From: Asticcacaulis tiandongensis
GTDB taxonomy: Bacteria > Pseudomonadota > Alphaproteobacteria > Caulobacterales > Caulobacteraceae
Reading direction: 5' to 3'
Assembly: GCF_006475605.1 (NCBI RefSeq)
Contig: NZ_SSBC01000019.1
Span: 310,001-374,000 of the forward strand
DNA: 64,000 nucleotides
Every line of letters begins with the position of its first letter. Within the stretch, counting starts at the first letter, position 1. The translations under genes were made by a program, and so were the position numbers. Below, piece after piece: positions 1 through 64,000 of the stretch. The notes beneath the pieces are model-generated. The model ran no database searches. It saw only the letters and a list, made by a program, of their open reading frames with translations, and was not told the origin of the DNA.

Positions 1-291
1 TAAGCCCTTGCTGCGTTCAATGGTTACGCCCGGAATACGCTGAAGCGCCTCGGCAAGGTTTTGTTCGGGAAAATCCACCACATCGGTGGCGACGATGGAG
101 TCAGAAAAGCCAATGGTTTTGCGCTTGATATCAACAGCCTTCTCAAGGCTGCGACGATAGCTGCCGGTGACGACGATGGTCTGAACCTCATCAGCGGCAT
201 CAGCCTCCGTGGCCGTCTGCGCATTGGCAAACACAGGTAAGGCGGTCGCCACGACGACCAGCGCGGTTGTGCAAAGAATATGCTTTTTCAT
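1..291 (-). CDS. TonB-dependent receptor, N-terminal part (runs off the window)
   Basis: Reading leftward from an ATG at 291, preceded by GGGGAC, gives 97 codons that are open to the window edge. The product starts with a Sec signal peptide (MKKHILCTTALVVVATALP, cleavage after NAQ). A TonB-box-like stretch with VQTIVVTGSYRRSLEKA follows, then the start of a plug domain (ALQRIPGVTIERS). These features are standard for outer-membrane TonB receptors that import oligosaccharides or chelates. It lies 107 bp downstream of the GH130 gene on the same strand, so a mannoside-derived ligand is a reasonable guess. The barrel is not visible, so substrate class cannot be judged from this part. Confidence 0.9.
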   Translation of the reverse strand, partial: MKKHILCTTALVVVATALPVFANAQTATEADAADEVQTIVVTGSYRRSLEKAVDIKRKTIGFSDSIVATDVVDFPEQNLAEALQRIPGVTIERSKGL

Positions 292-398
292 TTTCTGTCC
301 CCAAACTGAAAGCGGCCCCTGAAGGCGTGATGCGGCCTTCCTTATTGGCTTTAGATGTCAGTTTGATATCAGTGGGGTTTCAGAACGCCGGTTTATGT

Positions 399-1550
399 CT
401 ATCCGCGTTTCAGGCGCGTTTTAGGGATGTGGGTAATGCGACACGCCAGATCGGCTTCGCCTGAGGCGACAATATAGTGATCGCCGCCATCCACCAGCCC
501 TGTAGTGAAGACAACATCCCGCAGATATATCTGATGCTCAATCGGGGCGGTCAGGGCGGGATTGGGTTCCAGTACAGGCAGGGATTGTGTGTGCAAAATC
601 CGGCTGGGGTCATCGCGATCAAGAATGGAGAAATAGGTCCGGTAAATGCCGACGATTTCCTTAGGCTCGACGCCATGCCAGAGACTGAGCCAGCCCTCGT
701 CGGTCAGTATGGGGGGCGTTCCTCCACCGATGCGCGCGGTGGCTACGGTGCCAGAGGCCGGACGTATGCCGGGCTTGTGGTAGGGTTTCCAGTACAGGCT
801 GTCTTTTGACGTGGCCAGATTGATCGATGGGCCGGCACGCCACTCACTGCCCGGCGGATAGGCAAAATAGAGGTCACCTAACGGGCGGGTCTGGGCCCAG
901 TATTCTCCGTTGATCAGGCCTTCGAAGATCACCATGTCCTTATTCTGATGGTCAAGAATGATATCGGCGAAGGTCCAGTCGAGACCATTTTCCGATGTGT
1001 AGAGTGTCGTGGAATGGCGTTCGGGCGAAACAGAGCAGGTCGTCATTAGCCAGCGGTCGCCGACTTTTGAGACGCGGGCATCTTCGATGCCATAGGCCTG
1101 AAGACTGTTTTGCGGGGCTATGGCCTTATCGTAATGGAGGGCGACCCGTTCGCGGCCGTCGGGGGTCAGTTCGACGGGCAATATCCATGACAGGGAGGTC
1201 AGGGCCATGATTTTCCACCCGCCGCCATGCAGCAAAAATTTGCGCGGGTCAGCGGTATTGGCGAGATCGAGCGGCCAGGCATCGAGCCCATACCCATGGG
1301 CTTCATCCCAGCGGATGGCGTGGACATGGCCACCGAAAATGGGGGTTTTAAGCGCTTCGGCAATCCGCACATAAAGCATGAGGTTGCCATTGGGCAGACG
1401 CGTCATGCCGGGATTGAACGCCCCCAGCACATAGGTTTCGGCCGACAGTTTTCCGGCCAGAGGGGATCGTGACAGATCAATATCGTCCGGCGTCAGGATG
1501 AGGTGATCAAAGTCATAGGTGCTATGGCTGTGGGGTGTGGTGTCGGTCAT
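399..1550 (-). CDS. GH130 family beta-mannoside phosphorylase/hydrolase
   Basis: A 383-residue protein with no signal peptide, so probably cytoplasmic. The five-bladed propeller family GH130 is suggested by NPGMTRLPNGNLMLYVR near residue 48, by YGIEDARVS near 153 (the acidic residue region that handles phosphate and sugar), and by RIGGGTPPILT near 274. Family members phosphorolyse beta-1,4-mannosyl-glucose or mannosyl-GlcNAc to mannose-1-phosphate; a few are hydrolases. Start ATG at 1550 has AGGA upstream. It precedes the TonB receptor on the same strand, which suggests an uptake and intracellular cleavage pair. Substrate within GH130 is not decided here. Confidence 0.85.
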   Translation of the reverse strand: MTDTTPHSHSTYDFDHLILTPDDIDLSRSPLAGKLSAETYVLGAFNPGMTRLPNGNLMLYVRIAEALKTPIFGGHVHAIRWDEAHGYGLDAWPLDLANTADPRKFLLHGGGWKIMALTSLSWILPVELTPDGRERVALHYDKAIAPQNSLQAYGIEDARVSKVGDRWLMTTCSVSPERHSTTLYTSENGLDWTFADIILDHQNKDMVIFEGLINGEYWAQTRPLGDLYFAYPPGSEWRAGPSINLATSKDSLYWKPYHKPGIRPASGTVATARIGGGTPPILTDEGWLSLWHGVEPKEIVGIYRTYFSILDRDDPSRILHTQSLPVLEPNPALTAPIEHQIYLRDVVFTTGLVDGGDHYIVASGEADLACRITHIPKTRLKRG

Positions 1551-1603
1551 GACACTTATCCTGTCGCTACTGTTTTGCGGTAATCCGAGCCTAACGTACG
1601 GGG

Positions 1604-1615
1604 TGTAAATTTACA
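1604..1615. promoter_or_regulatory. Perfect 12-bp palindrome TGTAAATTTACA, candidate operator
   Basis: The palindrome lies 54 bp upstream of the GH130 start codon, within the 230-bp gap between that gene and the rightward gene at 1781. Position and symmetry fit an operator for a dimeric repressor or activator of the GH130/TonB unit. No regulator gene is adjacent, so the partner is unknown. The rest of the gap shows nothing I can name. Confidence 0.4.
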
Positions 1616-1780
1616 TGGCGAGAAGCGTCTGGTTTCATCAGGGGGCAGTGTGCGGTGTCAATGAGCATGCGAGGAGCGCAGAGGCATAACAGATTGTGCG
1701 TTTATTTGCTGCCCTGCGATGGGGGCTGAAAACTTAGATAATCTGGCGCAGCCTGTGGATAAGCAAAGGAGTTTATCCCG

Positions 1781-2059
1781 ATGGCCAGACAACCACAGCC
1801 CCCACCCCCAGCCAATAAAATGCCTGAGCATAAGGATTCATCGACCTTATTGCATCCGCTTCACGGCCAGGTGAGTCTTGATGAGTACCAGTTCCCTGAA
1901 GACCGGACTCCGCCTCAGAACCGGCCGCCAGGTGCGGGCATAGACATTGCCTCTGACGCCATGCCGGATGAGGGCATGCTCGAGGTTTATGACGACGATG
2001 ATGATGTTCGCGATCGCAGACCCGGCACGCCTGAACCTCACCCCAAAGGACGTAAATGA
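1781..2059 (+). CDS. Small hydrophilic, probably disordered protein
   Basis: Encodes 92 residues from an ATG preceded by AAAGGAG at a good distance. The sequence is rich in Pro, Asp and Glu, has a run of five Asp near residue 72, and lacks hydrophobic segments or cysteines. I do not recognise a family. Its last codons overlap the next gene by 4 nt (ATGA), so it is translationally coupled to the SDR. Similar small acidic proteins recur at 2816 and 7221, which suggests a shared theme such as desiccation or osmotic protection; that is inference. Confidence 0.6.
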   Translation: MARQPQPPPPANKMPEHKDSSTLLHPLHGQVSLDEYQFPEDRTPPQNRPPGAGIDIASDAMPDEGMLEVYDDDDDVRDRRPGTPEPHPKGRK

Positions 2060-2811
2060 TGACTGAGAAGCTCAAGGAAACTTCGCTACTGGGTAAACGC
2101 ATACTGGTAACCGGCGGCACGACCGGCATTGGACGCGCGACTGTCGCCTTGCTGGCAAAGACGCATGGTGCGCGTGTGCTGACCTTTGGGCGGCATGAAG
2201 CGGAATTGAAAGATTCGCTTGATAATGCCTCGGGCGGGGCGTGCGGTGTGCTGGGACTGACGGCGGATGTCGCCACACCCGAAGGGCTTGAGGCGGTGTT
2301 TGAGGCGGTCGATCAGCAACTGGGCGGGCTTGATATTCTGATTAATAATGCCGGATTGAGCGCTGATGCCATCAAGGATATGTCGCCCGAAGAATGGCGT
2401 TATGTCGTGGAGACAAACTTTACCGCCTATCTCGCCTGTGCCCAGAAAGCGGTGCAGCGCATGTCAAAACAGGGCGGCGGTCATGTGGTGTTTATTGGCT
2501 CGATCAGTGCCGAATTCAAGTCGCCGGAATCGAGTGTCTATTCGGCGACCAAGGCGGGCATAGAAGCCTTTGCCGAGACGCTGCGCAAGGAAGTGATGGA
2601 AGACAACATCAAGGTCACGACCATTGTGCCGGGTTCGGTCGGTGCTGACATGCAGGAGATGAGTCCTGAGGAACAGAGGGAAAAAATAGCTGCAAAGGAA
2701 ATGCTTTATGCCGAAGAGCTGGCGGATACAATTGCCTATGTCCTGACGCGTTCGGCGCGCACAAACATTGTGACCCTGAGGGCAGAACCCCTCATTCAGC
2801 ACAGAGGATGA
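2056..2811 (+). CDS. Short-chain dehydrogenase/reductase (SDR)
   Basis: A 251-residue classical SDR. The NAD(P)-binding glycine motif TGGTTGIG is near residue 18, NNAG near 97, catalytic Ser in GSIS near 148, and YSATK near 161 supplies the Tyr-Lys pair. The C-terminus is shorter than in most biosynthetic SDRs and ends in a charged tail. The start overlaps the preceding small ORF by 4 nt; a second in-frame ATG directly follows the first. The Thr after TGG and an Arg/His-containing loop (FGRHEAEL) after the second strand fit NADP preference. Substrate is unknown. It sits in a run of stress-type genes. Confidence 0.9.
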   Translation: MMTEKLKETSLLGKRILVTGGTTGIGRATVALLAKTHGARVLTFGRHEAELKDSLDNASGGACGVLGLTADVATPEGLEAVFEAVDQQLGGLDILINNAGLSADAIKDMSPEEWRYVVETNFTAYLACAQKAVQRMSKQGGGHVVFIGSISAEFKSPESSVYSATKAGIEAFAETLRKEVMEDNIKVTTIVPGSVGADMQEMSPEEQREKIAAKEMLYAEELADTIAYVLTRSARTNIVTLRAEPLIQHRG

Positions 2812-2815
2812 AGCC

Positions 2816-2998
2816 ATGACAGACAAAGACAAGCGTTCCGTGACTGAGCCTTCGGGTAAGGAGAGCGGCCACAATGCCAAGGAAACGCAGAAACTCAAGC
2901 CTGAGTGGAAGAAGCGACCTGAACAATATCCCGAAGCCGGTGAACAGCTTGGCGACCATGATACGGGTAAGTCCGATCCGCCGCGCCCCGGTTCGTGA
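2816..2998 (+). CDS. Small charged hypothetical protein
   Basis: Sixty residues, almost entirely charged or polar (many Lys, Glu, Asp, Pro), ending PPRPGS. It starts 4 nt after the SDR stop with AGAGGA upstream of the ATG, so it is the third member of the 1781-2998 unit. No family is recognised. Downstream, 3020-3042 can form a 6-bp hairpin (AAAGAC/GTCTTT) without a T-run, so I do not call a terminator. Confidence 0.5.
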   Translation: MTDKDKRSVTEPSGKESGHNAKETQKLKPEWKKRPEQYPEAGEQLGDHDTGKSDPPRPGS

Positions 2999-3142
2999 GC
3001 CTTGGAAAAATGGCGTAAAGACCTGTGTTGATGTCTTTCTGAGAAGGTGGCAACGCGAAGATATTTAATCCTGTTATCGCAGCTTATAGACTTTGTGTCC
3101 GTACTATTTTTCTTCCCTCCACATTAGAAAACGGAATAAGAC

Positions 3143-3646
3143 ATGTCCAAGATCACGACACTGGAAGAAGCTTTTATTCACGAGCTTTCGGATGTTTACA
3201 GCGCAGAAAAACAACTGACGAAGGCCTTACCTAAACTGGCGCGCGCGGCAACAAATGCCAAGCTGTCCGAGGCCTTTACCATGCACCTTGAGGAAACGCA
3301 GGGGCAGATTGAGCGCCTTGATCAGTTGGTTGAAGCGCACGGCCTTAAGCTTAAGCGCATCAAATGTCTGGCCATGGAAGGTCTGGTGGCCGAAGGTGCA
3401 GATATTATCGACGAAATCGAAAAAGGCCCCGTCCGTGATGTCATGCTCATTGTCGGGGCGCAAAAGGCAGAACACTATGAAATTGCGACCTATGGCAGCC
3501 TGATTACGCTGGCGGATCAGCTTGGGTACAAGGAAGCGGTCAAGCTTCTAAAAGAAACCTTGGCCGAAGAAAAGCAAACAGACGAAAAGTTGAATGGTCT
3601 GGCGATTTCTGACGTAAATCGCGAAGCCATAAGGGCTAATGCCTAG
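3143..3646 (+). CDS. DUF892 / YciE-YciF family ferritin-like protein
   Basis: A 167-residue all-helical protein typical in length for the DUF892 family (E. coli YciF/YciE), which folds as a four-helix ferritin-like bundle. Visible signatures are the N-terminal FIHELSDVYSAEKQLTKALPKL and the paired carboxylate/His positions in HLEETQGQIERLDQLVEAHG and AQKAEHYEIATYGSL. Family members are stress-induced and may bind a di-metal centre; the biochemical role is unsettled. The gene has its own 144-bp upstream region and stands alone, between small stress-type genes. Confidence 0.9.
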   Translation: MSKITTLEEAFIHELSDVYSAEKQLTKALPKLARAATNAKLSEAFTMHLEETQGQIERLDQLVEAHGLKLKRIKCLAMEGLVAEGADIIDEIEKGPVRDVMLIVGAQKAEHYEIATYGSLITLADQLGYKEAVKLLKETLAEEKQTDEKLNGLAISDVNREAIRANA

Positions 3647-3812
3647 GTTTTAAACTGTCTGAATTCTTATAACAATGAGAAAGTGACCCGCATATAATTT
3701 ATCCCAAGCCCTATAGGGTTAAATTCTACTGTTCTCTAAGGCTTTATTTGTCTTTGAACAGGCGTTCGCTTTCTTAAGTCACATCGCCCATAATCTCAAA
3801 TCTTAAAGGAGT

Positions 3813-4049
3813 ATGGCTATGCCTACTGTACATAACGATCCCTCTTTGCATCATGACCGTCACCACAATACGGTGCCTGTCAGAACGACAAATCGTAACT
3901 GGGTATGGCCGGTTGTCGGTCTGGTCGCCCTTATTCTTATTGCGTGGTTCGTGATTGGCTCAACACGCACGAATGAACCTCTGGTTACCAATGAGGTGCC
4001 TGCGGCAACTGAGCCAATGCAGACCACGCCGCCACCGGCAGCGCCTTAA
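3813..4049 (+). CDS. Small single-pass membrane protein
   Basis: Seventy-eight residues from an ATG with AAGGAG upstream. The N-terminus is His-rich and polar. One transmembrane helix lies around residues 30-49 (WPVVGLVALILIAWFVIGS), followed by a Thr/Pro-rich tail. No family is recognised. A strong terminator follows at once, so this is probably a monocistronic message. Confidence 0.65.
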   Translation: MAMPTVHNDPSLHHDRHHNTVPVRTTNRNWVWPVVGLVALILIAWFVIGSTRTNEPLVTNEVPAATEPMQTTPPPAAP

Positions 4050-4072
4050 AGCGTCAGTTTTGTCTGTCTCCT

Positions 4073-4110
4073 AAGGGTCTTGTGACACTAGTCACAAGAC
4101 CCTTTATTTT
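4073..4110 (+). terminator. Strong rho-independent terminator
   Basis: A perfect 14-bp stem (AAGGGTCTTGTGAC and its complement, 4073-4086 and 4091-4104) encloses a 4-nt loop and is followed by TATTTT. It ends the small membrane protein gene. Because it abuts the longest reading frame of the MscS gene, that gene must be transcribed from a promoter inside or downstream of 4105. Confidence 0.9.
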
Positions 4111-4191
4111 GTGCGCCGCATGCCTACCACTTGTTTTTTTATTTCGTCATTGCTCAGGTGCGAAGCCTGTAGGTCAAAGCGGAGTGTGCCG

Positions 4192-6603
4192 GTGTCATTT
4201 GCCAGTCTTAAATGGACAGGAACCCTTATCAGGATTGTTGTGCTGGGTCTGTTTTGCATCGGATTAAGCAGTGCGCCGCTTCAGGCGCAGGAGGCCTCGG
4301 AGGCGCGCTATCTGGCTCTTATTCAGACGGCGGTGAATGATCTGAGAGCGGTAGAGGCCGCCCATACGCCTGACTTGTCCGAAGAGGAACGTACGCAACT
4401 CAGGCAAAGGCTGAATACGGCCCGCAGTTCGGCGCAGGATGCGGTCGCGGCCATGCAGAAGGAACTGGACCTGCTGGTTGAGCGTGAGGCGCAACTGGGG
4501 ACGCCGACCGAGGGTGAAGCCGAGGCACCGGACATTTTGGCTCAGAGACGGGCGCTGGCGCGTGATCGCGCGCTTCTGGACAGTGCCATCAAGCGGGGAC
4601 GGCTGGTGGTGGTTGAGGCGGAGCAGCTGTCTGACCGCTTACGCGCCAGTCGTGCCGAGCAGATATCCAGCCAGGCGTCTGAACGCGTTACTTCGCTGGT
4701 GTCGCCGCAATTCTGGAGGGCCTTTTCGGGGCAAATAAACGGGGATATGCGGCGGATATCACGTCTGGCAGAGGTTGGGGGTGAGGCCTTCAAGGGCAAT
4801 TGGCGGCAGGGTGCGGGCTGGCTTTCTGGCTGTCTTTTGCTGACCATCGCGCTGGCCTGGCCGGTGCGCAAGGGGCTTAAAAGCGCCGGGCAAAAAGTGT
4901 TGATAAGGGTTGCGCCGCCAACACGCATAAGACGGTCACTCTATGCGGTGTGGCGCGTCTGTGTGGAGACCGTTCTGCCGTTAATTTCCATCGGCGTTAT
5001 TGTGCATGTGATGCGCCTGTCGGGTATGATCCATGTGCGCTGGGAGCCGATTATGCTGGCCCTGATAGCCGGCGTGTTAATCAGCAGCTTCATTATCAGC
5101 CTCAGTGGCGCGCTTCTGATGCGCAATCAGGCTTCATGGCGTTTATTGCCTGTGTCGGATGAACTGGCGTCGGCGCTGCGGCGGTGGACATGGGCCCTAG
5201 GGGGTCTGATTTTCGTCATGACGCTGTTGCAGGCTGTGCTTACGGCCATGTCGGCCAGTTTGCCGCTGCGGACGCTGATGGACGTGCTTATGGTGGCGGC
5301 GCTGATGAGTCTGTTTGCCGCTGTGCTTTTGTCTCTGACGCGGATCAGGGCGGCCAGCGCGCCTACGACGGACAAGCGTTCACCGGGGATAGGGGCGGTG
5401 TCTATCGGTGCCTGGCTGATTGTTGTCGCGGGCTTTCTGGCTATTCTTCTGGGCTATGTCGGCTTTAGTCTGATCCTGATGCGGTTGTTGCTCTGGGCGA
5501 TTATTGTCGTTTCGACGCTCTATCTTTTGTGGGTCGTGGCGGATGATATATTGACCACCGTATTTTGCGCTACCAGCCGTACCGGACAGGGGATGGTGTC
5601 CCTGTTTGGGGTTCGGCCAACCCTTATCGATCAGGTGGGGGTAGTTTTGTCCGGCGTCGTGCGGCTGTCGCTGTTATTACTGGCGGTGGCAGCCCTTCTG
5701 TTTCCGTTTGGCACGGGGATATCATCTATATTCGATCAGCTGGCGCGGCTGGCCAGAGGCATCACCATCGGGGAGATGACCCTGTCGCCCGGTGCGCTGG
5801 CGCGGGCACTGATTGTGCTGACGGCGGGCATTGTAGCGGTGCGTATGTTCCAGTCCTGGCTGGACCAGCGCTACCTGCCGAAGACCGAGCTTGATACCGG
5901 TGCACGCAACTCTATCAGCCTGATTACGCGCTATGCCGGTTTCCTGATTGTCGGGCTATGGGCCATGGCGTCACTGGGGATAGGGGTTGAGCGTATCGCC
6001 CTGTTATTGTCAGCCTTGTCTGTCGGTATCGGTTTCGGTTTGCAGGCCATAACGCAGAACTTTGTCTCTGGTCTGATCCTTCTGGCAGAGCGGCCGGTGA
6101 AGATTGGTGATCTTGTGCGTATCGGTAATGACGAAGGCGATGTGCGGCGCATCAATGTGCGTTCGACGGAGATTGTTCTGGGGGATCATTCAACATTGAT
6201 TGTGCCTAATTCGGAACTGATCACAAAGTCGGTTCTGAACAAGACGCATTTAAATCCGTTGGGACGGATTCAGATTGAGTTTTCCGTGCCTATCGGTGTC
6301 AATGTGGCCGAGGTTCGGGACATTGTATTATCGGTATTTGCCGATGAGGCGCAGGTTCTGGAAACACCGGAACCGGTTGTATTCATTGACCGTATTGCCG
6401 ATGGTCGGGTTATGTTCAACAGTTTTGGCCATGTGGCGCATCCCCGCAATGCCTATGGTGCGCGCAGTGCTGTGCTACTTGATCTGTTGCAGCGGTTTCA
6501 TGCCAATAATATTGAAATCGGGACGGTGCCTCAGAAGATGGAACTGTTGCCTGTGGCCCCTGCAAGCGGTGCATCGCCGGAGGCACCGCTTACGCAAACA
6601 TAG
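4192..6603 (+). CDS. MscS-family mechanosensitive channel with DUF3772 domain
   Basis: A large inner-membrane channel of about 803 residues. The reading frame is open from a GTG at 4111, but that start touches the terminator. GTG 4192 has AGCGGAG at good spacing and gives a clean signal peptide ending PLQAQ, so I prefer it; GTG 4186 and ATG 4120 are alternatives. After the signal comes an alpha-helical periplasmic DUF3772-like region of about 150 residues. Several transmembrane helices follow, then the pore helix and beta domain of MscS near the C-terminus (GIGFGLQAITQNFVSGLILLAE, GDLVRIG, IVPNSELITKSVLN). Role: pressure release on osmotic downshock. It fits the surrounding stress genes. Confidence 0.9.
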   Translation: MSFASLKWTGTLIRIVVLGLFCIGLSSAPLQAQEASEARYLALIQTAVNDLRAVEAAHTPDLSEEERTQLRQRLNTARSSAQDAVAAMQKELDLLVEREAQLGTPTEGEAEAPDILAQRRALARDRALLDSAIKRGRLVVVEAEQLSDRLRASRAEQISSQASERVTSLVSPQFWRAFSGQINGDMRRISRLAEVGGEAFKGNWRQGAGWLSGCLLLTIALAWPVRKGLKSAGQKVLIRVAPPTRIRRSLYAVWRVCVETVLPLISIGVIVHVMRLSGMIHVRWEPIMLALIAGVLISSFIISLSGALLMRNQASWRLLPVSDELASALRRWTWALGGLIFVMTLLQAVLTAMSASLPLRTLMDVLMVAALMSLFAAVLLSLTRIRAASAPTTDKRSPGIGAVSIGAWLIVVAGFLAILLGYVGFSLILMRLLLWAIIVVSTLYLLWVVADDILTTVFCATSRTGQGMVSLFGVRPTLIDQVGVVLSGVVRLSLLLLAVAALLFPFGTGISSIFDQLARLARGITIGEMTLSPGALARALIVLTAGIVAVRMFQSWLDQRYLPKTELDTGARNSISLITRYAGFLIVGLWAMASLGIGVERIALLLSALSVGIGFGLQAITQNFVSGLILLAERPVKIGDLVRIGNDEGDVRRINVRSTEIVLGDHSTLIVPNSELITKSVLNKTHLNPLGRIQIEFSVPIGVNVAEVRDIVLSVFADEAQVLETPEPVVFIDRIADGRVMFNSFGHVAHPRNAYGARSAVLLDLLQRFHANNIEIGTVPQKMELLPVAPASGASPEAPLTQT

Positions 6604-6618
6604 GGCATCAGGGGGCTG

Positions 6619-6927
6619 TCAGGCCTGAGTGCGCCCCATCCGGTGCATGTAGAGGGCGTTTCTCAGTTCACCGATTTTTTCTATCCACATATCGCTGCTG
6701 AGGGAGGTGTCGTCTATCGCCTCGATCAGGCCTTTGATATGGGCGTGGTCTGCCCTTTGGGTGCCTGTAAACGGGCTGTGTTCGACCCTCTGATCATGGC
6801 GGGCGAATTCCGTTTTCAGCTGTTCAAACAAGGCTTTGCGCAAGGTGTTGTTGGTGGTGTCGATGATCTGGTCTGTCAGGTCGCTGAGGCGCTGATGATC
6901 AGAGTCGGACGGGTCAAAATCAGGCAT
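6619..6927 (-). CDS. Small protein resembling a truncated hemerythrin-like (HHE) domain
   Basis: One hundred and two residues. The stretch KALFEQLKTEFARHDQRVEHSPF, then DHAHIKGLIEAID and WIEKIGELRNAL, follows the helical layout of the hemerythrin HHE family (LFxxLKxxLxxH, DHxxI, WxxKxxxLxxxxxxH). The N-terminal His and the C-terminal HxxxE that would complete a di-iron site are absent, and the protein stops soon after the last helix. Metal binding is therefore doubtful. It converges with the MscS gene. Assignment is by eye and moderate to low. Confidence 0.5.
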   Translation of the reverse strand: MPDFDPSDSDHQRLSDLTDQIIDTTNNTLRKALFEQLKTEFARHDQRVEHSPFTGTQRADHAHIKGLIEAIDDTSLSSDMWIEKIGELRNALYMHRMGRTQA

Positions 6928-7161
6928 GGGAGTCTCCCTTGGGGCATCGGTTAAAAACGGTCATTTTGCGCCGTTTAGCTGTAAAAAGTCCTCTTTCGGT
7001 ACGGGGCAGATGATAAGTATCGGGCAAGGAGGGTATGGGCGCATTTTTGGGGGGCGGCGTGGGCCTGAAGGCGCGGGAATGCATTTCCTGATTTATCCGC
7101 CTCAGGGTTCACGCATCATCCTTATGGCGTCAGGTTTAGGGTGGATAAGGCTCTGCGTGTT

Positions 7162-7201
7162 GTCGCCCAGAGTCACCCAGAGTCGCCCTTTGTCGCCCTT
7201 T
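7162..7201. repeat. Four tandem 10-bp repeats upstream of the 7221 gene
   Basis: The units are GTCGCCCAGA, GTCACCCAGA, GTCGCCCTTT and GTCGCCCTTT, directly abutting, with a period of one helical turn. They end 19 bp before the next start codon. They might be binding sites on one face of the DNA, or a simple slippage array. The rest of the 6928-7220 gap shows nothing else I can name. Confidence 0.6.
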
Positions 7202-7220
7202 TCAGCACTGGAGACATGTT

Positions 7221-7472
7221 ATGAACTATGAACCTGATCCCACCCGCAGGCCTGACCAAAAACCGCGTGAAAATGATACGGAAACCATGACGCCGGTACC
7301 GGAAAGAGATGCGGTTGACGATCTCATTTCCATAGATGAAGCGGCAGAAAATCTGCCTGAAGCGGAAGATTTTTCTGACGTGCCTTTTGACGATGTGGAT
7401 GACAAAGAACAAGGCCGTTCAGATGTTGATTCTATCAACGAAGATGAAGAAAATCAGGACGCGCCCGTTTAG
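7221..7472 (+). CDS. Small acidic hypothetical protein
   Basis: Eighty-three residues, strongly acidic (Asp and Glu make up about a third), without hydrophobic segments or Cys. The start at 7221 is an ATG lying 7 bp after GGAGAC. I do not recognise a family. It converges on another small charged gene at 7486 with 13 bp between their stops. By composition it belongs with the other hydrophilic proteins at 1781 and 2816. Confidence 0.55.
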   Translation: MNYEPDPTRRPDQKPRENDTETMTPVPERDAVDDLISIDEAAENLPEAEDFSDVPFDDVDDKEQGRSDVDSINEDEENQDAPV

Positions 7473-7485
7473 GACGCGTCACGGC

Positions 7486-7689
7486 TTAATTGTCGTTTTT
7501 TTGCTCTAACGCTTTACGCGTCGCCTTAAGCGTTTCGGCTTCGGACAGGGGGCGATCCGGAGCCGATTCCGGCCTCAGCATGTCCTCGTCTGTGCCTTCT
7601 TCGGGGAAGGTTTCGACATTGTCCTTTTTCAGGGCCTTCTCACCGGTGCGCGCCACGTTTTTGGGGCGGTTGTCATTTTGTCTCGTCAT
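7486..7689 (-). CDS. Small charged hypothetical protein
   Basis: The frame is open from 7800, but an ATG at 7689 preceded by GGGAGAG at good spacing gives a 67-residue hydrophilic protein (MTRQNDNRPKNVARTGEKAL at its start) and is the better start. Composition is rich in Lys, Glu, Asp and Pro. No family is recognised. It resembles in style the small proteins encoded nearby. Confidence 0.55.
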   Translation of the reverse strand: MTRQNDNRPKNVARTGEKALKKDNVETFPEEGTDEDMLRPESAPDRPLSEAETLKATRKALEQKNDN

Positions 7690-7947
7690 TGGAGGCTCTC
7701 CCGACTTTGTGTAATGATCGCAGGATCGGAAAGGCCTGATAAGGTTGCAATGGGGTTTGAAGGCGCAGGTAATATGTGGATGACAATATAGGAAACGCAT
7801 AAAACCGGTGATTTGAAAAACTTATCAATATTTTTCGCAATGAAAGAGACTGCGCTGTGTCTTTTTACCTGAGGGTACCTAGGGTCTGGGCTTCATTTCA
7901 TTGGCATGTGTGCATCCGGGCACTGTCAAATTTGAGGAGGCATAAGC

Positions 7948-8532
7948 ATGAGCGTACAAAAATGGTTAGCGGGCGGAAGTTTAGGCGCCCTTTTACTGGT
8001 CGCGGCCTGTGACAATAATCGTGATCAGATGGTGGCCACCGAGGCGACCGCCATGTCCGATACGGCCCTGATGAGCAGCCCGACAGCTGACGTGGCCTCA
8101 CCTGAACGCGTCGCGGAATTTGCCAGCAAGGCGACCATTGGCGGGATGTTTGAGGTTGAGACCAGCCGTCTGGCGGTTGAGCGCACCAAGGATGCCACGC
8201 TGAAAACCTTTGCCCAGCGCATGATCGATGATCATACCGCCGCGCATGGCGAACTGGTGGCGGCTATTCAGGCTGAAGGCGGGAATGTGCCGCCTGAGAC
8301 ACTGGATGAAGATCACCGCAAGAAGCTGGAGGATCTGAAGGCCGCGTCTGCCGGTGATTTTGACAACCAGTATGTCAGTACGCAGAAAGACGCGCACGAC
8401 AAGACCATTGATCTGTTCGAAGACTATATCAATGATGGTCCGGCCGGCGCATTGAAGGACTTTGCCACCAAGACCTTGCCGACGCTTAAGGCGCATAAGG
8501 CAGAAATTGACCGGATTTCGGATGCCCGTTAA
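7948..8532 (+). CDS. DUF4142 lipoprotein
   Basis: A 194-residue exported lipoprotein. The signal peptide ends in the lipobox LVAAC with Cys21. The mature part is the DUF4142 ferritin-like four-helix domain (residues about 55-190), recognisable by FASKATIGGMFEVETSRLAVERTKDATLKTFAQRMIDDH and the later QKDAHDKTIDLFEDY and LPTLKAHKAEI. Family members are periplasmic and often co-occur with stress genes; their function is not established. RBS GAGGAG precedes the ATG. A terminator follows at 8549. Confidence 0.9.
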   Translation: MSVQKWLAGGSLGALLLVAACDNNRDQMVATEATAMSDTALMSSPTADVASPERVAEFASKATIGGMFEVETSRLAVERTKDATLKTFAQRMIDDHTAAHGELVAAIQAEGGNVPPETLDEDHRKKLEDLKAASAGDFDNQYVSTQKDAHDKTIDLFEDYINDGPAGALKDFATKTLPTLKAHKAEIDRISDAR

Positions 8533-8548
8533 CGGCAGGTAATGAAAC

Positions 8549-8589
8549 AAAAGAGGCGGTATGTCACAGGACATTCTGCCTCTTTTTTT
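8549..8589 (+). terminator. Rho-independent terminator after the DUF4142 gene
   Basis: A 9-bp perfect stem (AAAAGAGGC with GCCTCTTTT) at 8549-8557 and 8578-8586 runs into a T-tract of seven. The spacing to the preceding stop codon is 17 bp. Confidence 0.85.
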
Positions 8590-8806
8590 GCGCTGAATCG
8601 GTATCTGGTGCATGGATACCGCAGAGGTCATACAACCCGACAATTCGTGGACAGTATTATGTGAATAATTCTGAATTTATCGCTTTCTCATAACATCCTG
8701 TATGGATTTTTTATTGCGGTACAGGTCGCTATGCCCCAAGCTTATAGTGTCCCGCAAAAGGCGATGGGCGAAGATAAGCATAAAATAACAGATATCCGGG
8801 GCCGCA

Positions 8807-9172
8807 ATGAAAATTATGATTGTCGAAGATAACGAGGCTTTGGCTCAGACGACGGGCTGGGTGGTCGAAAGCTTCGGGCATGACTATTGTCTGCAATATG
8901 ATGGTAAATCCGCCCTTGAGCAGGCCAGAGACTGGCGGCCGCAGGTGGTGATCATGGATATCGGATTGCCGGGCATGGATGGCTATGAGCTGTGCCAGCA
9001 TCTGCGTGCAGAACCGGCCCTTGCCGAAACGGTTTTTATAGCCCAGAGCGGTCGGTCAGATGCCGAGCATCGCGATCGTGTGGAGGCATCGGGGTTCCAT
9101 CACAGTATCCTGAAACCAGCCAATATCGAAAGTCTGCAAACCCTGCTTTCGGATATTGAGGCGTCTTTGTGA
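8807..9172 (+). CDS. Stand-alone receiver-domain response regulator
   Basis: A 121-residue single receiver domain. The acid pair is in IVEDN, the phospho-acceptor is Asp51 (VVIMDIGLPGMDGYE), and the conserved Lys is in ILKPAN. There is no output domain. The sequence is unusually close to the C-terminal receiver of the kinase at 14142: both share QTTxW, DIGxPxxDGYExC, AQ(S/T)G, and GFxHHxxKP. It probably acts as a phosphate sink or relay for the two hybrid kinases that follow. The 8590-8806 gap presumably holds its promoter; I see no clear box. Confidence 0.9.
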   Translation: MKIMIVEDNEALAQTTGWVVESFGHDYCLQYDGKSALEQARDWRPQVVIMDIGLPGMDGYELCQHLRAEPALAETVFIAQSGRSDAEHRDRVEASGFHHSILKPANIESLQTLLSDIEASL

Positions 9173-9239
9173 CGGCCGTCGCGGCCACTCAGACCTCACT
9201 GACTGTGTTTCCTTTTTTCCAGCCGGATATTGTTAATCC

Positions 9240-12200
9240 ATGAACCGTTCCACTGCCGCTCTGAAACCCGGTCGTCTTGATCGCAAGGATATATCGGTGC
9301 TTCTGGCGCTGATCTTTGTCGGTATATTCTTCGTTATTTCCGGCTTTGTGTCCTATCTCAATATTCGTACGGTCTATAATAACAGCCTTCAGGTCATGCG
9401 TACCCATGACGTGCTGGTGAACCTGACGGATTTTCTCGGGACAATGAAAGATGCCGAAACCGGTCAGAGGGGCTATCTCCTGACCGGAGACGCGAAATAT
9501 CTTTCGCCTTACAATGAGGCGCGCACGCGCGCGGAAAACCAGTTGCGTGAACTGGAAGAACTGACGGCGGACAATCCGGCGCACCGGGTGCGCTTCGGGC
9601 CTTTGAAACTGAGGGTATCGCAGAAGCTTCAGGAAATAGATCAGACGATTGCGCTCAGGCGCTCCGAAGGGCTGGCGGCGGCCCTGGCACTGGTGGCGAC
9701 CGATCGCGGTCAGGCGGATATGGACAGTATTCGCGCCCAGATCGCGGCCATGCAATCGACCGAGCAGCAAAAGCGCTCCCAACTTACGGCTGAGATGGAG
9801 CAGGCCTTAAGCGTGGCCATTATCAGTGTGCTGGTTGCGGCCCTTTTGGGGATGGTTCTGACTCTGATTATCGCGACGATCATTCGTACGTCGACTGTGC
9901 GCCGACAGGCGGATGACTGGGTGCAGACGGGGCTGGTCGGACTTAATGCGGTTATGCAGGATGAGCAGCGCCTTGAGCAGATCGGTCATAGCATACTAAG
10001 TTATCTGTCGGCCTATACCGGGGCACAGGCGGGCGCCATTTTTGTGCGTGATGGCGGCGGTTATAAGCAGATTGCGCATATGGGGTTGCCGGTTGAAAAC
10101 ACCTTGCCCGAAAGGTTTTTGCCGGGGCAGACCCTGCTTGGGCAGGCCGCCCTTGAGGGCAAGGTACGGCTTATTGAAAGGGCCCCTGAGGAATATCTGG
10201 CTGAGGACTATCTGACGGTGGCGACGGCCCTTGGGCAGTGGCGACCGAGCCATCTGATACTTGCGGCGGCAAAGGCCGAGAACAAGGTCGAGGCGGTTTT
10301 TGAACTGGGTTACCTGACCAAGACCCATCCGGTGGTGCCGCGCCTGATTGAGCAGGCGGCGGAAGGGATTGCCATGGCAATCCGTGCGGCCAATTATCGG
10401 GCGGCCTTACAGGAGCTTCTGGAGGAGACCCAGCGACAGTCCGAGGAGTTGCAGAGCCAGTCCGAGGAATTGCGCGTTAATAACGAGGAACTGGAGGAAC
10501 AGAGCCGCGCCCTGAAGGAGGCGTTTCAACGTCTTGAGCAACAGCAGGCAGAGCTTGAGCAGACCAATAATCAGTTGTCGGATCAGACGCGGCTTCTGGA
10601 GTTGCAGCGCGATGATCTGGCGCGGTCACAGGCGGAAACCAATCTCAAGGCGCAGGAACTGGAGCAGGCGAGCCGCTATAAGTCCGATTTCCTGGCCAAT
10701 ATGTCGCATGAATTGCGCACACCGCTCAATTCATCGCTGATCCTTGCCAAGCTTCTGGCGGATAATTCTGAAGGTAATCTGACGGAGGAGCAGATCAAGT
10801 TTGCCCAGACCATTCAGTCTTCTGGCAATGATCTTTTGTTGCTGATCAATGATATTCTCGATCTGTCGAAGATCGAAGCCGGACAGATGGAGATCGAGGT
10901 CGAATCCATTTCGCTGAAGCGTCTGGTGGACGATATGACGCGGCTGTTCTCACCGGTGGCCAACGAAAAGGGGCTGGGGTTCTCTATCGAGCGTGAAGAG
11001 GGGGTGCCGGACTATATCACCAGCGACCGGCTGCGGCTTGAGCAGGTTCTGAAGAATCTCTTGTCGAATGCGTTCAAGTTTACCTCGCGCGGCGAGGTGC
11101 GAGTTAAGGTCAGTACCTCGGCGGACGGGCGGCTGGCTTTTGCGGTGTCGGACACAGGTATCGGCATTTCCGAGGCGCAGAAAAAGACCGTGTTTGACGC
11201 CTTCCGTCAGGCGGACAGTACGATCAACCGCAAATATGGCGGGACGGGGCTGGGGCTGTCGATTTCACGGGAACTGACGCGCCTGCTAGGCGGGGCGCTG
11301 ACGCTTGAGAGTGTGCAGGGTGAGGGGTCGACCTTTACCTTGAGTGTACCGGTCACCTATGAGCCGGAGCGGGTTAAAACCCGTGAGGCAGCCTTCCAGC
11401 CTGTGGCAGAAGCGGTGGCACCCAAGGCCGTTGCGAGCGCAACCGAAACCTATGCCGAGACGCCTGCGGAGGCGGAGGATGATCGCTATGCCTTGAGGCC
11501 GGACAGCCGGTCAATACTGGTGGTCGAGGATGATACCTCCTTCTCGGATATTCTGCGCGATCTGGCGCATGAGATGGGGTTCATGTGTCTGATTGCCCAT
11601 ACGGCCGAAGGGGCCTTTGAGGTGGCGCGCCAGTATATGCCGCAGGCGGTCATACTTGATGTCGGTTTGCCGGATCATTCGGGTCTGTCGGTGCTTGACC
11701 GGCTCAAGCGCGATCCGCGGACGCGCCACATTCCGGTGCATGTGGTGTCAGCCAATGACTACACCCATGAGGCGCTGTCGCTCGGGGCGGTTGGCTATAT
11801 GCTCAAGCCGGTCAAGCGCGATGAGCTGATCGAAGCCTTCAATCAGCTTGAGAACCATCTGAGTGAACGGATGCGGCGTATCCTTATTGTCGAGGACGAT
11901 GATGTGCAGCGCGAAAGCCTTGGGCATTTATTGCAGGCACCGGATGTCGAAACCGTGGGCGTCGGCACGGCGGCGGAATGTCTTGAGAAGCTGCGCGAAG
12001 GCGTGTTCGACTGTATGGTGCTTGATCTGAGTCTGCCCGATCAGTCCGGTTATTCCTTGCTTGAGACGCTCAGTCAGGAAGACGCCTATGCCTTCCCGCC
12101 GGTGATTGTCTATACCGGTCGCGACATATCTTCGGAAGACGAGCAGAAGCTGCGGCGTTATTCGCGCTCGATCATCATCAAGGGGGCGAAGTCGCCGGAG

Positions 12201-12692
12201 CGGTTGCTGGATGAGGTGACTCTGTTCCTGCACAAGGTGGTGTCTGAATTGTCGCCTGAGCAGCAGAAGATGATCAATAAGGCCCGTCACCGTGATGCCA
12301 TGCTTGAGGGCCGGCGCATTCTGGTGGTCGAGGACGATGTGCGTAATGTCTATGCCCTGACCAATATTTTCGAGCCTTTGGGCGCGGTGATCAGTATTGC
12401 GCGCAACGGGCGCGAGGCGCTGGAGCGGCTTGAGGCGGCGCAGGGGAGTCCTGAGACGGCGGTCGATCTGGTGCTGATGGATGTCATGATGCCGGAGATG
12501 GACGGACTTACGGCGACGCGGGAAATCCGCAAGCGTCAGCAATGGCGCAAGCTGCCGGTGATCATGCTAACGGCCAAGGCCATGAAGGACGATCAGGAGC
12601 GCTGTCTGGCGGCAGGGGCCAACGACTATCTGGCCAAGCCGCTGGATGTCGATAAGCTGGTGTCGCTTGTTCGGGTCTGGATGCCACGCTGA
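9240..12692 (+). CDS. CHASE3-GAF hybrid sensor histidine kinase with three receivers
   Basis: A 1150-residue membrane kinase. Order: TM1 (about 18-40); periplasmic CHASE3 domain (41-188, with DAETGQRGYLLTG); TM2 (190-216); GAF domain (about 235-380); a long Gln/Glu-rich coiled coil (385-480); HisKA with His490 in SHELRTP; HATPase (N box NLLSNAFKF near 607, DTGIGI near 638, GGTGLGL near 667). Three receivers follow with Asp807, Asp929 and Asp1081. The second receiver has KGAKSPERLL where most have Lys-Pro, a variant common in this type of kinase. Its stop overlaps cheR by one base, so they are co-translated. Ligand unknown. Confidence 0.93.
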   Translation: MNRSTAALKPGRLDRKDISVLLALIFVGIFFVISGFVSYLNIRTVYNNSLQVMRTHDVLVNLTDFLGTMKDAETGQRGYLLTGDAKYLSPYNEARTRAENQLRELEELTADNPAHRVRFGPLKLRVSQKLQEIDQTIALRRSEGLAAALALVATDRGQADMDSIRAQIAAMQSTEQQKRSQLTAEMEQALSVAIISVLVAALLGMVLTLIIATIIRTSTVRRQADDWVQTGLVGLNAVMQDEQRLEQIGHSILSYLSAYTGAQAGAIFVRDGGGYKQIAHMGLPVENTLPERFLPGQTLLGQAALEGKVRLIERAPEEYLAEDYLTVATALGQWRPSHLILAAAKAENKVEAVFELGYLTKTHPVVPRLIEQAAEGIAMAIRAANYRAALQELLEETQRQSEELQSQSEELRVNNEELEEQSRALKEAFQRLEQQQAELEQTNNQLSDQTRLLELQRDDLARSQAETNLKAQELEQASRYKSDFLANMSHELRTPLNSSLILAKLLADNSEGNLTEEQIKFAQTIQSSGNDLLLLINDILDLSKIEAGQMEIEVESISLKRLVDDMTRLFSPVANEKGLGFSIEREEGVPDYITSDRLRLEQVLKNLLSNAFKFTSRGEVRVKVSTSADGRLAFAVSDTGIGISEAQKKTVFDAFRQADSTINRKYGGTGLGLSISRELTRLLGGALTLESVQGEGSTFTLSVPVTYEPERVKTREAAFQPVAEAVAPKAVASATETYAETPAEAEDDRYALRPDSRSILVVEDDTSFSDILRDLAHEMGFMCLIAHTAEGAFEVARQYMPQAVILDVGLPDHSGLSVLDRLKRDPRTRHIPVHVVSANDYTHEALSLGAVGYMLKPVKRDELIEAFNQLENHLSERMRRILIVEDDDVQRESLGHLLQAPDVETVGVGTAAECLEKLREGVFDCMVLDLSLPDQSGYSLLETLSQEDAYAFPPVIVYTGRDISSEDEQKLRRYSRSIIIKGAKSPERLLDEVTLFLHKVVSELSPEQQKMINKARHRDAMLEGRRILVVEDDVRNVYALTNIFEPLGAVISIARNGREALERLEAAQGSPETAVDLVLMDVMMPEMDGLTATREIRKRQQWRKLPVIMLTAKAMKDDQERCLAAGANDYLAKPLDVDKLVSLVRVWMPR

Positions 12693-13570
12693 TGCCTCAG
12701 TTGCTGCCCCCTGTTACGCTTCCGAATCTGACTCAAAATCAGAAGCCGCCCCAGATCGAGGATATCGAGCTGCGGCTGTTTCTTGAGGCGGTTTTTCTGA
12801 AGTATCACTATGATTTCAGGGGCTATGCGCTGGCGTCGATCAAGCGCCGGCTGCTTCAGGCGTGTCAGAAATACGAATGTGCCACCTTTTCCGATCTTCA
12901 GGGGCTGATTTTGCGCGATCCGGCCCTGATGGCCGAGCTTCTGGCCTATCTGACGGTGCAGGTGTCGGAGCTGTTTCGTGACCCCAGCTATTTCCGCGCC
13001 ATTCGTGAAAAGGTCGTACCGCATCTGAAGACCTATCCGTCGCTGAAGGTCTGGGTGGCGGGCTGTTCGACCGGCGAAGAGCTTTATTCCATGGCCATAT
13101 TGTTCCGTGAAGAGGGGCTTGAGGAACGGACGATGTTCTATGCGACGGACATCAACCCTGAGGCGCTCAAGCAGGCGCAGGCCGGTGTCTACAGCATCGA
13201 CCGCATTCAGACCTTTACGGAAAACCATCGTCAGTCAGGCGGCAAGTCCTCGTTGTCGGACTATTATACGGCGGCCTATGGCTGGGCGACCTTTGACAAG
13301 TCGCTCAGGGCGCGGACGGTCTTTTCCGATCATAGTCTGGCGACCGATGCCGTGTTTGCCGAAACGCAGTTTGTCTCGTGCCGTAATGTGCTGATCTATT
13401 TTAACCGGCCCCTGCAAACCCGTGCCATCGGCCTGTTTCATGAGTCTTTGTCGCGTAACGGTTTTCTGGGGCTGGGGTCGCGCGAGACCTTGCGGTTTAC
13501 CTCATATGCCGATGAGTTTACCGAGTTTTCCTATGGTGACCGGCTTTATCAGAAACGGGGGGAGGGATGA
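12692..13570 (+). CDS. cheR: CheR-type protein-glutamate methyltransferase
   Basis: Two hundred and ninety-two residues. The N-terminal helical CheR domain (DFRGYALASIKRRL) is followed by the SAM-binding methyltransferase domain with VWVAGCSTGEELYS (120-133), DPSYFR near 98 and CRNVLIYFN near the C-terminus. CheR methylates receptor glutamates using SAM. No chemoreceptor gene is near, so the target is more likely the coiled-coil region of the neighbouring kinase or a remote receptor; that is inference. Starts on the last base of the kinase stop and overlaps cheB by 4 nt. Confidence 0.92.
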   Translation: MPQLLPPVTLPNLTQNQKPPQIEDIELRLFLEAVFLKYHYDFRGYALASIKRRLLQACQKYECATFSDLQGLILRDPALMAELLAYLTVQVSELFRDPSYFRAIREKVVPHLKTYPSLKVWVAGCSTGEELYSMAILFREEGLEERTMFYATDINPEALKQAQAGVYSIDRIQTFTENHRQSGGKSSLSDYYTAAYGWATFDKSLRARTVFSDHSLATDAVFAETQFVSCRNVLIYFNRPLQTRAIGLFHESLSRNGFLGLGSRETLRFTSYADEFTEFSYGDRLYQKRGEG

Positions 13571-14157
13571 CGGGACCCTTTGCCCCCACAGCGGTTGTGA
13601 TCGGTGCTTCGGCAGGCGGGCTTAAGGCCCTGTCGGAGATTTTGCCGCATCTTCCGGCGGATTATCCCTTGCCCATCATGGTCGTTGTCCATATTCCGCC
13701 GGACAAGCCCAGCCTGATCGCGTCGCTGTTTGACGACAAGTGTGCGATGGTCGTGTCCGAGGCCGAGGACAAGGAGATGATTGAGGGCGGGCATATCTAT
13801 TTTGCGGCCCCTGACTATCATCTGCTGGTCGAAAAGGAGGGCTGTCTGTCCTTGTCGGCGGACGAGGAAGTGCTTTATTCGCGGCCCTCGATTGATCTTT
13901 TGTTCGAGAGTGCCGCCGATGCCTATGAGGCCGGACTGATCGGGATAATCTTAAGTGGGGCAAATGAGGATGGCGCCGCGGGCCTCAGGCGTATAGTGTT
14001 TGAGGGCGGGCGGGCGCTGGTGCAGACACCGGAGACCGCCATGGCGCAAGCTATGCCTGAAGCGGCGCTTAAGGCCTGTCCTTCGGCACTGAGCCTGTCG
14101 CCGTCTGAATTGCTTGCTGAACTGAAGGAAGCCGGAGACTCATGCCTGAACGCCTGA
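13567..14157 (+). CDS. CheB-type methylesterase without a receiver domain
   Basis: One hundred and ninety-six residues covering only the catalytic domain of CheB. The triad is visible: Ser15 in GASAGG, His42 in VVHIPPDKPS, and Asp135 in ILSGANEDGAAG. Classical CheB has an N-terminal receiver that controls access to the active site; here it is missing, so regulation would have to come in trans, for example from a receiver of the adjacent hybrid kinases. Overlaps cheR (4 nt) and the next kinase gene (16 nt), which indicates one tightly coupled operon. Confidence 0.92.
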   Translation: MTGPFAPTAVVIGASAGGLKALSEILPHLPADYPLPIMVVVHIPPDKPSLIASLFDDKCAMVVSEAEDKEMIEGGHIYFAAPDYHLLVEKEGCLSLSADEEVLYSRPSIDLLFESAADAYEAGLIGIILSGANEDGAAGLRRIVFEGGRALVQTPETAMAQAMPEAALKACPSALSLSPSELLAELKEAGDSCLNA

Positions 14158-15743
14158 AAACGCCCGTGCATATTCTGCTGGTGGACGATCTGGAGGAAAA
14201 CCTCCTGTCGCTCGAAGCCTTGCTGCGCCGTGACGGGCTGGTGCTGCTCAAGGCGCGCTCAGGGGTCGAGGCGCTGGAGATATTGCTGCAGCAAGAAGTG
14301 GCTCTGGCGCTTCTGGACGTGCAGATGCCGGAAATGGACGGCTTTGAACTGGCCGAAACCATGCGCGGCTATGAGCGTACGCGTCAGGTGCCGATTATCT
14401 TTCTGACCGCCGGGTCTTCGGATCGTACGCGTCGCTTCAGGGGCTATGAGGCAGGGGCGGTGGATTTCCTCGAAAAGCCGATCGAGCCGGATATTCTGCG
14501 CTCGAAAATTGACGTGTTTTATGAATTGCATCGTCAGAAGCTCTATGTCTCGGCGCAGCGTGATGCCCTGAGAAGTGCGTTTGAGGAGAATTTGCGCCTG
14601 CTTGAGGAAAGCCGTGCCTATGCCGCAGCCCTGAAAGAGGCGGATCAGCGCAAGGATGAGTTTCTGGCGACGCTGGCGCATGAGCTGCGTAATCCGCTGG
14701 CGCCTATTCGCAATGGATTACATATCCTCAAAATGTCGCCCAAGCCGGAAATGGCCGAGACGGTCAGGGATATGATGGATCGCCAGATGACGCATATGGT
14801 GCGTCTGATTGATGATCTCATGGATGCGTCGCGTGTCAGTCAGGGCAAGATCGACCTGAAGCGCGACTATATAAGCCTCCAGTCGGTGCTGGAGGCCGCT
14901 ATTGAAGTCAGCGGGCCGCTCATTCAGGCGTCGCAGCATCAGTTTGACAGCGATATACCCGAGACGCCTCTGGTGGTGGAGGGTGACCTGACGCGTCTGG
15001 CGCAGGTGGTCGGTAATCTTTTGAACAATGCCGCCAAATATACCCCTAACGGTGGGCAGATTCGCCTGAGCCTGACGCGTGACGGCGAAGAGGCCGTTAT
15101 CTGTGTCACCGATACGGGGCTGGGGATCGACGCGGACATGCTGCCCAAGGTGTTTGAGTTGTTTGCTCAGGTGGATCGCAATATGAACTGGTCGCAGGGC
15201 GGGCTGGGGATCGGTCTGGCGCTGGCGCAGAAGCTTGTGCATATGCATGGCGGGCAGATTCATGCCGAAAGTGCCGGACGGGATCAGGGATCAAGCTTCT
15301 TTATCCGTTTGCCGCTGAGTGGTGTGACTCCTGAGGTCAGCGAGGCGGTGTCTGTGACGCGTACTCAGACGCCGCTGGATGTGCTGGTGGTCGATGACAA
15401 TCGGGAATCGGCGCAGACAACCAGCTGGATGCTGGAGCTGATCGGGCATAATACACGCGTCGCCAATAGCGGGCTTAAGGGGATCGAGATGGCGCTGGCC
15501 TCACCGCCGGATGTGATCATGCTTGATATCGGCATGCCTGATCTTGATGGCTATGAGGTCTGTCGCCGGTTGCGCCAGACGCCGGAAATGCGCGACACCC
15601 TGATTGTGGCGCAGACCGGTTGGGGACAGGAACGTGACCGCGAAACGGCTTATGAGGTGGGGTTTGACCATCACATCACCAAGCCGGTTAGCATGGAACA
15701 GGTCAGCGCGATCCTTGCGGAGGCCTATGGTCGCGATAAATAG
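14142..15743 (+). CDS. Receiver-kinase-receiver hybrid histidine kinase
   Basis: A soluble 533-residue protein with no membrane segments. N-terminal receiver (8-125, Asp59 in LLDVQMPEMDG); linker helix; HisKA with His180 in LAHELRNPLAP; HATPase (NLLNNAAKY near 292, DTGLGID near 324, GGLGIGLAL near 353); C-terminal receiver (about 412-530, Asp462 in MLDIGMPDLDG). It probably receives phosphate from the upstream CHASE3 kinase on its N-terminal receiver and passes it on. The C-terminal receiver is a close relative of the lone receiver at 8807. Last gene of the signalling operon. Confidence 0.92.
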   Translation: MPERLKTPVHILLVDDLEENLLSLEALLRRDGLVLLKARSGVEALEILLQQEVALALLDVQMPEMDGFELAETMRGYERTRQVPIIFLTAGSSDRTRRFRGYEAGAVDFLEKPIEPDILRSKIDVFYELHRQKLYVSAQRDALRSAFEENLRLLEESRAYAAALKEADQRKDEFLATLAHELRNPLAPIRNGLHILKMSPKPEMAETVRDMMDRQMTHMVRLIDDLMDASRVSQGKIDLKRDYISLQSVLEAAIEVSGPLIQASQHQFDSDIPETPLVVEGDLTRLAQVVGNLLNNAAKYTPNGGQIRLSLTRDGEEAVICVTDTGLGIDADMLPKVFELFAQVDRNMNWSQGGLGIGLALAQKLVHMHGGQIHAESAGRDQGSSFFIRLPLSGVTPEVSEAVSVTRTQTPLDVLVVDDNRESAQTTSWMLELIGHNTRVANSGLKGIEMALASPPDVIMLDIGMPDLDGYEVCRRLRQTPEMRDTLIVAQTGWGQERDRETAYEVGFDHHITKPVSMEQVSAILAEAYGRDK

Positions 15744-15769
15744 GGCGGGCCTGGCCGGTTTGCGGCGCG

Positions 15770-15914
15770 ACACCTGAAAACAAAAGTTTCGTTATCCTTC
15801 AAAAGGACGCGTTTTGCTTCGCACTGATTGTTTCAGGTGTGAGGTGAGGCGCTGTGCGTTTTTTATGTGTCAATAATGCCGCTTTTTCTTTCGTTAAAAA
15901 TACAAAACGAAAGA
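15770..15914. promoter_or_regulatory. Two inverted repeats upstream of the TonB receptor
   Basis: In the 401-bp gap 15744-16144, ACACCTGAAA (15770-15779) is repeated inverted at 15831-15840. TCTTTCGTT (15887-15895) is repeated inverted as AACGAAAGA (15906-15914) with a 10-bp spacer. A further TTTCGTT stands at 15787. They may be operators for the receptor gene or part of a structured leader. I see no unequivocal terminator or promoter box in the rest of the gap. Confidence 0.45.
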
Positions 15915-16144
15915 TTCCCATAGACAGGATCGCAAAACTGTACGTAAATCGCAACATAAGTAATGTGTTGACGATACAGGTTTGGGTCTGACGGGTCATT
16001 TCACTCTGCTTTCCCCCTTCATGGATACCGTCAGCACAGGGCGCAGAAACCACGCGTTCTGCGTCAGGGTTTAAGCGTTGATAACCGCAAGTGGCCGAAC
16101 ACGGTCGCTGGCCTGACCACACTCTTTGAAGGGGACAACCAGTT

Positions 16145-18955
16145 ATGAAGACACATGCGCGTTATACCATTTCGCGATACGCCCTTGTGATGGCGACCTC
16201 GCTGTTTACGGCTGCCGCCCTGACACCGGCACAAGCTCAGGAAGCGGTGGATGCCACGACGGGCGAGGTGACCGAGGTGGTTGTGGTCGGGGTGCGCGGC
16301 TCAGTGGCGCGCGCGGTCAAGCTCAAGCGCGATGCCTCTACGGTTCAGGATTCGATCAGCGCTCTTGAACTGGGCATGTTCCCTGATGACAATGTGGCGG
16401 ACTCACTCAGTCACATCACCGGCGTGTCGATTTCGCGCACGGCGGGCGGCGAAGGCCAGCGGGTCAGTGTGCGCGGTCTGGGGCCTGAATATACGCTTTC
16501 GACCTTCAATGGCCGGATACTGGCGACCGATGGTGCGGGGCGTGATTTTGCCTATGATGTGCTGCCGTCCGATGTCATCAGCGGGGCCGATGTCGTTAAG
16601 GGGGCCGAGGCGTCATTGACCGAAGGCGGCATCGGGGGGCTGATCAATCTGCGCTCGGCCAGTCCGTTCGACAAACGCGGCCAGAACGGCATTGTGCGCA
16701 TCGAAGGTGATCGTAACCTGATGTCGGAGCTTAACGGCCGCAAGCTTTCGGGCGTCTATAGCAACACCTTTGCCAATGACACCATGGGGGTGATGTTCGG
16801 GGTTGTGCTTGAGGAGCGCGATGACCGGACGGACGTGGCCGGTAATGACGGGGGCTGGACACGTAATGCCGACCCGAACGACGAAAGCTGGCTGTGGGGC
16901 AATGCCTGGGGCGGCAGTATCGATCCGAATGGCAATGGCGAACTGGATGAAGATGAATATGGCCTGATCGGGCCGGGTCAGTTCCGCGTCGGCTCCATTC
17001 TGGAAAAGAAAAAGCGCACCGCCTATTCGGCCAAGCTTGAGTGGCGTCCGAGCGATAATTTCCGTCTGGTGGTTGACGGATTGGCGACCAAACTGGATTC
17101 GCCGCAGGTCGGTTATCAGCAGTCCTTTTATCCGCTTTATGCCGCTGATCGCTGGTCGAACATGGTGATCGAGAACGGCATTGTCACAGGCTTTGACATG
17201 GATAATGCCGATCCGGAAATGCGGCTCAATCCGGAACTGCTTAATCAGACGTCACATCGGGTAGTGGACACGAAACTGTTTGGCGTCAATGCTGAATGGC
17301 AGGTGTCGGACAGCCTGACCCTGACCGGTGATCTTTATCGCTCGACCTCGTCGCGTCATTCGGGCGGGCAGGACAGCTATGTCGTTTTGCGCATGAACCA
17401 GCCCAATACGGCGCGTATTGAACTGTCGGGGGATCGGGTGCCGAATGTCACGGTTAATTTCGATGATGGGCGTGATCTGGGGGGCGGGCTGGCGAGCGGG
17501 GCGTTTTCGGATTCGGATTTCAACACGCACTATTTCTCGCTTAGCGGCGACAATATTGATGATGAAATTACCGGCGCTTCGTTTGCCGGGAACTGGGTTG
17601 TCGAGGACAAATGGCTTCAGAGTGTGCAGTTTGGCGTCACGCGGACTGACCGCAAAAAATCCCGCGATCTGGTCAATAATGCCCTGACGGGCGGGGCGGA
17701 TTACTATTCCGGTGACTATGCTATCAATGTCGGTGATCTGGGGGGCAATGTCATCTCGCAGAGTTTCAGCCTGCCCAATTTCATGGACGAGGTGAGTGCT
17801 GAATTCCCACGCAACTTCCTGTCGTTTGATATTGCCGGTTATCAGCGCGCTCTGGCGGCCTATGATGGTACGGCGCGTCCGGGGGGCGGGGTTTATGACT
17901 ATGCCGCTGCTGCGCCAGTGTGGAATCCGCTGCAAAGCTATCGCGTAGAGGAAGAAACCTGGGCGGGTTATGTGCAGGCTAATCTGGCGGGCGAACGCTG
18001 GACGGGTAATGTCGGTATGCGGCTGGTCCAGACCAGGACCTCGGCGCAGGCCTGGGATGCGCAGATCATCGAGATCATCGAGAATGGCGCGTTTAACTAT
18101 ACGGCGGTCTATGCGGCGCCTACGACAGTAAATCAGGAGAGCGACTATACCTATCTGTTGCCTTCGGCAAACCTGAATTACCGGATCACCGAAGACCTGA
18201 GGCTGCGCCTTGGGGCGGCCAGAACCATGGCGCGGCCTTCGGTCGAAATGCTGGCACCGACCAATACGACGGAAAGTGTCTCGTGGGGTGAATTTACGCA
18301 GATATACAGCGGGAATGCCGAGCTGAAACCCTATTCGGCGGATCAGTTCGATGTGTCGCTTGAGTGGTATTTCGGGCGTAATTCGATCTTTAATATTGCG
18401 GCCTTTTACAAGCATATCGAAGACCAGATCACCAGCAGCTGGGAGCCTAATCAGGACATCGGCGTGCCGGGCTATATGTTCAATGTCAGCCGCCCGATCA
18501 ATGGTGATTATGCCAAGGTCAAGGGCGTAGAAATCGGTCTGCAACACTTTATGGACAACGGCTTTGGCGTGCGGGCGCAATATACGCGCAACTGGTCGAA
18601 GAGCTATGTTGAGGACGAGGAGCGTCCGCTGGAGGGCATAGCGCCGTCGGTCTATTCGCTCGGTGTCTTCTATGAGCGCGGGCCGGTGTCGGTAAGTGTG
18701 ACCGGCGACCATACGGACGGGTTTGCGACGGCGACCAGTGTGCTGGGGGCGGGCTTTAATGAAGAGGCCGATCCGATCACCTGGGTGACAGCGCATGCGT
18801 CTTATCGCCTTACCGAGAAGCTGGATATCAGCCTTGAGGGCCAGAACCTTCTGGATGAGGCGCAGACCTACAGCATTAACGGCAATCCGCTGTTGCCGCA
18901 GGGCTATTATCGTTATGGCGCGTCGCTCAAGCTGGGCCTGAGCTACAGATTCTAA
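16145..18955 (+). CDS. TonB-dependent outer-membrane receptor
   Basis: Nine hundred and thirty-six residues. Signal peptide ends near ALTPAQAQE; a TonB-box-like VTEVVVVGVRGS follows. The plug domain (about 45-165) has DNVADSLSHITGVSISR and RVSVRGLGPEY. The rest is a 22-strand-type barrel with the terminal aromatic residue (LKLGLSYRF) needed for insertion by BAM. Its length and the RGLGPEYTLSTFNGR plug fit the large receptors that take up oligosaccharides in Caulobacterales and Sphingomonads. No SusD partner is present. RBS GAAGGGG lies upstream. The next gene, a secreted DUF4874/DUF4832 protein, is 88 bp away on the same strand. Confidence 0.93.
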   Translation: MKTHARYTISRYALVMATSLFTAAALTPAQAQEAVDATTGEVTEVVVVGVRGSVARAVKLKRDASTVQDSISALELGMFPDDNVADSLSHITGVSISRTAGGEGQRVSVRGLGPEYTLSTFNGRILATDGAGRDFAYDVLPSDVISGADVVKGAEASLTEGGIGGLINLRSASPFDKRGQNGIVRIEGDRNLMSELNGRKLSGVYSNTFANDTMGVMFGVVLEERDDRTDVAGNDGGWTRNADPNDESWLWGNAWGGSIDPNGNGELDEDEYGLIGPGQFRVGSILEKKKRTAYSAKLEWRPSDNFRLVVDGLATKLDSPQVGYQQSFYPLYAADRWSNMVIENGIVTGFDMDNADPEMRLNPELLNQTSHRVVDTKLFGVNAEWQVSDSLTLTGDLYRSTSSRHSGGQDSYVVLRMNQPNTARIELSGDRVPNVTVNFDDGRDLGGGLASGAFSDSDFNTHYFSLSGDNIDDEITGASFAGNWVVEDKWLQSVQFGVTRTDRKKSRDLVNNALTGGADYYSGDYAINVGDLGGNVISQSFSLPNFMDEVSAEFPRNFLSFDIAGYQRALAAYDGTARPGGGVYDYAAAAPVWNPLQSYRVEEETWAGYVQANLAGERWTGNVGMRLVQTRTSAQAWDAQIIEIIENGAFNYTAVYAAPTTVNQESDYTYLLPSANLNYRITEDLRLRLGAARTMARPSVEMLAPTNTTESVSWGEFTQIYSGNAELKPYSADQFDVSLEWYFGRNSIFNIAAFYKHIEDQITSSWEPNQDIGVPGYMFNVSRPINGDYAKVKGVEIGLQHFMDNGFGVRAQYTRNWSKSYVEDEERPLEGIAPSVYSLGVFYERGPVSVSVTGDHTDGFATATSVLGAGFNEEADPITWVTAHASYRLTEKLDISLEGQNLLDEAQTYSINGNPLLPQGYYRYGASLKLGLSYRF

Positions 18956-19043
18956 AATATAAAAATGGCTGATGTCGCGTTTATCCCTGAGCTTCGGGTC
19001 AGGGATGGGCGTGATATTGCCTGAACAGCAGGAGATATATCGG

Positions 19044-20489
19044 GTGACTATTGTGAAGGTACGGCGTGCGCCTCTATCGGCGCTTTCGGGGGTGTTTTTT
19101 GTCAGTCTGGCGGCCTGTGGCGGGGGGTCGGGGGCCGCCAGCACCACGCCGTCTGCACCTGCGCCAGTCAAAAGTGTTCGCGCTGATTTCAGTGCGACAA
19201 ATGCCGAGTTCGCCAATCCTGAGCGCGGGTTTTATCGGGCGACCTCTGATCTGGATAAGTTAAGCGCCAGTGTGGTGGCCGATGCCTATGCCAGCGGGTT
19301 CCGGCTGATCTATGCGCGGATTAATCTGGAGCCTTTCCGCGACACGGATATTTCGCCGGAATTTCTGGGCCGGTTGGAAACGGCGTTTGAAACGGCCCGC
19401 AAAGGTGGCGTCAAGCTGATCGTGCGGGCGACCTATAATTATCCGAGGGGCGAGACGGATTATCATAATGCGCAGGATGCGTCCTTGCCGCGGGTCAGGA
19501 GCCATCTCGGGCAGCTTAAGCCTTTGTTGCATGAAAATGCCGATGTGATTTCGGTGGTTCAGGCCGGATTTATCGGGGCCTGGGGCGAATGGCATACTTC
19601 ATCGAACAATCTGACGTCGGTGGAAAACCGCACGGCGGTCAAGAATGCCCTGCTGGAGGCCGTGCCTGCCACGCGCTTTGTTCAGTTCCGTTATCCGCCC
19701 TATATTATGGACTGGGCTCCGACCCTGCCGGATATGACGGCGGCTCTGAACGGCAGTTTCCGCATCGGGTTCCATAACGACTGTTTTCTGGCCAGTCAGA
19801 CCGATGTCGGCACCTATAGCGAGGATGCGACCATAAGGGCGCGGGAACAGGCCTATAATGACCGCTTGGGTGATCTGGCACCGTTTGGCGGGGAAACATG
19901 TAATCCGGCGGATGCGGTCAATCCGACACCGCGCACGAGTTGTGAGGCCATTCTGGCGGAAGGGGCGGGCTATAATCTGACCTATCTCAATGACAGCTAT
20001 TATCGACCGCTGTTTCACAACAACTGGACGACCAATGGCTGTATGGCCGAGGTGCGGCGGCGCATGGGCTATCGCTTCGGGCTTGTCAGTACCAGCCATC
20101 AGGTCAGTGCCACGCGCGGCGAGAACTTCACCCTGAATTTGACGGTGCGCAATTCGGGCTGGGCGCGACTCTATAACCCCCGTCCTGTCGAAATTATTCT
20201 GCGCGATCCATCCAACGGGGCTGTGCAGCGGCTGGTGACGACGGGCGCAGATCCGCGTGGCTGGCTTCCGGGCGCGGACACGGTGCAGACGCTTTCGGTC
20301 AGGTTGCCGGCTGATCTTGGGGCCAAGGCCTATGAGGTGTGGCTGGCCTTACCCGATGCCGGTGAGCGCCTGAAAGGTGACGCGCGCTTTGCCATTCGTC
20401 TGGCCAATGCCGATGATGCGGGCAAGGGGCAGAAATGGGATGACACGCTTGGAGCGTTTGCGCTGGGGACCACGGTCACCGTTCGCTGA
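19044..20489 (+). CDS. DUF4874/DUF4832 secreted lipoprotein, glycosidase-like
   Basis: The frame is open from ATG 18972, but GTG 19044 with CAGGAG upstream places a proper lipoprotein signal (lipobox LAAC, Cys25), so I use it; 481 residues. The mature protein has NPERGFY, the start of DUF4874, with a TIM-barrel-like region (LIYARINLEPF, GAWGEWH near the acid position). A DUF4832 C-terminal part follows with RRMGYRFGL and a beta-sandwich (NLTVRNSGWARLYNPRPVE). Such proteins are found with polysaccharide genes and resemble glycoside hydrolases; no activity is firmly known to me. It probably works with the TonB receptor before it. Confidence 0.8.
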   Translation: MTIVKVRRAPLSALSGVFFVSLAACGGGSGAASTTPSAPAPVKSVRADFSATNAEFANPERGFYRATSDLDKLSASVVADAYASGFRLIYARINLEPFRDTDISPEFLGRLETAFETARKGGVKLIVRATYNYPRGETDYHNAQDASLPRVRSHLGQLKPLLHENADVISVVQAGFIGAWGEWHTSSNNLTSVENRTAVKNALLEAVPATRFVQFRYPPYIMDWAPTLPDMTAALNGSFRIGFHNDCFLASQTDVGTYSEDATIRAREQAYNDRLGDLAPFGGETCNPADAVNPTPRTSCEAILAEGAGYNLTYLNDSYYRPLFHNNWTTNGCMAEVRRRMGYRFGLVSTSHQVSATRGENFTLNLTVRNSGWARLYNPRPVEIILRDPSNGAVQRLVTTGADPRGWLPGADTVQTLSVRLPADLGAKAYEVWLALPDAGERLKGDARFAIRLANADDAGKGQKWDDTLGAFALGTTVTVR

Positions 20490-21221
20490 TTAGTGCGTGT
20501 TGAAATGCGCGGGTCGCAGGGGGCATTGCCAGTCATTGCCGACACTGCGGCCACTGTACTGGCTCGCTTCGGAGCGTTCGCCGTGACGGGCCAGCATGGG
20601 ATTGGCGCTGCCGGAAAAGGCAATGTCACGGTCTATGATGCTGGCTCTCAGGGCCTCATACCGGCCTTCGTGCCGGAGGTGCTCGAACTGGTCGTGGGTA
20701 TTGAAAATCAGCACAGGCACGTCAAAGCGCCGTGCGGGGCGACTGGCGTTCGGATGCAGGGCGACAATGAAAAAGGCTTCTTCGGCAAAGCTTAGGGAAA
20801 ATTCGGGGTGATCCGCGTTGGGGCTGACGCGCGGATCATAGGCGTAACCCTTGGCGGCATCGGTATCTTCGAGGGCCTGAAGACGTGACCACATGGCTTT
20901 TTCAAATGTGGGTTCATCAAGGGTATCGGGACCATCAAATATAACGGCAAAGCTCTGGAAGGGGCCGGGTGCCTGACGATAGGTGGTGACAAAGGCTTCG
21001 AGGCCCGCGTGAATTTCAGGGTCATGGCGCGGACAGCGCAGGTCACCGGCGTTCAGGAAGGTGATCCGATCACGGGCGAGGGCTGATTTTGCGCCGACGC
21101 AGGGGAAAGCCTTATGTCGGATATGGGCAATCAGTTTGTCTTTGAAGTCTTCGGTTCGGTCTAAAACCGGATCATAATGATCAAGTGTCTTATGGGACGC
21201 AAAGTCGGGAAGGGCTGACAT
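20490..21221 (-). CDS. YqcI/YcgG family protein
   Basis: The frame extends upstream to 21284, but ATG 21221 follows a near-perfect AAGGAGGT and is the clear start; 243 residues. Family signatures: FPCVGAKSAL near residue 39, LHPNASRPARRFD, FNTHDQFEHLR, and at the end GSANPMLARHGERSEASQYSGR then W-CPL. Function of YqcI/YcgG is not established; the conserved Cys, His and Arg residues suggest a binding or redox role. It is divergent from the DUF1989 gene at 21430, a pairing that suggests a common process. It converges on the DUF4832 gene without a gap. Confidence 0.85.
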   Translation of the reverse strand: MSALPDFASHKTLDHYDPVLDRTEDFKDKLIAHIRHKAFPCVGAKSALARDRITFLNAGDLRCPRHDPEIHAGLEAFVTTYRQAPGPFQSFAVIFDGPDTLDEPTFEKAMWSRLQALEDTDAAKGYAYDPRVSPNADHPEFSLSFAEEAFFIVALHPNASRPARRFDVPVLIFNTHDQFEHLRHEGRYEALRASIIDRDIAFSGSANPMLARHGERSEASQYSGRSVGNDWQCPLRPAHFNTH

Positions 21222-21429
21222 GTGACCTCCTTTACAGGGGGCAGATATTAGCCAATTGATTCTAAGTAATGGTGGTGAAGGCACGTGCTTGTTTACAAAC
21301 GTATAATAAACGAAAATGTCGCCCTATGGCTTATTTGCGGATTTATTATTAAATGCGCGGGGTTTTATATTCTTTGACTATGGCTGTACTTCTAAGGTCA
21401 GGCGACGCACATATTACCACTGAGGGCAC

Positions 21430-22011
21430 ATGGTACAGGAAATTTCACCGCGCACCGGCGCTGCGTTTCGCCTTAAGAAGGGGCAGCGCCTCAGGGTCAT
21501 CGACCCGCAGGGCGAGCAGGTATCGGACATGCTGGCCTTCAATGCCGACGATGTTCAGGAGGTGATTTCCTCCGGCCGGACGCTTGATTATGCGTCAAAG
21601 CTGTTTCTCAGTACGGGTGATCCGCTCTATTCCAACCGCAGCCGGATCATGTTGCGGATTATCGAAGATACGGTCGGGCGGCATGATTTTCTGCTGACGC
21701 CCTGTTCGGCAGATACGTTCCGCATCATCTATGGCGACGAACATCCGCATCATGGCTGCTTCGGCAATCTGGCGCAGGCGCTGAAGCCCTATGGTATCGC
21801 GCCTGACCAGATTCCGGTGGCGTTCAATATCTTCATGAATGTGCAGGTCAATGGGGAGACCGGCGAACTTAGGGTCGATCCACCCAAAAGCCGTGCTGGT
21901 GACCATATTCTGTTTGAGGCGGATATGGATCTGATTGTGGCGCTGACGGCCTGTTCGGCGCTGCAGTCGAATAACTATGCCTTTAAGCCTATTCATTATG
22001 TCATTGAATAA
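21430..22011 (+). CDS. DUF1989 (urea carboxylase-associated family) protein
   Basis: One hundred and ninety-three residues. DUF1989 features: KKGQRLRVIDPQGEQVSDMLAFN near the N-terminus, TPCSADTFRIIYG, and DEHPHHGCFGNL with the conserved His and Cys. NIFMNV and the C-terminal ALTACSALQSNNY are also typical. Family members occur next to urea carboxylase and cobalamin or aminomethyl genes, and some are thought to act on carbamate-like intermediates; no urea carboxylase is nearby. The upstream region 21222-21429 contains TATAAT at 21302-21307 that could be a -10 box. Function not assigned. Confidence 0.85.
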   Translation: MVQEISPRTGAAFRLKKGQRLRVIDPQGEQVSDMLAFNADDVQEVISSGRTLDYASKLFLSTGDPLYSNRSRIMLRIIEDTVGRHDFLLTPCSADTFRIIYGDEHPHHGCFGNLAQALKPYGIAPDQIPVAFNIFMNVQVNGETGELRVDPPKSRAGDHILFEADMDLIVALTACSALQSNNYAFKPIHYVIE

Positions 22012-22064
22012 GGGACGTGACGCGGTTGCGTTTTGTCTCAGGTAAGCAAGATACCCCACCACCC

Positions 22065-22109
22065 CCGCGATAAATCGCGGCGGTCCCCCTCCCCATTGAA
22101 ATGGGGAGG
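22065..22109. repeat. Double-hairpin intergenic element, REP-like
   Basis: Two adjacent perfect hairpins: CCGCGA/TCGCGG (22065-22080, 4-nt loop) and CCTCCCCATT/AATGGGGAGG (22088-22109, 2-nt loop). They lie between the convergent DUF1989 and desaturase genes. The CCCC-rich arms resemble dispersed intergenic palindromes of alphaproteobacteria. No T-run follows, so a classic terminator is unlikely, though it could still help end both messages. I see only this copy in the window. Confidence 0.6.
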
Positions 22110-22121
22110 AGTGAAAAGTGG

Positions 22122-23063
22122 TCAGGCGGCGTCGGCTATGTCGGGCGTGGCGGGGGTGTTTGGTTGTTTTAGCGCCGTGCCTGATTTTACTTCAGGCATG
22201 GTTTCAAATTGCCGGATCAGCTGGCCCAGCGTTTTGACCGGCACAGACGGTATCAGCGCCCTGAGGTGCGGCAGACGCGCATAGGGAATGGAGGGCCAGA
22301 AATGGTGCTCCCAATGGTGCCATGACAGGTGCGGGGCGAGCAGGGGGCCTTGCCACCCGTTCAGATGCAGGCGCTGGGTCGTGTCGGTGCCCTGATGTTC
22401 GATCCACATTCTCAGGCGGAAGAACATAATAAAGCTTGTGAGTAGCGAGACATACCAGATGACCGACACCCACCACAGACCAAAGGTCAGAAGCACGGCA
22501 TTGAACGTCAGATGCCACAGGGCCAGCGCCGCGTAGGTGCGGTTACGGGTCGGGCGTGAATAGTCAAAGATGATCTTGTAATCAATGACGCCGCCGCCGA
22601 TCAGGTCACGGGCGGCAAGGGTGAGGACATCCTTGAGTTTTGCCGGCAGGTCCCACTGATCAGCGCGCAGGCCCTTATAGACAATTTCCGGATCATGCAT
22701 CGTGCCAAGGTCGCGGTGATGCAGTATATGCAGGTTGCGGTAGCCGTCACCGGTCAGGCCGAGGGGCATCCACGCCAGCAGATCATTCAGAAGATCATTC
22801 AGGCGTTTATTGTAGGTGATGGTGAAGTGTGTGCCGTCATGGCCGAGCAGGGCCAGCGCGTGCTGACGGTTGCCAATCACCAGTATGGCCGGAAGTATGA
22901 GCCACAGGCTTTGGGCCCAGCCCAATAGTCCGAAGGTGAGGGCAATCACGCCCCAGTCAAGGGCGGCGTCTTTGAGCCAGGTGACAGGGATGCGGCGGCT
23001 CAGGCGTTTGAGGTCGGCGGGTTTTAGCAGACCGTTGATGGTCTGGTCGCGATGATAGTCCAT
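22122..23063 (-). CDS. Membrane fatty acid desaturase
   Basis: Three hundred and thirteen residues with two hydrophobic hairpins. The three histidine boxes of the di-iron desaturase superfamily are present: GHDGTHF near residue 94, LHILHHRD near 129, and HHWEHHFWPSIPYARLP near 260. Family members introduce double bonds in acyl chains, or hydroxylate related lipids, using electrons from ferredoxin or cytochrome b5. The start is ATG 23063. Its promoter region is shared with luxR and contains a lux-box-like dyad 60 bp upstream of the ATG, so quorum control is likely. Confidence 0.88.
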   Translation of the reverse strand: MDYHRDQTINGLLKPADLKRLSRRIPVTWLKDAALDWGVIALTFGLLGWAQSLWLILPAILVIGNRQHALALLGHDGTHFTITYNKRLNDLLNDLLAWMPLGLTGDGYRNLHILHHRDLGTMHDPEIVYKGLRADQWDLPAKLKDVLTLAARDLIGGGVIDYKIIFDYSRPTRNRTYAALALWHLTFNAVLLTFGLWWVSVIWYVSLLTSFIMFFRLRMWIEHQGTDTTQRLHLNGWQGPLLAPHLSWHHWEHHFWPSIPYARLPHLRALIPSVPVKTLGQLIRQFETMPEVKSGTALKQPNTPATPDIADAA

Positions 23064-23123
23064 ACGGGTTCCCCTGAGGATTGTCAGATAAACCCGATCG
23101 TAAAGGCCGCAAAAAATACAAAC

Positions 23124-23141
23124 ATCACGCGTATACGTGAT
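23124..23141. promoter_or_regulatory. lux-box-like dyad between desaturase and luxR
   Basis: ATCACGCGTATACGTGAT, an 18-bp imperfect palindrome with 6-bp perfect outer arms. It has the same half-sites and spacing (TCACGC-N5-CGTGAT) as the dyad before luxI at 23999. It is 60 bp from the desaturase ATG and 107 bp from the luxR ATG, so it could control both directions. Confidence 0.7.
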
Positions 23142-23149
23142 CCTTTTAC

Positions 23150-23164
23150 TCTCCTTAAAGGAGA
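23150..23164. promoter_or_regulatory. Second dyad TCTCCTT-A-AAGGAGA in the luxR promoter region
   Basis: A perfect 7-1-7 inverted repeat 8 bp from the lux-box-like site. It could be the operator of another regulator, for example the XRE protein at 24816, but the AAGGAG arm may be coincidence. Evidence is symmetry and position only. Confidence 0.3.
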
Positions 23165-23248
23165 AAATTAACCTTAAGCTGGGCGTGGCCGCGGCGCGCT
23201 GATGGGGCGGGTTGGGCCTTTTGTGACTATTCAGCCATGAGGTAAAAA

Positions 23249-23995
23249 ATGCTGTTCAAATCTGAAGGATACCGGTTTGAAGATTTTGTTGAAAAGACCA
23301 GTAAGCTGACGACGCCAGGGGCGTTGTTTGAAGAGTTTACCGGCGTAATGGGACAGTTTGGCTATACGCGCATCATATTTTCGGTGCCGCGTGACGAGGC
23401 CTTGCCGGAGGCGGATAACCGTATCGGCCTGATGCATAACTACCCCGAAGACTGGCAGAAATACTATAACGAGAAAGGGTTCGAGCGGCTTGATCCGGTG
23501 CTTAAGGCGGCGGGCACCTATAGTCATGCCTTCCGCTGGCGGACGCTTGAGCGCTCGCACAAGTTGTCGGAACGTCAGATCCGTTTTTTTCGCTTAGGCG
23601 AGGAGGCCGGATTACGGCACGGCATTGGCATTCCGATGTCAGGCGATAAGGCGCAGATTGCCGGAATTGCCATGGCCTCAGGTGAGCGGGTCGATGCGGT
23701 GCGGTCTGATCTTGATCTCATCAGCGCCTATTGCAACCAGTTCTTCATGAGCTTCAAGCGTCTTAAGGGAGCGGAGCCGGTGGCAACAGACGCGCTGGTA
23801 TCCTTGTCGAAAAAGGAAACCGAAGTGCTGCAATGGGTGGCGGCGGGCCGCAGTGACGATGATATCGGGCAAATTCTAGGGATCAGTGTGCACACGGTGG
23901 ATACGCATCTGCGGCATGTCTATCAGAAGCTGGAGGTCAATAACCGCGTATCGGCGGTTGTGAAGGCCATTATTATGGGGCTGATAAAAATATAG
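23249..23995 (+). CDS. LuxR-family AHL-responsive transcriptional regulator
   Basis: Two hundred and forty-eight residues. The N-terminal autoinducer-binding domain (about 15-165) keeps the usual ligand-pocket residues: Trp and Tyr in EDWQKYY, Asp-Pro in RLDPVL, Trp in FRWRTL and the Gly of GIGIPM. The C-terminal LuxR helix-turn-helix (about 180-245) has LSKKETEVLQWVAAGRSDDD, the segment IGQILGISVHTVDTHL and VNNRVSAVV. Start ATG with GAGGT upstream. It lies 72 bp before luxI on the same strand and presumably binds that enzyme's product and the two lux-box-like dyads. A close paralogue of similar length is encoded at 25585. Confidence 0.92.
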   Translation: MLFKSEGYRFEDFVEKTSKLTTPGALFEEFTGVMGQFGYTRIIFSVPRDEALPEADNRIGLMHNYPEDWQKYYNEKGFERLDPVLKAAGTYSHAFRWRTLERSHKLSERQIRFFRLGEEAGLRHGIGIPMSGDKAQIAGIAMASGERVDAVRSDLDLISAYCNQFFMSFKRLKGAEPVATDALVSLSKKETEVLQWVAAGRSDDDIGQILGISVHTVDTHLRHVYQKLEVNNRVSAVVKAIIMGLIKI

Positions 23996-23998
23996 GCG

Positions 23999-24016
23999 CT
24001 CACGCATTCGCGTGAT
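23999..24016. promoter_or_regulatory. lux-box-like dyad in front of luxI
   Basis: CTCACGCATTCGCGTGAT, with 6-bp perfect arms TCACGC/GCGTGA. It begins 3 bp after the luxR stop and lies about 52 bp before the luxI ATG, a normal position for activation. It matches the site at 23124 in both half-sites and spacing. Confidence 0.75.
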
Positions 24017-24067
24017 GTTGGACGGCGGCATTACACGCTCTGATCGGGCCTGCACAGGAGGCCATTC

Positions 24068-24718
24068 ATGATCACCGTCATTTCCCATCAGAATATCACC
24101 CGCCACGCCGAGCTTTATCTCTCGCAATTCAGGCTGAGGCATCAGGAGTTTATCGAACGCCAGAATTACAATGTAAAAACCTTACATGGTATGGAGTTCG
24201 ACGAATATGATACCCTGGCTTCGGTCTATCTGGTCTATTCTGAGGACGGTAAGGAAGCGCTAGGGTGCAGCCGTCTGACACCTACGGACAAGGGCTGTAT
24301 GCTGGCCGATCACTGGCCGGAACTGGTGGTCGATCATTCGCTTTTGGGGGCGTCAGATATCTGGGAGGGGACACGGTTTTGCATCAACCGGCATCTGCCC
24401 GCCACGCAACGGCAGACCATCTGCCGTCAGATAAGTCTCGCCTATCTCGAGTTCGGATTGACGAATAATATATCCAAAATCATCGGTCTTATGCCCACAC
24501 TGATCCTGCGGTCGGTATTTGAACGTTCGGGCATAAGTCTTGAGAGGTTAGGCCCGTCACAGGCCATAGGCGCCCATGCAAAAATACAGGCCGCCGCTAT
24601 ACCGGTAAGTGCGCACCAGCTGGCGCAGGCGCGCGGTAAAACCGGCCTGTCGGCACTGACCCGCTATGAGGAGTGCTTTATTGACTATTTTGAAAAAGGC
24701 AGACAAAGAGCCGCCTGA
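24068..24718 (+). CDS. LuxI-family acyl-homoserine lactone synthase
   Basis: Two hundred and sixteen residues. LuxI hallmarks are visible: R and F in FRLRHQEFIER, E-x-D-x-x-D in GMEFDEYD near residue 42, GCSRLTPT near 75 and WEGTRFCI near 103. The usual Trp before the acidic motif is replaced (NYNV). The enzyme joins an acyl chain from acyl-ACP or acyl-CoA to SAM and releases an AHL. The C-terminal region with GLMPTLILRSVFERSG supplies the acyl site. RBS AGGAGG is strong and well placed, and a lux-box-like dyad lies upstream, consistent with positive feedback. Acyl chain length cannot be read from sequence. Confidence 0.93.
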   Translation: MITVISHQNITRHAELYLSQFRLRHQEFIERQNYNVKTLHGMEFDEYDTLASVYLVYSEDGKEALGCSRLTPTDKGCMLADHWPELVVDHSLLGASDIWEGTRFCINRHLPATQRQTICRQISLAYLEFGLTNNISKIIGLMPTLILRSVFERSGISLERLGPSQAIGAHAKIQAAAIPVSAHQLAQARGKTGLSALTRYEECFIDYFEKGRQRAA

Positions 24719-24733
24719 ATCGCGCATATTGGT

Positions 24734-24777
24734 ACGCGCCTAGCTTGCTAATATCTGTGGGTTCATGCTAGGCGTGT
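24734..24777. promoter_or_regulatory. Long inverted repeat between luxI and the XRE gene
   Basis: ACGCGCCTAGC (24734-24744) and GCTAGGCGTGT (24767-24777) are inverted copies with one mismatch and a 22-bp spacer. It could be an attenuator-like hairpin after luxI or the autoregulatory operator of the XRE repressor. No T-run follows. Confidence 0.45.
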
Positions 24778-24815
24778 AGGCAGATTATTGTATTATCCAT
24801 TTGAGAGTAGAGTTC

Positions 24816-25229
24816 ATGTTACGTGACAAGGTGCCCCATAAGGTTGATGTCATCGTCGGCGCACGCGTGCGCGGGCGTCGCAAGGAAATGGGCCTGTCTC
24901 AGACCGAACTGGCTGAAGCGGTGGGGGTTACCTTTCAGCAGGTGCAGAAATATGAAAGCGGTGTGAACCGCATCAGTGCCTCGAAGTTGTTTGAAATATC
25001 CAGGGTGCTGCAAACCTCGATTCAGGATTTCTTTGAATTTCCCGAAGAGCAGACCGAGAACTTTTCGGTATCGTCTTCGGAAGAGAATGTTATCAATTTT
25101 CTCTATACCTCCGAAGGCATTGAGCTGGCGCGGACCTTTACCGCCATTCGTAACGGGCGCAAGCGTCGCGGGATTCTCAGCCTTATTCGCACGCTGGCGG
25201 ACGATCCGGCGCAGGATAGCGCCGTTTAA
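24816..25229 (+). CDS. XRE/Cro-family helix-turn-helix regulator
   Basis: The frame starts at TTG 24801, but ATG 24816 is a better start; 137 residues. The N-terminal HTH_3 domain (about 12-70) is clear: RVRGRRKEMGLSQTELAEAV then GVTFQQVQKYESGVNRIS. The C-terminal half is polar and ends in a basic stretch (RNGRKRRG) and a short helix; it is not a peptidase or ligand domain I know. Such proteins of about 140 residues are common in alphaproteobacteria. Lying between luxI and a second luxR, it may modulate the quorum circuit. Confidence 0.88.
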   Translation: MLRDKVPHKVDVIVGARVRGRRKEMGLSQTELAEAVGVTFQQVQKYESGVNRISASKLFEISRVLQTSIQDFFEFPEEQTENFSVSSSEENVINFLYTSEGIELARTFTAIRNGRKRRGILSLIRTLADDPAQDSAV

Positions 25230-25369
25230 TTCTCCGAAATCTGGTCAAACCGGTCAAAAAAATCACCGGCATCACTCATCTTCATGATGGTATGAATGCG
25301 CGTGCCTGACATTATCACGAGGCCCTGTCCGTACAGGAGGGGCGCGTTTAATGTGGGAGGCCGGGGCTT

Positions 25370-25588
25370 ATGTCGGTGGAAAAAATTTCGTTTGGTGAAG
25401 GCGCAACACGCGTTCTGGATGCGCTGGAATTTCTAAAGAAGCAGTGTGAACAGTCGGGACTTGATCATATGGCGAGACATATCCATGTCGCGCTTGCGGC
25501 CTGTCTTGATGAATATGTCGAAGAAAAGCGCAGTGAGCTGGAGCGCAAGCTGGAAGGCTTTGTTGAAAAGCGTCAGCAGCTTAATTAA
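25370..25588 (+). CDS. Small helical hypothetical protein
   Basis: Seventy-two residues, predicted helical with a charged heptad-like C-terminal half (DEYVEEKRSELERKLEGFVEKRQQ). No family is recognised. Its stop overlaps the convergent luxR paralogue by 4 nt. A small hairpin, CCTGT/ACAGG, lies at 25325-25338 upstream. Position between the XRE gene and the second luxR suggests a link to the quorum module, but nothing more can be said. Confidence 0.5.
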   Translation: MSVEKISFGEGATRVLDALEFLKKQCEQSGLDHMARHIHVALAACLDEYVEEKRSELERKLEGFVEKRQQLN

Positions 25589-26328
25589 GGTCGGATCAGG
25601 CCCAGCATAATGCCTTTGATTGAGGCGGTGACGCGGTTATTGACTTCCAGCTTCTCGAAGATATGCCGCATATGGGTGTTGACCGTATTGCGGCTGATCA
25701 GGAGCTGGTCGGCAATATCATCGTCCGTCGCACCGGTCGCGACGCGGGTCAGAATCTCGATTTCTTTCACCGTCAGGGTCACGTTGAGACGGCCATTGGC
25801 TTTGGCGTTCAGACGCTTATAGGCCATGTAAAACTGGTTGCAGTAGGCAAACAGAAGGTCGAGATTCTTACAGCATTCGTCGGATCTGTGGGAGGTGGCC
25901 AGAGCGATGCCGGCTATCTGGGATTTCGGGCCGTGCAGGGGAATGCCGACGCCGTGATTTAAACCGGCATCCTCACCCATGCGCATGAATTTGGTCTGCT
26001 GACCCGATATGCGCGCCGTGCGTTCCACATCTGACCAGTAAAAGGGCAGGTCGTGGGTGGCGGCGGCTTTCAGGACAGGGTCAATTCTGTCGAAGCCCTT
26101 TTCGACATAATATCTTTGCCAGTCTTCGGGGTAATGATGGAGCAGGCCAATGCGGTTCAGGTCTTCGGGGAGGTCCGAATCACGCGCCACCGAGAAAATC
26201 AGCCGGTCATAGCCGAAGCTCTGCATGCTGCCGGTGAGCAGGTCAAACAGGGCTTCGGATGAGCGGGCCTCTGTGGTTTTCAAAACAAAGGTTTCGAAAG
26301 AGGCTGCATTGGGTGTCGGGACAAGCAT
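25585..26328 (-). CDS. Second LuxR-family regulator, paralogue of the 23249 gene
   Basis: The frame opens at 26397, but starting at ATG 26328 gives 247 residues whose N-terminus aligns with the first LuxR (MLVPTPNAASFETFVLKT against MLFKSEGYRFEDFVEKT). Pocket residues are kept (EDWQRYY, RIDPVL, FYWSDV, GVGIPL), and the C-terminal HTH has LTVKEIEILTRVATGATDDD, LISRNTVNTHMRHIFEKL and NNRVTASIKG. No luxI is next to it on its strand, so it either shares the signal made by the enzyme at 24068 or listens to other AHLs. I found no lux-box-like dyad at its own promoter. Confidence 0.9.
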   Translation of the reverse strand: MLVPTPNAASFETFVLKTTEARSSEALFDLLTGSMQSFGYDRLIFSVARDSDLPEDLNRIGLLHHYPEDWQRYYVEKGFDRIDPVLKAAATHDLPFYWSDVERTARISGQQTKFMRMGEDAGLNHGVGIPLHGPKSQIAGIALATSHRSDECCKNLDLLFAYCNQFYMAYKRLNAKANGRLNVTLTVKEIEILTRVATGATDDDIADQLLISRNTVNTHMRHIFEKLEVNNRVTASIKGIMLGLIRP

Positions 26329-26444
26329 GAGCGCCGCATAATACTGTGATCGGGTGATATTAGCGGTTCCGATATTCTGGGCAATCGCTTTTCGCATCTG
26401 TGTGGCATTATGCGCGGGGGCGGCACAGCCTCTGCCCAGATCGC

Positions 26445-26467
26445 CTGCTGATATTACCGGTCAGCAG
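26445..26467. promoter_or_regulatory. Inverted repeat CTGCTGA/TCAGCAG
   Basis: Seven-base perfect arms with a 9-bp spacer, in the divergent gap between the second luxR and the sugar transporter (26329-26627). Candidate operator; no further support. Confidence 0.3.
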
Positions 26468-26528
26468 ATTGAAATCACCGTGCCTGCCGCGTTTTTCCTG
26501 ATGAAATGACCTATCTGTGATGCATTAG

Positions 26529-26580
26529 ATAATATATATATTATAAATGGCTTGACCTGTCGCGGACATGTCCTGATAAA
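26529..26580 (+). promoter_or_regulatory. Promoter and AT-palindrome upstream of the galactoside operon
   Basis: TTGACC at 26552-26557 and GATAAA at 26575-26580 with a 17-bp spacer make a plausible sigma70-type promoter 47 bp before the transporter start codon. Just upstream is a perfect 16-bp palindrome ATAATATATATATTAT (26529-26544), which could be an operator for the FadR-type regulator encoded at 30546. Confidence 0.5.
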
Positions 26581-26627
26581 TACCTGCCGCCGTTCCCAAT
26601 GGCGGGTAACAATAAAAAGAGGCAGGT

Positions 26628-28073
26628 ATGGTTACGCTTACGGCTCCGGCAGGCACCGGAGGGAGCGCGGGTGCGCCAGATCACAAATTCAATCTCGGTT
26701 ATATTGTCATCATCTCCTTTGTGGCGGCCCTTGGGGGCTTGCTGTTTGGTTATGACTGGGTGGTGGTTGGCGGGGCCAAGCCGTTTTACGAGGCCTATTT
26801 CGGCCTGACGTCCGAAGCGCTTGTGGGCTGGGCCAACAGTTGCGCACTTTTGGGGTGTCTGGCCGGTTCTGTGTTCGCCGGTTTTGTCTCTGACCGGATC
26901 GGCCGGAAAAAGCTGCTGATTCTCGCGGCGTTTCTGTTTGCCTCAACGGCGTTCCTGACGGGTTGGGCCACGTCTTTCGATATGTTTATCGTCTGGCGCA
27001 TCTTGGGCGGCGTGGCGATCGGCATCGCGTCGAATGTGTCGCCGACCTATATTGCCGAGATCAGCCCGCCGAAGTGGCGCGGGCGTCTGGTGGTGCTCAA
27101 TCAGCTGACGCTGGTCATCGGGATTCTGGGGGCGCAGATCGTCAACTGGATGATTGCCAATACCGGTTCGGGGACAGACGCGACCTCGATGGAGGCCTTG
27201 CGGGAAACATGGGTCGGGCAATATGGCTGGCGCTGGATGTTTACCGCTGTGGCCGCGCCTTCGATTGTGTTTCTGATCTGTGCGTTCTTTGTGCCGGAAA
27301 GCCCGCGCTGGCTCATCAAGGCCGGGGCCACGGAAAAAGCCAGAACCATTTTGTCACGCATCGGCGGCTCAGACTATGCCGACGCCCAGATTTCGGATGT
27401 TGCCAAGGGGCTGCACAGCGAAGCCAGTACCAAAGGGGCCTGGCGTGATCTGTTGCGACCGGCGATGTTTATGGTGCTGCTGATGGGCATGGGGCTGGCG
27501 GTGTTGCAGCAATGGAGCGGCACCAATGTCATCTTCAACTATGCCGAAGAAATCTATCGCGGGGCGGGCTATGACCTGAGCGGGGTGATGTTCAATATTG
27601 TCATTACCGGCGCGATCAATCTGGTGTTTACGCTGGTGGCGACCTTGTTTGTTGACCGTGTTGGCAGGCGTGCCCTGATGCTGTGGGGCGCCGGGGGTAT
27701 GGCGCTTATTCACCTGTGTCTGGGGGCGGCCTTCTTTATGGGGGTTACCGGTGTGGCGGTACTGGGGCTCACTCTGGCGGTGATTGCGCTCTACGCCATG
27801 TCGCTGGCGCCGGTCACCTGGGTGCTTTTGTCGGAAATCTTTCCGACACGGGTGCGCGGGGCGGCCATGTCCATATCGGTCTCGGCTTTGTGGATTGCCT
27901 GCTTTATCGTCACCTTTACCTTCCCTCTGATGAACAAGGCGCTCGGGGCCGCAGGCACCTTCTGGTGCTATGGCGCGTTCTGTTTCATTGGCTTTATCCT
28001 GATCCGCAAATATGTGCCGGAAACCAAGGGGAAGTCGCTCGAGGAAATTGAAACCCAGCTTAACCTGCGCTGA
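26628..28073 (+). CDS. MFS sugar/proton symporter
   Basis: A 481-residue protein with 12 predicted transmembrane helices. Sugar porter signatures are present: GYDWVVVGG in TM1, DRIGRKK in loop 2-3, PESPRWL after TM6, DRVGRRALM in loop 8-9 and PETKGKSLEEIE at the C-terminus. This family (xylose, galactose and glucose importers such as XylE and GalP) is driven by H+. It is the first gene of a run containing beta-galactosidase and galactonate dehydratase genes, so galactose or a closely related hexose is the likely substrate. An 18-bp gap precedes the GH35 gene. Confidence 0.93.
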   Translation: MVTLTAPAGTGGSAGAPDHKFNLGYIVIISFVAALGGLLFGYDWVVVGGAKPFYEAYFGLTSEALVGWANSCALLGCLAGSVFAGFVSDRIGRKKLLILAAFLFASTAFLTGWATSFDMFIVWRILGGVAIGIASNVSPTYIAEISPPKWRGRLVVLNQLTLVIGILGAQIVNWMIANTGSGTDATSMEALRETWVGQYGWRWMFTAVAAPSIVFLICAFFVPESPRWLIKAGATEKARTILSRIGGSDYADAQISDVAKGLHSEASTKGAWRDLLRPAMFMVLLMGMGLAVLQQWSGTNVIFNYAEEIYRGAGYDLSGVMFNIVITGAINLVFTLVATLFVDRVGRRALMLWGAGGMALIHLCLGAAFFMGVTGVAVLGLTLAVIALYAMSLAPVTWVLLSEIFPTRVRGAAMSISVSALWIACFIVTFTFPLMNKALGAAGTFWCYGAFCFIGFILIRKYVPETKGKSLEEIETQLNLR

Positions 28074-28091
28074 AACCGAAAGGCAGATTTA

Positions 28092-30539
28092 ATGAGCCTG
28101 TTCAAACCTAACCGCTATGCCGTTTCCATGGCCGCTCTGTTGTTGATGGCGTCACCGTCACTGGCGGAAACCTATCGTGTTGATGCGGCGACACCACCCG
28201 AAGCGCCGCGTGAAGGCCTGCTGAATTTGGGGTCAAATACCGCGCCGGACGGGCGGGTGCTGAGTGTCAATAACCGTTATCTGATGCTCAACAATCAGCC
28301 GGTTTTGCCGGTCATGGGTGAGTTTCACTATACGCGTTTCCCTGAGGCCTATTGGGAAGAACAACTCCTTAAGATGAAGGCGGCGGGTGTCAATGTCATC
28401 GCCACCTATGTCATCTGGCAGCACCATCAGGAGCAGCCGGACAGCTTTAACTGGAGCGGCAATCGTGACCTGAGGCGCTTTATTCAACTGGCGCAGAAAC
28501 ATGACCTTTATGTCTATTTGCGGCCGGGGCCGTGGGCCCATGCCGAGGTGCGCTTTGGCGGTGTGCCTGACTGGGTGGTGCATGCGGTGCCGACGCGTGG
28601 CAATGACCCGACCTATCTCAGCTATGTCGATCGCTATTTTGGCGAGGTCTTCAAACAGGCCGAAGGGCTTTTGTGGAAAGACGGCGGCCCTATCATCGGT
28701 ATCCAGATCGAGAACGAATATAACCGCACCGGCCCGCTTCAGGGGCGTGAGCATATCGGTCGGCTGAAAGACATGATGATCGCACATGGTTTTGACCTGC
28801 CGCTCTATACGGTGACCGGTTGGGACAACGCCGTGTTTCCGCGCGGTGAAGTGATTCCGGTATTTGGTTCCTATGTCGATGAGCCGTGGTCGGCTTCAGG
28901 GGTAATGATGCCGCCGAAATCGAGTTTCGTGTTCCAGTTCGGGGTGCGGAATGAGCAGGGGCTGGGGGCGCAGGGGCGTACCTCGACGCAGGATGACGGG
29001 GCGCGTGACGCCGATATCACGCCGTTTTTCGGGGCTGAATATGGTGGGGGTGTGCCGCAGATGTATCGCCGCCGTCCGCTGATTGCGCCGGATGATATTG
29101 CCGACATGCTGGTCACCAAGGTCGGTTCGGGTGTAAATCTGATGGGCTATTACATGTTTCAGGGCGGGCAGAATCCGGCCGGAACGCCCTATCGTCATGA
29201 AAGCATAGCCACCGGCAGCCCGAATGATGTGCCCTATTTCGGCTATGATTTTCAGGCCCCTCTGGCGCAATATGGCCATGCCCATCCGGTGTTGAACCGC
29301 ATTCGTCCGGTGCACTATTTCCTGCAAGCCTTTGGCGATCGTCTGGCCCCGATGACGGTCTATGCGCCGGATCAGTTGCCGAAAGATACGGCTGACCTTG
29401 AGACCCTGCGCTGGGCCTTCCGTGGCGATGGGCAGTCGGGCTTTGTCTTCGTCAATAACCACGTGCGTGAATATGAGACGCCGGCCCATGCCGATACCCG
29501 GTTTAATGTGGTGCTGGCTGGCAAGACCCTGACCCTGCCGTCAAAGGGTGTGACGGTGGAAAAGGGCGATGCCTTTATCTGGCCGGTGCATTTTGATCTG
29601 GCGGGGATTGATCTCAAGTGGGCGACCGCGCAGCCCGTGACGCAGATACGTGACAGCGAAGGGGAGCTGTTTGTCTTCAGCGGCACGGCGAAGATTGCGC
29701 CGGAGTTTGTCTTTGACCGCGCGATCACGGTGCGTGGGGGTACGCAAAAGACGGTGGACGGGCAAAAGATTGTCACGCCACGTTCGGGGGAGATTGTCAC
29801 CCTGAGTGATGCCTCGGGCAAGCGCAGCCGCTTCCTTTATCTTGAGGCGGCGCAGGCGGATCGTCTGGCGGTGATCGAGATGGAGGGCCCGAATAATCAG
29901 AGTCAGACACGTCTGATCCTCAGTGACGCCCATGCCTTTGGCAGCCCCGAGGGCGGCCTGAGCCTGCGTCAGACCAGCCCTGATTTTGCGTTCGCGGCCT
30001 ATCCGGCGCTGGGGGCGCAGGTGACCTCAAGTCTGGCGCTCAAGCGTGGCAAGGCACAGGGTGTCTTTGCGACCTATAGTGCGCGGGCGGCAGAGGTCAG
30101 TCTTGAGCCGGAGGTGTCGGTCTTGCGTCCGGTGGGCAAGGCTCCGCCGCTTAAGCTGCACGGGCCGCGCAATACGCCGGTCGCGCCGGTGCCTGAAAGC
30201 TTTGCGGCCGCAGGGGCCTGGAAGATCAAGGTGCCGCAGGATGCGCTTAAAGGGGTGTCGGACGTCTATATGGACGTGGCCTATGAAGGCGATGTGGCGC
30301 GTCTGTTTTCCGGGCCGGAAATGCTGGATGATGAATATTTCATTGGCCGCACCTGGCGGATCGGGCTTAAGCGTTATGCCGATAAACTTGATCAGCCTCT
30401 GACCGTGACCATCATGCCTTTGCGTGAAGATTCCACCGTCTATCTCGATCCTTCGGTCAAGCCGCAGTTCGAAGACGGGCAGGTGGCACGGATCAAGGAT
30501 CTCAGGCTGGTGCCGGAATATGATCTGACCCTAAGATAG
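28092..30539 (+). CDS. Exported GH35 beta-galactosidase
   Basis: Eight hundred and fifteen residues with a Sec signal peptide ending SPSLAE. The GH35 TIM barrel (about 55-390) shows GEFHYTRFPEAYWEEQLLKM and YLRPGPWAHAE. The acid/base Glu is in IQIENEYN near 210 and the probable nucleophile Glu in FFGAEYGGG near 317. The C-terminal half is made of beta-sandwich domains. GH35 enzymes release beta-galactosyl residues from galactans or oligosaccharides. The signal peptide places it in the periplasm or on the surface, so galactose would be freed outside and taken up by the adjacent MFS symporter. Confidence 0.92.
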   Translation: MSLFKPNRYAVSMAALLLMASPSLAETYRVDAATPPEAPREGLLNLGSNTAPDGRVLSVNNRYLMLNNQPVLPVMGEFHYTRFPEAYWEEQLLKMKAAGVNVIATYVIWQHHQEQPDSFNWSGNRDLRRFIQLAQKHDLYVYLRPGPWAHAEVRFGGVPDWVVHAVPTRGNDPTYLSYVDRYFGEVFKQAEGLLWKDGGPIIGIQIENEYNRTGPLQGREHIGRLKDMMIAHGFDLPLYTVTGWDNAVFPRGEVIPVFGSYVDEPWSASGVMMPPKSSFVFQFGVRNEQGLGAQGRTSTQDDGARDADITPFFGAEYGGGVPQMYRRRPLIAPDDIADMLVTKVGSGVNLMGYYMFQGGQNPAGTPYRHESIATGSPNDVPYFGYDFQAPLAQYGHAHPVLNRIRPVHYFLQAFGDRLAPMTVYAPDQLPKDTADLETLRWAFRGDGQSGFVFVNNHVREYETPAHADTRFNVVLAGKTLTLPSKGVTVEKGDAFIWPVHFDLAGIDLKWATAQPVTQIRDSEGELFVFSGTAKIAPEFVFDRAITVRGGTQKTVDGQKIVTPRSGEIVTLSDASGKRSRFLYLEAAQADRLAVIEMEGPNNQSQTRLILSDAHAFGSPEGGLSLRQTSPDFAFAAYPALGAQVTSSLALKRGKAQGVFATYSARAAEVSLEPEVSVLRPVGKAPPLKLHGPRNTPVAPVPESFAAAGAWKIKVPQDALKGVSDVYMDVAYEGDVARLFSGPEMLDDEYFIGRTWRIGLKRYADKLDQPLTVTIMPLREDSTVYLDPSVKPQFEDGQVARIKDLRLVPEYDLTLR

Positions 30540-30545
30540 AGAGAG

Positions 30546-31271
30546 ATGAACCCTTATCTGCGTACCCCTCAGGCCATTGGCGGCAATGCCACCCGAACCA
30601 TTGTTCAGGTTCTGGGGGCTGCTATTGTGACCGGACACTATGACGGGCGGGCCTTTCCGACGGAAAAGGAGCTGGCGGAACAGTTTTCCGCCGCCCGTAC
30701 CATCGTGCGCGAAGCGGTCAAGATGCTGTCCGCCAAGGGGTTGATTACCTCGCGCCCGCGTCAGGGTATTCGAGTGGCGCCGGATGATGCGTGGAATCTG
30801 TTTGATCCGGACGTTCTGGGCTGGCTGATGGAGCGGCGCTTTTCGCCGCATCTGCTCGTGGAATTTACGGAAATGCGGCTGGCGGTCGAACCGGCGGCGG
30901 CGGCTTTGGCGGCGGCGCAGGCGACTGAGGCGCACAAGGCCGCCATCAGTGAGGCGGTGGCGCGTATGTATGCGGCAGAACGTGGCGCGGACGATGATCT
31001 GGCGGCGGATATTGCTTTTCATCTGGCGGTTATTGAAGCCAGCGGCAACCGCTTTCTCAGGCAGACGCGGGTCATGATCGCTACGGCCCTGACGATCAGT
31101 ATTCGCTACACCAATCAGGTCAAGGGCGTGAAGCGGGCCAGTGCCGCCGATCATGAGGCGGTGGCGCAGGCCATAGTGTCCGGTCAGCCGGACGTCGCAC
31201 GGCGGGTTATGTTCAGCCTGCTGGAGGGGGCGCTTGATCTGGTGAAAAGCCAGTTACCTGCGCCGTCCTGA
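30546..31271 (+). CDS. GntR/FadR-family transcriptional regulator (probable DgoR-like)
   Basis: Two hundred and forty-one residues. The N-terminal winged helix (about 15-80) shows FPTEKELAEQFSAARTIVRE then AVKMLSAKGLI and SRPRQGIRV. The C-terminal FCD helical domain has the His and Asp positions that bind a metal-chelated acid ligand (EFTEMRLAVEPAAAALAA, AFHLAVIEASGN). Members next to galactonate dehydratase usually respond to galactonate or a 2-keto-3-deoxy acid. It starts 6 bp after the GH35 gene, with GAGAGA as RBS, so it is co-transcribed with the operon it likely represses. Confidence 0.9.
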   Translation: MNPYLRTPQAIGGNATRTIVQVLGAAIVTGHYDGRAFPTEKELAEQFSAARTIVREAVKMLSAKGLITSRPRQGIRVAPDDAWNLFDPDVLGWLMERRFSPHLLVEFTEMRLAVEPAAAALAAAQATEAHKAAISEAVARMYAAERGADDDLAADIAFHLAVIEASGNRFLRQTRVMIATALTISIRYTNQVKGVKRASAADHEAVAQAIVSGQPDVARRVMFSLLEGALDLVKSQLPAPS

Positions 31272-31347
31272 TATATTTATGTGACAATTGGCCTGACACA
31301 GGTCATTAGCAGATCACACTCACTTCTTCCTCATTGCAGGCGGTCCG

Positions 31348-32502
31348 ATGTCATTGTTGTCCCCCATTACCAAGATTGAAACCTTCCCCGTGCCGCCGCG
31401 CTGGCTTTTTGTGCGGGTCGAAACCGAAACCGGGCAGGTTGGCTGGGGCGAGGCGTCGCTTGAGGGGCACACCGAAGCGGTAGAGGGGGCGTTTGCGTCA
31501 TTGCGTGACCGCTTTATCGGCGCTGATCCGGATCATATTGAAAACATCTGGCAGACCGCTTACCGGCTCGGGTTTTATCGTGGTGGGCCGGTGCTGATGT
31601 CAGCCCTGTCGGGGCTTGATCAGGCCTTATGGGACCTGAAGGGGCGGGTATTGAATGTACCGGTCTGGCAATTGCTGGGCGGGCAGGTGCGCAACCGTTT
31701 GCCGGTCTATGCGTGGATTGGCGGCGACCGGCCTTCGGATGTCGTCGAGGCCGCCCGTGTGCGTAAAGCGCAGGGGTTCTCCTGCGTCAAGATGAACGGC
31801 ACCGAAGATATGGGCTGGCTTGATTCGCCCAGAGCGCTTGAGGACACCTTAAGGCGTCTTGAGGCGGTCAAGGCCGAGGGCATGGATGCGGGGCTTGATT
31901 TCCACGGGCGTGTCCATAAGCCTATGGCCAAGCAACTGGCCCGCGCGCTGGAGCCGCTCCGGCCGCTGTTCATTGAGGAGCCGCTGCTGAGCGAGCACCC
32001 TGAGGGCATAGAGCAGTTATCGAAGCTGACCACCATCCCGATTGCGCTCGGCGAACGTCTCTATAGCCGCTGGGATGTGAAGCCGTTCCTGCAGTCGGCG
32101 TCGGTGGATATTCTGCAACCTGACCTTAGCCACGCCGGGGGCATTTCAGAGGTGCGACGCATAGCCTCGATGGCCGAAGCCTATGATGTCGCCATTGCCC
32201 CGCACTGCCCGCTGGGGCCGGTGGCGCTGGCGGCCTGTTTGCAGGTAGGTGTCTCGACGCCGAATTTCGTCATTCAGGAAATGTCGCTGGGGATTCATTA
32301 CAATACCGGCGGGCATGACCTTCTGAGTTACATCACCAACCCCGAAGTCTTTGATGTGAAGGACGGCATGGTGGATGCCCCGACCGGTGCGGGACTGGGG
32401 ATCGATGTCGATGAGGAAAAAGTCCGCCGTCTCAGCCGTGACTGCCCGCCCTGGCGCAATCCGGTGTGGCGCGGGCCGGACGGCTATGTGAGGGAGTGGT
32501 AA
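31348..32502 (+). CDS. dgoD: D-galactonate dehydratase
   Basis: Three hundred and eighty-four residues, enolase superfamily. Features: WGEASLEGHTEAVEGA, metal ligands in GLDFHGR (Asp), FIEEPLL (Glu) and LGERLYSRWD (Glu), the catalytic His region HCPLGPVALAA, and the HGRVHKPMAKQL segment that marks the galactonate dehydratase group. It converts D-galactonate to 2-keto-3-deoxy-galactonate in the De Ley-Doudoroff route. Its stop shares a base with the start of the SDR gene. The kinase and aldolase of the pathway are not in the window. Confidence 0.9.
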   Translation: MSLLSPITKIETFPVPPRWLFVRVETETGQVGWGEASLEGHTEAVEGAFASLRDRFIGADPDHIENIWQTAYRLGFYRGGPVLMSALSGLDQALWDLKGRVLNVPVWQLLGGQVRNRLPVYAWIGGDRPSDVVEAARVRKAQGFSCVKMNGTEDMGWLDSPRALEDTLRRLEAVKAEGMDAGLDFHGRVHKPMAKQLARALEPLRPLFIEEPLLSEHPEGIEQLSKLTTIPIALGERLYSRWDVKPFLQSASVDILQPDLSHAGGISEVRRIASMAEAYDVAIAPHCPLGPVALAACLQVGVSTPNFVIQEMSLGIHYNTGGHDLLSYITNPEVFDVKDGMVDAPTGAGLGIDVDEEKVRRLSRDCPPWRNPVWRGPDGYVREW

Positions 32503-33221
32503 TGCGGTTTGGTGGCAAAACGATCCTGATCACCGGTGCCGCCAGCGGTATCGGTCTGGCGGTATCCGAGCGATTGGCGGCTGAGGGCGCGCAACTGGCG
32601 CTTGTTGATCATAATGCCGTGGCGCTTGAGGCCGTGGCTGAGCGGTTGGGGGCGCTGGCCCTGCCGTGTGATGTGTCTGACGAGGCGGCGCTGAAGGCGG
32701 CCTATGATCGGGCATTGACGCGGTTTGGCTATGTTGACGGGCTGGTCAATGTGGCGGGTATCATGATCTATAAGGCGCTTGAGGCCTTAAGTGGTGACGA
32801 CTGGCATCGGCTGATGAGCATAAATTTCTATGCTGCCGCCAACCTGACGCAAAAGGCGTTTGCCAGCATGACGCGGGGTGGGGCGCTGGTCTATGTCAGC
32901 AGTATTCATACGCAGCAGACGTCACCGCTGGTGGGGCCTTATGCGGCGGCGAAAGCGGCGCTTTCGTCTCTGGCGCGTACGGCCTCAATTGAGGGCAAGC
33001 CCAAGGGCATACGTGCCAACTGTGTCCTGCCCGGTGCTGTGGATACGCCGCTTCTGCGTGAAAGCCCTAATATAAAATCAGGCGCTGAGGTGCTTGAGCC
33101 TGCGGATATAGGACGCCCTGAGGATATTGCCGCAGCGGTGGCCTTTCTGCTCAGTGACGACGCGGCCTTTGTCAGCGGAACGGGCATGGTTGTGGATGGC
33201 GGGCGGCTGGCGAAGCTATAA
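32502..33221 (+). CDS. SDR, probable galactose (aldose) 1-dehydrogenase
   Basis: ATG 32502 overlaps the dgoD stop by one base and follows GAGGGAG; it gives 239 residues. Classical SDR motifs: TGAASGIG near residue 11, NVAGIM, catalytic Ser in YVSSIH, and YAAAK with the Tyr-Lys pair. The Asp-His-Asn after the second strand (LVDHN) fits NAD preference. The gene's place directly behind galactonate dehydratase suggests oxidation of galactose to the lactone. That substrate is inferred from position; the family is broad and a role in 2-keto acid reduction is also possible. Confidence 0.85.
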   Translation: MRFGGKTILITGAASGIGLAVSERLAAEGAQLALVDHNAVALEAVAERLGALALPCDVSDEAALKAAYDRALTRFGYVDGLVNVAGIMIYKALEALSGDDWHRLMSINFYAAANLTQKAFASMTRGGALVYVSSIHTQQTSPLVGPYAAAKAALSSLARTASIEGKPKGIRANCVLPGAVDTPLLRESPNIKSGAEVLEPADIGRPEDIAAAVAFLLSDDAAFVSGTGMVVDGGRLAKL

Positions 33222-33230
33222 AGGGGCTGT

Positions 33231-33575
33231 TTATTCCATCGGCGGCACATGAGGGTTGTCTTCGGCGCGGTCGCGGTAGAGCGCGGCCCGCACGAGGAGA
33301 ATGAGCGTCACCGGTGTTGTGATCAGCACGAAGCCTACCAGCAGGATTTCGTGCGCAATGACACGGGTTTGCAGCACGGCAAAGCACAGCATGGACCCCG
33401 CACAGATCAGGACACCACCCAGAGTGGCTCCAAGCGTTGGGGCATGGACGCGTTCATAAAAGGTTTTAAGGCGCGTCAGGCCGATCACCCCGATCAGGGT
33501 GAGCGAAGCGCCGCTGAGGATTAGCAGGCTGACGACTATGGCTGCCCAGAGCGGCAGTTCGGGGGCCTGTATCAT
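33231..33575 (-). CDS. mnhG: Mrp Na+/H+ antiporter subunit G
   Basis: A 114-residue protein with three transmembrane helices typical of MnhG/PhaG (LSGASLTLIGVIGLTRL, FYERVHAPTLGATLGG). It is the last of six genes in order AB-C-D-E-F-G. Its start overlaps mnhF by 4 nt. Needed for assembly of the complex, which exports Na+ (or K+) in exchange for H+. It converges on the SDR gene with a 9-bp gap. Confidence 0.9.
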   Translation of the reverse strand: MIQAPELPLWAAIVVSLLILSGASLTLIGVIGLTRLKTFYERVHAPTLGATLGGVLICAGSMLCFAVLQTRVIAHEILLVGFVLITTPVTLILLVRAALYRDRAEDNPHVPPME

Positions 33576-33853
33576 TCGATTACCTCACCACGCATCAGGA
33601 ACTTGGCCATGGCGACCGTGGCGGTAAAGCCCAGAAGCGCAATGACCAGTGCCGCTTCGAAATAGAAATTGCTGCCGGTACGTATACCGAAAGTTACGAT
33701 CAGCAGAAGGGCGGTCACATAGAGCGTATCGAGGCCCAGCACGCGATCCTGAGCGCGCGGGCCGTGCACAACGCGCCAGGCAGCGAGGACGATGGCCACG
33801 CTGAGCATCACCTGCGCGGCAATCAGCGCGCAGCCGAGTATAAGCACGCTCAT
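33572..33853 (-). CDS. mnhF: Mrp antiporter subunit F
   Basis: The frame opens at 33907, but ATG 33853 with GGAGAT upstream overlaps the mnhE stop by 4 nt and gives the usual length of 93 residues. Three hydrophobic helices and the family stretch RVVHGPRAQDRVLGLDTL identify MnhF/PhaF. Confidence 0.9.
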   Translation of the reverse strand: MSVLILGCALIAAQVMLSVAIVLAAWRVVHGPRAQDRVLGLDTLYVTALLLIVTFGIRTGSNFYFEAALVIALLGFTATVAMAKFLMRGEVIE

Positions 33854-34362
33854 TCGAATATCTCCTTCAGAATAGGTTCGTAGCGTCGCTTGACCAGATC
33901 GATCCACTCGGTCTTATCGACCAGATCGAAGACATGCAGAAGCAGGCGGCGCGTGTCGACATCGTGCTGCGCCCACAAGGTGCCGGGGGTGCTGGTGATG
34001 ATAATGGCCAGCACCGCCAGCGCGTGGGAATGGGTCAGGTCGAGCGGGATAGTGACGAAACCGGAACTGCGCTCACGGCGTTTGCCGCTCAGGATTATGG
34101 CGGCTACGGCAAAGTTGGAACGAATAATGTCGTAGATTACTATGCCGGTCAGTTTTACGCAGGCGGTAAAGCTTTTGATGCGTATACGGGGCACCTTAAG
34201 GGGCACCAGCGTCCACGGGGCCAGCAAGCCTATGATCACGGCACCGGTCAGGGTCAGAGGGGACACGGAATTATGCAGCAGCACCCAGAACAGAATAAGC
34301 GCCAGCGTCAGGCCCGGATAGGGCAGGACAAGTTTCAGTACCCGGTTCGTGATAGCGGTCAT
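33850..34362 (-). CDS. mnhE: Mrp antiporter subunit E
   Basis: One hundred and seventy residues. N-terminal hydrophobic helices are followed by a soluble C-terminal domain containing IITSTPGTLWAQHD, the MnhE signature. Overlaps of 4 nt on both sides show translational coupling with mnhD and mnhF. Confidence 0.9.
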   Translation of the reverse strand: MTAITNRVLKLVLPYPGLTLALILFWVLLHNSVSPLTLTGAVIIGLLAPWTLVPLKVPRIRIKSFTACVKLTGIVIYDIIRSNFAVAAIILSGKRRERSSGFVTIPLDLTHSHALAVLAIIITSTPGTLWAQHDVDTRRLLLHVFDLVDKTEWIDLVKRRYEPILKEIFE

Positions 34363-35984
34363 GGGGCCACCTCCTGAGGTGGGATCTCAAGGGTCGGTAA
34401 AGGGGGCGGATTTGGCAACAGGACGTTCGAGACATAGTCCCCGGGGCGTTGCAGGGCGGCAACCGTCCGGTCGGTATAGTCAAGCACCGCCGCGCCATGG
34501 GTGGTGGTAATCACGCACATGGCCAGAAGGCCGGCAATGGCGGCGAATTCAACGCTTTTTACCTGAGGCACGATTGTTTCGGCAGATCCCCAGATCGTTT
34601 CGACGCCGATGCGCAGGAAGGCGATAATGGCGGCAAAGCTTGAGACGATCAGGAGCGCAATCAGCACCCAGCCCGAGAGGTGGGCATAGTCGGCCAGACC
34701 GGACATGATGGCAAACTTACCGATAAAGCCAGACAAGGGCGGCAGGCCCGTCAGCAGGAGCGCACAGAAGACAAACCCACCATGGATCAGGGCAACGGTG
34801 ACGGGGGTAATCCGCCCGACCTCATCGGTGGGGGGGCCATCATCATAGGGGTCGCGGTACTCGTCATCAAACATCGGCGCGCCGAGGGCTTCGGAAGTTG
34901 TGCCGCGCGCGCGGTTCATAAGTTCAATGAGCAGGAAGAAGGCGGCGACGGCAAAGGTCGAGCTGATCATGTAATAGAGCGCACCGGACAGGGCGCGTTC
35001 ACCGCCGATGCCCACCACGGCCAGCACGGTGCCGGAGGAGGTCAGGATCGAGAAACCGGCAATACGGGAAAAGGTTCGCGCCGCCAGCATACCGGCCATG
35101 CTCATCAGGATGGTCAGCGAGCCGCCAATCAAAAGGAGCGGGCTGGCTATGCCCATGACGGTATTGTCATCTATGCCGAACACCAGAGACATAAGGCGCA
35201 AGGTGGCATAGACCCCGACCTTGGTCATGATGGTGAACATGGCGGCGGCGGGGGCGCTTGTGGCCGAATAGGTTGGCGGCAGCCAGAAGCCGAGCGGCCA
35301 GACACCGGCCTTGATCAGGAAGGCGATCCCCAGAACGGCGAAGCCGGCGTCGAACAGGACGCGCTGTTCCTGAGAGACGTTCTGGATGCGCTCGGACAGG
35401 TCGGCCATGTTGAGTGTGCCGGTAATGCCGTAGATCACGCTGACGCCGATCAGGAACAGGATCGATGCCCCGAGGTTGATGGCGATATAGTGCAGGCCTG
35501 CCTTGACGCGCGCCGTGCCTGATCCGTGCAGAACCAGGCCATAGGAAGCGGCCAGCATCACTTCGAAAAAGACAAACAGGTTGAACAGGTCGCCGGTCAG
35601 GAAGGCGCCGTTCAGGCCCATGAGCAGCAGCAGGAACAGGGCGTGAAAACGCGGGCCGGCGCGATCCCAGCGGGCTAGCGAGAAGATAAGGGTCGCCAGC
35701 GCCAGTATGCTGGTCAGAGCGACCATCATGGCCGACAGGTGATCGAGCACCAGCACAATGCCAAAGGGCGCGGCCCAGTTGCCGACCCGATAGACGATGG
35801 TGTCGGCGGACAAGGGCGAGGCCACAGACATCAGCAGGGTCACCGAGATCAGCAGCAAGGCCGCCATGGTGAAGATGCTGATGGCAACGCGCAGCGGGCG
35901 TTGCTCGATCATGGTGACAAGCGCCGCCGCGATAAGCGGCAGGATGATAGGGGCGACGATCAGGTGGGGTGAAATATCCGTCAT
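34359..35984 (-). CDS. mnhD: Mrp antiporter subunit D
   Basis: A 541-residue membrane protein homologous to complex I subunits ND2/ND4/ND5. It has about 14 helices, with the conserved Glu in LFNLFVFFEVMLAASY (near 140) and Lys in FLIKAGVWPLGFWLP (near 222) that carry protons. Overlaps mnhC by 4 nt upstream and mnhE by 4 nt downstream. Its extra hydrophilic loop near 380 (DDEYRDPYDDGPPTDEVG) is acidic and longer than usual in my memory of the family. Confidence 0.93.
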   Translation of the reverse strand: MTDISPHLIVAPIILPLIAAALVTMIEQRPLRVAISIFTMAALLLISVTLLMSVASPLSADTIVYRVGNWAAPFGIVLVLDHLSAMMVALTSILALATLIFSLARWDRAGPRFHALFLLLLMGLNGAFLTGDLFNLFVFFEVMLAASYGLVLHGSGTARVKAGLHYIAINLGASILFLIGVSVIYGITGTLNMADLSERIQNVSQEQRVLFDAGFAVLGIAFLIKAGVWPLGFWLPPTYSATSAPAAAMFTIMTKVGVYATLRLMSLVFGIDDNTVMGIASPLLLIGGSLTILMSMAGMLAARTFSRIAGFSILTSSGTVLAVVGIGGERALSGALYYMISSTFAVAAFFLLIELMNRARGTTSEALGAPMFDDEYRDPYDDGPPTDEVGRITPVTVALIHGGFVFCALLLTGLPPLSGFIGKFAIMSGLADYAHLSGWVLIALLIVSSFAAIIAFLRIGVETIWGSAETIVPQVKSVEFAAIAGLLAMCVITTTHGAAVLDYTDRTVAALQRPGDYVSNVLLPNPPPLPTLEIPPQEVAP

Positions 35985-36325
35985 TGCTCAGTAGTCTCCT
36001 GACCATCGACGTGATCGGTGCCTGTCAGGCCGCGTGACGCCAGCAGCACCACCAGAAAGAGGGCTGTCATGGCAAAATTGATGACGATGGCTGTCAGCAC
36101 CAGCGCCTGAGGCAGGGGATCGGTATAGGCACTGACGTCCTTGACGGCCGGATCAAGTATTGGCGGCGCTCCGATACGCAGGCCGCCGACAGAAAAGATA
36201 AACAGAGTCACGGCATAGCTTATGAGCGAAAAGCCGATAATGACCTGAAAGGTACGGGGCCGGAACAGGAGCCAGACACCTGAGGCGACCAGAACGCCTA
36301 TGGCAAGGGAGAGTACAATTTCCAT
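35981..36325 (-). CDS. mnhC: Mrp antiporter subunit C
   Basis: One hundred and fourteen residues, three transmembrane helices, homologous to NuoK. The family stretch GFSLISYAVTLFIFSVGGL and the later DPLPQALVLTAIVI are clear. Shares one base with the fused A/B gene and overlaps mnhD by 4 nt. Confidence 0.92.
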   Translation of the reverse strand: MEIVLSLAIGVLVASGVWLLFRPRTFQVIIGFSLISYAVTLFIFSVGGLRIGAPPILDPAVKDVSAYTDPLPQALVLTAIVINFAMTALFLVVLLASRGLTGTDHVDGQETTEQ

Positions 36326-39282
36326 TAGTCTGGCCTCTCGGTCTGGAGCGTTTCGGCTTCCGGTTCTGGGGCGGGCAGGGCATCCTCTTCGGTGGTGTCG
36401 GTATCGGTCTCAACGACGCGCGGTTTACGGATCGACTGGTGCGCCAGTGCGACCAGCATCAGGATCGTGGCCCCGACGACCAGCACAAACACCCCAAGGT
36501 CGAACAGCATGGCGGTCGCCAGCGGCACCGTGCCGAGGAAGGGGATATCGGTATACTGGAAGTAGGAGGTAAGCAGCGGATACCCAAACAGCCATGAGCC
36601 AACACCGGCGCCGGTGGCAATCAGCAGGCCCAGCCCGATCCATGTCACCGGCAGGACGCGCAGATGGGCTTCGGTCCAGCGCGTGCCGGAAGCCATATAT
36701 TGCAGGATAAAGGCAATCGACATGGCCAGTCCGGCGATAAAGCCGCCACCCGGCATATCGTGGCCGCGCAGGAACAGGTAAAGGGCGAAGACGATGATGA
36801 TCGGGAACAGCCACTGAATGACGACGCGGGGCACCATGAGGTATTCTCTCAGGGTCTGACCGACATCGCGGGTGGCGTGGTCACTGTCGAAACTGTTCTG
36901 CCAGCGCTGCTGACGCGGGGTTGCCATGGCTTCCTGAGCCGGTCTGAAGCGGCGCAGAATGGCAAAGATGGTCAGGGCCACAACGCCAAGCACAGTGATT
37001 TCACCCAGCGTATCAAAGGCCCGGAAATCGACGAGCAGCACATTGACGACATTGCGTCCGCCCGCTTCGGAATAGGCGCGTTCGAGGAAGAAGCTTGAGA
37101 TCGAATTGGCCGCCGGGCGCGTCATGACGGCAAAGGTCAGGGCCGCGACCGCCAGGCCGGCAATAACGGCCACGCTCAGGTCAAGGCCGCGACGTATCTT
37201 GGAGCGGCGGGTCTCTTTGCGCAGGTCTTCGCGCCTGACCGGCAGCCATCTGAGGCCGAGCAGAAGCAGAACGGTCGTCACGATCTCAACCAGCAACTGG
37301 GTGATGGCCAGATCCGGTGCAGACAGCCAGACAAAGGTCAGGCAGCAGACGATGCCCGCGCCGCCCATGAGGATAAGGGCGACAAAGCGGTGATACTTGG
37401 CCTGATAGGCGGCTCCGACGGCGCAGACACCACCGACAAGCCACAGAAGAGCGAAGAAGGGATCGACGGCCTGCACGTTGGTTGAAATCGACAGACCACC
37501 GGATGTGGCAACTATGATCAGGCCGATGATCAGGGGCACAAGCACCAGAAGGCGCAGTTGCGGCTGAAGGGAGCGGGTGCTGAAGCGGCGCTCCATGAAT
37601 CGGGCCAGCATGACGAGACGGGCCATCAGGCTGTCGAACAGACGACGTGCCTGAAACCGGTGGAGGAACGGCGGGGCACCGCGCGGGTTGGCATTGATGC
37701 GATTGCGAAAGCAGACATAGAGCAGGATGCCGCTGACCAGCGCTATCACACTGAGGGCCAGAGCCGGGTTGAAGCCATGCCAGATACGCAGGCTGTAATA
37801 GGGTGTATTATCGCCCAGTACAGCCACGACGGCGGCGTTGAGGAGTGGGGCGATGGTCAGGCCGGGAATGATGCCGATGACCAGACAGATCAACACCAGA
37901 ACGGCGATGGGGAAGATCATCCAGCGCGGTGGCTCTTTGGGGGTGTGGGGACAATCAACCGGCGGCGGGCCAAAGAAGGTCTTATGGATAAAGCGCAGGG
38001 AGTAAAGCACGCTGAAGGCGCTGGCCAGGGTTGCCAGAGCGGGCAGGGCGTAACTGAACTGGGGGCTGGAGCTCTGGGCAATGGTTTCGGCCAGGAACAT
38101 TTCCTTGGACAGGAAGCCGTTGAGCAGGGGGACGCCTGCCATGGCGGCGGCGGCGACCATGGCCAGACTGGCGGTGAGGGGCATATAGCGTATCAGGCCG
38201 CTCAGTTTGCGCATGTCGCGCGTGCCGGTTTCATGGTCGATGATCCCGGCTGCCATGAACAGCGAGGCCTTGAAGGTCGCGTGATTGACCGTGTGGAAGA
38301 TGGCGGCAACGGCGGCCAGCGGGCTGTTGAGGCCCAGAAGCAGCATGATCAGCCCCAGATGGCTGAGGGTGGAATAGGCCAGCAAGCCCTTGAGGTCGTG
38401 CTGATAGATGGCGGCAAAGGCCCCGATAAGCAGGGTTGCCATGCCTGCGGAACCGACAAGGACATACCAGGCATCTGTGCCTGAAAGTACAGGCCAGAGA
38501 AGGATCAGCAGAAAGATACCGGCCTTAACCAGTGTCGCCGAATGCAGATAGGCGCTGACCGGTGTCGGCGCGGCCATGGCGTGCGGTAGCCAGAAGTGGA
38601 ACGGAAACTGCGCACTTTTGGTGAAAGCGCCGATAAGGATCAGGATGAGGGCGGGCAGGTAGAGGTCATGGGCGCGAATACGCTCGCCTGCGGACAGGAC
38701 GACATCAAGGTCAAAGCTTCCGGCCATTTTTCCAAGCAGTAACATGCCGACCAGCAGACACAGGCCACCGGCGGCGGTTGTGGTCAGGGCCATGCGTGCC
38801 CCTTCGCGGGCATTGGCGCTCTGGTGCCAGTAGGCGATCAGCAGGAAAGAGAAAAGGGAGGTGATTTCCCAGAAAATAACGAGCTGGATGAGGTTGCCCG
38901 ACATCACAACCCCGAGCATGGCCGCCATAAAGGCCAGCAGGAAGGAATAGAAGCGCGGCACAGGGTCTTCGGCGGACATATAATAGCGCGCATAGAGGAC
39001 AACCAGCGCGCCAATACCGGTAATCATCAGGGCGAACAGCCATGACAGGCCATCGAGGCGGAAGACCAGATTGATGCCGATGGAGGGCAGCCAGGGGATA
39101 TCCGCGCGCACGCCTTCGGCACTTACGCCCTGTAGCATGGCCAGACACAAAAGGCAGGCCAGTGTTACGGTAGCGGCCAGCGTGGCGGCGGCGTTTCGGG
39201 CATAGGTGGGTAGCCATGAGGCAAGCAGGGCACCGCCGATCGGCAGGCTGATGAGCGCCAGAAGCAGGAAACTAGTCGGCAT
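36325..39282 (-). CDS. Mrp antiporter fused subunits A and B
   Basis: A 985-residue protein. The first 700 or so residues are MnhA, an ND5-like antiporter unit of many helices: the conserved Glu in LVIFWEITSLFSFL, the Lys in AFTKSAQFPFHFWLP, and the DHETGTRD and FLSKEMF motifs. The C-terminal part (about 770-930) is MnhB (GGGFIAGLAMSIAFILQYMA). Fusion of A and B is the Group 2 Mrp/Pha arrangement found in alphaproteobacteria. First gene of the operon; promoter expected in 39283-39369, where I see no clear box. Role: Na+/K+-H+ antiport for alkali, salt and pH stress. Confidence 0.93.
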   Translation of the reverse strand: MPTSFLLLALISLPIGGALLASWLPTYARNAAATLAATVTLACLLCLAMLQGVSAEGVRADIPWLPSIGINLVFRLDGLSWLFALMITGIGALVVLYARYYMSAEDPVPRFYSFLLAFMAAMLGVVMSGNLIQLVIFWEITSLFSFLLIAYWHQSANAREGARMALTTTAAGGLCLLVGMLLLGKMAGSFDLDVVLSAGERIRAHDLYLPALILILIGAFTKSAQFPFHFWLPHAMAAPTPVSAYLHSATLVKAGIFLLILLWPVLSGTDAWYVLVGSAGMATLLIGAFAAIYQHDLKGLLAYSTLSHLGLIMLLLGLNSPLAAVAAIFHTVNHATFKASLFMAAGIIDHETGTRDMRKLSGLIRYMPLTASLAMVAAAAMAGVPLLNGFLSKEMFLAETIAQSSSPQFSYALPALATLASAFSVLYSLRFIHKTFFGPPPVDCPHTPKEPPRWMIFPIAVLVLICLVIGIIPGLTIAPLLNAAVVAVLGDNTPYYSLRIWHGFNPALALSVIALVSGILLYVCFRNRINANPRGAPPFLHRFQARRLFDSLMARLVMLARFMERRFSTRSLQPQLRLLVLVPLIIGLIIVATSGGLSISTNVQAVDPFFALLWLVGGVCAVGAAYQAKYHRFVALILMGGAGIVCCLTFVWLSAPDLAITQLLVEIVTTVLLLLGLRWLPVRREDLRKETRRSKIRRGLDLSVAVIAGLAVAALTFAVMTRPAANSISSFFLERAYSEAGGRNVVNVLLVDFRAFDTLGEITVLGVVALTIFAILRRFRPAQEAMATPRQQRWQNSFDSDHATRDVGQTLREYLMVPRVVIQWLFPIIIVFALYLFLRGHDMPGGGFIAGLAMSIAFILQYMASGTRWTEAHLRVLPVTWIGLGLLIATGAGVGSWLFGYPLLTSYFQYTDIPFLGTVPLATAMLFDLGVFVLVVGATILMLVALAHQSIRKPRVVETDTDTTEEDALPAPEPEAETLQTERPD

Positions 39283-39369
39283 GAGGCGCTCCGCTATGCA
39301 GGGTTAAGCCTAGCGCTTGCCAGAAGGGCGCATCAACCGTTGTGAGATGTAATTTTGTGCTGCCAGGGA

Positions 39370-39513
39370 TCATGTCTCGCCGGTCACCTGAAGCATGGCA
39401 CCGGCCTTTGGCGTTTCGGCAATCTGTTCGCGGGTCGTATCACCGGTCAGAGACGGGCTCTGCGGTGGCGTGACCTGTAGAGGCGTGAACAGAAGGCGTG
39501 CGCCAGCCATCAT
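39370..39513 (-). CDS. Very small hypothetical protein
   Basis: A longer frame opens at 39633, but the double ATG at 39513/39510 directly follows CGGGAGATT, a convincing RBS. It would give 47 residues, hydrophilic after a short hydrophobic start (MMAGARLLFTPLQV). No family. It lies on the strand of the Mrp operon and 87 bp before it, and may be its leader gene or independent. Support is only the RBS and start. Confidence 0.35.
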   Translation of the reverse strand: MMAGARLLFTPLQVTPPQSPSLTGDTTREQIAETPKAGAMLQVTGET

Positions 39514-39523
39514 AATCTCCCGA

Positions 39524-39538
39524 ATTGTTTGGAACAAT
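39524..39538. promoter_or_regulatory. Perfect inverted repeat ATTGTTTGGAACAAT
   Basis: A 6-3-6 perfect dyad 10 bp upstream of the small ORF's start codon, in the 39514-39771 gap between that ORF and xdhC. It could be an operator that acts on the small ORF and Mrp genes. The remaining gap holds nothing recognised. Confidence 0.35.
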
Positions 39539-39771
39539 ATCAGCGTAAACGATGGAAATCGCTTTGTAAACATACTGTAAGTTAAAGATTTGCCGGTGTG
39601 GGCCGGTTTGAATATAAAATTTGTATGCCGCACTATATCTTAGGGTCGGCGCAGAATTTCGGATGCGTAACGGTCTATCTGCTGGCGATATTGTGCGCAT
39701 GGTAGATCCGTGTTTTGCGAATATATTGCCTCAGGCAGTGTGAGGCGTAATGCGGTGCTTTTGGGCGAGAA

Positions 39772-40671
39772 TTAACGCTTGCGGAAGGCCTCGACCAGCT
39801 GCCCCGTGATGGACAGAGCGATTTCGGGCGGTGTTTGCGCGCCGATATCAAGTCCGGCAGGCCCGTTTATTCTCAAGACATCGACATCACTCCAGCCCCT
39901 GTCTGACAGGCGCTGAAGACGGTTCTGGTGCGTCCGGCGGCTGCCTAAGGCGGCAATGTAAAAGGCGGGAGACGAAAGGGCCTGATGCAGGATGTCCGGC
40001 TCATAGTCGTGATCGTGAAACAGGCAGACTATGGCGGTACAGGCGTCAATGCCAGTGGTGTCCCAGTCCTGCGGCGAGGTCATGGGAAGCGCTGTCGAAA
40101 AACGGGCGGCGGCGGTGCGTGTATCATGATCAGGGCTGTGGACGCGGATGTCTATCTCACAGAGCAGACTGATCTGCGCCAATGCGGTCACAATGGGCCC
40201 GCTGCCGAAGATCAGCAGGCGGCATTGGGGAGGGTAGGCGCGCACAAAATCCGGCACATCGTCACAGCGATAGGTCGCCGTTGTCCGGTTGTGTCGGGCC
40301 GCTACCAGTTGCGTCAGGTCGGCGTCGCTGAGGGTGACGTCGAAATAGACATATATGGCTGAGCCGCACGGCAGGGTGATGTCCTTGAAGCGTGAACCTT
40401 TGCCATAGAGTTCAAGATGGTTTGTCTGTGCCCTTATTGCGCTCAGGGCATCCTGGATCAGGGTTTTTTCGACGCAACCGCCGCTTATGGCTCCCAGAGT
40501 GCGGCCATCTTCGGCGACGGCCAGTTGACTGCCTAAGGGGCGCGGGGATGAGCCATCGATGCGCACCAGAGTGAGAAGCGCTGTGCGCTGCCCTTCCTGA
40601 CGCCACGCAAGCAGGGCGTCAAGAACATAGTCGGCATAGGGCGGCGTGCGAATATCGGTGACAGAATTCAC
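39772..40671 (-). CDS. XdhC-family molybdoenzyme maturation protein
   Basis: The frame extends to 40749, but GTG 40671 overlaps the previous stop (GTGA) and gives 299 residues of normal length. The N-terminal XdhC/CoxI domain has RIDGSSPRPLGSQLAV and GAISGGCVE with its conserved Cys. The C-terminal Rossmann part has LLIFGSGPIVTAL and ALGSRRTHQNRL. XdhC binds molybdenum cofactor, protects its sulfurated form and inserts it in xanthine-oxidase-type enzymes. It is the last gene of the molybdenum hydroxylase operon. Confidence 0.92.
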   Translation of the reverse strand: MNSVTDIRTPPYADYVLDALLAWRQEGQRTALLTLVRIDGSSPRPLGSQLAVAEDGRTLGAISGGCVEKTLIQDALSAIRAQTNHLELYGKGSRFKDITLPCGSAIYVYFDVTLSDADLTQLVAARHNRTTATYRCDDVPDFVRAYPPQCRLLIFGSGPIVTALAQISLLCEIDIRVHSPDHDTRTAAARFSTALPMTSPQDWDTTGIDACTAIVCLFHDHDYEPDILHQALSSPAFYIAALGSRRTHQNRLQRLSDRGWSDVDVLRINGPAGLDIGAQTPPEIALSITGQLVEAFRKR

Positions 40672-42854
40672 GATGGTCTGGCCAGCAGACTTTCTTCGAT
40701 CGGCAGGGTTCGGATGCGTACGCCTGTGGCTGCGAAGATGGCATTGCATACCGCAGGCAGCACGGGCGGCAGGGCCGGTTCACCGAGTCCGGTCGGAGGA
40801 TTGTCACTGAGGATGAAGTGGGTGTCTATCTTTGGGGTATCAGACATGCGCATCAGGGGCACTTCGTGCAGATTGGTTTGCACGGCCCGTCCGTTTTCAA
40901 AGGTGATGCACTGTTTCAGCTGGCCGATACCGTCGATAATCGAGCCTTCGACCTGATTATAGGCCCCGAACGGATTGATGATCACCGAGCCGACATCGCC
41001 TACGGCCCAGACCTTTAGGACACGCCATGTGCCGTCAGGTGCGACCTTGACCTTGGCCACCTCGGCGAAATAGCCGCGGTGGCTGAAATAGGTGGCGACC
41101 CCCAGACCGATACCGTCAGAGGCTTTGAAATCGGCCCAGCCGGAACGGGTGCGCAGGGTTTCCAGTATCTCTTTTATACGCCGGAAATCATAGGGGTTGC
41201 GGCCTTCGGGGCTTTGGGGCGCGCCGCTGGCAAGCTGGGCGTTCACCAATTCGAGCCGATAGGTCAGCGGATCTTTTTTCAGGGCGTGAGCGATTTCGTC
41301 GAGAAAACACTCATGGACAAAGGCCAGTGCGTTTGATGACGGGGCGCGCAGATAACCGGTGGGGATCGTGGTTTCGATCACCGATTGCCTCAGTTCGAAA
41401 TGCTCAACCACGCCTGAGGTGAAAGCATGCGGGGAAATATTGGCTCCCGCTGACGGCTTGCCGTCCCGGCCATAGGTCACACCGTGCGCCGTATAGGCCG
41501 CTAAACGGCCCTGATCATCGATGGCGGCCTTCAGATCATGCAGGTTGCCCGGCCGGAAAAAGTCATAAGCCAGATCGTCTTCGCGCGTCCACAGCAGTTT
41601 GATCGGTACGCCCGCCTTTTGGGAAATCGCCGCCGCCTCGATCATATAGTCGTTTTCAAGCCGCCGTCCGAAGCCACCACCCACACGGGTCATGTGGACG
41701 GTGATCTTGTCTTCAGGGACGTTCAGTTCTTTGGCCAGCAGTCTGATGCCCCAGCCGGGGGCCTGAGTGGGGGCCCAGATTTCGATATGTTCAGCGCTTG
41801 CTCTGGCGGTGCAGTTTTGCGGTTCCAGTGCCAGATGCGGAATGAACGGCACTTCGTAGCGCGCCGAAACCACCGTGGCAGCGTTAGCGAGTACGTCTGC
41901 GGCCGTGCCTTTGCTCTGGAGGCTGTCGCCCGTGCCTTTGAGCAGGGTGTCAGCCTGAGTGCGATAGGTTTCAGTGTCGTGACCTTTACCGATGGCTTCG
42001 TCCCACTGCACCTCAAGCTGGTCGCCGGCGGTTTTGGCCTGCCACCACTTGTCGGCGACTATGGCGACCCCGTCCTGAAGGCCCTGAATATTACCGGTGC
42101 CTTTTAAGACGAAGACCTGTGTCACGCCGGGCAGGGCGCGGATGGCGTCCAGATTGCCGCTCAGAAATTTCGCGCCGAATACAGGGGGTTTGCGGAAGAT
42201 GGCATGTTTCATGCCCGGAATGGCGGTATCTATACCGAAGATCGGTTCACCTTTGAGCACCTTCGCGCTATCGACGCCGCCTTGAGCGGTGCCGATGATC
42301 TTAAAGTCCTTCGGGTCTTTTAAGGTCACCGAAGCGGGGTCAGGCACGGTGAGTTTAGACGCCGCCTGAGCCAGTTCGCCATAATGAGCCTGCTTGCCGC
42401 TGGCCTTGTGGTGAACCACGCCGGATATGACCTGAAGCGCTTCGACAGGCGCCGAAAGTTTAACCGCGGCGGCTTGCAGGAGCATGAGGCGTACGGCCGC
42501 GCCCGCCCGCCGCATGGGTTCGTAATTGGTCGGGATCGAGGTCGAGCCACCGGCAATCTGACCGCCATAGAGTTTTTCGTTGACCGGTGCGGTGACCACC
42601 TCAACCTGAGTCCAGTCAATATCCATTTCTTCGGCGACAATCATGGGCAGGGAGGTCTTAATGCCTTGCCCGATTTCGGGATTTTTCGCCCTGATTGTGA
42701 CCTTGCCGGTGGACGATATGGCGACATATTGTGTCATATTGGCCGAGGCGGCCTGCGCCTCTTTGGCGGTGGCGCCAAAGCCCAGTAACAATCCGCCGCC
42801 CGCAAGGGTGGCTGAGGACAGAAACAGGCGACGGGACATCATTACTTCGGTCAT
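40668..42854 (-). CDS. Molybdenum-binding subunit of a periplasmic aldehyde/isoquinoline-type oxidoreductase
   Basis: Start ATG 42854 lies 2 bp after the [2Fe-2S] subunit stop; 728 residues. A Tat-type signal is present (MSRRLFLSSATLAGGGLLLG), so the enzyme is exported folded. The body is the xanthine-oxidase family molybdopterin-binding domain in the IorB/one-chain arrangement: EIGQGIKTSLPMIVAEEMD, GQIAGGSTSIPTNYEPMRRA, TRVGGGFGRRLENDYM, and near the end GLGEPALPPVLPAVCNAI with the catalytic Glu (GE). The substrate may be an aldehyde or N-heterocycle; sequence alone does not decide. Partner genes are the Fe-S subunit and a c-type cytochrome. Confidence 0.9.
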   Translation of the reverse strand: MTEVMMSRRLFLSSATLAGGGLLLGFGATAKEAQAASANMTQYVAISSTGKVTIRAKNPEIGQGIKTSLPMIVAEEMDIDWTQVEVVTAPVNEKLYGGQIAGGSTSIPTNYEPMRRAGAAVRLMLLQAAAVKLSAPVEALQVISGVVHHKASGKQAHYGELAQAASKLTVPDPASVTLKDPKDFKIIGTAQGGVDSAKVLKGEPIFGIDTAIPGMKHAIFRKPPVFGAKFLSGNLDAIRALPGVTQVFVLKGTGNIQGLQDGVAIVADKWWQAKTAGDQLEVQWDEAIGKGHDTETYRTQADTLLKGTGDSLQSKGTAADVLANAATVVSARYEVPFIPHLALEPQNCTARASAEHIEIWAPTQAPGWGIRLLAKELNVPEDKITVHMTRVGGGFGRRLENDYMIEAAAISQKAGVPIKLLWTREDDLAYDFFRPGNLHDLKAAIDDQGRLAAYTAHGVTYGRDGKPSAGANISPHAFTSGVVEHFELRQSVIETTIPTGYLRAPSSNALAFVHECFLDEIAHALKKDPLTYRLELVNAQLASGAPQSPEGRNPYDFRRIKEILETLRTRSGWADFKASDGIGLGVATYFSHRGYFAEVAKVKVAPDGTWRVLKVWAVGDVGSVIINPFGAYNQVEGSIIDGIGQLKQCITFENGRAVQTNLHEVPLMRMSDTPKIDTHFILSDNPPTGLGEPALPPVLPAVCNAIFAATGVRIRTLPIEESLLARPS

Positions 42855-42856
42855 GA

Positions 42857-43333
42857 TCAGGCCTCTCTTGTGTCGGCGGGCGACAGGCCAGCGGCGCGTT
42901 TGATGCCAGCGCGAATGCGGGTATAGGTGGCGCAACGGCAGATATTGCCATCCATGGCCATGTCAATATCAGCATCTGTGGGGGCGGGGTTTTCCATGAG
43001 CAGCGCGGTGGCGGCCATGATCTGACCGGACTGGCAATAACCACACTGCATGACGTCATCCTCGGCCCAGACCTTAAGCAAAGCCTGACCGGCGGCGGTT
43101 TCAGACACGCCTTCGAGGGTTGTGATCTCAGTGCCTTCGGCGACGCTTAAGGGGGTGACGCACGAACGTACCGGCACGCCGTCAATATGCACGGTGCAGG
43201 CCCCGCACTGGGCAATGCCGCAGCCGAATTTTGTCCCTGTAAGCCCCAGTTCATCGCGTAAAACCCACAGGACGGGCATATCTTCGGGCAGGTCGAGCGT
43301 ATAGGGCTTGCCGTTAATTTTAAGCGATATCAT
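42857..43333 (-). CDS. [2Fe-2S] subunit of the molybdenum oxidoreductase
   Basis: One hundred and fifty-eight residues with two [2Fe-2S] clusters. The plant-type ferredoxin motif is in [18 protein letters not shown] with a distal Cys (VRSC); the helical C-terminal domain has [11 protein letters not shown] and [12 protein letters not shown]. It passes electrons from the Mo centre to the next carrier, likely the cytochrome c encoded at 44027. RBS GGAG 7 bp before the ATG; the gap to the MocA-like gene is 2 bp. It has no signal of its own and would be exported with the Tat-tagged subunit. Confidence 0.93.
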
Positions 43334-43335
43334 GG

Positions 43336-44001
43336 TCAGGCTCCTGCGGGTTGATCCGGTGCGGTGATAAGGGTGTTTGCGATCTTTAAGGCGTCGCGTG
43401 TATCTATGTCGAACAGGCCCGGAGGCGGAGCAGCTATTCGGGTAACTTCGGTACTGTGACGGCTGATCAGGCCAAAGGCCCCGCGATCCCCCGACAGCGC
43501 GCTCAGGGTATTGAAATGTTTGCGGCTGAAAAGCGCCGGTGGAGAGACTATGCCGTCTGTTTCCGAGACGGCAATGGTTATTTCGCGGTCAGTGTCTATG
43601 GCGGCTTTGAGCCTCTCGATCAGGGCGCGGTTTATGAAGGGCATATCCGCCAGAACGATGAGGACGGCGTCGGCGTCTTTCACCGCCGCCACGGCCAGTG
43701 ACAAATTATCGCCCATGCCAGCGTTGGGTGAAGGTGTCAGAAGGGTGAAGCCTTTCTGACTCAGGGCAGACGCTATCAGCGGGGACTGTACGACGGCTAT
43801 TTTTTGCGCCCAGACCATGCCCTCAAGCCTGTCGGCGGTGACCAGCGCCAGAGGCTTGCCGCCGAGCAGGGCCTCGAGCTTATCGTCGTCGCCAAAACGT
43901 TGAGAGCGACCCGCCGCAAGAAAAATCAGGGCACAACGAAGCGCGGGCCTCGCTTTGCCTTTTGCCGCGTCAGACGGATCGCATGCCGGTGTTGCCTGCA
44001 C
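43336..44001 (-). CDS. MobA/MocA-like molybdenum cofactor nucleotidyltransferase
   Basis: Two hundred and twenty-one residues from a GTG start with GAGG 7 bp upstream. The nucleotide-binding signature [14 protein letters not shown] lies near residue 28, followed by [16 protein letters not shown] near 116 and GDRGAFGLI. MocA adds CMP to molybdopterin for xanthine-oxidase-type enzymes, in line with the operon it sits in. Specificity for CTP rather than GTP is inferred from that context. Confidence 0.88.
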
Positions 44002-44026
44002 GGTCGGGCCTCATGCCAGTTGGATT

Positions 44027-44404
44027 TTAGTTGCCTTTTAAATAGGCGATAAGGTCAGCGCGTCTTTTGGCGTCCTTCACCGGTGCCATGGTCATGGTAT
44101 TGCCCGGAATGGACTTTTTGGGATCAGCCAGAAAGCTGTCGAGTTGGGCTTCGGTCCAGACGGGTGCCGCCTTCATCGCCGGTGAATATTTGAATCTGGC
44201 GTCATTGGTGCCCGCTTTTTTACCGACAACGCCCGCCAGATGCGGGCCAATGCCCGTTTGACCGGGTGTAAGCGAATGGCAACTGACGCAGGCGCCGAAC
44301 GCCTTTTTGCCAGCAACGGGGTCGCCCGCCGGCACCTGAGCGGCGGCCTGACCGGCGCCGATAATTGAAACGCTCATTAAAAACAAAGTGATTGTGCGCA
44401 GCAT
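44027..44404 (-). CDS. Small periplasmic c-type cytochrome
   Basis: One hundred and twenty-five residues with a Sec signal ending GAGQAAAQ. One heme site CVSCH at 39-43, distal Met probably in PGNTMTMAPV near 100, and the class I fold (GPHLAGVVGKKAG, RFKYSPAMKAA). First gene of the operon with the Mo hydroxylase, so the natural electron acceptor of that enzyme, delivering electrons to the respiratory chain. Its promoter shares the 221-bp divergent gap with the GH2 gene. Confidence 0.92.
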   Translation of the reverse strand: MLRTITLFLMSVSIIGAGQAAAQVPAGDPVAGKKAFGACVSCHSLTPGQTGIGPHLAGVVGKKAGTNDARFKYSPAMKAAPVWTEAQLDSFLADPKKSIPGNTMTMAPVKDAKRRADLIAYLKGN

Positions 44405-44485
44405 GTCTGGGTTTTGTCCTGTATTTCCCCGAAGTTTTCAGGGCGAAGATGTCTCGGGTGGTAGTGTTTGTTATTTTTCGATTAT

Positions 44486-44542
44486 TGATATTTTTGATCT
44501 AAGGTGATTGAAATGGCGTTTTCATGACCTGATACTTTTGAT
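44486..44542. repeat. Thirteen-base direct repeat in the cytochrome/GH2 divergent gap
   Basis: TGATATTTTTGAT (44486-44498) and TGATACTTTTGAT (44530-44542) differ at one base and are 44 bp apart, about four helical turns. They lie in the AT-rich gap 44405-44625, where regulators of the GH2 gene or of the cytochrome operon could bind. I see no convincing -35/-10 pair. Confidence 0.4.
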
Positions 44543-44625
44543 ATCACGTTTTTATATGAGAATACCGGCGCAAAAAAACACATAAGCCGGAAAATAACAG
44601 GTCGAGCGCTGCGCAGAGGATTGTA

Positions 44626-47600
44626 ATGCCTAAAATCATAACTGCCATATTGATTAAGATTCTTATGGTCATGGGGCTGACCGGAATGGCGTTTGCGGCG
44701 CCTCAAACGGAAAAGCTCATGTTATCGGGCAACGGGCCGGATGATGCCGTGGAATGGGATTTTGTCATCAGCGGCGGTATGCGCGCCGGTGAAAAGGCCA
44801 AAATCGCCGTGCCGTCCAACTGGCAGCAGCAGGGGTTCGGGCATTATCAATATGGTTATGACAAGGGGCCGCGCACGGCAGACATCGGCCTTTATCAGCG
44901 TCAGTTTACGGTTCCGGCAGAATGGAAAGACCGCACGGTGCGTATCGTGTTTGATGCCTCGATGACGGACACGCGGGTTAAGGTCAATGGTGTGTCGGCG
45001 GGCGCGGTGCATCAGGGGGGCTTTAGCCGGTTCAGCTATGACATTACAAAGCTGGTGAAATTCGGTGAGGCAAACCACCTTGAGGTCGAAGTCAGCGAAG
45101 CGTCGGCGGATACACTGACCGATATTGCCGAACGGCATGGCGATTACTGGATGTTTGGCGGTATCTATCGCCCTGTATGGCTTGAGGCCTATCCGCTGAA
45201 TGCCATTACCCATATGGCTATTGATGCGCAGGCGAGTGGGGTCATTACGGCTGACCTGACGCTGAACACGCGCACCGTTACGCACATTGTCGGGCAGGTT
45301 AAAACGCGTGACGGTCAGGCGGTTGGTCAGCCGTTTTCCGTAAAACCGCCCGCCGGTGGCATTGGGCGTCTGCGCCTGAGCGGAAAGATCGACAACCCGC
45401 TTTTGTGGTCAAGCGAAACGCCCAACCTCTACGTGCTTGAGGTTACCCTGTTCGATAAGGAAACGGCGCTGCATCGCGTTGAAGAACGCATCGGGTTTCG
45501 TACGTTTGAAGTGCGTGAAGGTGACGGGCTTTATCTCAATGGGCAGCGCATTATTCTGAAAGGGGCAAACCGCCACAGCTTCCGTCCGGATACGGGGCGG
45601 GCGGTAACGCGTCAGCAGGCCTTTGACGATGCGCGTACCATGCGCGACATGAATATGAATGCGGTACGCATTGCGCACTATTCGCCGGAAAAGGACTTCC
45701 TTGAGGCCGCCGATGAGCTGGGGCTTTATGTCATTGACGAACTGACCGGCTGGCAAAAGGCGCACGGTACGGAAATCGGTCGCAAGCTGGTGCGCGCGCT
45801 TATTGAGCGCGACGGTAACCACCCGAGCGTCATTATCTGGGCCAATGGTAATGAAGGCGGCTGGAATCGTGAACTGGATGGCGACTATGCGCTGTATGAC
45901 CCGCAAAAAAGGCCTTTGCTGCATCCGTGGGATCTGTTTGGCGGTATAGATACCAAACACTATCCGCGCTATCCGGATTTTCTGCGCCGCCTGAGCGGTG
46001 AGCATCTGGTGCTGCCGACCGAGTTCCTGCACGGGCTTTATGATGGTGGGGCCGGTTCCGGCATGGACGATTACTGGCGGGCGATTAAGAACTCTCCGCG
46101 CGGGGCGGGGGGCTTTGTCTGGAATCTGGCGGATGAGGGCATCAAGCGTCTGGATCAGGACGGGCGGATCGATACCTATGCCGCCTATGCGCCTGACGGG
46201 ATCATGGGGCCGCATCATGAAAAATATCCCAGCTATTTTACGCTGAAAGACATCTGGTCACCGGTGCAGATTGAAACACCGGTTCTGGATAGCGCTTTTA
46301 AAGGCGTGTTGCAGGTTAAAAACGACTATGATTTCACACCCTTGTCGGCGGTTGAATTTGACTGGGCCTGGGTGAAATTTGCGTCTGCGGATGGCCAGCA
46401 AAAGGAACAGGTTCTGGCGCAGGGTCGGTTTAACGGGCCAGATATTGCGCCCCATGCGGTGGGTCAGTTAGCGCTGCCCTTACCGGCAAAATGGGCGCAG
46501 GCCGATGCCCTGCGTGTGGTTGCGCGTAAAGGGTCGGAAACGCTTCTGACATGGGTTTGGGCAAATGAGAACGCCGCATCTGTCGATAAGGCCGGACGCC
46601 GTCTGGGTACGCCTGCGGTCAGGCAGGAGGGCGATGTGATTGCCCTTTCGGTGGGTAAGGTGACGGCGCGCTTTGATGCCCGTTCGGGTCTGTTGCAGTC
46701 CTATAGCCGTGACGGTCAGACGGTGGGCCTGTCGGGTGGGCCGCGTCTGGTGTTGTCGCGGCCTCTGGCAATTTCGCAAACCGACCCGACGAAGAAGGCT
46801 GAGCCTGAGTGGCACGAAATCTCAGCGACTTCCGACGGGGTTTATCTGTTTGAGACCCCGCGTCTGGTAAACAAGGTGCTGGTCGATCTGGGGGTTGCCG
46901 TGCAGGATGGCTGGAACGGGTTCCGGCTTGAAATCACCCACGATGGCCAGAACTGGGAGACCGTCTATAAAGGCGCGCGGGTGTTTGGCGACGGGCTGGA
47001 CTATGTCTTTCCGCCGCAGGCCATAAGGGGCCTGAGAATTAGCGAATTGGCCGGTGTTCGCGCGACGCCGCGGATTGCCTCAGTGAAGGTCGCCTATGAG
47101 GCCTATCGCTTTGCATTGCCGGAAACGGGTGCGGTAAGGGTTACGAGCGGTACTGCGACCGATCCGGTAACAGGGCGTCCTGTGGTCTGGCTTGAGGCCC
47201 CTAATGCCGGTGGCCTTGAGGCGGTGCGGTGGGTATTGCGTGAAGACGGGGCGCTGACGCTTGATTACGCCTATAGTCTGACGGGACCTATGCTCTATCA
47301 CGGGGTCGGTTTTGATCGACCCTTAACCGACGTGGCTTCGGTGAAGGGGTTGCTGCGCGGGCCGACGCCCGTCTGGCAAAATCGTCAGCGCGGGCCGGTC
47401 CTGGGGGTGCATGAGATTGCCGGTCAAGGTCTTGACGAGCTGCCCGAAGCGCAAACGGCAGGCTATTACGCCAACCCGCATTGGGTGAGGCTTGAGGCGG
47501 GTCGTAAGGGGCTGACGATTGTCAGCGAAGGTGCGAAATATCTGCAGCTTGGGGCGCGGTTGACGGATTTTCCCACAACAACTGTCGATTTCCCCGAAAC

Positions 47601-47727
47601 GGATATCGGCTTCATGAACGCCATACCCGGCATGGGCGCGAAGTTTCAGGCGGCGGAACTTACCGGGCCGCAGGGCGAACCCTCTGTGGCGCAAGGGCAA
47701 TATAGCGGGCGGCTGATTATCAAATAG
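44626..47727 (+). CDS. Exported GH2 beta-galactosidase-like enzyme
   Basis: A 1033-residue protein with a Sec signal peptide (ends GMAFAA). GH2 order: sugar-binding jelly roll (VPSNWQQQGFGHYQYGYDKG), immunoglobulin-like domain, and TIM barrel (about 300-560) with LKGANRHSFRPDTGRAV. The acid/base Glu is in WANGNEGGWN near 411 and the nucleophile in LPTEFLHGLY near 466. C-terminal beta domains follow, including one resembling a discoidin-type carbohydrate-binding module (about 730-830, NKVLVDLGVAVQDGWNGFRL). The short, divergent barrel suggests a galactan or pectin side-chain substrate rather than lactose. It probably belongs with the PL11 and GH35-like genes beyond the island at 61.5 kb. Confidence 0.87.
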   Translation: MPKIITAILIKILMVMGLTGMAFAAPQTEKLMLSGNGPDDAVEWDFVISGGMRAGEKAKIAVPSNWQQQGFGHYQYGYDKGPRTADIGLYQRQFTVPAEWKDRTVRIVFDASMTDTRVKVNGVSAGAVHQGGFSRFSYDITKLVKFGEANHLEVEVSEASADTLTDIAERHGDYWMFGGIYRPVWLEAYPLNAITHMAIDAQASGVITADLTLNTRTVTHIVGQVKTRDGQAVGQPFSVKPPAGGIGRLRLSGKIDNPLLWSSETPNLYVLEVTLFDKETALHRVEERIGFRTFEVREGDGLYLNGQRIILKGANRHSFRPDTGRAVTRQQAFDDARTMRDMNMNAVRIAHYSPEKDFLEAADELGLYVIDELTGWQKAHGTEIGRKLVRALIERDGNHPSVIIWANGNEGGWNRELDGDYALYDPQKRPLLHPWDLFGGIDTKHYPRYPDFLRRLSGEHLVLPTEFLHGLYDGGAGSGMDDYWRAIKNSPRGAGGFVWNLADEGIKRLDQDGRIDTYAAYAPDGIMGPHHEKYPSYFTLKDIWSPVQIETPVLDSAFKGVLQVKNDYDFTPLSAVEFDWAWVKFASADGQQKEQVLAQGRFNGPDIAPHAVGQLALPLPAKWAQADALRVVARKGSETLLTWVWANENAASVDKAGRRLGTPAVRQEGDVIALSVGKVTARFDARSGLLQSYSRDGQTVGLSGGPRLVLSRPLAISQTDPTKKAEPEWHEISATSDGVYLFETPRLVNKVLVDLGVAVQDGWNGFRLEITHDGQNWETVYKGARVFGDGLDYVFPPQAIRGLRISELAGVRATPRIASVKVAYEAYRFALPETGAVRVTSGTATDPVTGRPVVWLEAPNAGGLEAVRWVLREDGALTLDYAYSLTGPMLYHGVGFDRPLTDVASVKGLLRGPTPVWQNRQRGPVLGVHEIAGQGLDELPEAQTAGYYANPHWVRLEAGRKGLTIVSEGAKYLQLGARLTDFPTTTVDFPETDIGFMNAIPGMGAKFQAAELTGPQGEPSVAQGQYSGRLIIK

Positions 47728-47771
47728 AGCCACTTTTTATATACGGGCGGTATTGGTGCAGAAATAATGCT

Positions 47772-47805
47772 ATTACACGTGAGAAGGATTGTTATCACGT
47801 GTAAT
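47772..47805. promoter_or_regulatory. Perfect 11-bp inverted repeat in front of the recombinase
   Basis: ATTACACGTGA (47772-47782) and TCACGTGTAAT (47795-47805) flank a 12-bp spacer, 19 bp before the recombinase start codon. Eleven-base inverted arms are the usual size for tyrosine recombinase core sites, although the usual spacer is 6-8 bp. It may be an attachment core, an autoregulatory operator, or both. Confidence 0.6.
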
Positions 47806-47823
47806 GTGGGCTATATATGAGGG

Positions 47824-48792
47824 ATGACCGACACAAAATTGAAGCCGAAAACCCCTCGAGCTGCTATGGCCCTGGCGAAATCACAGGCCTATCAGGATGC
47901 AGCCGATGCGCCTGCAACGGTTCGTGCCTATGCCTCGGATCTGAAAAATTTTGAGGCCTGGTGTCAGCGCAGCGGCTTTAATGCCCTTCCAGCTACGCCT
48001 GAGGTTGTCGGGGCGTATCTGGCGGCGGCTGGTGAAGGTTACGCCATGCAAACCCTCAGACGTCGTGTAGCAGCCATTGCACGGGCTTCCGGCCTGACGG
48101 GTCATCCGCTTGATACAAAACACCCGGCTATTCGTGAGACGTTGCGCGGTATCGCCCGCACCCACGGCAGCCGTGGTCGCAGAGCGGCGGCACTGACGAC
48201 AACTGAGTTGAAAGCGCTCAGCCGAGCCTGCGAGGATAACACGCTGACCGGCATTCGGGATAAAGCCCTGTTGCTTGTGGGCTTTGCCGGAGCCTTCCGG
48301 CGATCCGAGCTGGTTGCGCTCGATGTGGAAGATCTGACCTGGTCAAATGATGGCGTCAGATTGCTGCTGAAGAAGTCGAAAACAGATAAGGAAGGCATTG
48401 GCGCAGAAGTCATGATTGTATATGGACGCCAAGAAGCTACCTGCCCCGTCAGAGCATTAAGAGTTTGGCTTGATACAGCGAAAATCAACAATGGGCCAAC
48501 TTTCCGAAAGGTTAACAAAGCTGGCAGGGTTGAGCCAAGACGGTTGAGTGAGGATGCTGTGCGGCAGGTTCTGACGAAAAGAGCGGCGGAAGCGGGTATT
48601 AAAGGCTCACTGGCAGAGCCCGTGAGCCCTCACGGTCTCAGAGCGGGCTTCGTGACCACGGCTTATCGCGCGGGTGTTTCCGACGAAGAAATCATGGGTC
48701 ACACCCGCCATAGAAGCCTGGCCACCATGCGCAGCTATGTCCGGAGAGCTAAACTCAAAACCTCAGAGCCTTCAGGAAAACTGGGCCTGTGA
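47824..48792 (+). CDS. Tyrosine-family site-specific recombinase/integrase
   Basis: Three hundred and twenty-two residues. The N-terminal SAM-like core-binding domain (about 15-105, TVRAYASDLKNFEAWCQRSG) precedes the catalytic domain. Catalytic residues: Arg in FRRSELVALD, Lys in LLKKSKTDKEG, His-x-x-Arg in HGLRAGFVT, His in GHTRHRS and the nucleophile Tyr in ATMRSYVRR. It is a stand-alone integrase with no excisionase, phage or conjugation genes beside it. It marks the left edge of the accessory island that ends near 61.2 kb. Confidence 0.92.
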   Translation: MTDTKLKPKTPRAAMALAKSQAYQDAADAPATVRAYASDLKNFEAWCQRSGFNALPATPEVVGAYLAAAGEGYAMQTLRRRVAAIARASGLTGHPLDTKHPAIRETLRGIARTHGSRGRRAAALTTTELKALSRACEDNTLTGIRDKALLLVGFAGAFRRSELVALDVEDLTWSNDGVRLLLKKSKTDKEGIGAEVMIVYGRQEATCPVRALRVWLDTAKINNGPTFRKVNKAGRVEPRRLSEDAVRQVLTKRAAEAGIKGSLAEPVSPHGLRAGFVTTAYRAGVSDEEIMGHTRHRSLATMRSYVRRAKLKTSEPSGKLGL

Positions 48793-48891
48793 TTGTCAAC
48801 CGCACTTTGCCTTATTGCGCCCCATTGCGGACCTTAAAAGCCTGTCGGCGATTTTGTTCCTAAAGCGGACTTCCGTTTGAGTGCGGGGAAT

Positions 48892-49416
48892 TCAATGGTC
48901 GGGGACAGGCTCGAAATAGACGCCCGTGAAGTTATGAGCCTCAATTAAAGCCTTGAAGTCCTCAGTAACGAACCCCTGAGAAACGGTTTCGTAGGGTCTG
49001 AAAATATGGCATCCACCCGTAGAGACGCCATTATATACCCGCTCATATATATACTGTGGGCGACCTGGCGATAGATAATCAATATCCGAATGGGCCTCAT
49101 CGATGAATGGCACAACCCTGGTTACCTGGAACGCCCAATAATCATCGGTGCTGTTTATTTTTACCCATCGCCCACAGCCCTCGACAAGGCCTTCGATTTG
49201 ATCGTGCACACGTCTACTGCAGGCCATAAAGTAGGGAGTGAAGTATGTAATGTCAGGTGTTTTTCGGACTCGCCAAGAACGCTTTTCCCACTCTCCCCAA
49301 AGATCTGGCTCACCGTCCGGGGTAATTAACTTTTCGATCGGTTGATCCCAACCCTTTTGAAGGTGAAGTGCCCGCCAAGGTTCAGCGCAAAATTTAAGCT
49401 CATAAATAAGGGCCAT
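48892..49416 (-). CDS. Imm11/DUF1629-like immunity-type protein
   Basis: The frame opens at 49506, but ATG 49416 follows AAGGAAGG closely and gives 174 residues. The C-terminal DFKALIEAHNFTGVYFEPVP, the central FMACSRRVHDQIEGLVEG and QVTRVVPFIDE follow the layout of the DUF1629/Imm11 family, which serves as immunity proteins in polymorphic-toxin loci. No toxin gene is next to it. It follows an unknown gene on the same strand (49519), 103 bp away. Family call is by eye. Confidence 0.5.
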   Translation of the reverse strand: MALIYELKFCAEPWRALHLQKGWDQPIEKLITPDGEPDLWGEWEKRSWRVRKTPDITYFTPYFMACSRRVHDQIEGLVEGCGRWVKINSTDDYWAFQVTRVVPFIDEAHSDIDYLSPGRPQYIYERVYNGVSTGGCHIFRPYETVSQGFVTEDFKALIEAHNFTGVYFEPVPDH

Positions 49417-49518
49417 CCGGCCTTCCTTTGTATTGGCCACCAGATTGGGGGGCCGCCTGTAATCAGACATTGCGGCGATCGCCATGACATCCGTCAATAG
49501 GGGCACGGTGCCTGACTT

Positions 49519-50043
49519 TCAGTCGTCAACTTCAAGCTCGGCCTGAATGCGCCTTATCACTTCGATGGCGGCGTGTTGTTTGGATCTATGTATTTCTGAA
49601 GCGCCCGCCTTGATTTCGGCTCTCCGCATCAGTTCAGCTAGAAGAGTCTTTAACCGCCCCAACTTGAGATGCGCCTTCCGGGAGTATTGTGCTTCTTCGT
49701 CGAGCGCCTTGCTGAGCTTTTTGACCCTGCCAACGTAATCGCCAAGGCTATATGGCCCAAATGAAGCCGTTAAATGGTCTCCATGCAGTTCAATAGACAA
49801 ACCTTTCCAGACGCCCTCTACAACCATTCCCGAGGGCCCGAATTCAGCTTCGACCTCCTCGTACAAAAGAGGCTTGAGTATCTCTTCGGCGAATTTCGGC
49901 TCATCAATGCGCACCTCCAAAACCGGTTCTAGGGCTTCGAAATCAAACGAAAAAGGGTAAAGCCGGATACGGGCGGCCCGGTCAGAGAACTCGACTTGAC
50001 CTAAAACGCCATAAAACCCCTTGATCGTAGTTAGCTGTGCCAT
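49519..50043 (-). CDS. Hypothetical protein with C-terminal coiled coil
   Basis: One hundred and seventy-four residues, soluble. The N-terminal half looks beta-rich (TTIKGFYGVLGQVEF, LYPFSFDFEALEPVLEVRI, GMVVEGVWKGLSIEL). The C-terminal half is helical and charged (GRVKKLSKALDEEAQYSRKA, LKTLLAELMRRAEIKAG). I do not recognise a family. Together with the immunity-like gene downstream it may form a two-gene unit. No strong RBS is visible at ATG 50043. Confidence 0.6.
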   Translation of the reverse strand: MAQLTTIKGFYGVLGQVEFSDRAARIRLYPFSFDFEALEPVLEVRIDEPKFAEEILKPLLYEEVEAEFGPSGMVVEGVWKGLSIELHGDHLTASFGPYSLGDYVGRVKKLSKALDEEAQYSRKAHLKLGRLKTLLAELMRRAEIKAGASEIHRSKQHAAIEVIRRIQAELEVDD

Positions 50044-50226
50044 TCAAATCGTTTCACATTCTTGAGCTATAGGACTAGGGACATCGTTATGCGCTTATGC
50101 CGCTTACCGCCATTTGAATGCAAGTAAGCGCCCAATGCGGAAATGGAAAAGCCCAATTTGCCGATTGAGACGGTGGCCTCAATAGCAGAAGTCGATCCCA
50201 TTAGGCAGTAAACCGTTAAGAAGCCT

Positions 50227-51129
50227 TCATATGCTCGATCGTCCATCACGGAGCGCGTTGAGTAATAGGGCGAAGGCTGGCGTATTTTGTCGTCGGCTCG
50301 GATAATATAGATGATAGCCCGGAAACGGCGGGCACCAGTCCTCCAGCACGCGGATCAGCCGCCCAGAGCTAATATAGTCGGCGACTTGGCTCTCGAAGAG
50401 GTATACCAGTCCCACCCCATCCAGAGCAGCGGCTTCCATCATTTCGTTATCATTGATGATTAGATGGCCTCCGACCTTCACCTCAAATTCGGCTCCGTCC
50501 TTTTCCAACTCCCAGGCATAGATGCCGCCTGACGTCGTCTGTCGGTAACTTACACAATCATGCGCACTCAGATCGCGCGGGGTGGACGGCAGGGGCCTGC
50601 CCTCAAAATAGGACGGTGAACCAACGACAGCCATCCGCACATCGTCACTGATACGGACAGAGACCATATCCTTCTCAACCTGTTCCCCCAGACGGATGCC
50701 GGCATCGAATCGCCCACCGACGATATCGGTTAATCCCTCACTGACGCTAACCTCGAAACTAATGTCGGGATACTCCCCCATAAGCTTCGTCATGACGGGC
50801 CACAAGACCTGCTTTGCCGCATGGCGGAAGGTCGCAATTCGGACGGTTCCGGACGGCTTTTCGCGTAGGGCGCCGATCGCAGCTATCTCCGTCTCGATCT
50901 GATCGAAGGCCGGTCGCAAACTATTCAGCAATCGCTCACCCGCATCCGTGACCGACAATTTGCGTGTCGTCCGGGTAATGAGACGAACACCCAGCCGCTC
51001 CTCCAAACCGCGTACGGCGAAGCTCAACGCAGCCTGCGACAGACCAAGCCTTGAGGCGGCGCGCGTGAAGCTGCCCGCTTCGGCCACCGCGATGAAGGCA
51101 GCAAAATCACTGAAGTCGCCTTTTCGCAT
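50227..51129 (-). CDS. LysR-family transcriptional regulator
   Basis: Three hundred residues of normal LysR length. N-terminal winged HTH (FAAFIAVAEAGSFTRAASRL, then GLSQAALSFAVRGLEERLG) and a periplasmic-binding-like effector domain (about 90-295) with SVSEGLTDIVGGRFDAGIRL and GVGLVYLFESQVADYISSG. It is divergent from the OYE gene, the classic arrangement for a LysR activator and its target. The start codon abuts a 19-bp palindrome. Confidence 0.92.
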   Translation of the reverse strand: MRKGDFSDFAAFIAVAEAGSFTRAASRLGLSQAALSFAVRGLEERLGVRLITRTTRKLSVTDAGERLLNSLRPAFDQIETEIAAIGALREKPSGTVRIATFRHAAKQVLWPVMTKLMGEYPDISFEVSVSEGLTDIVGGRFDAGIRLGEQVEKDMVSVRISDDVRMAVVGSPSYFEGRPLPSTPRDLSAHDCVSYRQTTSGGIYAWELEKDGAEFEVKVGGHLIINDNEMMEAAALDGVGLVYLFESQVADYISSGRLIRVLEDWCPPFPGYHLYYPSRRQNTPAFALLLNALRDGRSSI

Positions 51130-51148
51130 TCATAAATCCTATTTATGA
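51130..51148. promoter_or_regulatory. 19-bp perfect palindrome at the LysR/OYE promoter
   Basis: TCATAAATCCTATTTATGA has 8-base perfect arms and a 3-base centre. It directly abuts the LysR start codon and is 96 bp from the OYE start. LysR proteins bind interrupted dyads of T-N11-A type; here it would cover the LysR ribosome-binding region and give autoregulation. Confidence 0.6.
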
Positions 51149-51244
51149 TCTCATGCAGATTATAGCGGCTAATCGCAGGTTTCGTCTTCCCATATTTTAC
51201 CGCCATATCGCCGACGATTGGCGGCGCAACGGAAAACGAGACAA

Positions 51245-52378
51245 ATGCACAAGACTGATCGTGATCTTTTCGCGCCGCTTTCGCTCGGCGGCCTGACGCT
51301 TCGAAACCGGATCGCCATGGCACCCATGACGACCTGGTCGGCGAATGATGACGGCACGGTATCCGATGCCGAAGACATCTATTACCGCTTGCGTGTAAAA
51401 GGCGTAGGGCTGGTGATTACGGGATGCACGCATGTCCAGGCGAACGGTGTCGGCTTTACCGGCGAATTTGCCGCCTGCGACGATCGCTTCGGGCCGAGCC
51501 TGAAAAAGCTCGCCGAGGCGGCTAAAAGCGGCGGTGCACCGGCCATCCTTCAGATATTTCATGCTGGCGTCAAAGCCATCCCCGATTTGGTTTCAGAAGT
51601 AGTAGCCGCGAGCGCTGTCAAGGGTGACAGCAGTCCCTTTGTCGCCTCGGTCATCCCCCGTGCTTTGACGGAATCTGAAATCGAAGAGGTGATACATGCC
51701 TTCGGACAGGCGACCCGCCGCGCCATCGAGGCCGGTTTCGACGGGGTAGAACTTCATGGCGCGCACGGCTTCCTGATCCAGAACTTTGTCTCCCCGCACT
51801 TCAATCGGCGGACAGACTCATGGGGCGGGACGCTCGTCAACCGAATGCGCTTCCCCTTGGCCATCGTCGCGGAAGTTCGCCGAGTCATCGCTGAATACGC
51901 GGATCGCCCCTTTGTTTTGGGCTACAGAATCTCGGTCGACGAACCAAACGACGGCGGCCTTCGGATTGCGGATTCGCTCGTCCTCGTCAACCATTTGATC
52001 GAGGGCGGGATCGACTACGTACACGCATCGCTTACGGACGCCTTGACGGCAACTCCTATCGGCAAAGCGGATGGCCCCACGGTGGTTCGCATCCTCGTGG
52101 ACCACATCGATGGCCGGCTGCCTCTGATCGCCGCCGGGCAGCTCAGAACGCGTGCGCAAGCGGAATGCGCCATCAACAACGGTCTGTCGCTGGTGGCGAT
52201 CGGTCAAGGCCTCGTCTTGAACCCTAACTGGGTCGAACGTGCCCGGCAGGAGCCTGAGTCCATCCGGCTTGACCTCGACCCCAGCGATGTCGAGCGGCTG
52301 AAAATTCCTGAAAAACTTTGGACTGTTATCAGCACCATGACCGGTTGGTTTCGCGTTCGCACCTCGACTCCAGCCTGA
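51245..52378 (+). CDS. NADH:flavin oxidoreductase, Old Yellow Enzyme family
   Basis: The frame opens at 51218, but ATG 51245 is the more natural start; 377 residues. FMN-binding TIM barrel of the OYE family: LFAPLSLGGLTLRNRIAMAP at the N-terminus, LQIFHAGVKA, FDGVELHGAHGFLIQNFVSP with the substrate-binding His pair, FNRRTDSWGG and, near the C-terminus, AIGQGLVLNPNW. Such enzymes reduce activated C=C bonds or nitro groups with NAD(P)H. It is likely controlled by the divergent LysR and followed by an aldo-keto reductase 34 bp downstream. Confidence 0.9.
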   Translation: MHKTDRDLFAPLSLGGLTLRNRIAMAPMTTWSANDDGTVSDAEDIYYRLRVKGVGLVITGCTHVQANGVGFTGEFAACDDRFGPSLKKLAEAAKSGGAPAILQIFHAGVKAIPDLVSEVVAASAVKGDSSPFVASVIPRALTESEIEEVIHAFGQATRRAIEAGFDGVELHGAHGFLIQNFVSPHFNRRTDSWGGTLVNRMRFPLAIVAEVRRVIAEYADRPFVLGYRISVDEPNDGGLRIADSLVLVNHLIEGGIDYVHASLTDALTATPIGKADGPTVVRILVDHIDGRLPLIAAGQLRTRAQAECAINNGLSLVAIGQGLVLNPNWVERARQEPESIRLDLDPSDVERLKIPEKLWTVISTMTGWFRVRTSTPA

Positions 52379-52394
52379 CCTTCTTCGATCCTAA

Positions 52395-53585
<1,191 letters not shown>

Positions 53586-53775
53586 CCCCCAAGACGCGAT
53601 CCCAAGGTAGAGAAATAATCTGCCTTGGAGTTGCCCAATTGCGCCCGAACCGGACATATCACCCGCGCCTCGGCGATTGCTCTAAAGCGGAAGCTGGCCA
53701 CCCGTCGCAATGATCCCATTGCTGACCTAATGACATTTTTTGAGCGAGCGGCCCCATAGTGTCGAGTCATGTAGA

Positions 53776-54602
53776 TTAAGGTGTTGTTTTCAATATTGTA
53801 TGGACTTCCGCGCTATCTCCGTATGCAGATTTAAGGCCGCGATACACCTCTGTGAGCACATTCTTTAAGCAGACGATTGAGTCATTGAAATAGGCGCTGT
53901 CGATTGGCAGCATATCGCCCCTTTTTGCGCGCGCTAGCGCGCCGGCTTTTCCAACGTAAATGTCGTTCGCCCTGCCGTCACCATGAACATAAATATCTCT
54001 TGTAGCCTTCAGCTCGACGTATTTGCCCCAAATTTCGTCTTTGATGGCGAAACCAAATATAGAGGCCATATAACCCTTTAATTGAGTCGGGGTGGCGTAG
54101 AGCGCATCACGAACGCGCTTCTCAGCCTTATCAGAAATTAAATCTCCAATTGATTTCGCTTCTATTACATCCTTTAAAACAATAGTCTTAATTTCGTCTT
54201 CGGCCGCCTGCTTTCCCTTTGCAGATGTAAGCAATTTGTGCGGATATGCTCTTATTATGATTGTAAGGCATGTCGATATTAGTCTTCAATTAAAGCGATC
54301 GAAAATACAAGCGATTGAACGTACTCCTTGGAAGAGATGCGCGCATCAACAAGTTCTATGATCGTACTTATATTACGTGAAAGTCCTACCGGATCTGCTT
54401 TAATGCTAGGCGCCAGAAGCCTGTAGCGCGTCTGCTTCTTAGCTTGGCGCGCCGCGAAGTCCGCCCGAATTGTCTGAAGCCCTTGGACTGCAAGCTGGCT
54501 TTCGATGAAAATATCATTCAGCTTTCGCAACGGCACATACCTTTGCGCTGCAAAAAGGGCATTATTTCTGGGCGCCTTTTTAGGCATACTCTTATTAGGC
54601 AT
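53776..54602 (-). pseudogene. HEPN-domain protein gene broken by a one-base frameshift
   Basis: Two adjacent frames belong to one gene. The first runs from ATG 54602 (GGAG upstream) to SIALIED and hits TAA at 54279. If one base is added in that codon, the frame continues as Y-ISTCLTIIIRAYPHKLL into the second frame, ending at 53776. The joined product is about 275 residues, mostly helical. The second part carries RDIYVH, an Arg-x4-His HEPN motif, in a context (LKATRDIYVHGDGRANDIY) like RiboL-PSP-HEPN proteins. HEPN proteins are often RNases or their partners in defence and toxin systems. Either the gene is dead or a base is missing in the assembly. Confidence 0.65.
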
Positions 54603-55076
54603 AATAAGTTTCTCCGGAGCCGGCTCAATGTCTGCGTTCACTCATTTCTGCCCTGAGTTGCTCCCTGTCGCTAGGCCCGAGTGCAAAAACAATCTGCATC
54701 AGAGGCGTCGCCCGTTTTCGGTTGAAGACTCTTTGGGGGCATTTGGATGGTTCAATCGTCATGTCGGCTTTGGGCCATTCGGCACTCTCGCGCCCATACC
54801 AAAACTCGATAAATGGCAAAACATATCCTAAGACCGGACATCGCACTCACTCGCCACGGAGCTTCACAACACTCCGATGACTGGCTAACTCGGTCAAAAG
54901 CAGGCACCCAATCGGGCGCTTACATTGAGAATTTCGGTTGAATTTTAAGGGGCGCAATAGCTACATTCACATCATTCTTGCAAGCTGACGGACACGTATA
55001 TAATTCAGCCGCCCCCTACCGTTTCAGAGGCATTTAGGTATGCTCCCGGAAGTACATTTGAGTCACGAAACGACGA
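54603..55076. other. Gene-poor stretch upstream of the DUF2971 gene
   Basis: About 470 bp without a supported gene. A leftward frame 54625-54846 (73 codons) has no recognisable family and I see no evidence that it is used. The right part presumably contains promoters for the HEPN gene (leftward) and the DUF2971 gene (rightward). I see no clear boxes or repeats. Confidence 0.4.
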
Positions 55077-55781
55077 ATGCAGAATGGAACTTATGAAATG
55101 GCTGCGGCCCTAAGGCGCTATACAAGTGTAAATGCCGTACTTGATACACTTCTCCACAGTCGGATTACTTTACTAAGCCCGAATAGTTGGGCGGATCAAA
55201 ATGATCGAGAAATGATGTCTTTGTATGGTGACTCGGTTCCCGGCCACAACGTTTTCGCCTTTTGCATGGCTGAGGGGAATGAAACAGCGCACCATTGGCA
55301 GGTATTTGCTGACGGGGGTTACGGCGCGTGCATAAAGTTCGACCAAGACCGGCTGTTATCTGCCATTCGTAATAATCAAAATGTCCGACACAGCCATGTC
55401 TCTTACGTTCAATGGCACGATCTGTCATCAGGGCACAACCCATCGGGCTTCCCCTTCATTAAGCGCTCAGTTTTTCGGTTCGAGAAAGAGTATAGGCTTG
55501 TGGCGACAGTACCCGCATCAGACTCTTCGCCTGAAGCTTACAATGTACCGATACCCATCTCGTGCATCACCAGCATTTACCTCAGCGGAGCAATCCCTGC
55601 GCCTCACTTCCAAACGCTCTACACGATAATTCGATCATTTCCAGGCTGTGGAAAATTGACATTACGACAGTCAGGGCTACTCCAAAATAAAAAATGGTCG
55701 GCATCCGTCCTAGCAAAATCTTCTTCTGAAAGAATGCAGTTGAAAGTTCACCACACACAACCCCAGGGGGAAGGTGATTGA
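55077..55781 (+). CDS. DUF2971 domain protein
   Basis: Two hundred and thirty-four residues. DUF2971 features: LRRYTSVNAVLDTLLHSRIT at the N-terminus, LLSPNSWADQNDREMM, and the core FAFCMAEGNETAHHWQVFAD followed by GGYGACIKFD. RFEKEYRLVA then lies near residue 133. The family occurs in defence islands and near phage genes, but its biochemical role is unknown to me. It faces the methyltransferase gene of the neighbouring operon with one base between their stops. It may be an accessory of that system or independent. Confidence 0.8.
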   Translation: MQNGTYEMAAALRRYTSVNAVLDTLLHSRITLLSPNSWADQNDREMMSLYGDSVPGHNVFAFCMAEGNETAHHWQVFADGGYGACIKFDQDRLLSAIRNNQNVRHSHVSYVQWHDLSSGHNPSGFPFIKRSVFRFEKEYRLVATVPASDSSPEAYNVPIPISCITSIYLSGAIPAPHFQTLYTIIRSFPGCGKLTLRQSGLLQNKKWSASVLAKSSSERMQLKVHHTQPQGEGD

Positions 55782-55782
55782 G

Positions 55783-57357
55783 CTAGGCGCCGTGGCGTAA
55801 TCTATGCGTCTGCATTTTTACGAGTATAGATCGAAAAAGACTCAAGTCATCTGCGTCAAATATCTTACTTTCCCTAAGCCACTCGTCACCTAAATCTAAT
55901 ATCCTCGATTGATCATTAAACGCAGCTAAAAAGGCTTCGTTCTTTGCAACGCTGGCCGATGAGTACACCAATGGCAACCGCCTGAACTCTTTTGGCGTCA
56001 ACTCAAGCACGCCTCCACCGTAAAATCGCCCTTCAATCTCACAAAATAGTAACGTCAATGAATTATAGAATGAAAAACATATGTTCTCCATCGTGTAACC
56101 TAGCTTAGGGTACACGTGATATGCAGTATCAGTAGAAAGAACGCCTGCTTTGTTCATGCATAACTTTGGAAGCTTGTGTGATCTTTTAAAAAACAACCCC
56201 GGAGCTTGCCGAACTACTGGAATTTTATACCACGGACGCCTGTGAAGAGACTTGTACCTTTTATCGATACCCAGGTCTTCGCCCATTGAGATATATGCAT
56301 AAGCATGACCATCAAGAGGTTTTCCGTCTGAGGCGCAAAAATCTATTAAGTAACAAGGATCACTCATTTCAAGTGATTGGAAGTCGTCACTTGAAAATAT
56401 AGGAAGCGATTTGACATATGCGCCCTTTTTTAGAATTGGCCGAGCCCAATCCTCTAATCCAAATCTAAAAACATCTTCCTTTCTCAATATGAAGAAATCA
56501 TTTGCAGCCGTAACAGTGCCTGCCGAGCTATCGCAATAGTCGCCAACCTTATTCAAATCGGCATACACCTTTGCTAAAAAATCTCTTTCATTGGCATCTA
56601 ATATAAATGAAATACTCTCCATGTTAGTTGACACAGAAGCCGCTTTGCACCTTGTGGCATCTTTATTCAAATTGTCTAAGCTAGAGACCTTGTGAAAATT
56701 CACACCAACCTTATCGGGAACAGCATTCGTAGCGACAAGAACTACTGCGTCCTGATCAATGCTTTTAAAGGCTTTCTCTTCAGGCACGTATATATCGATT
56801 TGCTTGAACCGCGCAGCAAGCCACCCCCTTAAAAATTCAGCGTAGTTTACCGTGATGAGCTCGTAAGGAACGACAAAAGCCAAGGTCCCCTTAGGTGAAA
56901 GCATGCCCACGGCTGCAACCACAAAAGCAACCCAAGCGTTTTTTAAATGGGTAATTGGGTACTCGGATCTAACCGACAGCGCCTCCACGCCGAGCTTCAC
57001 GGTAGCTGAAAAGTTATGCTTGCGAACATATGGAGGGTTGCCGATTACGAGGTCGAACCGCACGTCCGCCGCCTCTTGGGCGAACGACAAGAAATCCGAT
57101 TGCACATAATTGGCGGCGGGTAGATTTTGGCGCGCCGCGTTCAGCGCGACACCATCAATATCTACGCCCGTCACAGCGGCGCTGGTAAAGCGACACTGTG
57201 AACTTCTTAAAAAAACGCCATCTCCGCAGCTTGGCTCAAGGATGCTGGCAACGCGTCCAGGCAAAGCACTGCAGATGCGTGCGATCTCATCGGCTACGCT
57301 TTGGGGTGTATAAACTACGCCATGCGTCCGCCGCGTGCTTCGGTCAGGCGTCAACAA
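55783..57357 (-). CDS. Gamma-class N6-adenine DNA methyltransferase (TaqI/Eco57I-like)
   Basis: A 524-residue protein from a TTG start that follows AGGGA at good spacing, inside the last codons of the HNH gene (14-nt overlap). Motif X/I region: VVYTPQSVADEI and ILEPSCGDGVFL (39-50). VTGVDIDGVAL near 63 is the SAM acid. Catalytic motif IV is NPPY (107-110) followed by VRK. The C-terminal half (about 280-500) is a TaqI-like target-recognition domain with YKIPVVRQAPGLFFK and GGGVLELTPKEFRRLPLVY. No nuclease domain is fused; the adjacent HNH protein could be the endonuclease. Confidence 0.88.
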   Translation of the reverse strand: MLTPDRSTRRTHGVVYTPQSVADEIARICSALPGRVASILEPSCGDGVFLRSSQCRFTSAAVTGVDIDGVALNAARQNLPAANYVQSDFLSFAQEAADVRFDLVIGNPPYVRKHNFSATVKLGVEALSVRSEYPITHLKNAWVAFVVAAVGMLSPKGTLAFVVPYELITVNYAEFLRGWLAARFKQIDIYVPEEKAFKSIDQDAVVLVATNAVPDKVGVNFHKVSSLDNLNKDATRCKAASVSTNMESISFILDANERDFLAKVYADLNKVGDYCDSSAGTVTAANDFFILRKEDVFRFGLEDWARPILKKGAYVKSLPIFSSDDFQSLEMSDPCYLIDFCASDGKPLDGHAYAYISMGEDLGIDKRYKSLHRRPWYKIPVVRQAPGLFFKRSHKLPKLCMNKAGVLSTDTAYHVYPKLGYTMENICFSFYNSLTLLFCEIEGRFYGGGVLELTPKEFRRLPLVYSSASVAKNEAFLAAFNDQSRILDLGDEWLRESKIFDADDLSLFRSILVKMQTHRLRHGA

Positions 57358-57931
57358 TCTGATCCCTGAATTTATCGTATAGGATTGTCAACTCGTCGAT
57401 CGCCTCAAGCAGCTGAAGGTAGCTGGAATCTTTAGCGGATAACCCGCTTTTTACCGCGCGTAAATTATCCCTAAGCTCTCGAATTTTTTTCGATTGCCAC
57501 ACAAACTGATGGCGAATGAGATTCAGCTTCAAATGTTTGATCATATACGCACCAACAGGAGTGCGGGGAAGGAACCGACCATCGGCCGACCGATCTAGAT
57601 GTATTTCATATTCGACCGAACAAGGGTCGACAAAACCCTCGATGTCGTTGTGGGAGATTGATGCATCGCTGCCAATCCATGTGTTTGACTTTGAACGATT
57701 ACAGAACGGGCAAGCGTATATCAGATTTGAATAGGCAATCTTTAAGAGGGGGAATTTTGAGTGCGGAGCGAAGTGCTCCACGTGATAGACTGACTTCCCC
57801 CCCAGAAATGAGTCCGGTGTGTCGCAGTACCCACACGCTTTATCGAAATCTATCCTCAAAGTGGGCTTATATGCCGCGTAGGCAGATCTGATCTCCGGAG
57901 CAGACCGAACAGGAACCCTATCTCTCAGCAT
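57344..57931 (-). CDS. HNH endonuclease
   Basis: The frame opens at 57967, but ATG 57931, just after the receiver gene's stop, gives 195 residues. The zinc-supported HNH core is clear: CGYC (33-36), YHVEHFAPHSKFP (catalytic His in HVEH, 50-53), Asn in YSNLIYACPFCNRSKSN and the second CxxC (74-77). The C-terminal part is helical (LKLNLIRHQFVWQSKKIREL). Such enzymes nick or cut DNA with a divalent metal. It sits between a receiver gene and an adenine methyltransferase gene, which suggests a restriction-type effector. Confidence 0.88.
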   Translation of the reverse strand: MLRDRVPVRSAPEIRSAYAAYKPTLRIDFDKACGYCDTPDSFLGGKSVYHVEHFAPHSKFPLLKIAYSNLIYACPFCNRSKSNTWIGSDASISHNDIEGFVDPCSVEYEIHLDRSADGRFLPRTPVGAYMIKHLKLNLIRHQFVWQSKKIRELRDNLRAVKSGLSAKDSSYLQLLEAIDELTILYDKFRDQIVDA

Positions 57932-57938
57932 CTTGCAC

Positions 57939-58610
57939 CTAATTTCCGCTCTTATTCTTGATTTCAACCTCTAACCTGCCAAGCAACTCTTCGGCTTTTT
58001 GCAGTATAGAATTGAAAGGAGCTAATGCACTTTCCTTCAATAAACGCGGCACAGCGTCATTTTTGCTCATAGCTGCTTCAAGAAAATCATCAAGATCCAA
58101 GGCTTCTTGCAGCTCGTCAGCAGTGAGTGCGCGCTCTGCAGATAGATTTTGCAGCCCAATCAACCGTTCTGCCTTGGTTTGGATCGTGGTTTGGTGCTCG
58201 TCGATTTTAGCTTTAACCCGCGTAAAAAACGGCAGTTCTGTTTTGGGCTTGCCGTTCTCATCCGGCTCTAAATCGGATTTCGGGAAGATCACATTTACAT
58301 CGATGTTATGGTTTAGAGCTTCTCCAACATAGTTGGTCATCAAGAAGCAAGGATACCCTTCGTATCGATCTTGGAATTCCCGAACTAAATCCAAGCCATC
58401 GTACTGGATACCTGTTTTCTTATCTCCCAACTTATAGTCCGAAATAACAACTTGGCACTTTGATTCTACTATATACTCGATCATTTCTTCCATATTTTTT
58501 AAAGGAAGAATTGTTGACACTTCGCTTTTGGAAAAATGGCCCGACCGGTATGCGGCTCGGATTACCCGATTTCCTTCCGCAGGCTCCTCATCAATGTACA
58601 GAAGGTTCAT
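57939..58610 (-). CDS. Receiver-domain protein with helical C-terminal extension
   Basis: The frame opens at 58658. ATG 58610 (or 58616) starts the protein just before the receiver strand; 223 residues from 58610. All receiver residues are present: acid pair Asp7-Glu8 (YIDEE), phospho-acceptor Asp58 (VVISDYKLG), Thr92 (FLMTNY) and Lys111 (IFPKSDL). The C-terminal 100 residues are helical and charged, without a DNA-binding motif, and may contact the HNH or kinase protein. The start overlaps the kinase gene by 20 nt, so the two are co-translated and likely partners. No known output domain is seen. Confidence 0.82.
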   Translation of the reverse strand: MNLLYIDEEPAEGNRVIRAAYRSGHFSKSEVSTILPLKNMEEMIEYIVESKCQVVISDYKLGDKKTGIQYDGLDLVREFQDRYEGYPCFLMTNYVGEALNHNIDVNVIFPKSDLEPDENGKPKTELPFFTRVKAKIDEHQTTIQTKAERLIGLQNLSAERALTADELQEALDLDDFLEAAMSKNDAVPRLLKESALAPFNSILQKAEELLGRLEVEIKNKSGN

Positions 58611-61194
58611 TTTCATCAACTCTAGAAATAGGTAGGCGAATCTCGATCCCAAATCCATGCCCTAACGGATTTCGCACATCTGCTGAGCCGCCATTACTAC
58701 GAACGATCGATTCAAGAATCCACATGCCCAACCCCGTTCCGATCGCGTTGCCGGATGAATCCTTTTTTGTAGTCACAGCAAATTCAAAAATATCGTTTGG
58801 CTTGCCGATAGTTAGATCAAGCCCAGGACCGTTATCAGTGTAGTCAATTTGCAATTCTCCCTTAACATTCACAATCGATTCAATAGTTATAAGGCGGGGA
58901 GTGTCCAAAACCGAGTCGGTAAACGCCTCAATGGAGTTAAGGATCAAATTGTTAAAAATACTATCAATATCTATCTCATATGCGAGTACATTGGGCGAAG
59001 GAGAAACATTCAGATCCAACTTGAGTTCAATTTCACGAGGCAGGAGAAACCCCTTCCAATAATTAGCCAAGGTGTTGATGTGGGCCTGTATATCTATATG
59101 CTTCCGACGTCGCCGTTCGGGCCTCACGGAATTCAGCGCAAAGCTAAACCACTGCTTTACCTTTCTGTCTTCTTCTGCCCACTCGTCGAGCATTATGTAT
59201 GGGTTGAAGGCATCTTGTTCGAGAGCAGCCGTTTCTCTTGAAATGTAATCACCCAAGATTCCCGCCATCTCGATTGCACGTGTTCCCATGGCATTCTGGA
59301 GTTGGCCCATCTCATGTGAAAAGGATACAAGTACAGTCCCCAAAGTGGCTAGCGAGCGCAGCATCACCTGCTCTTCCCGAAGGTCGCGAATTTCAGCTTG
59401 CTGCACCTTGACGGTCTTGCTTAGCGTCAGGGCTTCTTCTTGTGCGGTTGGCGGCAAGGCTAGCGGCAAGGATTGCAGTTTACTGCCCTTCTGAGCCGAC
59501 TCTTTGGCGGCCTCTCTGACCAACTTTTCTGCTATCTTTTCCCCCTTCAGTCGCGTCAGCTCGTCTTCATCAAGTTCTTTGAACAACTCAAGCAAATTGA
59601 ATAAAATCGTACTGCGATCTCGCTCGAACTCGCGAATTGAACGGAGCAGCAAGTCAATAAACACTTCAAATTCAGGGCTCTCGACAATTGCTTCACGGTT
59701 CGACTGATCGCCAAGGGCCGCATTTGCTTGTCTCGAAATTTTTACCGTACCAGAAATGTTTTGCGGTGAAACTGGCCAGCTTTTCCGGGAGGGCTGAACG
59801 GGGTTTGCGGCACGTCTCTGCCCTAAGCCGAGCCAGTCGAAAGCTCGACTTCCAACCTCGCCATAAGGGCGGACGAAGAAATTGTCTCTATAGATCTTTA
59901 TACCCGCGAAGCGATCCATCCAATCCTTTCGAGGGCCCGGATTGAACGACCGATAAGGATACTTGCGCTGGTCGTCTCCTGAGCCTAGCGAAAGCTTATA
60001 GAAACGAAATACAGCCGAAAATGGACCAAGTATTTTAGCGGTGGAAATAGCCTTTATATTTTTAGGGCCAAATATCTGCTCGAGGGTCTTTGTGTACGTT
60101 ATAGATTTCTTTCCAAATGACGCTTTGTCAAATGGAAACACTTTCATTTCTTCTCTTAAAAAGAGCTCGGATGGAAATTCACTTACATTAAGCTCATTAC
60201 GCCAGATTGTATAGGTCGCCACACCCTCTTCAGAGAACTCAACTTCTAACTTATAGTCGTAGTCCTCTAGGACTTCAGAAAATATCTCAATATCAGTTGA
60301 GGGCGAACTATCATCGTAGACAACGATCTTGAAGGACGATTGCTCATCTGGTGGCACGAGGGATGAGAGCGCGCGCCGAAGTCTGCTGGTTGCTTCAGCC
60401 GCCCACGCATCTCGTAAGCCAGAAATTCTAATGCAGGTGCCAGTGTCCCACTTGAAACTCTCTATCTCGCCCTCTTTTATGGGTTCGTCGCTTTTTTTTG
60501 GCCTCGGCTGCAAGACTGAGCTGATTTCCTTTATACTCAGCAGCTCAGTAACATCTGATTGGAAATCGGCTGTGCCTTCGTCCAGCGTTGCCTTAACCTG
60601 ATCTAAGACCGCGTTTTCATCCTCGAACGCGCGCCAATCCACTCGCCAGGTCAACGTTACATCGCTTCCATCCGATGTAAGACTTTTTGAACTTAGCTTG
60701 CAGGTTTCACCAAGCCTATCCAATGCAAATCGACCAATACCCTTTGCCCCGGTACGAGTTCGACCGGCGGCCGACAGCACATTTTGCTCCTTGAAATTTG
60801 TCCCGATAACCATCCAGTTCTTTTCAATGGCATCGGAAGACATTCCCGCACCGTTGTCTAATATCCAAAGGTCTCGTATACGCAAAATGTCAGAATTTAT
60901 TTTCCCGCCACTCTCTTCATTAAAATCACCGACTAAATTGTACCTAATACCGTCCTTATGATAAATTTGGCTAGCGTCATTAACGATGGCGAGTAGCTCG
61001 TTATATTCAGACTCAGAGATGCTTAGGGGAAGTGTGGTGTAGCGTTTTCGAAACGCGATCACACACACTCGTGCGTCTGCATCGTAAGAATTCTTGACCA
61101 GTTCGGAAACCGCCGCGTCCGCTGTTGACACATTTTCACGGCCAATGAGACGAGCCGTCTTAGCAGACACTTTGAATGAAAGTTGTTTAGTCAT
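58591..61194 (-). CDS. Soluble double-GHKL ATPase/histidine-kinase-like protein
   Basis: Eight hundred and sixty-seven residues, no transmembrane segment. The N-terminal GHKL ATPase is of MutL/Hsp90/MORC type: N box VSELVKNSYDADA (E31, N35, D38), DNGAGM (113-118), and GAKGIGRFALDRLGE (149 on). A middle region of about 300 residues is followed by a coiled coil (about 540-610). The second module is kinase-like: phospho-acceptor-type helix with FSHEMGQ (His near 627), N box NNLILNSIEAF near 748, DNGPGLD near 787 and GTGLGMWIL near 819. It is the first gene of the four-gene operon, followed by a complete receiver, so it is probably the sensor. Confidence 0.85.
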   Translation of the reverse strand: MTKQLSFKVSAKTARLIGRENVSTADAAVSELVKNSYDADARVCVIAFRKRYTTLPLSISESEYNELLAIVNDASQIYHKDGIRYNLVGDFNEESGGKINSDILRIRDLWILDNGAGMSSDAIEKNWMVIGTNFKEQNVLSAAGRTRTGAKGIGRFALDRLGETCKLSSKSLTSDGSDVTLTWRVDWRAFEDENAVLDQVKATLDEGTADFQSDVTELLSIKEISSVLQPRPKKSDEPIKEGEIESFKWDTGTCIRISGLRDAWAAEATSRLRRALSSLVPPDEQSSFKIVVYDDSSPSTDIEIFSEVLEDYDYKLEVEFSEEGVATYTIWRNELNVSEFPSELFLREEMKVFPFDKASFGKKSITYTKTLEQIFGPKNIKAISTAKILGPFSAVFRFYKLSLGSGDDQRKYPYRSFNPGPRKDWMDRFAGIKIYRDNFFVRPYGEVGSRAFDWLGLGQRRAANPVQPSRKSWPVSPQNISGTVKISRQANAALGDQSNREAIVESPEFEVFIDLLLRSIREFERDRSTILFNLLELFKELDEDELTRLKGEKIAEKLVREAAKESAQKGSKLQSLPLALPPTAQEEALTLSKTVKVQQAEIRDLREEQVMLRSLATLGTVLVSFSHEMGQLQNAMGTRAIEMAGILGDYISRETAALEQDAFNPYIMLDEWAEEDRKVKQWFSFALNSVRPERRRRKHIDIQAHINTLANYWKGFLLPREIELKLDLNVSPSPNVLAYEIDIDSIFNNLILNSIEAFTDSVLDTPRLITIESIVNVKGELQIDYTDNGPGLDLTIGKPNDIFEFAVTTKKDSSGNAIGTGLGMWILESIVRSNGGSADVRNPLGHGFGIEIRLPISRVDENEPSVH

Positions 61195-61571
61195 AATTTT
61201 ATCTCACGGTTGACGAACCGTATCGGATTCTTCGCACCCTGTAACGAGAAAACATCTTTGATTCTAAGCGGACAGATAGCAGTACGAACGTTCGAAATGC
61301 GCACAGCTCTCTAAATGTCTGCTTTTAAAATTTTCTTTGACGGCGAAAGTCTGCAAAGGGCCAACTACGGAAAAACCCGTTTCGATGCCACCAACACGAA
61401 GAGTTTAACTATGTACCTTGAATAGGTTCCAGAAACGATCGAGGCACTCTCGATAAAGTGCAATCTTAAAGATCAGAGTTCCGCTTCCTGAAGCCCAGAC
61501 GTCATACCCCTCATGAACGCACTTATTCCCTATTTGGATCGGGGAATAACAAGAAATGAAGGGCGGATGAT
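61195..61571. other. Intergenic region at the right end of the island
   Basis: A 377-bp divergent gap between the kinase operon and the PL11 gene. It holds the expected promoters of both. The AT-rich character of the island fades inside it, so the boundary probably lies here. Apart from the dyad at 61523-61549 I see no repeat, tRNA or attachment-like duplication of the sequence near 47.8 kb. Confidence 0.5.
61523..61549. promoter_or_regulatory. Inverted repeat TTATTCCC/GGGAATAA before the PL11 gene
   Basis: Eight-base perfect arms (61523-61530 and 61542-61549) with an 11-bp spacer, 22 bp before the PL11 start codon. Suits an operator that represses the lyase gene, but could also be a leader hairpin. 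Confidence 0.45.
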
Positions 61572-63539
61572 ATGATCATAAACTGCGGGTTTAAACTGCG
61601 TCACGACTTGCTTGTGAGCGTCGCTACGCTCGGGCTTCTCACTGGTCTCGGCGCGCAAGCTGCTCCGCGCTGGATGGAAACTCTGGATCGGGGCGCGGTC
61701 GCAGTGCCTGCCATTAACGGTGGCAATCTGGTGAGTTGGCGTCTTCTGGCGACAGATGCGCCCAAGACGACATTCGACGTCTATCGGGACGGCAAAAAGA
61801 TAAATAGCCGCACCTTAAGTGGCGCTACGAACCTTGTAGATAAGGACGGAACACCCCAGTCCACCTACGTTATCCGAACCCGCCTCAAGGGCAAGACCAC
61901 AGAGGCAAGTGAGCCGGTAAGGGCTTGGGCGGACGGTTACCTCAGCGTGCCGATCCAACGCCCTGAAGGCGGTGTCACGCCGACCGGAGAAGCCTATAGC
62001 TATATGGCTTACGAGGCCAGTGTCGCCGATCTGGACGGCGATGGCCGTTATGAGATCATCGTTAAATGGGACCCGTCCAATTCAAAGGATAATGCCTTCG
62101 ACGGTTATACCGGTGAGGTCTATATCGACGCCTATACGCTTGAAGGCAAGCAGCTGTGGCGGATCAATCTGGGACGGAACATACGTGCCGGTGCCCACTA
62201 CACGCAGTTTCAGGTTTACGACTACGATGGCGACGGGCGTGCCGAAATGGCCGTGCGTACCAGCGACGGCACCATAGACGGCACAGGCAAGGTTCTGGGG
62301 GATCCTGATGCCGACTGGCGCGAAACCGGTGGAGAAACCCCATCGACTGACCGCACCGGTGGCGTGGTTAAAGCCGACGGGAGTATGATCGCACCATTGC
62401 AGGGCCGTATTATAAAAGGTCCTGAGTTTCTCACGATCTTTGACGGCCTGACCGGCGAAGCACGGGCCAGCGAACTTTTCTGGCCTTCTCGCGATCCCCG
62501 CACCGATGCCCCGACGGCAGAACAACTCACCGAAACATGGGGCGACGGCTATGCCAATCGTTCCGACCGGTTTCTCGCAGGCACCGCCTACCTTGACGGG
62601 CAGCGCCCCAGCATCATCATGACGCGCGGCTATTATGCCCGCTCGACGCTGGCGGCATGGGACTATCGCGACGGCAAGCTGACGCAGCGCTGGACATTCG
62701 ATTCAGACGCACAGCCCGAACCCGCAAAATGGGGCGGACAAGGTAATCACTCGCTTTCGGTCGCCGATGTCGATGGCGACGGACGCGATGAGATCATCTA
62801 TGGGTCCATGGCCATCGACGATAACGGCGCGGGCCTTTGGTCGGCTGAACTCCGGCATGGCGATGCGCTTCATGTCAGCAATTTTGATCCGTCACGTCCG
62901 GGGCTTGAGCGGTTTGGCGTCCACGAGCAGCCTTCTGGTAACGGAGGCATCATTACGGCCATGCTGGATGCCGCCACTGGCGAACGCCTATGGACGATTT
63001 CCGGCAACCGCGACAATGGGCGCGGCATTATCATGGACATTGATCCGCGCTATGCGGGAGCCGAGTCGTGGACAGCCAATGACCCCGATGTGCGTGACGC
63101 CAGGGGCAATTCAATCGGTACGGTCAAGCCGCAAACCAACAAGTTTGCGGTCTGGTGGGATGGCGACCTTCTGCGCGAACAACTTGAGAAAACCACCATC
63201 TACAAATGGAACTGGCAGGAACAACGCTCTGAACGCTTACTGACGGCAGAGAACACGATATCGCCGGGCGCGCCGCTGTTCAGCGGGGACATTCTCGGGG
63301 ATTGGCGTGAAGAAGTAATCTGGGCAGCCGCAGACCATCAATCGCTGCGTATCTATGCGACGCCCTATCCCACTAAACACCGTCTGGTGACGCTTCTGCA
63401 CGATGCGCAGTACCGCGTCGCCCTTGCCTGGCAGAACAGCGCCTACAACCAGCCACCTCACCCAAGCTTCTATCTGGGCGATGGCATGAAGGCACCGCCA
63501 ACTCCTCAAATCACCCTCGTAAAACCGACAACAAAATAA
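61572..63539 (+). CDS. PL11 rhamnogalacturonan lyase, exported
   Basis: A 655-residue protein with a Sec signal peptide (LLVSVATLGLLTGLGAQAA). The eight-bladed propeller of family PL11 is recognisable by MEYLDRG-like METLDRGAVAV at the N-terminus, SWRLLATDAP, and repeated Ca-binding loops DLDGDGRYE, DYDGDGRAE and DVDGDGRDE. Also seen are RDNGRGIIMDIDPRYAGAES and HDAQYRVALAWQNSAYNQPPH near the C-terminus. It cleaves the rhamnogalacturonan I backbone by beta-elimination, outside the cytoplasm. The next gene, GH35-like, starts 27 bp later. Together with the GH2 gene on the other side of the island it points to pectin and its galactan side chains as the diet. Confidence 0.93.
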   Translation: MIINCGFKLRHDLLVSVATLGLLTGLGAQAAPRWMETLDRGAVAVPAINGGNLVSWRLLATDAPKTTFDVYRDGKKINSRTLSGATNLVDKDGTPQSTYVIRTRLKGKTTEASEPVRAWADGYLSVPIQRPEGGVTPTGEAYSYMAYEASVADLDGDGRYEIIVKWDPSNSKDNAFDGYTGEVYIDAYTLEGKQLWRINLGRNIRAGAHYTQFQVYDYDGDGRAEMAVRTSDGTIDGTGKVLGDPDADWRETGGETPSTDRTGGVVKADGSMIAPLQGRIIKGPEFLTIFDGLTGEARASELFWPSRDPRTDAPTAEQLTETWGDGYANRSDRFLAGTAYLDGQRPSIIMTRGYYARSTLAAWDYRDGKLTQRWTFDSDAQPEPAKWGGQGNHSLSVADVDGDGRDEIIYGSMAIDDNGAGLWSAELRHGDALHVSNFDPSRPGLERFGVHEQPSGNGGIITAMLDAATGERLWTISGNRDNGRGIIMDIDPRYAGAESWTANDPDVRDARGNSIGTVKPQTNKFAVWWDGDLLREQLEKTTIYKWNWQEQRSERLLTAENTISPGAPLFSGDILGDWREEVIWAAADHQSLRIYATPYPTKHRLVTLLHDAQYRVALAWQNSAYNQPPHPSFYLGDGMKAPPTPQITLVKPTTK

Positions 63540-63566
63540 TCTCATCTCACTACAGGCAGAATTTCT

Positions 63567-64000
63567 ATGACTCGCAAACGCTGGATAAACCTCTTTACCG
63601 CCTTAAGCCTTACCGCATCTCTGGCCATGCCTTTGAGCGCCGTTGCACAAGACGCGCCGCACTTAAAAAAACAGGGCACGGCCACACAACTGATCGTTGA
63701 TGGCAAACCCTTGTTGATTCTGGGCGGTGAGCTTGGCAATTCGACCGCCTCGGACCTCAAATATCTGGATGGCTACTGGCCGACGCTTAAGGCCATAGGC
63801 CTGAATACGATCATTGCGCCGGTCGAGTGGGATCAGATCGAACCCAAAGAGGGGATATATGATTTCGCCCCGCTTGAGGGCCTGATCAAACAGGCCGAAG
63901 CCAATAATGTTAAGGTGGTTCTGTTGTGGTTCGGTGCGTGGAAAAATTCCATGTCCAGCTATGCGCCGCCCTATATCAAGCACAACTATAAAACCTATAG
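63567..64000 (+). CDS. GH35-like (beta-galactosidase) gene, N-terminal part
   Basis: One hundred and forty-four codons to the window edge. Signal peptide: RKRWINLFTALSLTASLAMP ending AVAQ. Then the start of a GH35/GH42-type barrel: LIVDGKPLLILGGELGNSTAS, LKAIGLNTIIAPVEWDQIEP and GIYDFAPLEGLIKQAEANNV. This form, with GGELxNS, is typical of DUF5597-containing beta-galactosidases. The product is cut off, so catalytic residues are not seen. It follows the PL11 lyase on the same strand and probably trims galactosyl side chains released from RG-I. Confidence 0.85.
   Translation, partial: MTRKRWINLFTALSLTASLAMPLSAVAQDAPHLKKQGTATQLIVDGKPLLILGGELGNSTASDLKYLDGYWPTLKAIGLNTIIAPVEWDQIEPKEGIYDFAPLEGLIKQAEANNVKVVLLWFGAWKNSMSSYAPPYIKHNYKTY

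What the first reader, a model, noticed from the sequence alone, without database searches (positions are those of the whole stretch)
55783..61194. Four-gene phosphorelay plus HNH nuclease plus methyltransferase operon: candidate uncharacterised defence system
Seen: a soluble double-GHKL kinase, a complete receiver protein, an HNH endonuclease and a gamma-class adenine methyltransferase are encoded on one strand. The first two genes overlap by about 20 nt, the last two by 14 nt, and only 7 bp separates the receiver and HNH genes. The operon is AT-rich and lies in an island next to a recombinase, HEPN and DUF2971 genes. Known: phosphorelay control of immunity exists in the Detocs system, and MORC-type GHKL ATPases occur with restriction-modification genes. 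Inference: the methyltransferase marks self DNA, the kinase senses invading DNA or its products, and the receiver releases or loads the HNH nuclease. I do not recognise this exact set as a named system.
Basis: partly seen in the sequence, partly recalled or inferred. Interest (0 to 1): 0.92.

Follow-up and report, generated by a model that had tools for sequence, protein, structure and literature searches.

The report
Phosphorelay-controlled restriction-like defence operon
Four neighbouring genes, a signalling kinase with a DNA-clamp-like part, its partner, a nuclease and a DNA-marking enzyme, travel together on plasmids, prophages and islands of distant bacteria and probably form an untested anti-virus system in which a phosphate signal decides when the nuclease acts.

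Summary
Window 55783-61194 (-) encodes a soluble double-GHKL histidine kinase (867 aa), a receiver protein (225 aa), a PtuB-like HNH nuclease (195 aa) and an Eco57I/BseCI-type adenine methyltransferase (524 aa), overlapping or nearly touching. Kinase His627, receiver Asp60, HNH His53/Asn69/Asn78/Lys81 and MTase NPP are invariant in 21 of 21; distances of the four genes correlate (r 0.81-0.97). One copy lies between gpA and the portal gene of a P2-like prophage, a published antiviral hotspot. Related kinase-receiver pairs sit beside cytosine-methylation/Vsr genes (published 2021 as HEF_HK/Response_reg_2; the window pair does not match those models) and beside Ssp phosphorothioation genes. Best reading: a mobile restriction-like defence operon whose HNH effector is gated by a His-Asp phosphorelay, adenine methylation being the self mark. 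Phosphotransfer, defence and the nuclease's target (DNA or tRNA) are inferred, not shown. New variant of a known kind.

The parts
58591..61194 (-). Soluble double-GHKL histidine kinase, 867 aa: N-terminal HATPase_c_3 module (E31, N35, D38, D113-G117, G149-G154, R500), middle/linker, H-box with His627 (codon 59316-59314), C-terminal HATPase_c (N749, N753, D787, G789, G819, G821)
   Evidence: N-terminal part also touches the BbrUII/HgiDII restriction-enzyme model NF050001 (E 2.9e-10, 39 bits, far under its cut-off of 550)
57939..58616 (-). Receiver (response regulator) protein, 225 aa: D9/E10, phospho-acceptor Asp60 (codon 58439-58437), T94, K113, then a 112-residue tail without recognised domain
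57344..57931 (-). PtuB-like HNH nuclease, 195 aa: C33/C36, H53 (codon 57775-57773), N69, C74/C77, N78, K81
   Evidence: (PADLOC PtuB E 6.8e-17)
55783..57357 (-). Adenine-N6 DNA methyltransferase (by family), 524 aa, Eco57I/BseCI type, NPPY 107-110 (57039-57028)
   Evidence: PADLOC MTase_II E 1.9e-116; BseCI 7qw5 E 7.3e-29
53584..61553 (.). AT-rich stretch, probably accessory: similarity to genome G747 ends at 53583 on the left and starts at 61554 on the right (the two flanks are on different contigs there)
55077..55781 (+). Convergent DUF2971-like / PDC-S31-like gene, one base from the MTase stop; probably only a neighbour (no such product is annotated in the L009, L011, L014 stretches)

Best explanation
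A mobile, restriction-like anti-invader operon under phosphorelay control. The methyltransferase marks the cell's own DNA at adenine (inferred from family). The double-GHKL kinase is a dimer whose N-terminal MORC/MutL-like ATPase module acts as the sensor, most simply a clamp that closes on DNA lacking the mark or on another infection cue (inferred); this switches the C-terminal histidine kinase on. It autophosphorylates at His627 and passes the phosphate to Asp60 of the receiver (inferred from invariant residues and gene pairing). The receiver, which has no DNA-binding domain that I could detect but a tail of nearly constant length, acts by protein contact on the HNH nuclease encoded immediately downstream and releases or loads it (inferred). 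Shown: gene order, conservation, intact active-site residues, co-inheritance, mobile and prophage-hotspot location, absence of matching models for kinase and receiver. The kinase-receiver pair looks like a portable control module that evolution has attached to at least three self-marking chemistries: adenine methylation, cytosine methylation and phosphorothioation.
For: Conserved set (the scans share many contigs): HNH-first scan of viral contigs gave 8 loci; 8 of 8 have the receiver gene beside it, 7 the kinase, 7 the MTase, both misses being contig ends. Kinase-first scan gave 24 loci; 18 have receiver + HNH, 17 of them the MTase (the 18th ends after HNH); the other 6 are the weakest matches. 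In 21 intact operons His627, N749, N753, K151, R500, receiver D60 and T94, HNH H53, N69, N78, K81 and MTase NPP are 21 of 21; E31, N35, D38 20 of 21, the miss being the Salipiger protein taken from an annotated start just behind an IS66 element. Four-gene distances correlate r 0.81-0.97, 0 of 2000 permutations as high in each of 18 comparisons. Setting: gpA-portal interval of a P2-like prophage in L139 (hotspot in PMC9122126); tail-protein gene beside it in L025 and L027; integrase or recombinase within about 2.3 kb in L138, L140, L182, L011, L181; plasmids; Ppl and SocA/MqsR in the same stretches. Wider module: 9 of 9 fetched regions of other genomes have a DNA MTase (8) or a Vsr gene (1) near the kinase; 6 of 6 class-E plasmid loci have Ssp genes. 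Effector exchange: an MBL-fold protein in the HNH position in L013 and L042. Precedent that a paraMORC-type GHKL domain is needed for nuclease-based phage defence: VcSduA (PMC12137116 passages).
Against: No experiment. No structure model could be made, so the clamp, the fold of the receiver tail and any contact with HNH are untested. Conserved His and Asp are also what an ordinary regulator would show. In five of six Ssp loci the pair stands beside SspF, SspG or SspH, so it may be a regulator there. One opened locus (L044) has kinase and receiver but no annotated modification gene within 5 kb, in a gene table that is incomplete. MTase and HNH families also occur elsewhere: 73 of 80 MTase loci lack receiver and kinase, and 2 of 7 plasmid records with an HNH match (weak, not opened) are not among the operons found. 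Distances treat related rows as exchangeable. K113 and D9 of the receiver each vary in 2 of 21, E628 of the kinase in 3. Rare: only the own genome among 385 of its class at E 1e-40, 3 of 398 of its phylum at 1e-20 with the window protein. Copies in L009, L010 and L012 look broken.
Confidence: 0.55

Rival explanations
1. Abortive-infection version: the receiver unleashes the HNH on tRNA (or other host nucleic acid), not on invader DNA, and the MTase is part of the sensing, not of self-protection against the nuclease.
For: The HNH's nearest characterised relatives are PtuB of Septu and retron Ec78; starts of abstracts in the listing say that Septu cleaves tRNA-Tyr (PMC13096335) and that phages evade retrons by producing tRNAs (PMC11555353). 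The swap with an MBL-fold protein suits a general effector slot.
Against: Relation to PtuB is weak by NCBIfam (under cut-off) and in the PDB search (E 0.003), and no PtuA partner was seen. All 21 intact operons have an MTase, though 'intact' was defined by having all four genes.
Confidence: 0.25
2. Transcriptional or stability regulator: kinase and receiver tune expression of an ordinary type II restriction-modification pair (HNH + MTase).
For: Two-component systems usually regulate transcription; the authors of PMC8011034 speculate about signalling that controls restriction-modification; in Ssp loci the pair accompanies SspF, G or H genes.
Against: The receiver has no recognised DNA-binding domain; its tail is rich in Leu and Glu, poor in Gly and Pro over all 21 pooled, and 96-117 residues long. 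The genes overlap or nearly touch, which fits a complex better.
Confidence: 0.15
3. The histidine kinase half is structural only: the protein works as a paraMORC ATPase that loads the nuclease, without phosphorelay.
For: N-terminal GHKL touches the BbrUII/HgiDII restriction-enzyme model (under cut-off), and paraMORC proteins are tied to restriction genes (PMC2292703 passages).
Against: His627, the N-box and glycine motifs, and receiver Asp60 and Thr94 are kept in 21 of 21 operons (D787 in 20); a vestigial relay would be expected to lose them.
Confidence: 0.05

Closest known systems
HEF_HK (PF19191) / Response_reg_2 (PF19192) two-component-like pairs linked to restriction-modification genes, PMC8011034 (2021)
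   Same: Soluble kinase with HATPase_c_3 + DHp-like + HATPase_c, adjacent receiver-like gene, neighbourhoods rich in type II restriction-modification genes including HNH variants
   Different: Window kinase and receiver do not match either model; the PF19192 matches lie in open frames of 567-817 aa, against a 225-aa receiver here; theirs are dominated by cytosine methylases, with Vsr, here an adenine MTase and a PtuB-like HNH in a fixed four-gene operon
paraMORC GHKL proteins in restriction-modification operons (PMC2292703)
   Same: N-terminal GHKL ATPase module in company of DNA methylases and HNH nucleases
   Different: Fusion to a complete histidine kinase and pairing with a receiver; the passages seen do not describe these, and the words receiver and phosphorelay do not occur in that paper's main text
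Septu (PtuA/PtuB) and retron Ec78 PtuAB
   Same: HNH nuclease of the PtuB/TIGR02646 kind, weakly
   Different: No PtuA ATPase or retron seen; kinase, receiver and MTase instead
Detocs (recalled; paper not held)
   Same: Phosphorelay-controlled anti-phage immunity (recalled)
   Different: Recalled effector is a nucleotide-cleaving PNP; no MTase or HNH; no such match in PADLOC-DB 2.0.0, which may not hold Detocs
VcSduA, Shedu with a paraMORC3 GHKL domain (PMC12137116 passages)
   Same: GHKL ATPase with clamp-like middle domain joined to a nuclease, tested against phages
   Different: Single protein with PD-(D/E)xK nuclease, no receiver, no MTase in the passages seen
SspABCD-SspFGH phosphorothioation defence
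   Same: Carries related kinase-receiver pairs in 6 of 6 class-E loci examined
   Different: Different self mark and partner proteins; receiver is 636-714 aa

Membership tests
HEF_HK/Response_reg_2 two-component-like systems | Receiver matches PF19192 | tested here: not met
   No match at E 0.1 for the window receiver or seven relatives' receivers; none in own genome (where none of the 14 control genomes rang either); profile comparison probability 0.9%. Positive controls: L145 receiver 2e-37; 8 of 299 genomes over cut-off
HEF_HK/Response_reg_2 two-component-like systems | Kinase matches PF19191 | tested here: not met
   No match at E 0.1 for window, L008, L011 and L014 kinases; no positive control was run for this model
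HEF_HK/Response_reg_2 two-component-like systems | HATPase_c_3 + DHp + HATPase_c kinase beside receiver and restriction-modification genes | tested here: met
   looks like a sister branch: classes A+B+C (with one long-branch row of class D) against the rest of D, E and the two PF19192-linked kinases, 100/99 support
Septu / retron Ec78 | PtuA ATPase partner | tested here: not met
   No PtuA ATPase among the hits shown for 7 ORFs (the HNH and MTase lists show the best 25 only); PtuA models appear only for the HNH protein
Septu / retron Ec78 | PtuB-type HNH | tested here: inconclusive
   PADLOC E 6.8e-17, but NCBIfam PtuB 25.8 bits against cut-off 150 and TIGR02646 27.5 against 52.15
Type II restriction-modification | DNA MTase next to a nuclease gene | tested here: met
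Type II restriction-modification | Nuclease cuts the unmethylated MTase site | not testable with these tools
   needs biochemistry
Detocs | DtcA/B/C proteins with PNP-type effector (recalled) | tested here: inconclusive
   No such PADLOC hit for kinase or receiver, but the library may predate Detocs; none of the four proteins has a PNP match in Pfam
paraMORC in restriction operons | GHKL + S5 ATPase module with methylase/nuclease neighbours | tested here: inconclusive
   GHKL motifs and neighbours met; S5 domain not tested because no structure could be made
BREX / MADS | PglZ, BrxC or Mad core genes | tested here: not met
   Among the hits shown for 7 ORFs only the MTase touches such models: mad2 at 7.7e-20 in PADLOC, and MAD2 and BREX MTase models far under cut-off in NCBIfam; no PglZ or BrxC hit shown

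The most novel reading that the evidence does not exclude
The kinase is a DNA-clamp histidine kinase: a MORC/MutL-like N-terminal ring that closes on unmarked DNA drives His-Asp phosphotransfer, and this one checkpoint module is shared by defence systems that mark self in different chemistries (adenine methylation with HNH or MBL effectors, cytosine methylation with Vsr/REase, phosphorothioation with SspFGH). Restriction would then be a switched, signalled decision instead of constitutive cutting.
Probability: 0.3. Interest if true: 0.9.

Novelty: new variant of a known kind. Interest (0 to 1): 0.7.

Why it matters
Restriction enzymes are usually pictured as cutting on sight. A conserved phosphorelay between sensor and nuclease would add an on/off decision to restriction, link two-component signalling to self/non-self discrimination, and give a testable role to the double-GHKL kinases that have been catalogued beside modification genes (PMC8011034) without a tested function. 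[quoted passage not shown]

Tried and rejected
Chance neighbourhood: rejected by the 21 operons. Membership in HEF_HK/Response_reg_2: tested, not met. Septu/retron: no PtuA seen. Recombinase and HEPN as island parts: rejected and unsupported. E. coli: two DNA searches gave no match. Phage records: one short match. Nuclease domain in long receivers: 3 of the 6 class-E receivers and those gave no Pfam hit but receiver-type models (Response_reg, cREC_REC, Response_reg_2). Effectors of L146 and L147 stayed unidentified (L147 also 133). Empty site: not found, in G747 the two flanks lie on different contigs. The one scan of genome contigs gave 3 loci that match only the generic kinase end.
Full report
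WHAT IS THERE. Pfam finds HATPase_c_3 and HATPase_c in the kinase, HNH in the third protein, M_Eco57I_C and Eco57I in the fourth, and Response_reg under its cut-off in the second. The receiver assignment rests on its residues: D9/E10, D60, T94 and K113 are laid out as in receivers, and a profile of 17 receivers finds 12 solved sequences, by their names response regulators, CheY-type or receiver proteins (and one SenB), at E 3e-4 to 9e-3. The kinase profile finds only histidine kinases, other sensor proteins and CheA-type proteins in the PDB at E 0.001, and all best stretches start at profile position 569 or later; the N-terminal part has no match. The HNH is PtuB-like (weak) and the MTase is closest to BseCI among solved structures.

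IT IS A CONSERVED UNIT. Searching viral contigs from the HNH, 8 of 8 loci have the receiver, 7 the kinase and 7 the MTase, the misses being contig ends. From the kinase with the wider alignment, 18 of 24 loci have receiver and HNH. From the MTase, 7 of the 80 loci kept have receiver and HNH, the 5 best among them. These scans share many contigs. Among plasmids, 7 records match the HNH at 1e-5; five are the operons of L008, L009, L010, L011 and L014, two weaker ones (Streptomyces, Gluconobacter) were not opened. For 21 intact operons (10 of the first order, 11 of the second) the key residues are invariant and the pairwise distances of the four genes correlate with r 0.81 to 0.97, 0 of 2000 permutations reaching the observed value in each of the 18 comparisons; rows are related, so this supports co-inheritance and is not a calibrated probability. 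Exceptions: receiver K113 in 19 of 21 and D9 in 19 (E in 2); HNH C36 and C77 in 20; kinase E628 in 18, D787 in 20, and E31, N35, D38 in 20 (the Salipiger protein from its annotated start).

WHERE IT LIVES. In L139 the operon lies between a Phage_GPA gene and a portal gene, with integrase, terminase and major head genes in the same contig; I recognise the set as P2-like. PMC9122126 (passages) describes the gpA-gpQ interval of E. coli P2-like phages as a hotspot of antiviral systems. L025 and L027 carry the operon beside a tail-protein gene (phrog_52; by my reading gene D). Integrase or recombinase genes lie within about 2.3 kb in L138, L140, L182, L011 and L181; L033 and L028 have recombinase-like ORFs named by eye only (one search shows L028, L033). 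The Klebsiella copy shares a stretch with the anti-phage gene ppl, the Bacteroides copy with a SocA/MqsR pair. In the window the AT-rich stretch runs from about 53.6 to 61.5 kb: genome G747 of the same genus has the three genes to the left of it in the same order, and relatives of the polysaccharide-lyase-like gene (by eye) to its right, on another contig. GC is 0.469 for 53600-61500 against 0.569 outside.

THE WIDER MODULE. A tree of 44 kinases, rooted at the midpoint for drawing, separates the adenine-MTase classes (A, B, C) from those beside cytosine methylases (D) and Ssp genes (E), apart from one long-branch row (D_G226) on the other side; gene orders A and B are mixed within their clade. 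Class C has an MBL-fold protein in the HNH position in L013 and L042; in L146 and L147 a small unidentified protein overlaps the receiver gene (the L146 receiver is by eye, its profile did not match). In a draw of 398 genomes of the window's phylum (unnamed; I take it for Pseudomonadota), 332 match the kinase profile at E 1e-12, in the rows listed nearly always by the generic kinase half only (at most two candidates scored per genome, list cut). I fetched nine regions whose match reached the N-terminal or middle part: two hold receiver, HNH and adenine MTase (G339, G326), five a Dcm-like MTase (G011, G247, G216, G068, G226), one two other type II MTases (G397), one a Vsr gene (G069). Of 113 plasmid records that match the window kinase I opened 17, chosen from the list and so not a sample: 4 class A, 2 class B, 2 class C, 6 with Ssp genes, and 3 that I put with class D, two with dcm (L045, L048) and one, L044, with no annotated modification gene within 5 kb. 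In the six Ssp loci (L043, L046, L047, L049, L050, L051) models of SspB, C, D, F, G or H match, up to 2272 bits; SspF, G or H is present in five of the six, so there the pair accompanies the SspFGH module and does not simply replace it. PMC12421847 (one passage) remarks that A. [quoted passage not shown]

HOW IT MOST LIKELY WORKS. The conserved N-terminal ATPase motifs, with the glutamate E31 at the place of the catalytic one in MutL-type ATPases (recalled), and the conserved kinase motifs make two working ATP sites likely. The receiver tail is 96-117 residues long in the 21 and, pooled, rich in Leu and Glu and poor in Gly and Pro, which suggests helices for protein contact; no DNA-binding domain is recognised. 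So the output is probably the neighbouring HNH protein. That a paraMORC-type GHKL domain can be needed for nuclease-based phage defence has been shown for VcSduA (PMC12137116 passages). The sensor cue, the phosphotransfer, the receiver-HNH contact and the nuclease substrate are all inferred. The strongest rival is that the HNH attacks tRNA, as reported for Septu in an abstract whose start I saw in a listing (PMC13096335).

PRIOR ART AND NOVELTY. PMC8011034 (abstract, text parts 1-4 of 7, Discussion) reports 644 regions with receiver-like genes, 91.6% linked to GHKL kinase-like genes, enriched for restriction-modification genes, chiefly cytosine methylases, with Vsr and HNH_2; in the parts I read it is sequence analysis that grew out of expression data, without a functional test. 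The window pair fails both of its models, while a control locus passes the receiver model. I found no description of the kinase-receiver-HNH-adenine MTase operon in searches of an open-access library, which lacks most subscription papers and preprints. DefensePredictor (PMC13092281, passages) has a figure legend naming HATPase and REC among domains of predicted systems not yet validated; I could not see the figure, and it may show this or a related pair. PMC7641849, PMC12839542 and PMC10952713 were seen in passages only and these describe nothing closer. Hence: a new variant of a known, still uncharacterised kind.

Noticed in passing
L043, L046, L047, L049, L050, L051 (plasmid loci): Related double-GHKL kinase plus a 636-714 aa receiver beside Ssp phosphorothioation genes in 6 of 6 loci (SspF, G or H in 5); may bear on the nuclease-less Ssp of A. 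baumannii noted in PMC12421847.
   Followed up: partly
L049, L046, L047, L050, L043, L051 receivers against L145, L016, L020: Long receivers of the Ssp class and Response_reg_2 proteins seem to share a C-terminal domain with 'CD' and 'R-[IV]-G' motifs (hhalign E 4e-4, but probability only 34%); no known nuclease motif.
   Followed up: partly
L013:10743-11780, L042:7769-8776: MBL-fold protein in the place of the HNH after kinase and receiver, with weak matches to RT-associated MBL and LmuA models: effector exchange.
   Followed up: partly
L146:13112-13840, L147:13281-14024: Unidentified 242-247 aa proteins follow MTase-kinase-receiver and overlap the receiver ORF; no Pfam match at 0.01 or PADLOC match at 0.001, no PDB match for L147; possible new effectors.
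   Followed up: partly
window 55077-55781 (+): DUF2971-like gene convergent with the MTase, one base between the stops; matches PADLOC candidate PDC-S31.
   Followed up: no
   Followed up: partly
L009:5619-8094; L010:7941-10568; L012:7989-10259: Copies that look broken: IS66 element directly before the kinase in Salipiger, kinase in two ORFs in R. phaseoli and three in K. variicola.
   Followed up: no
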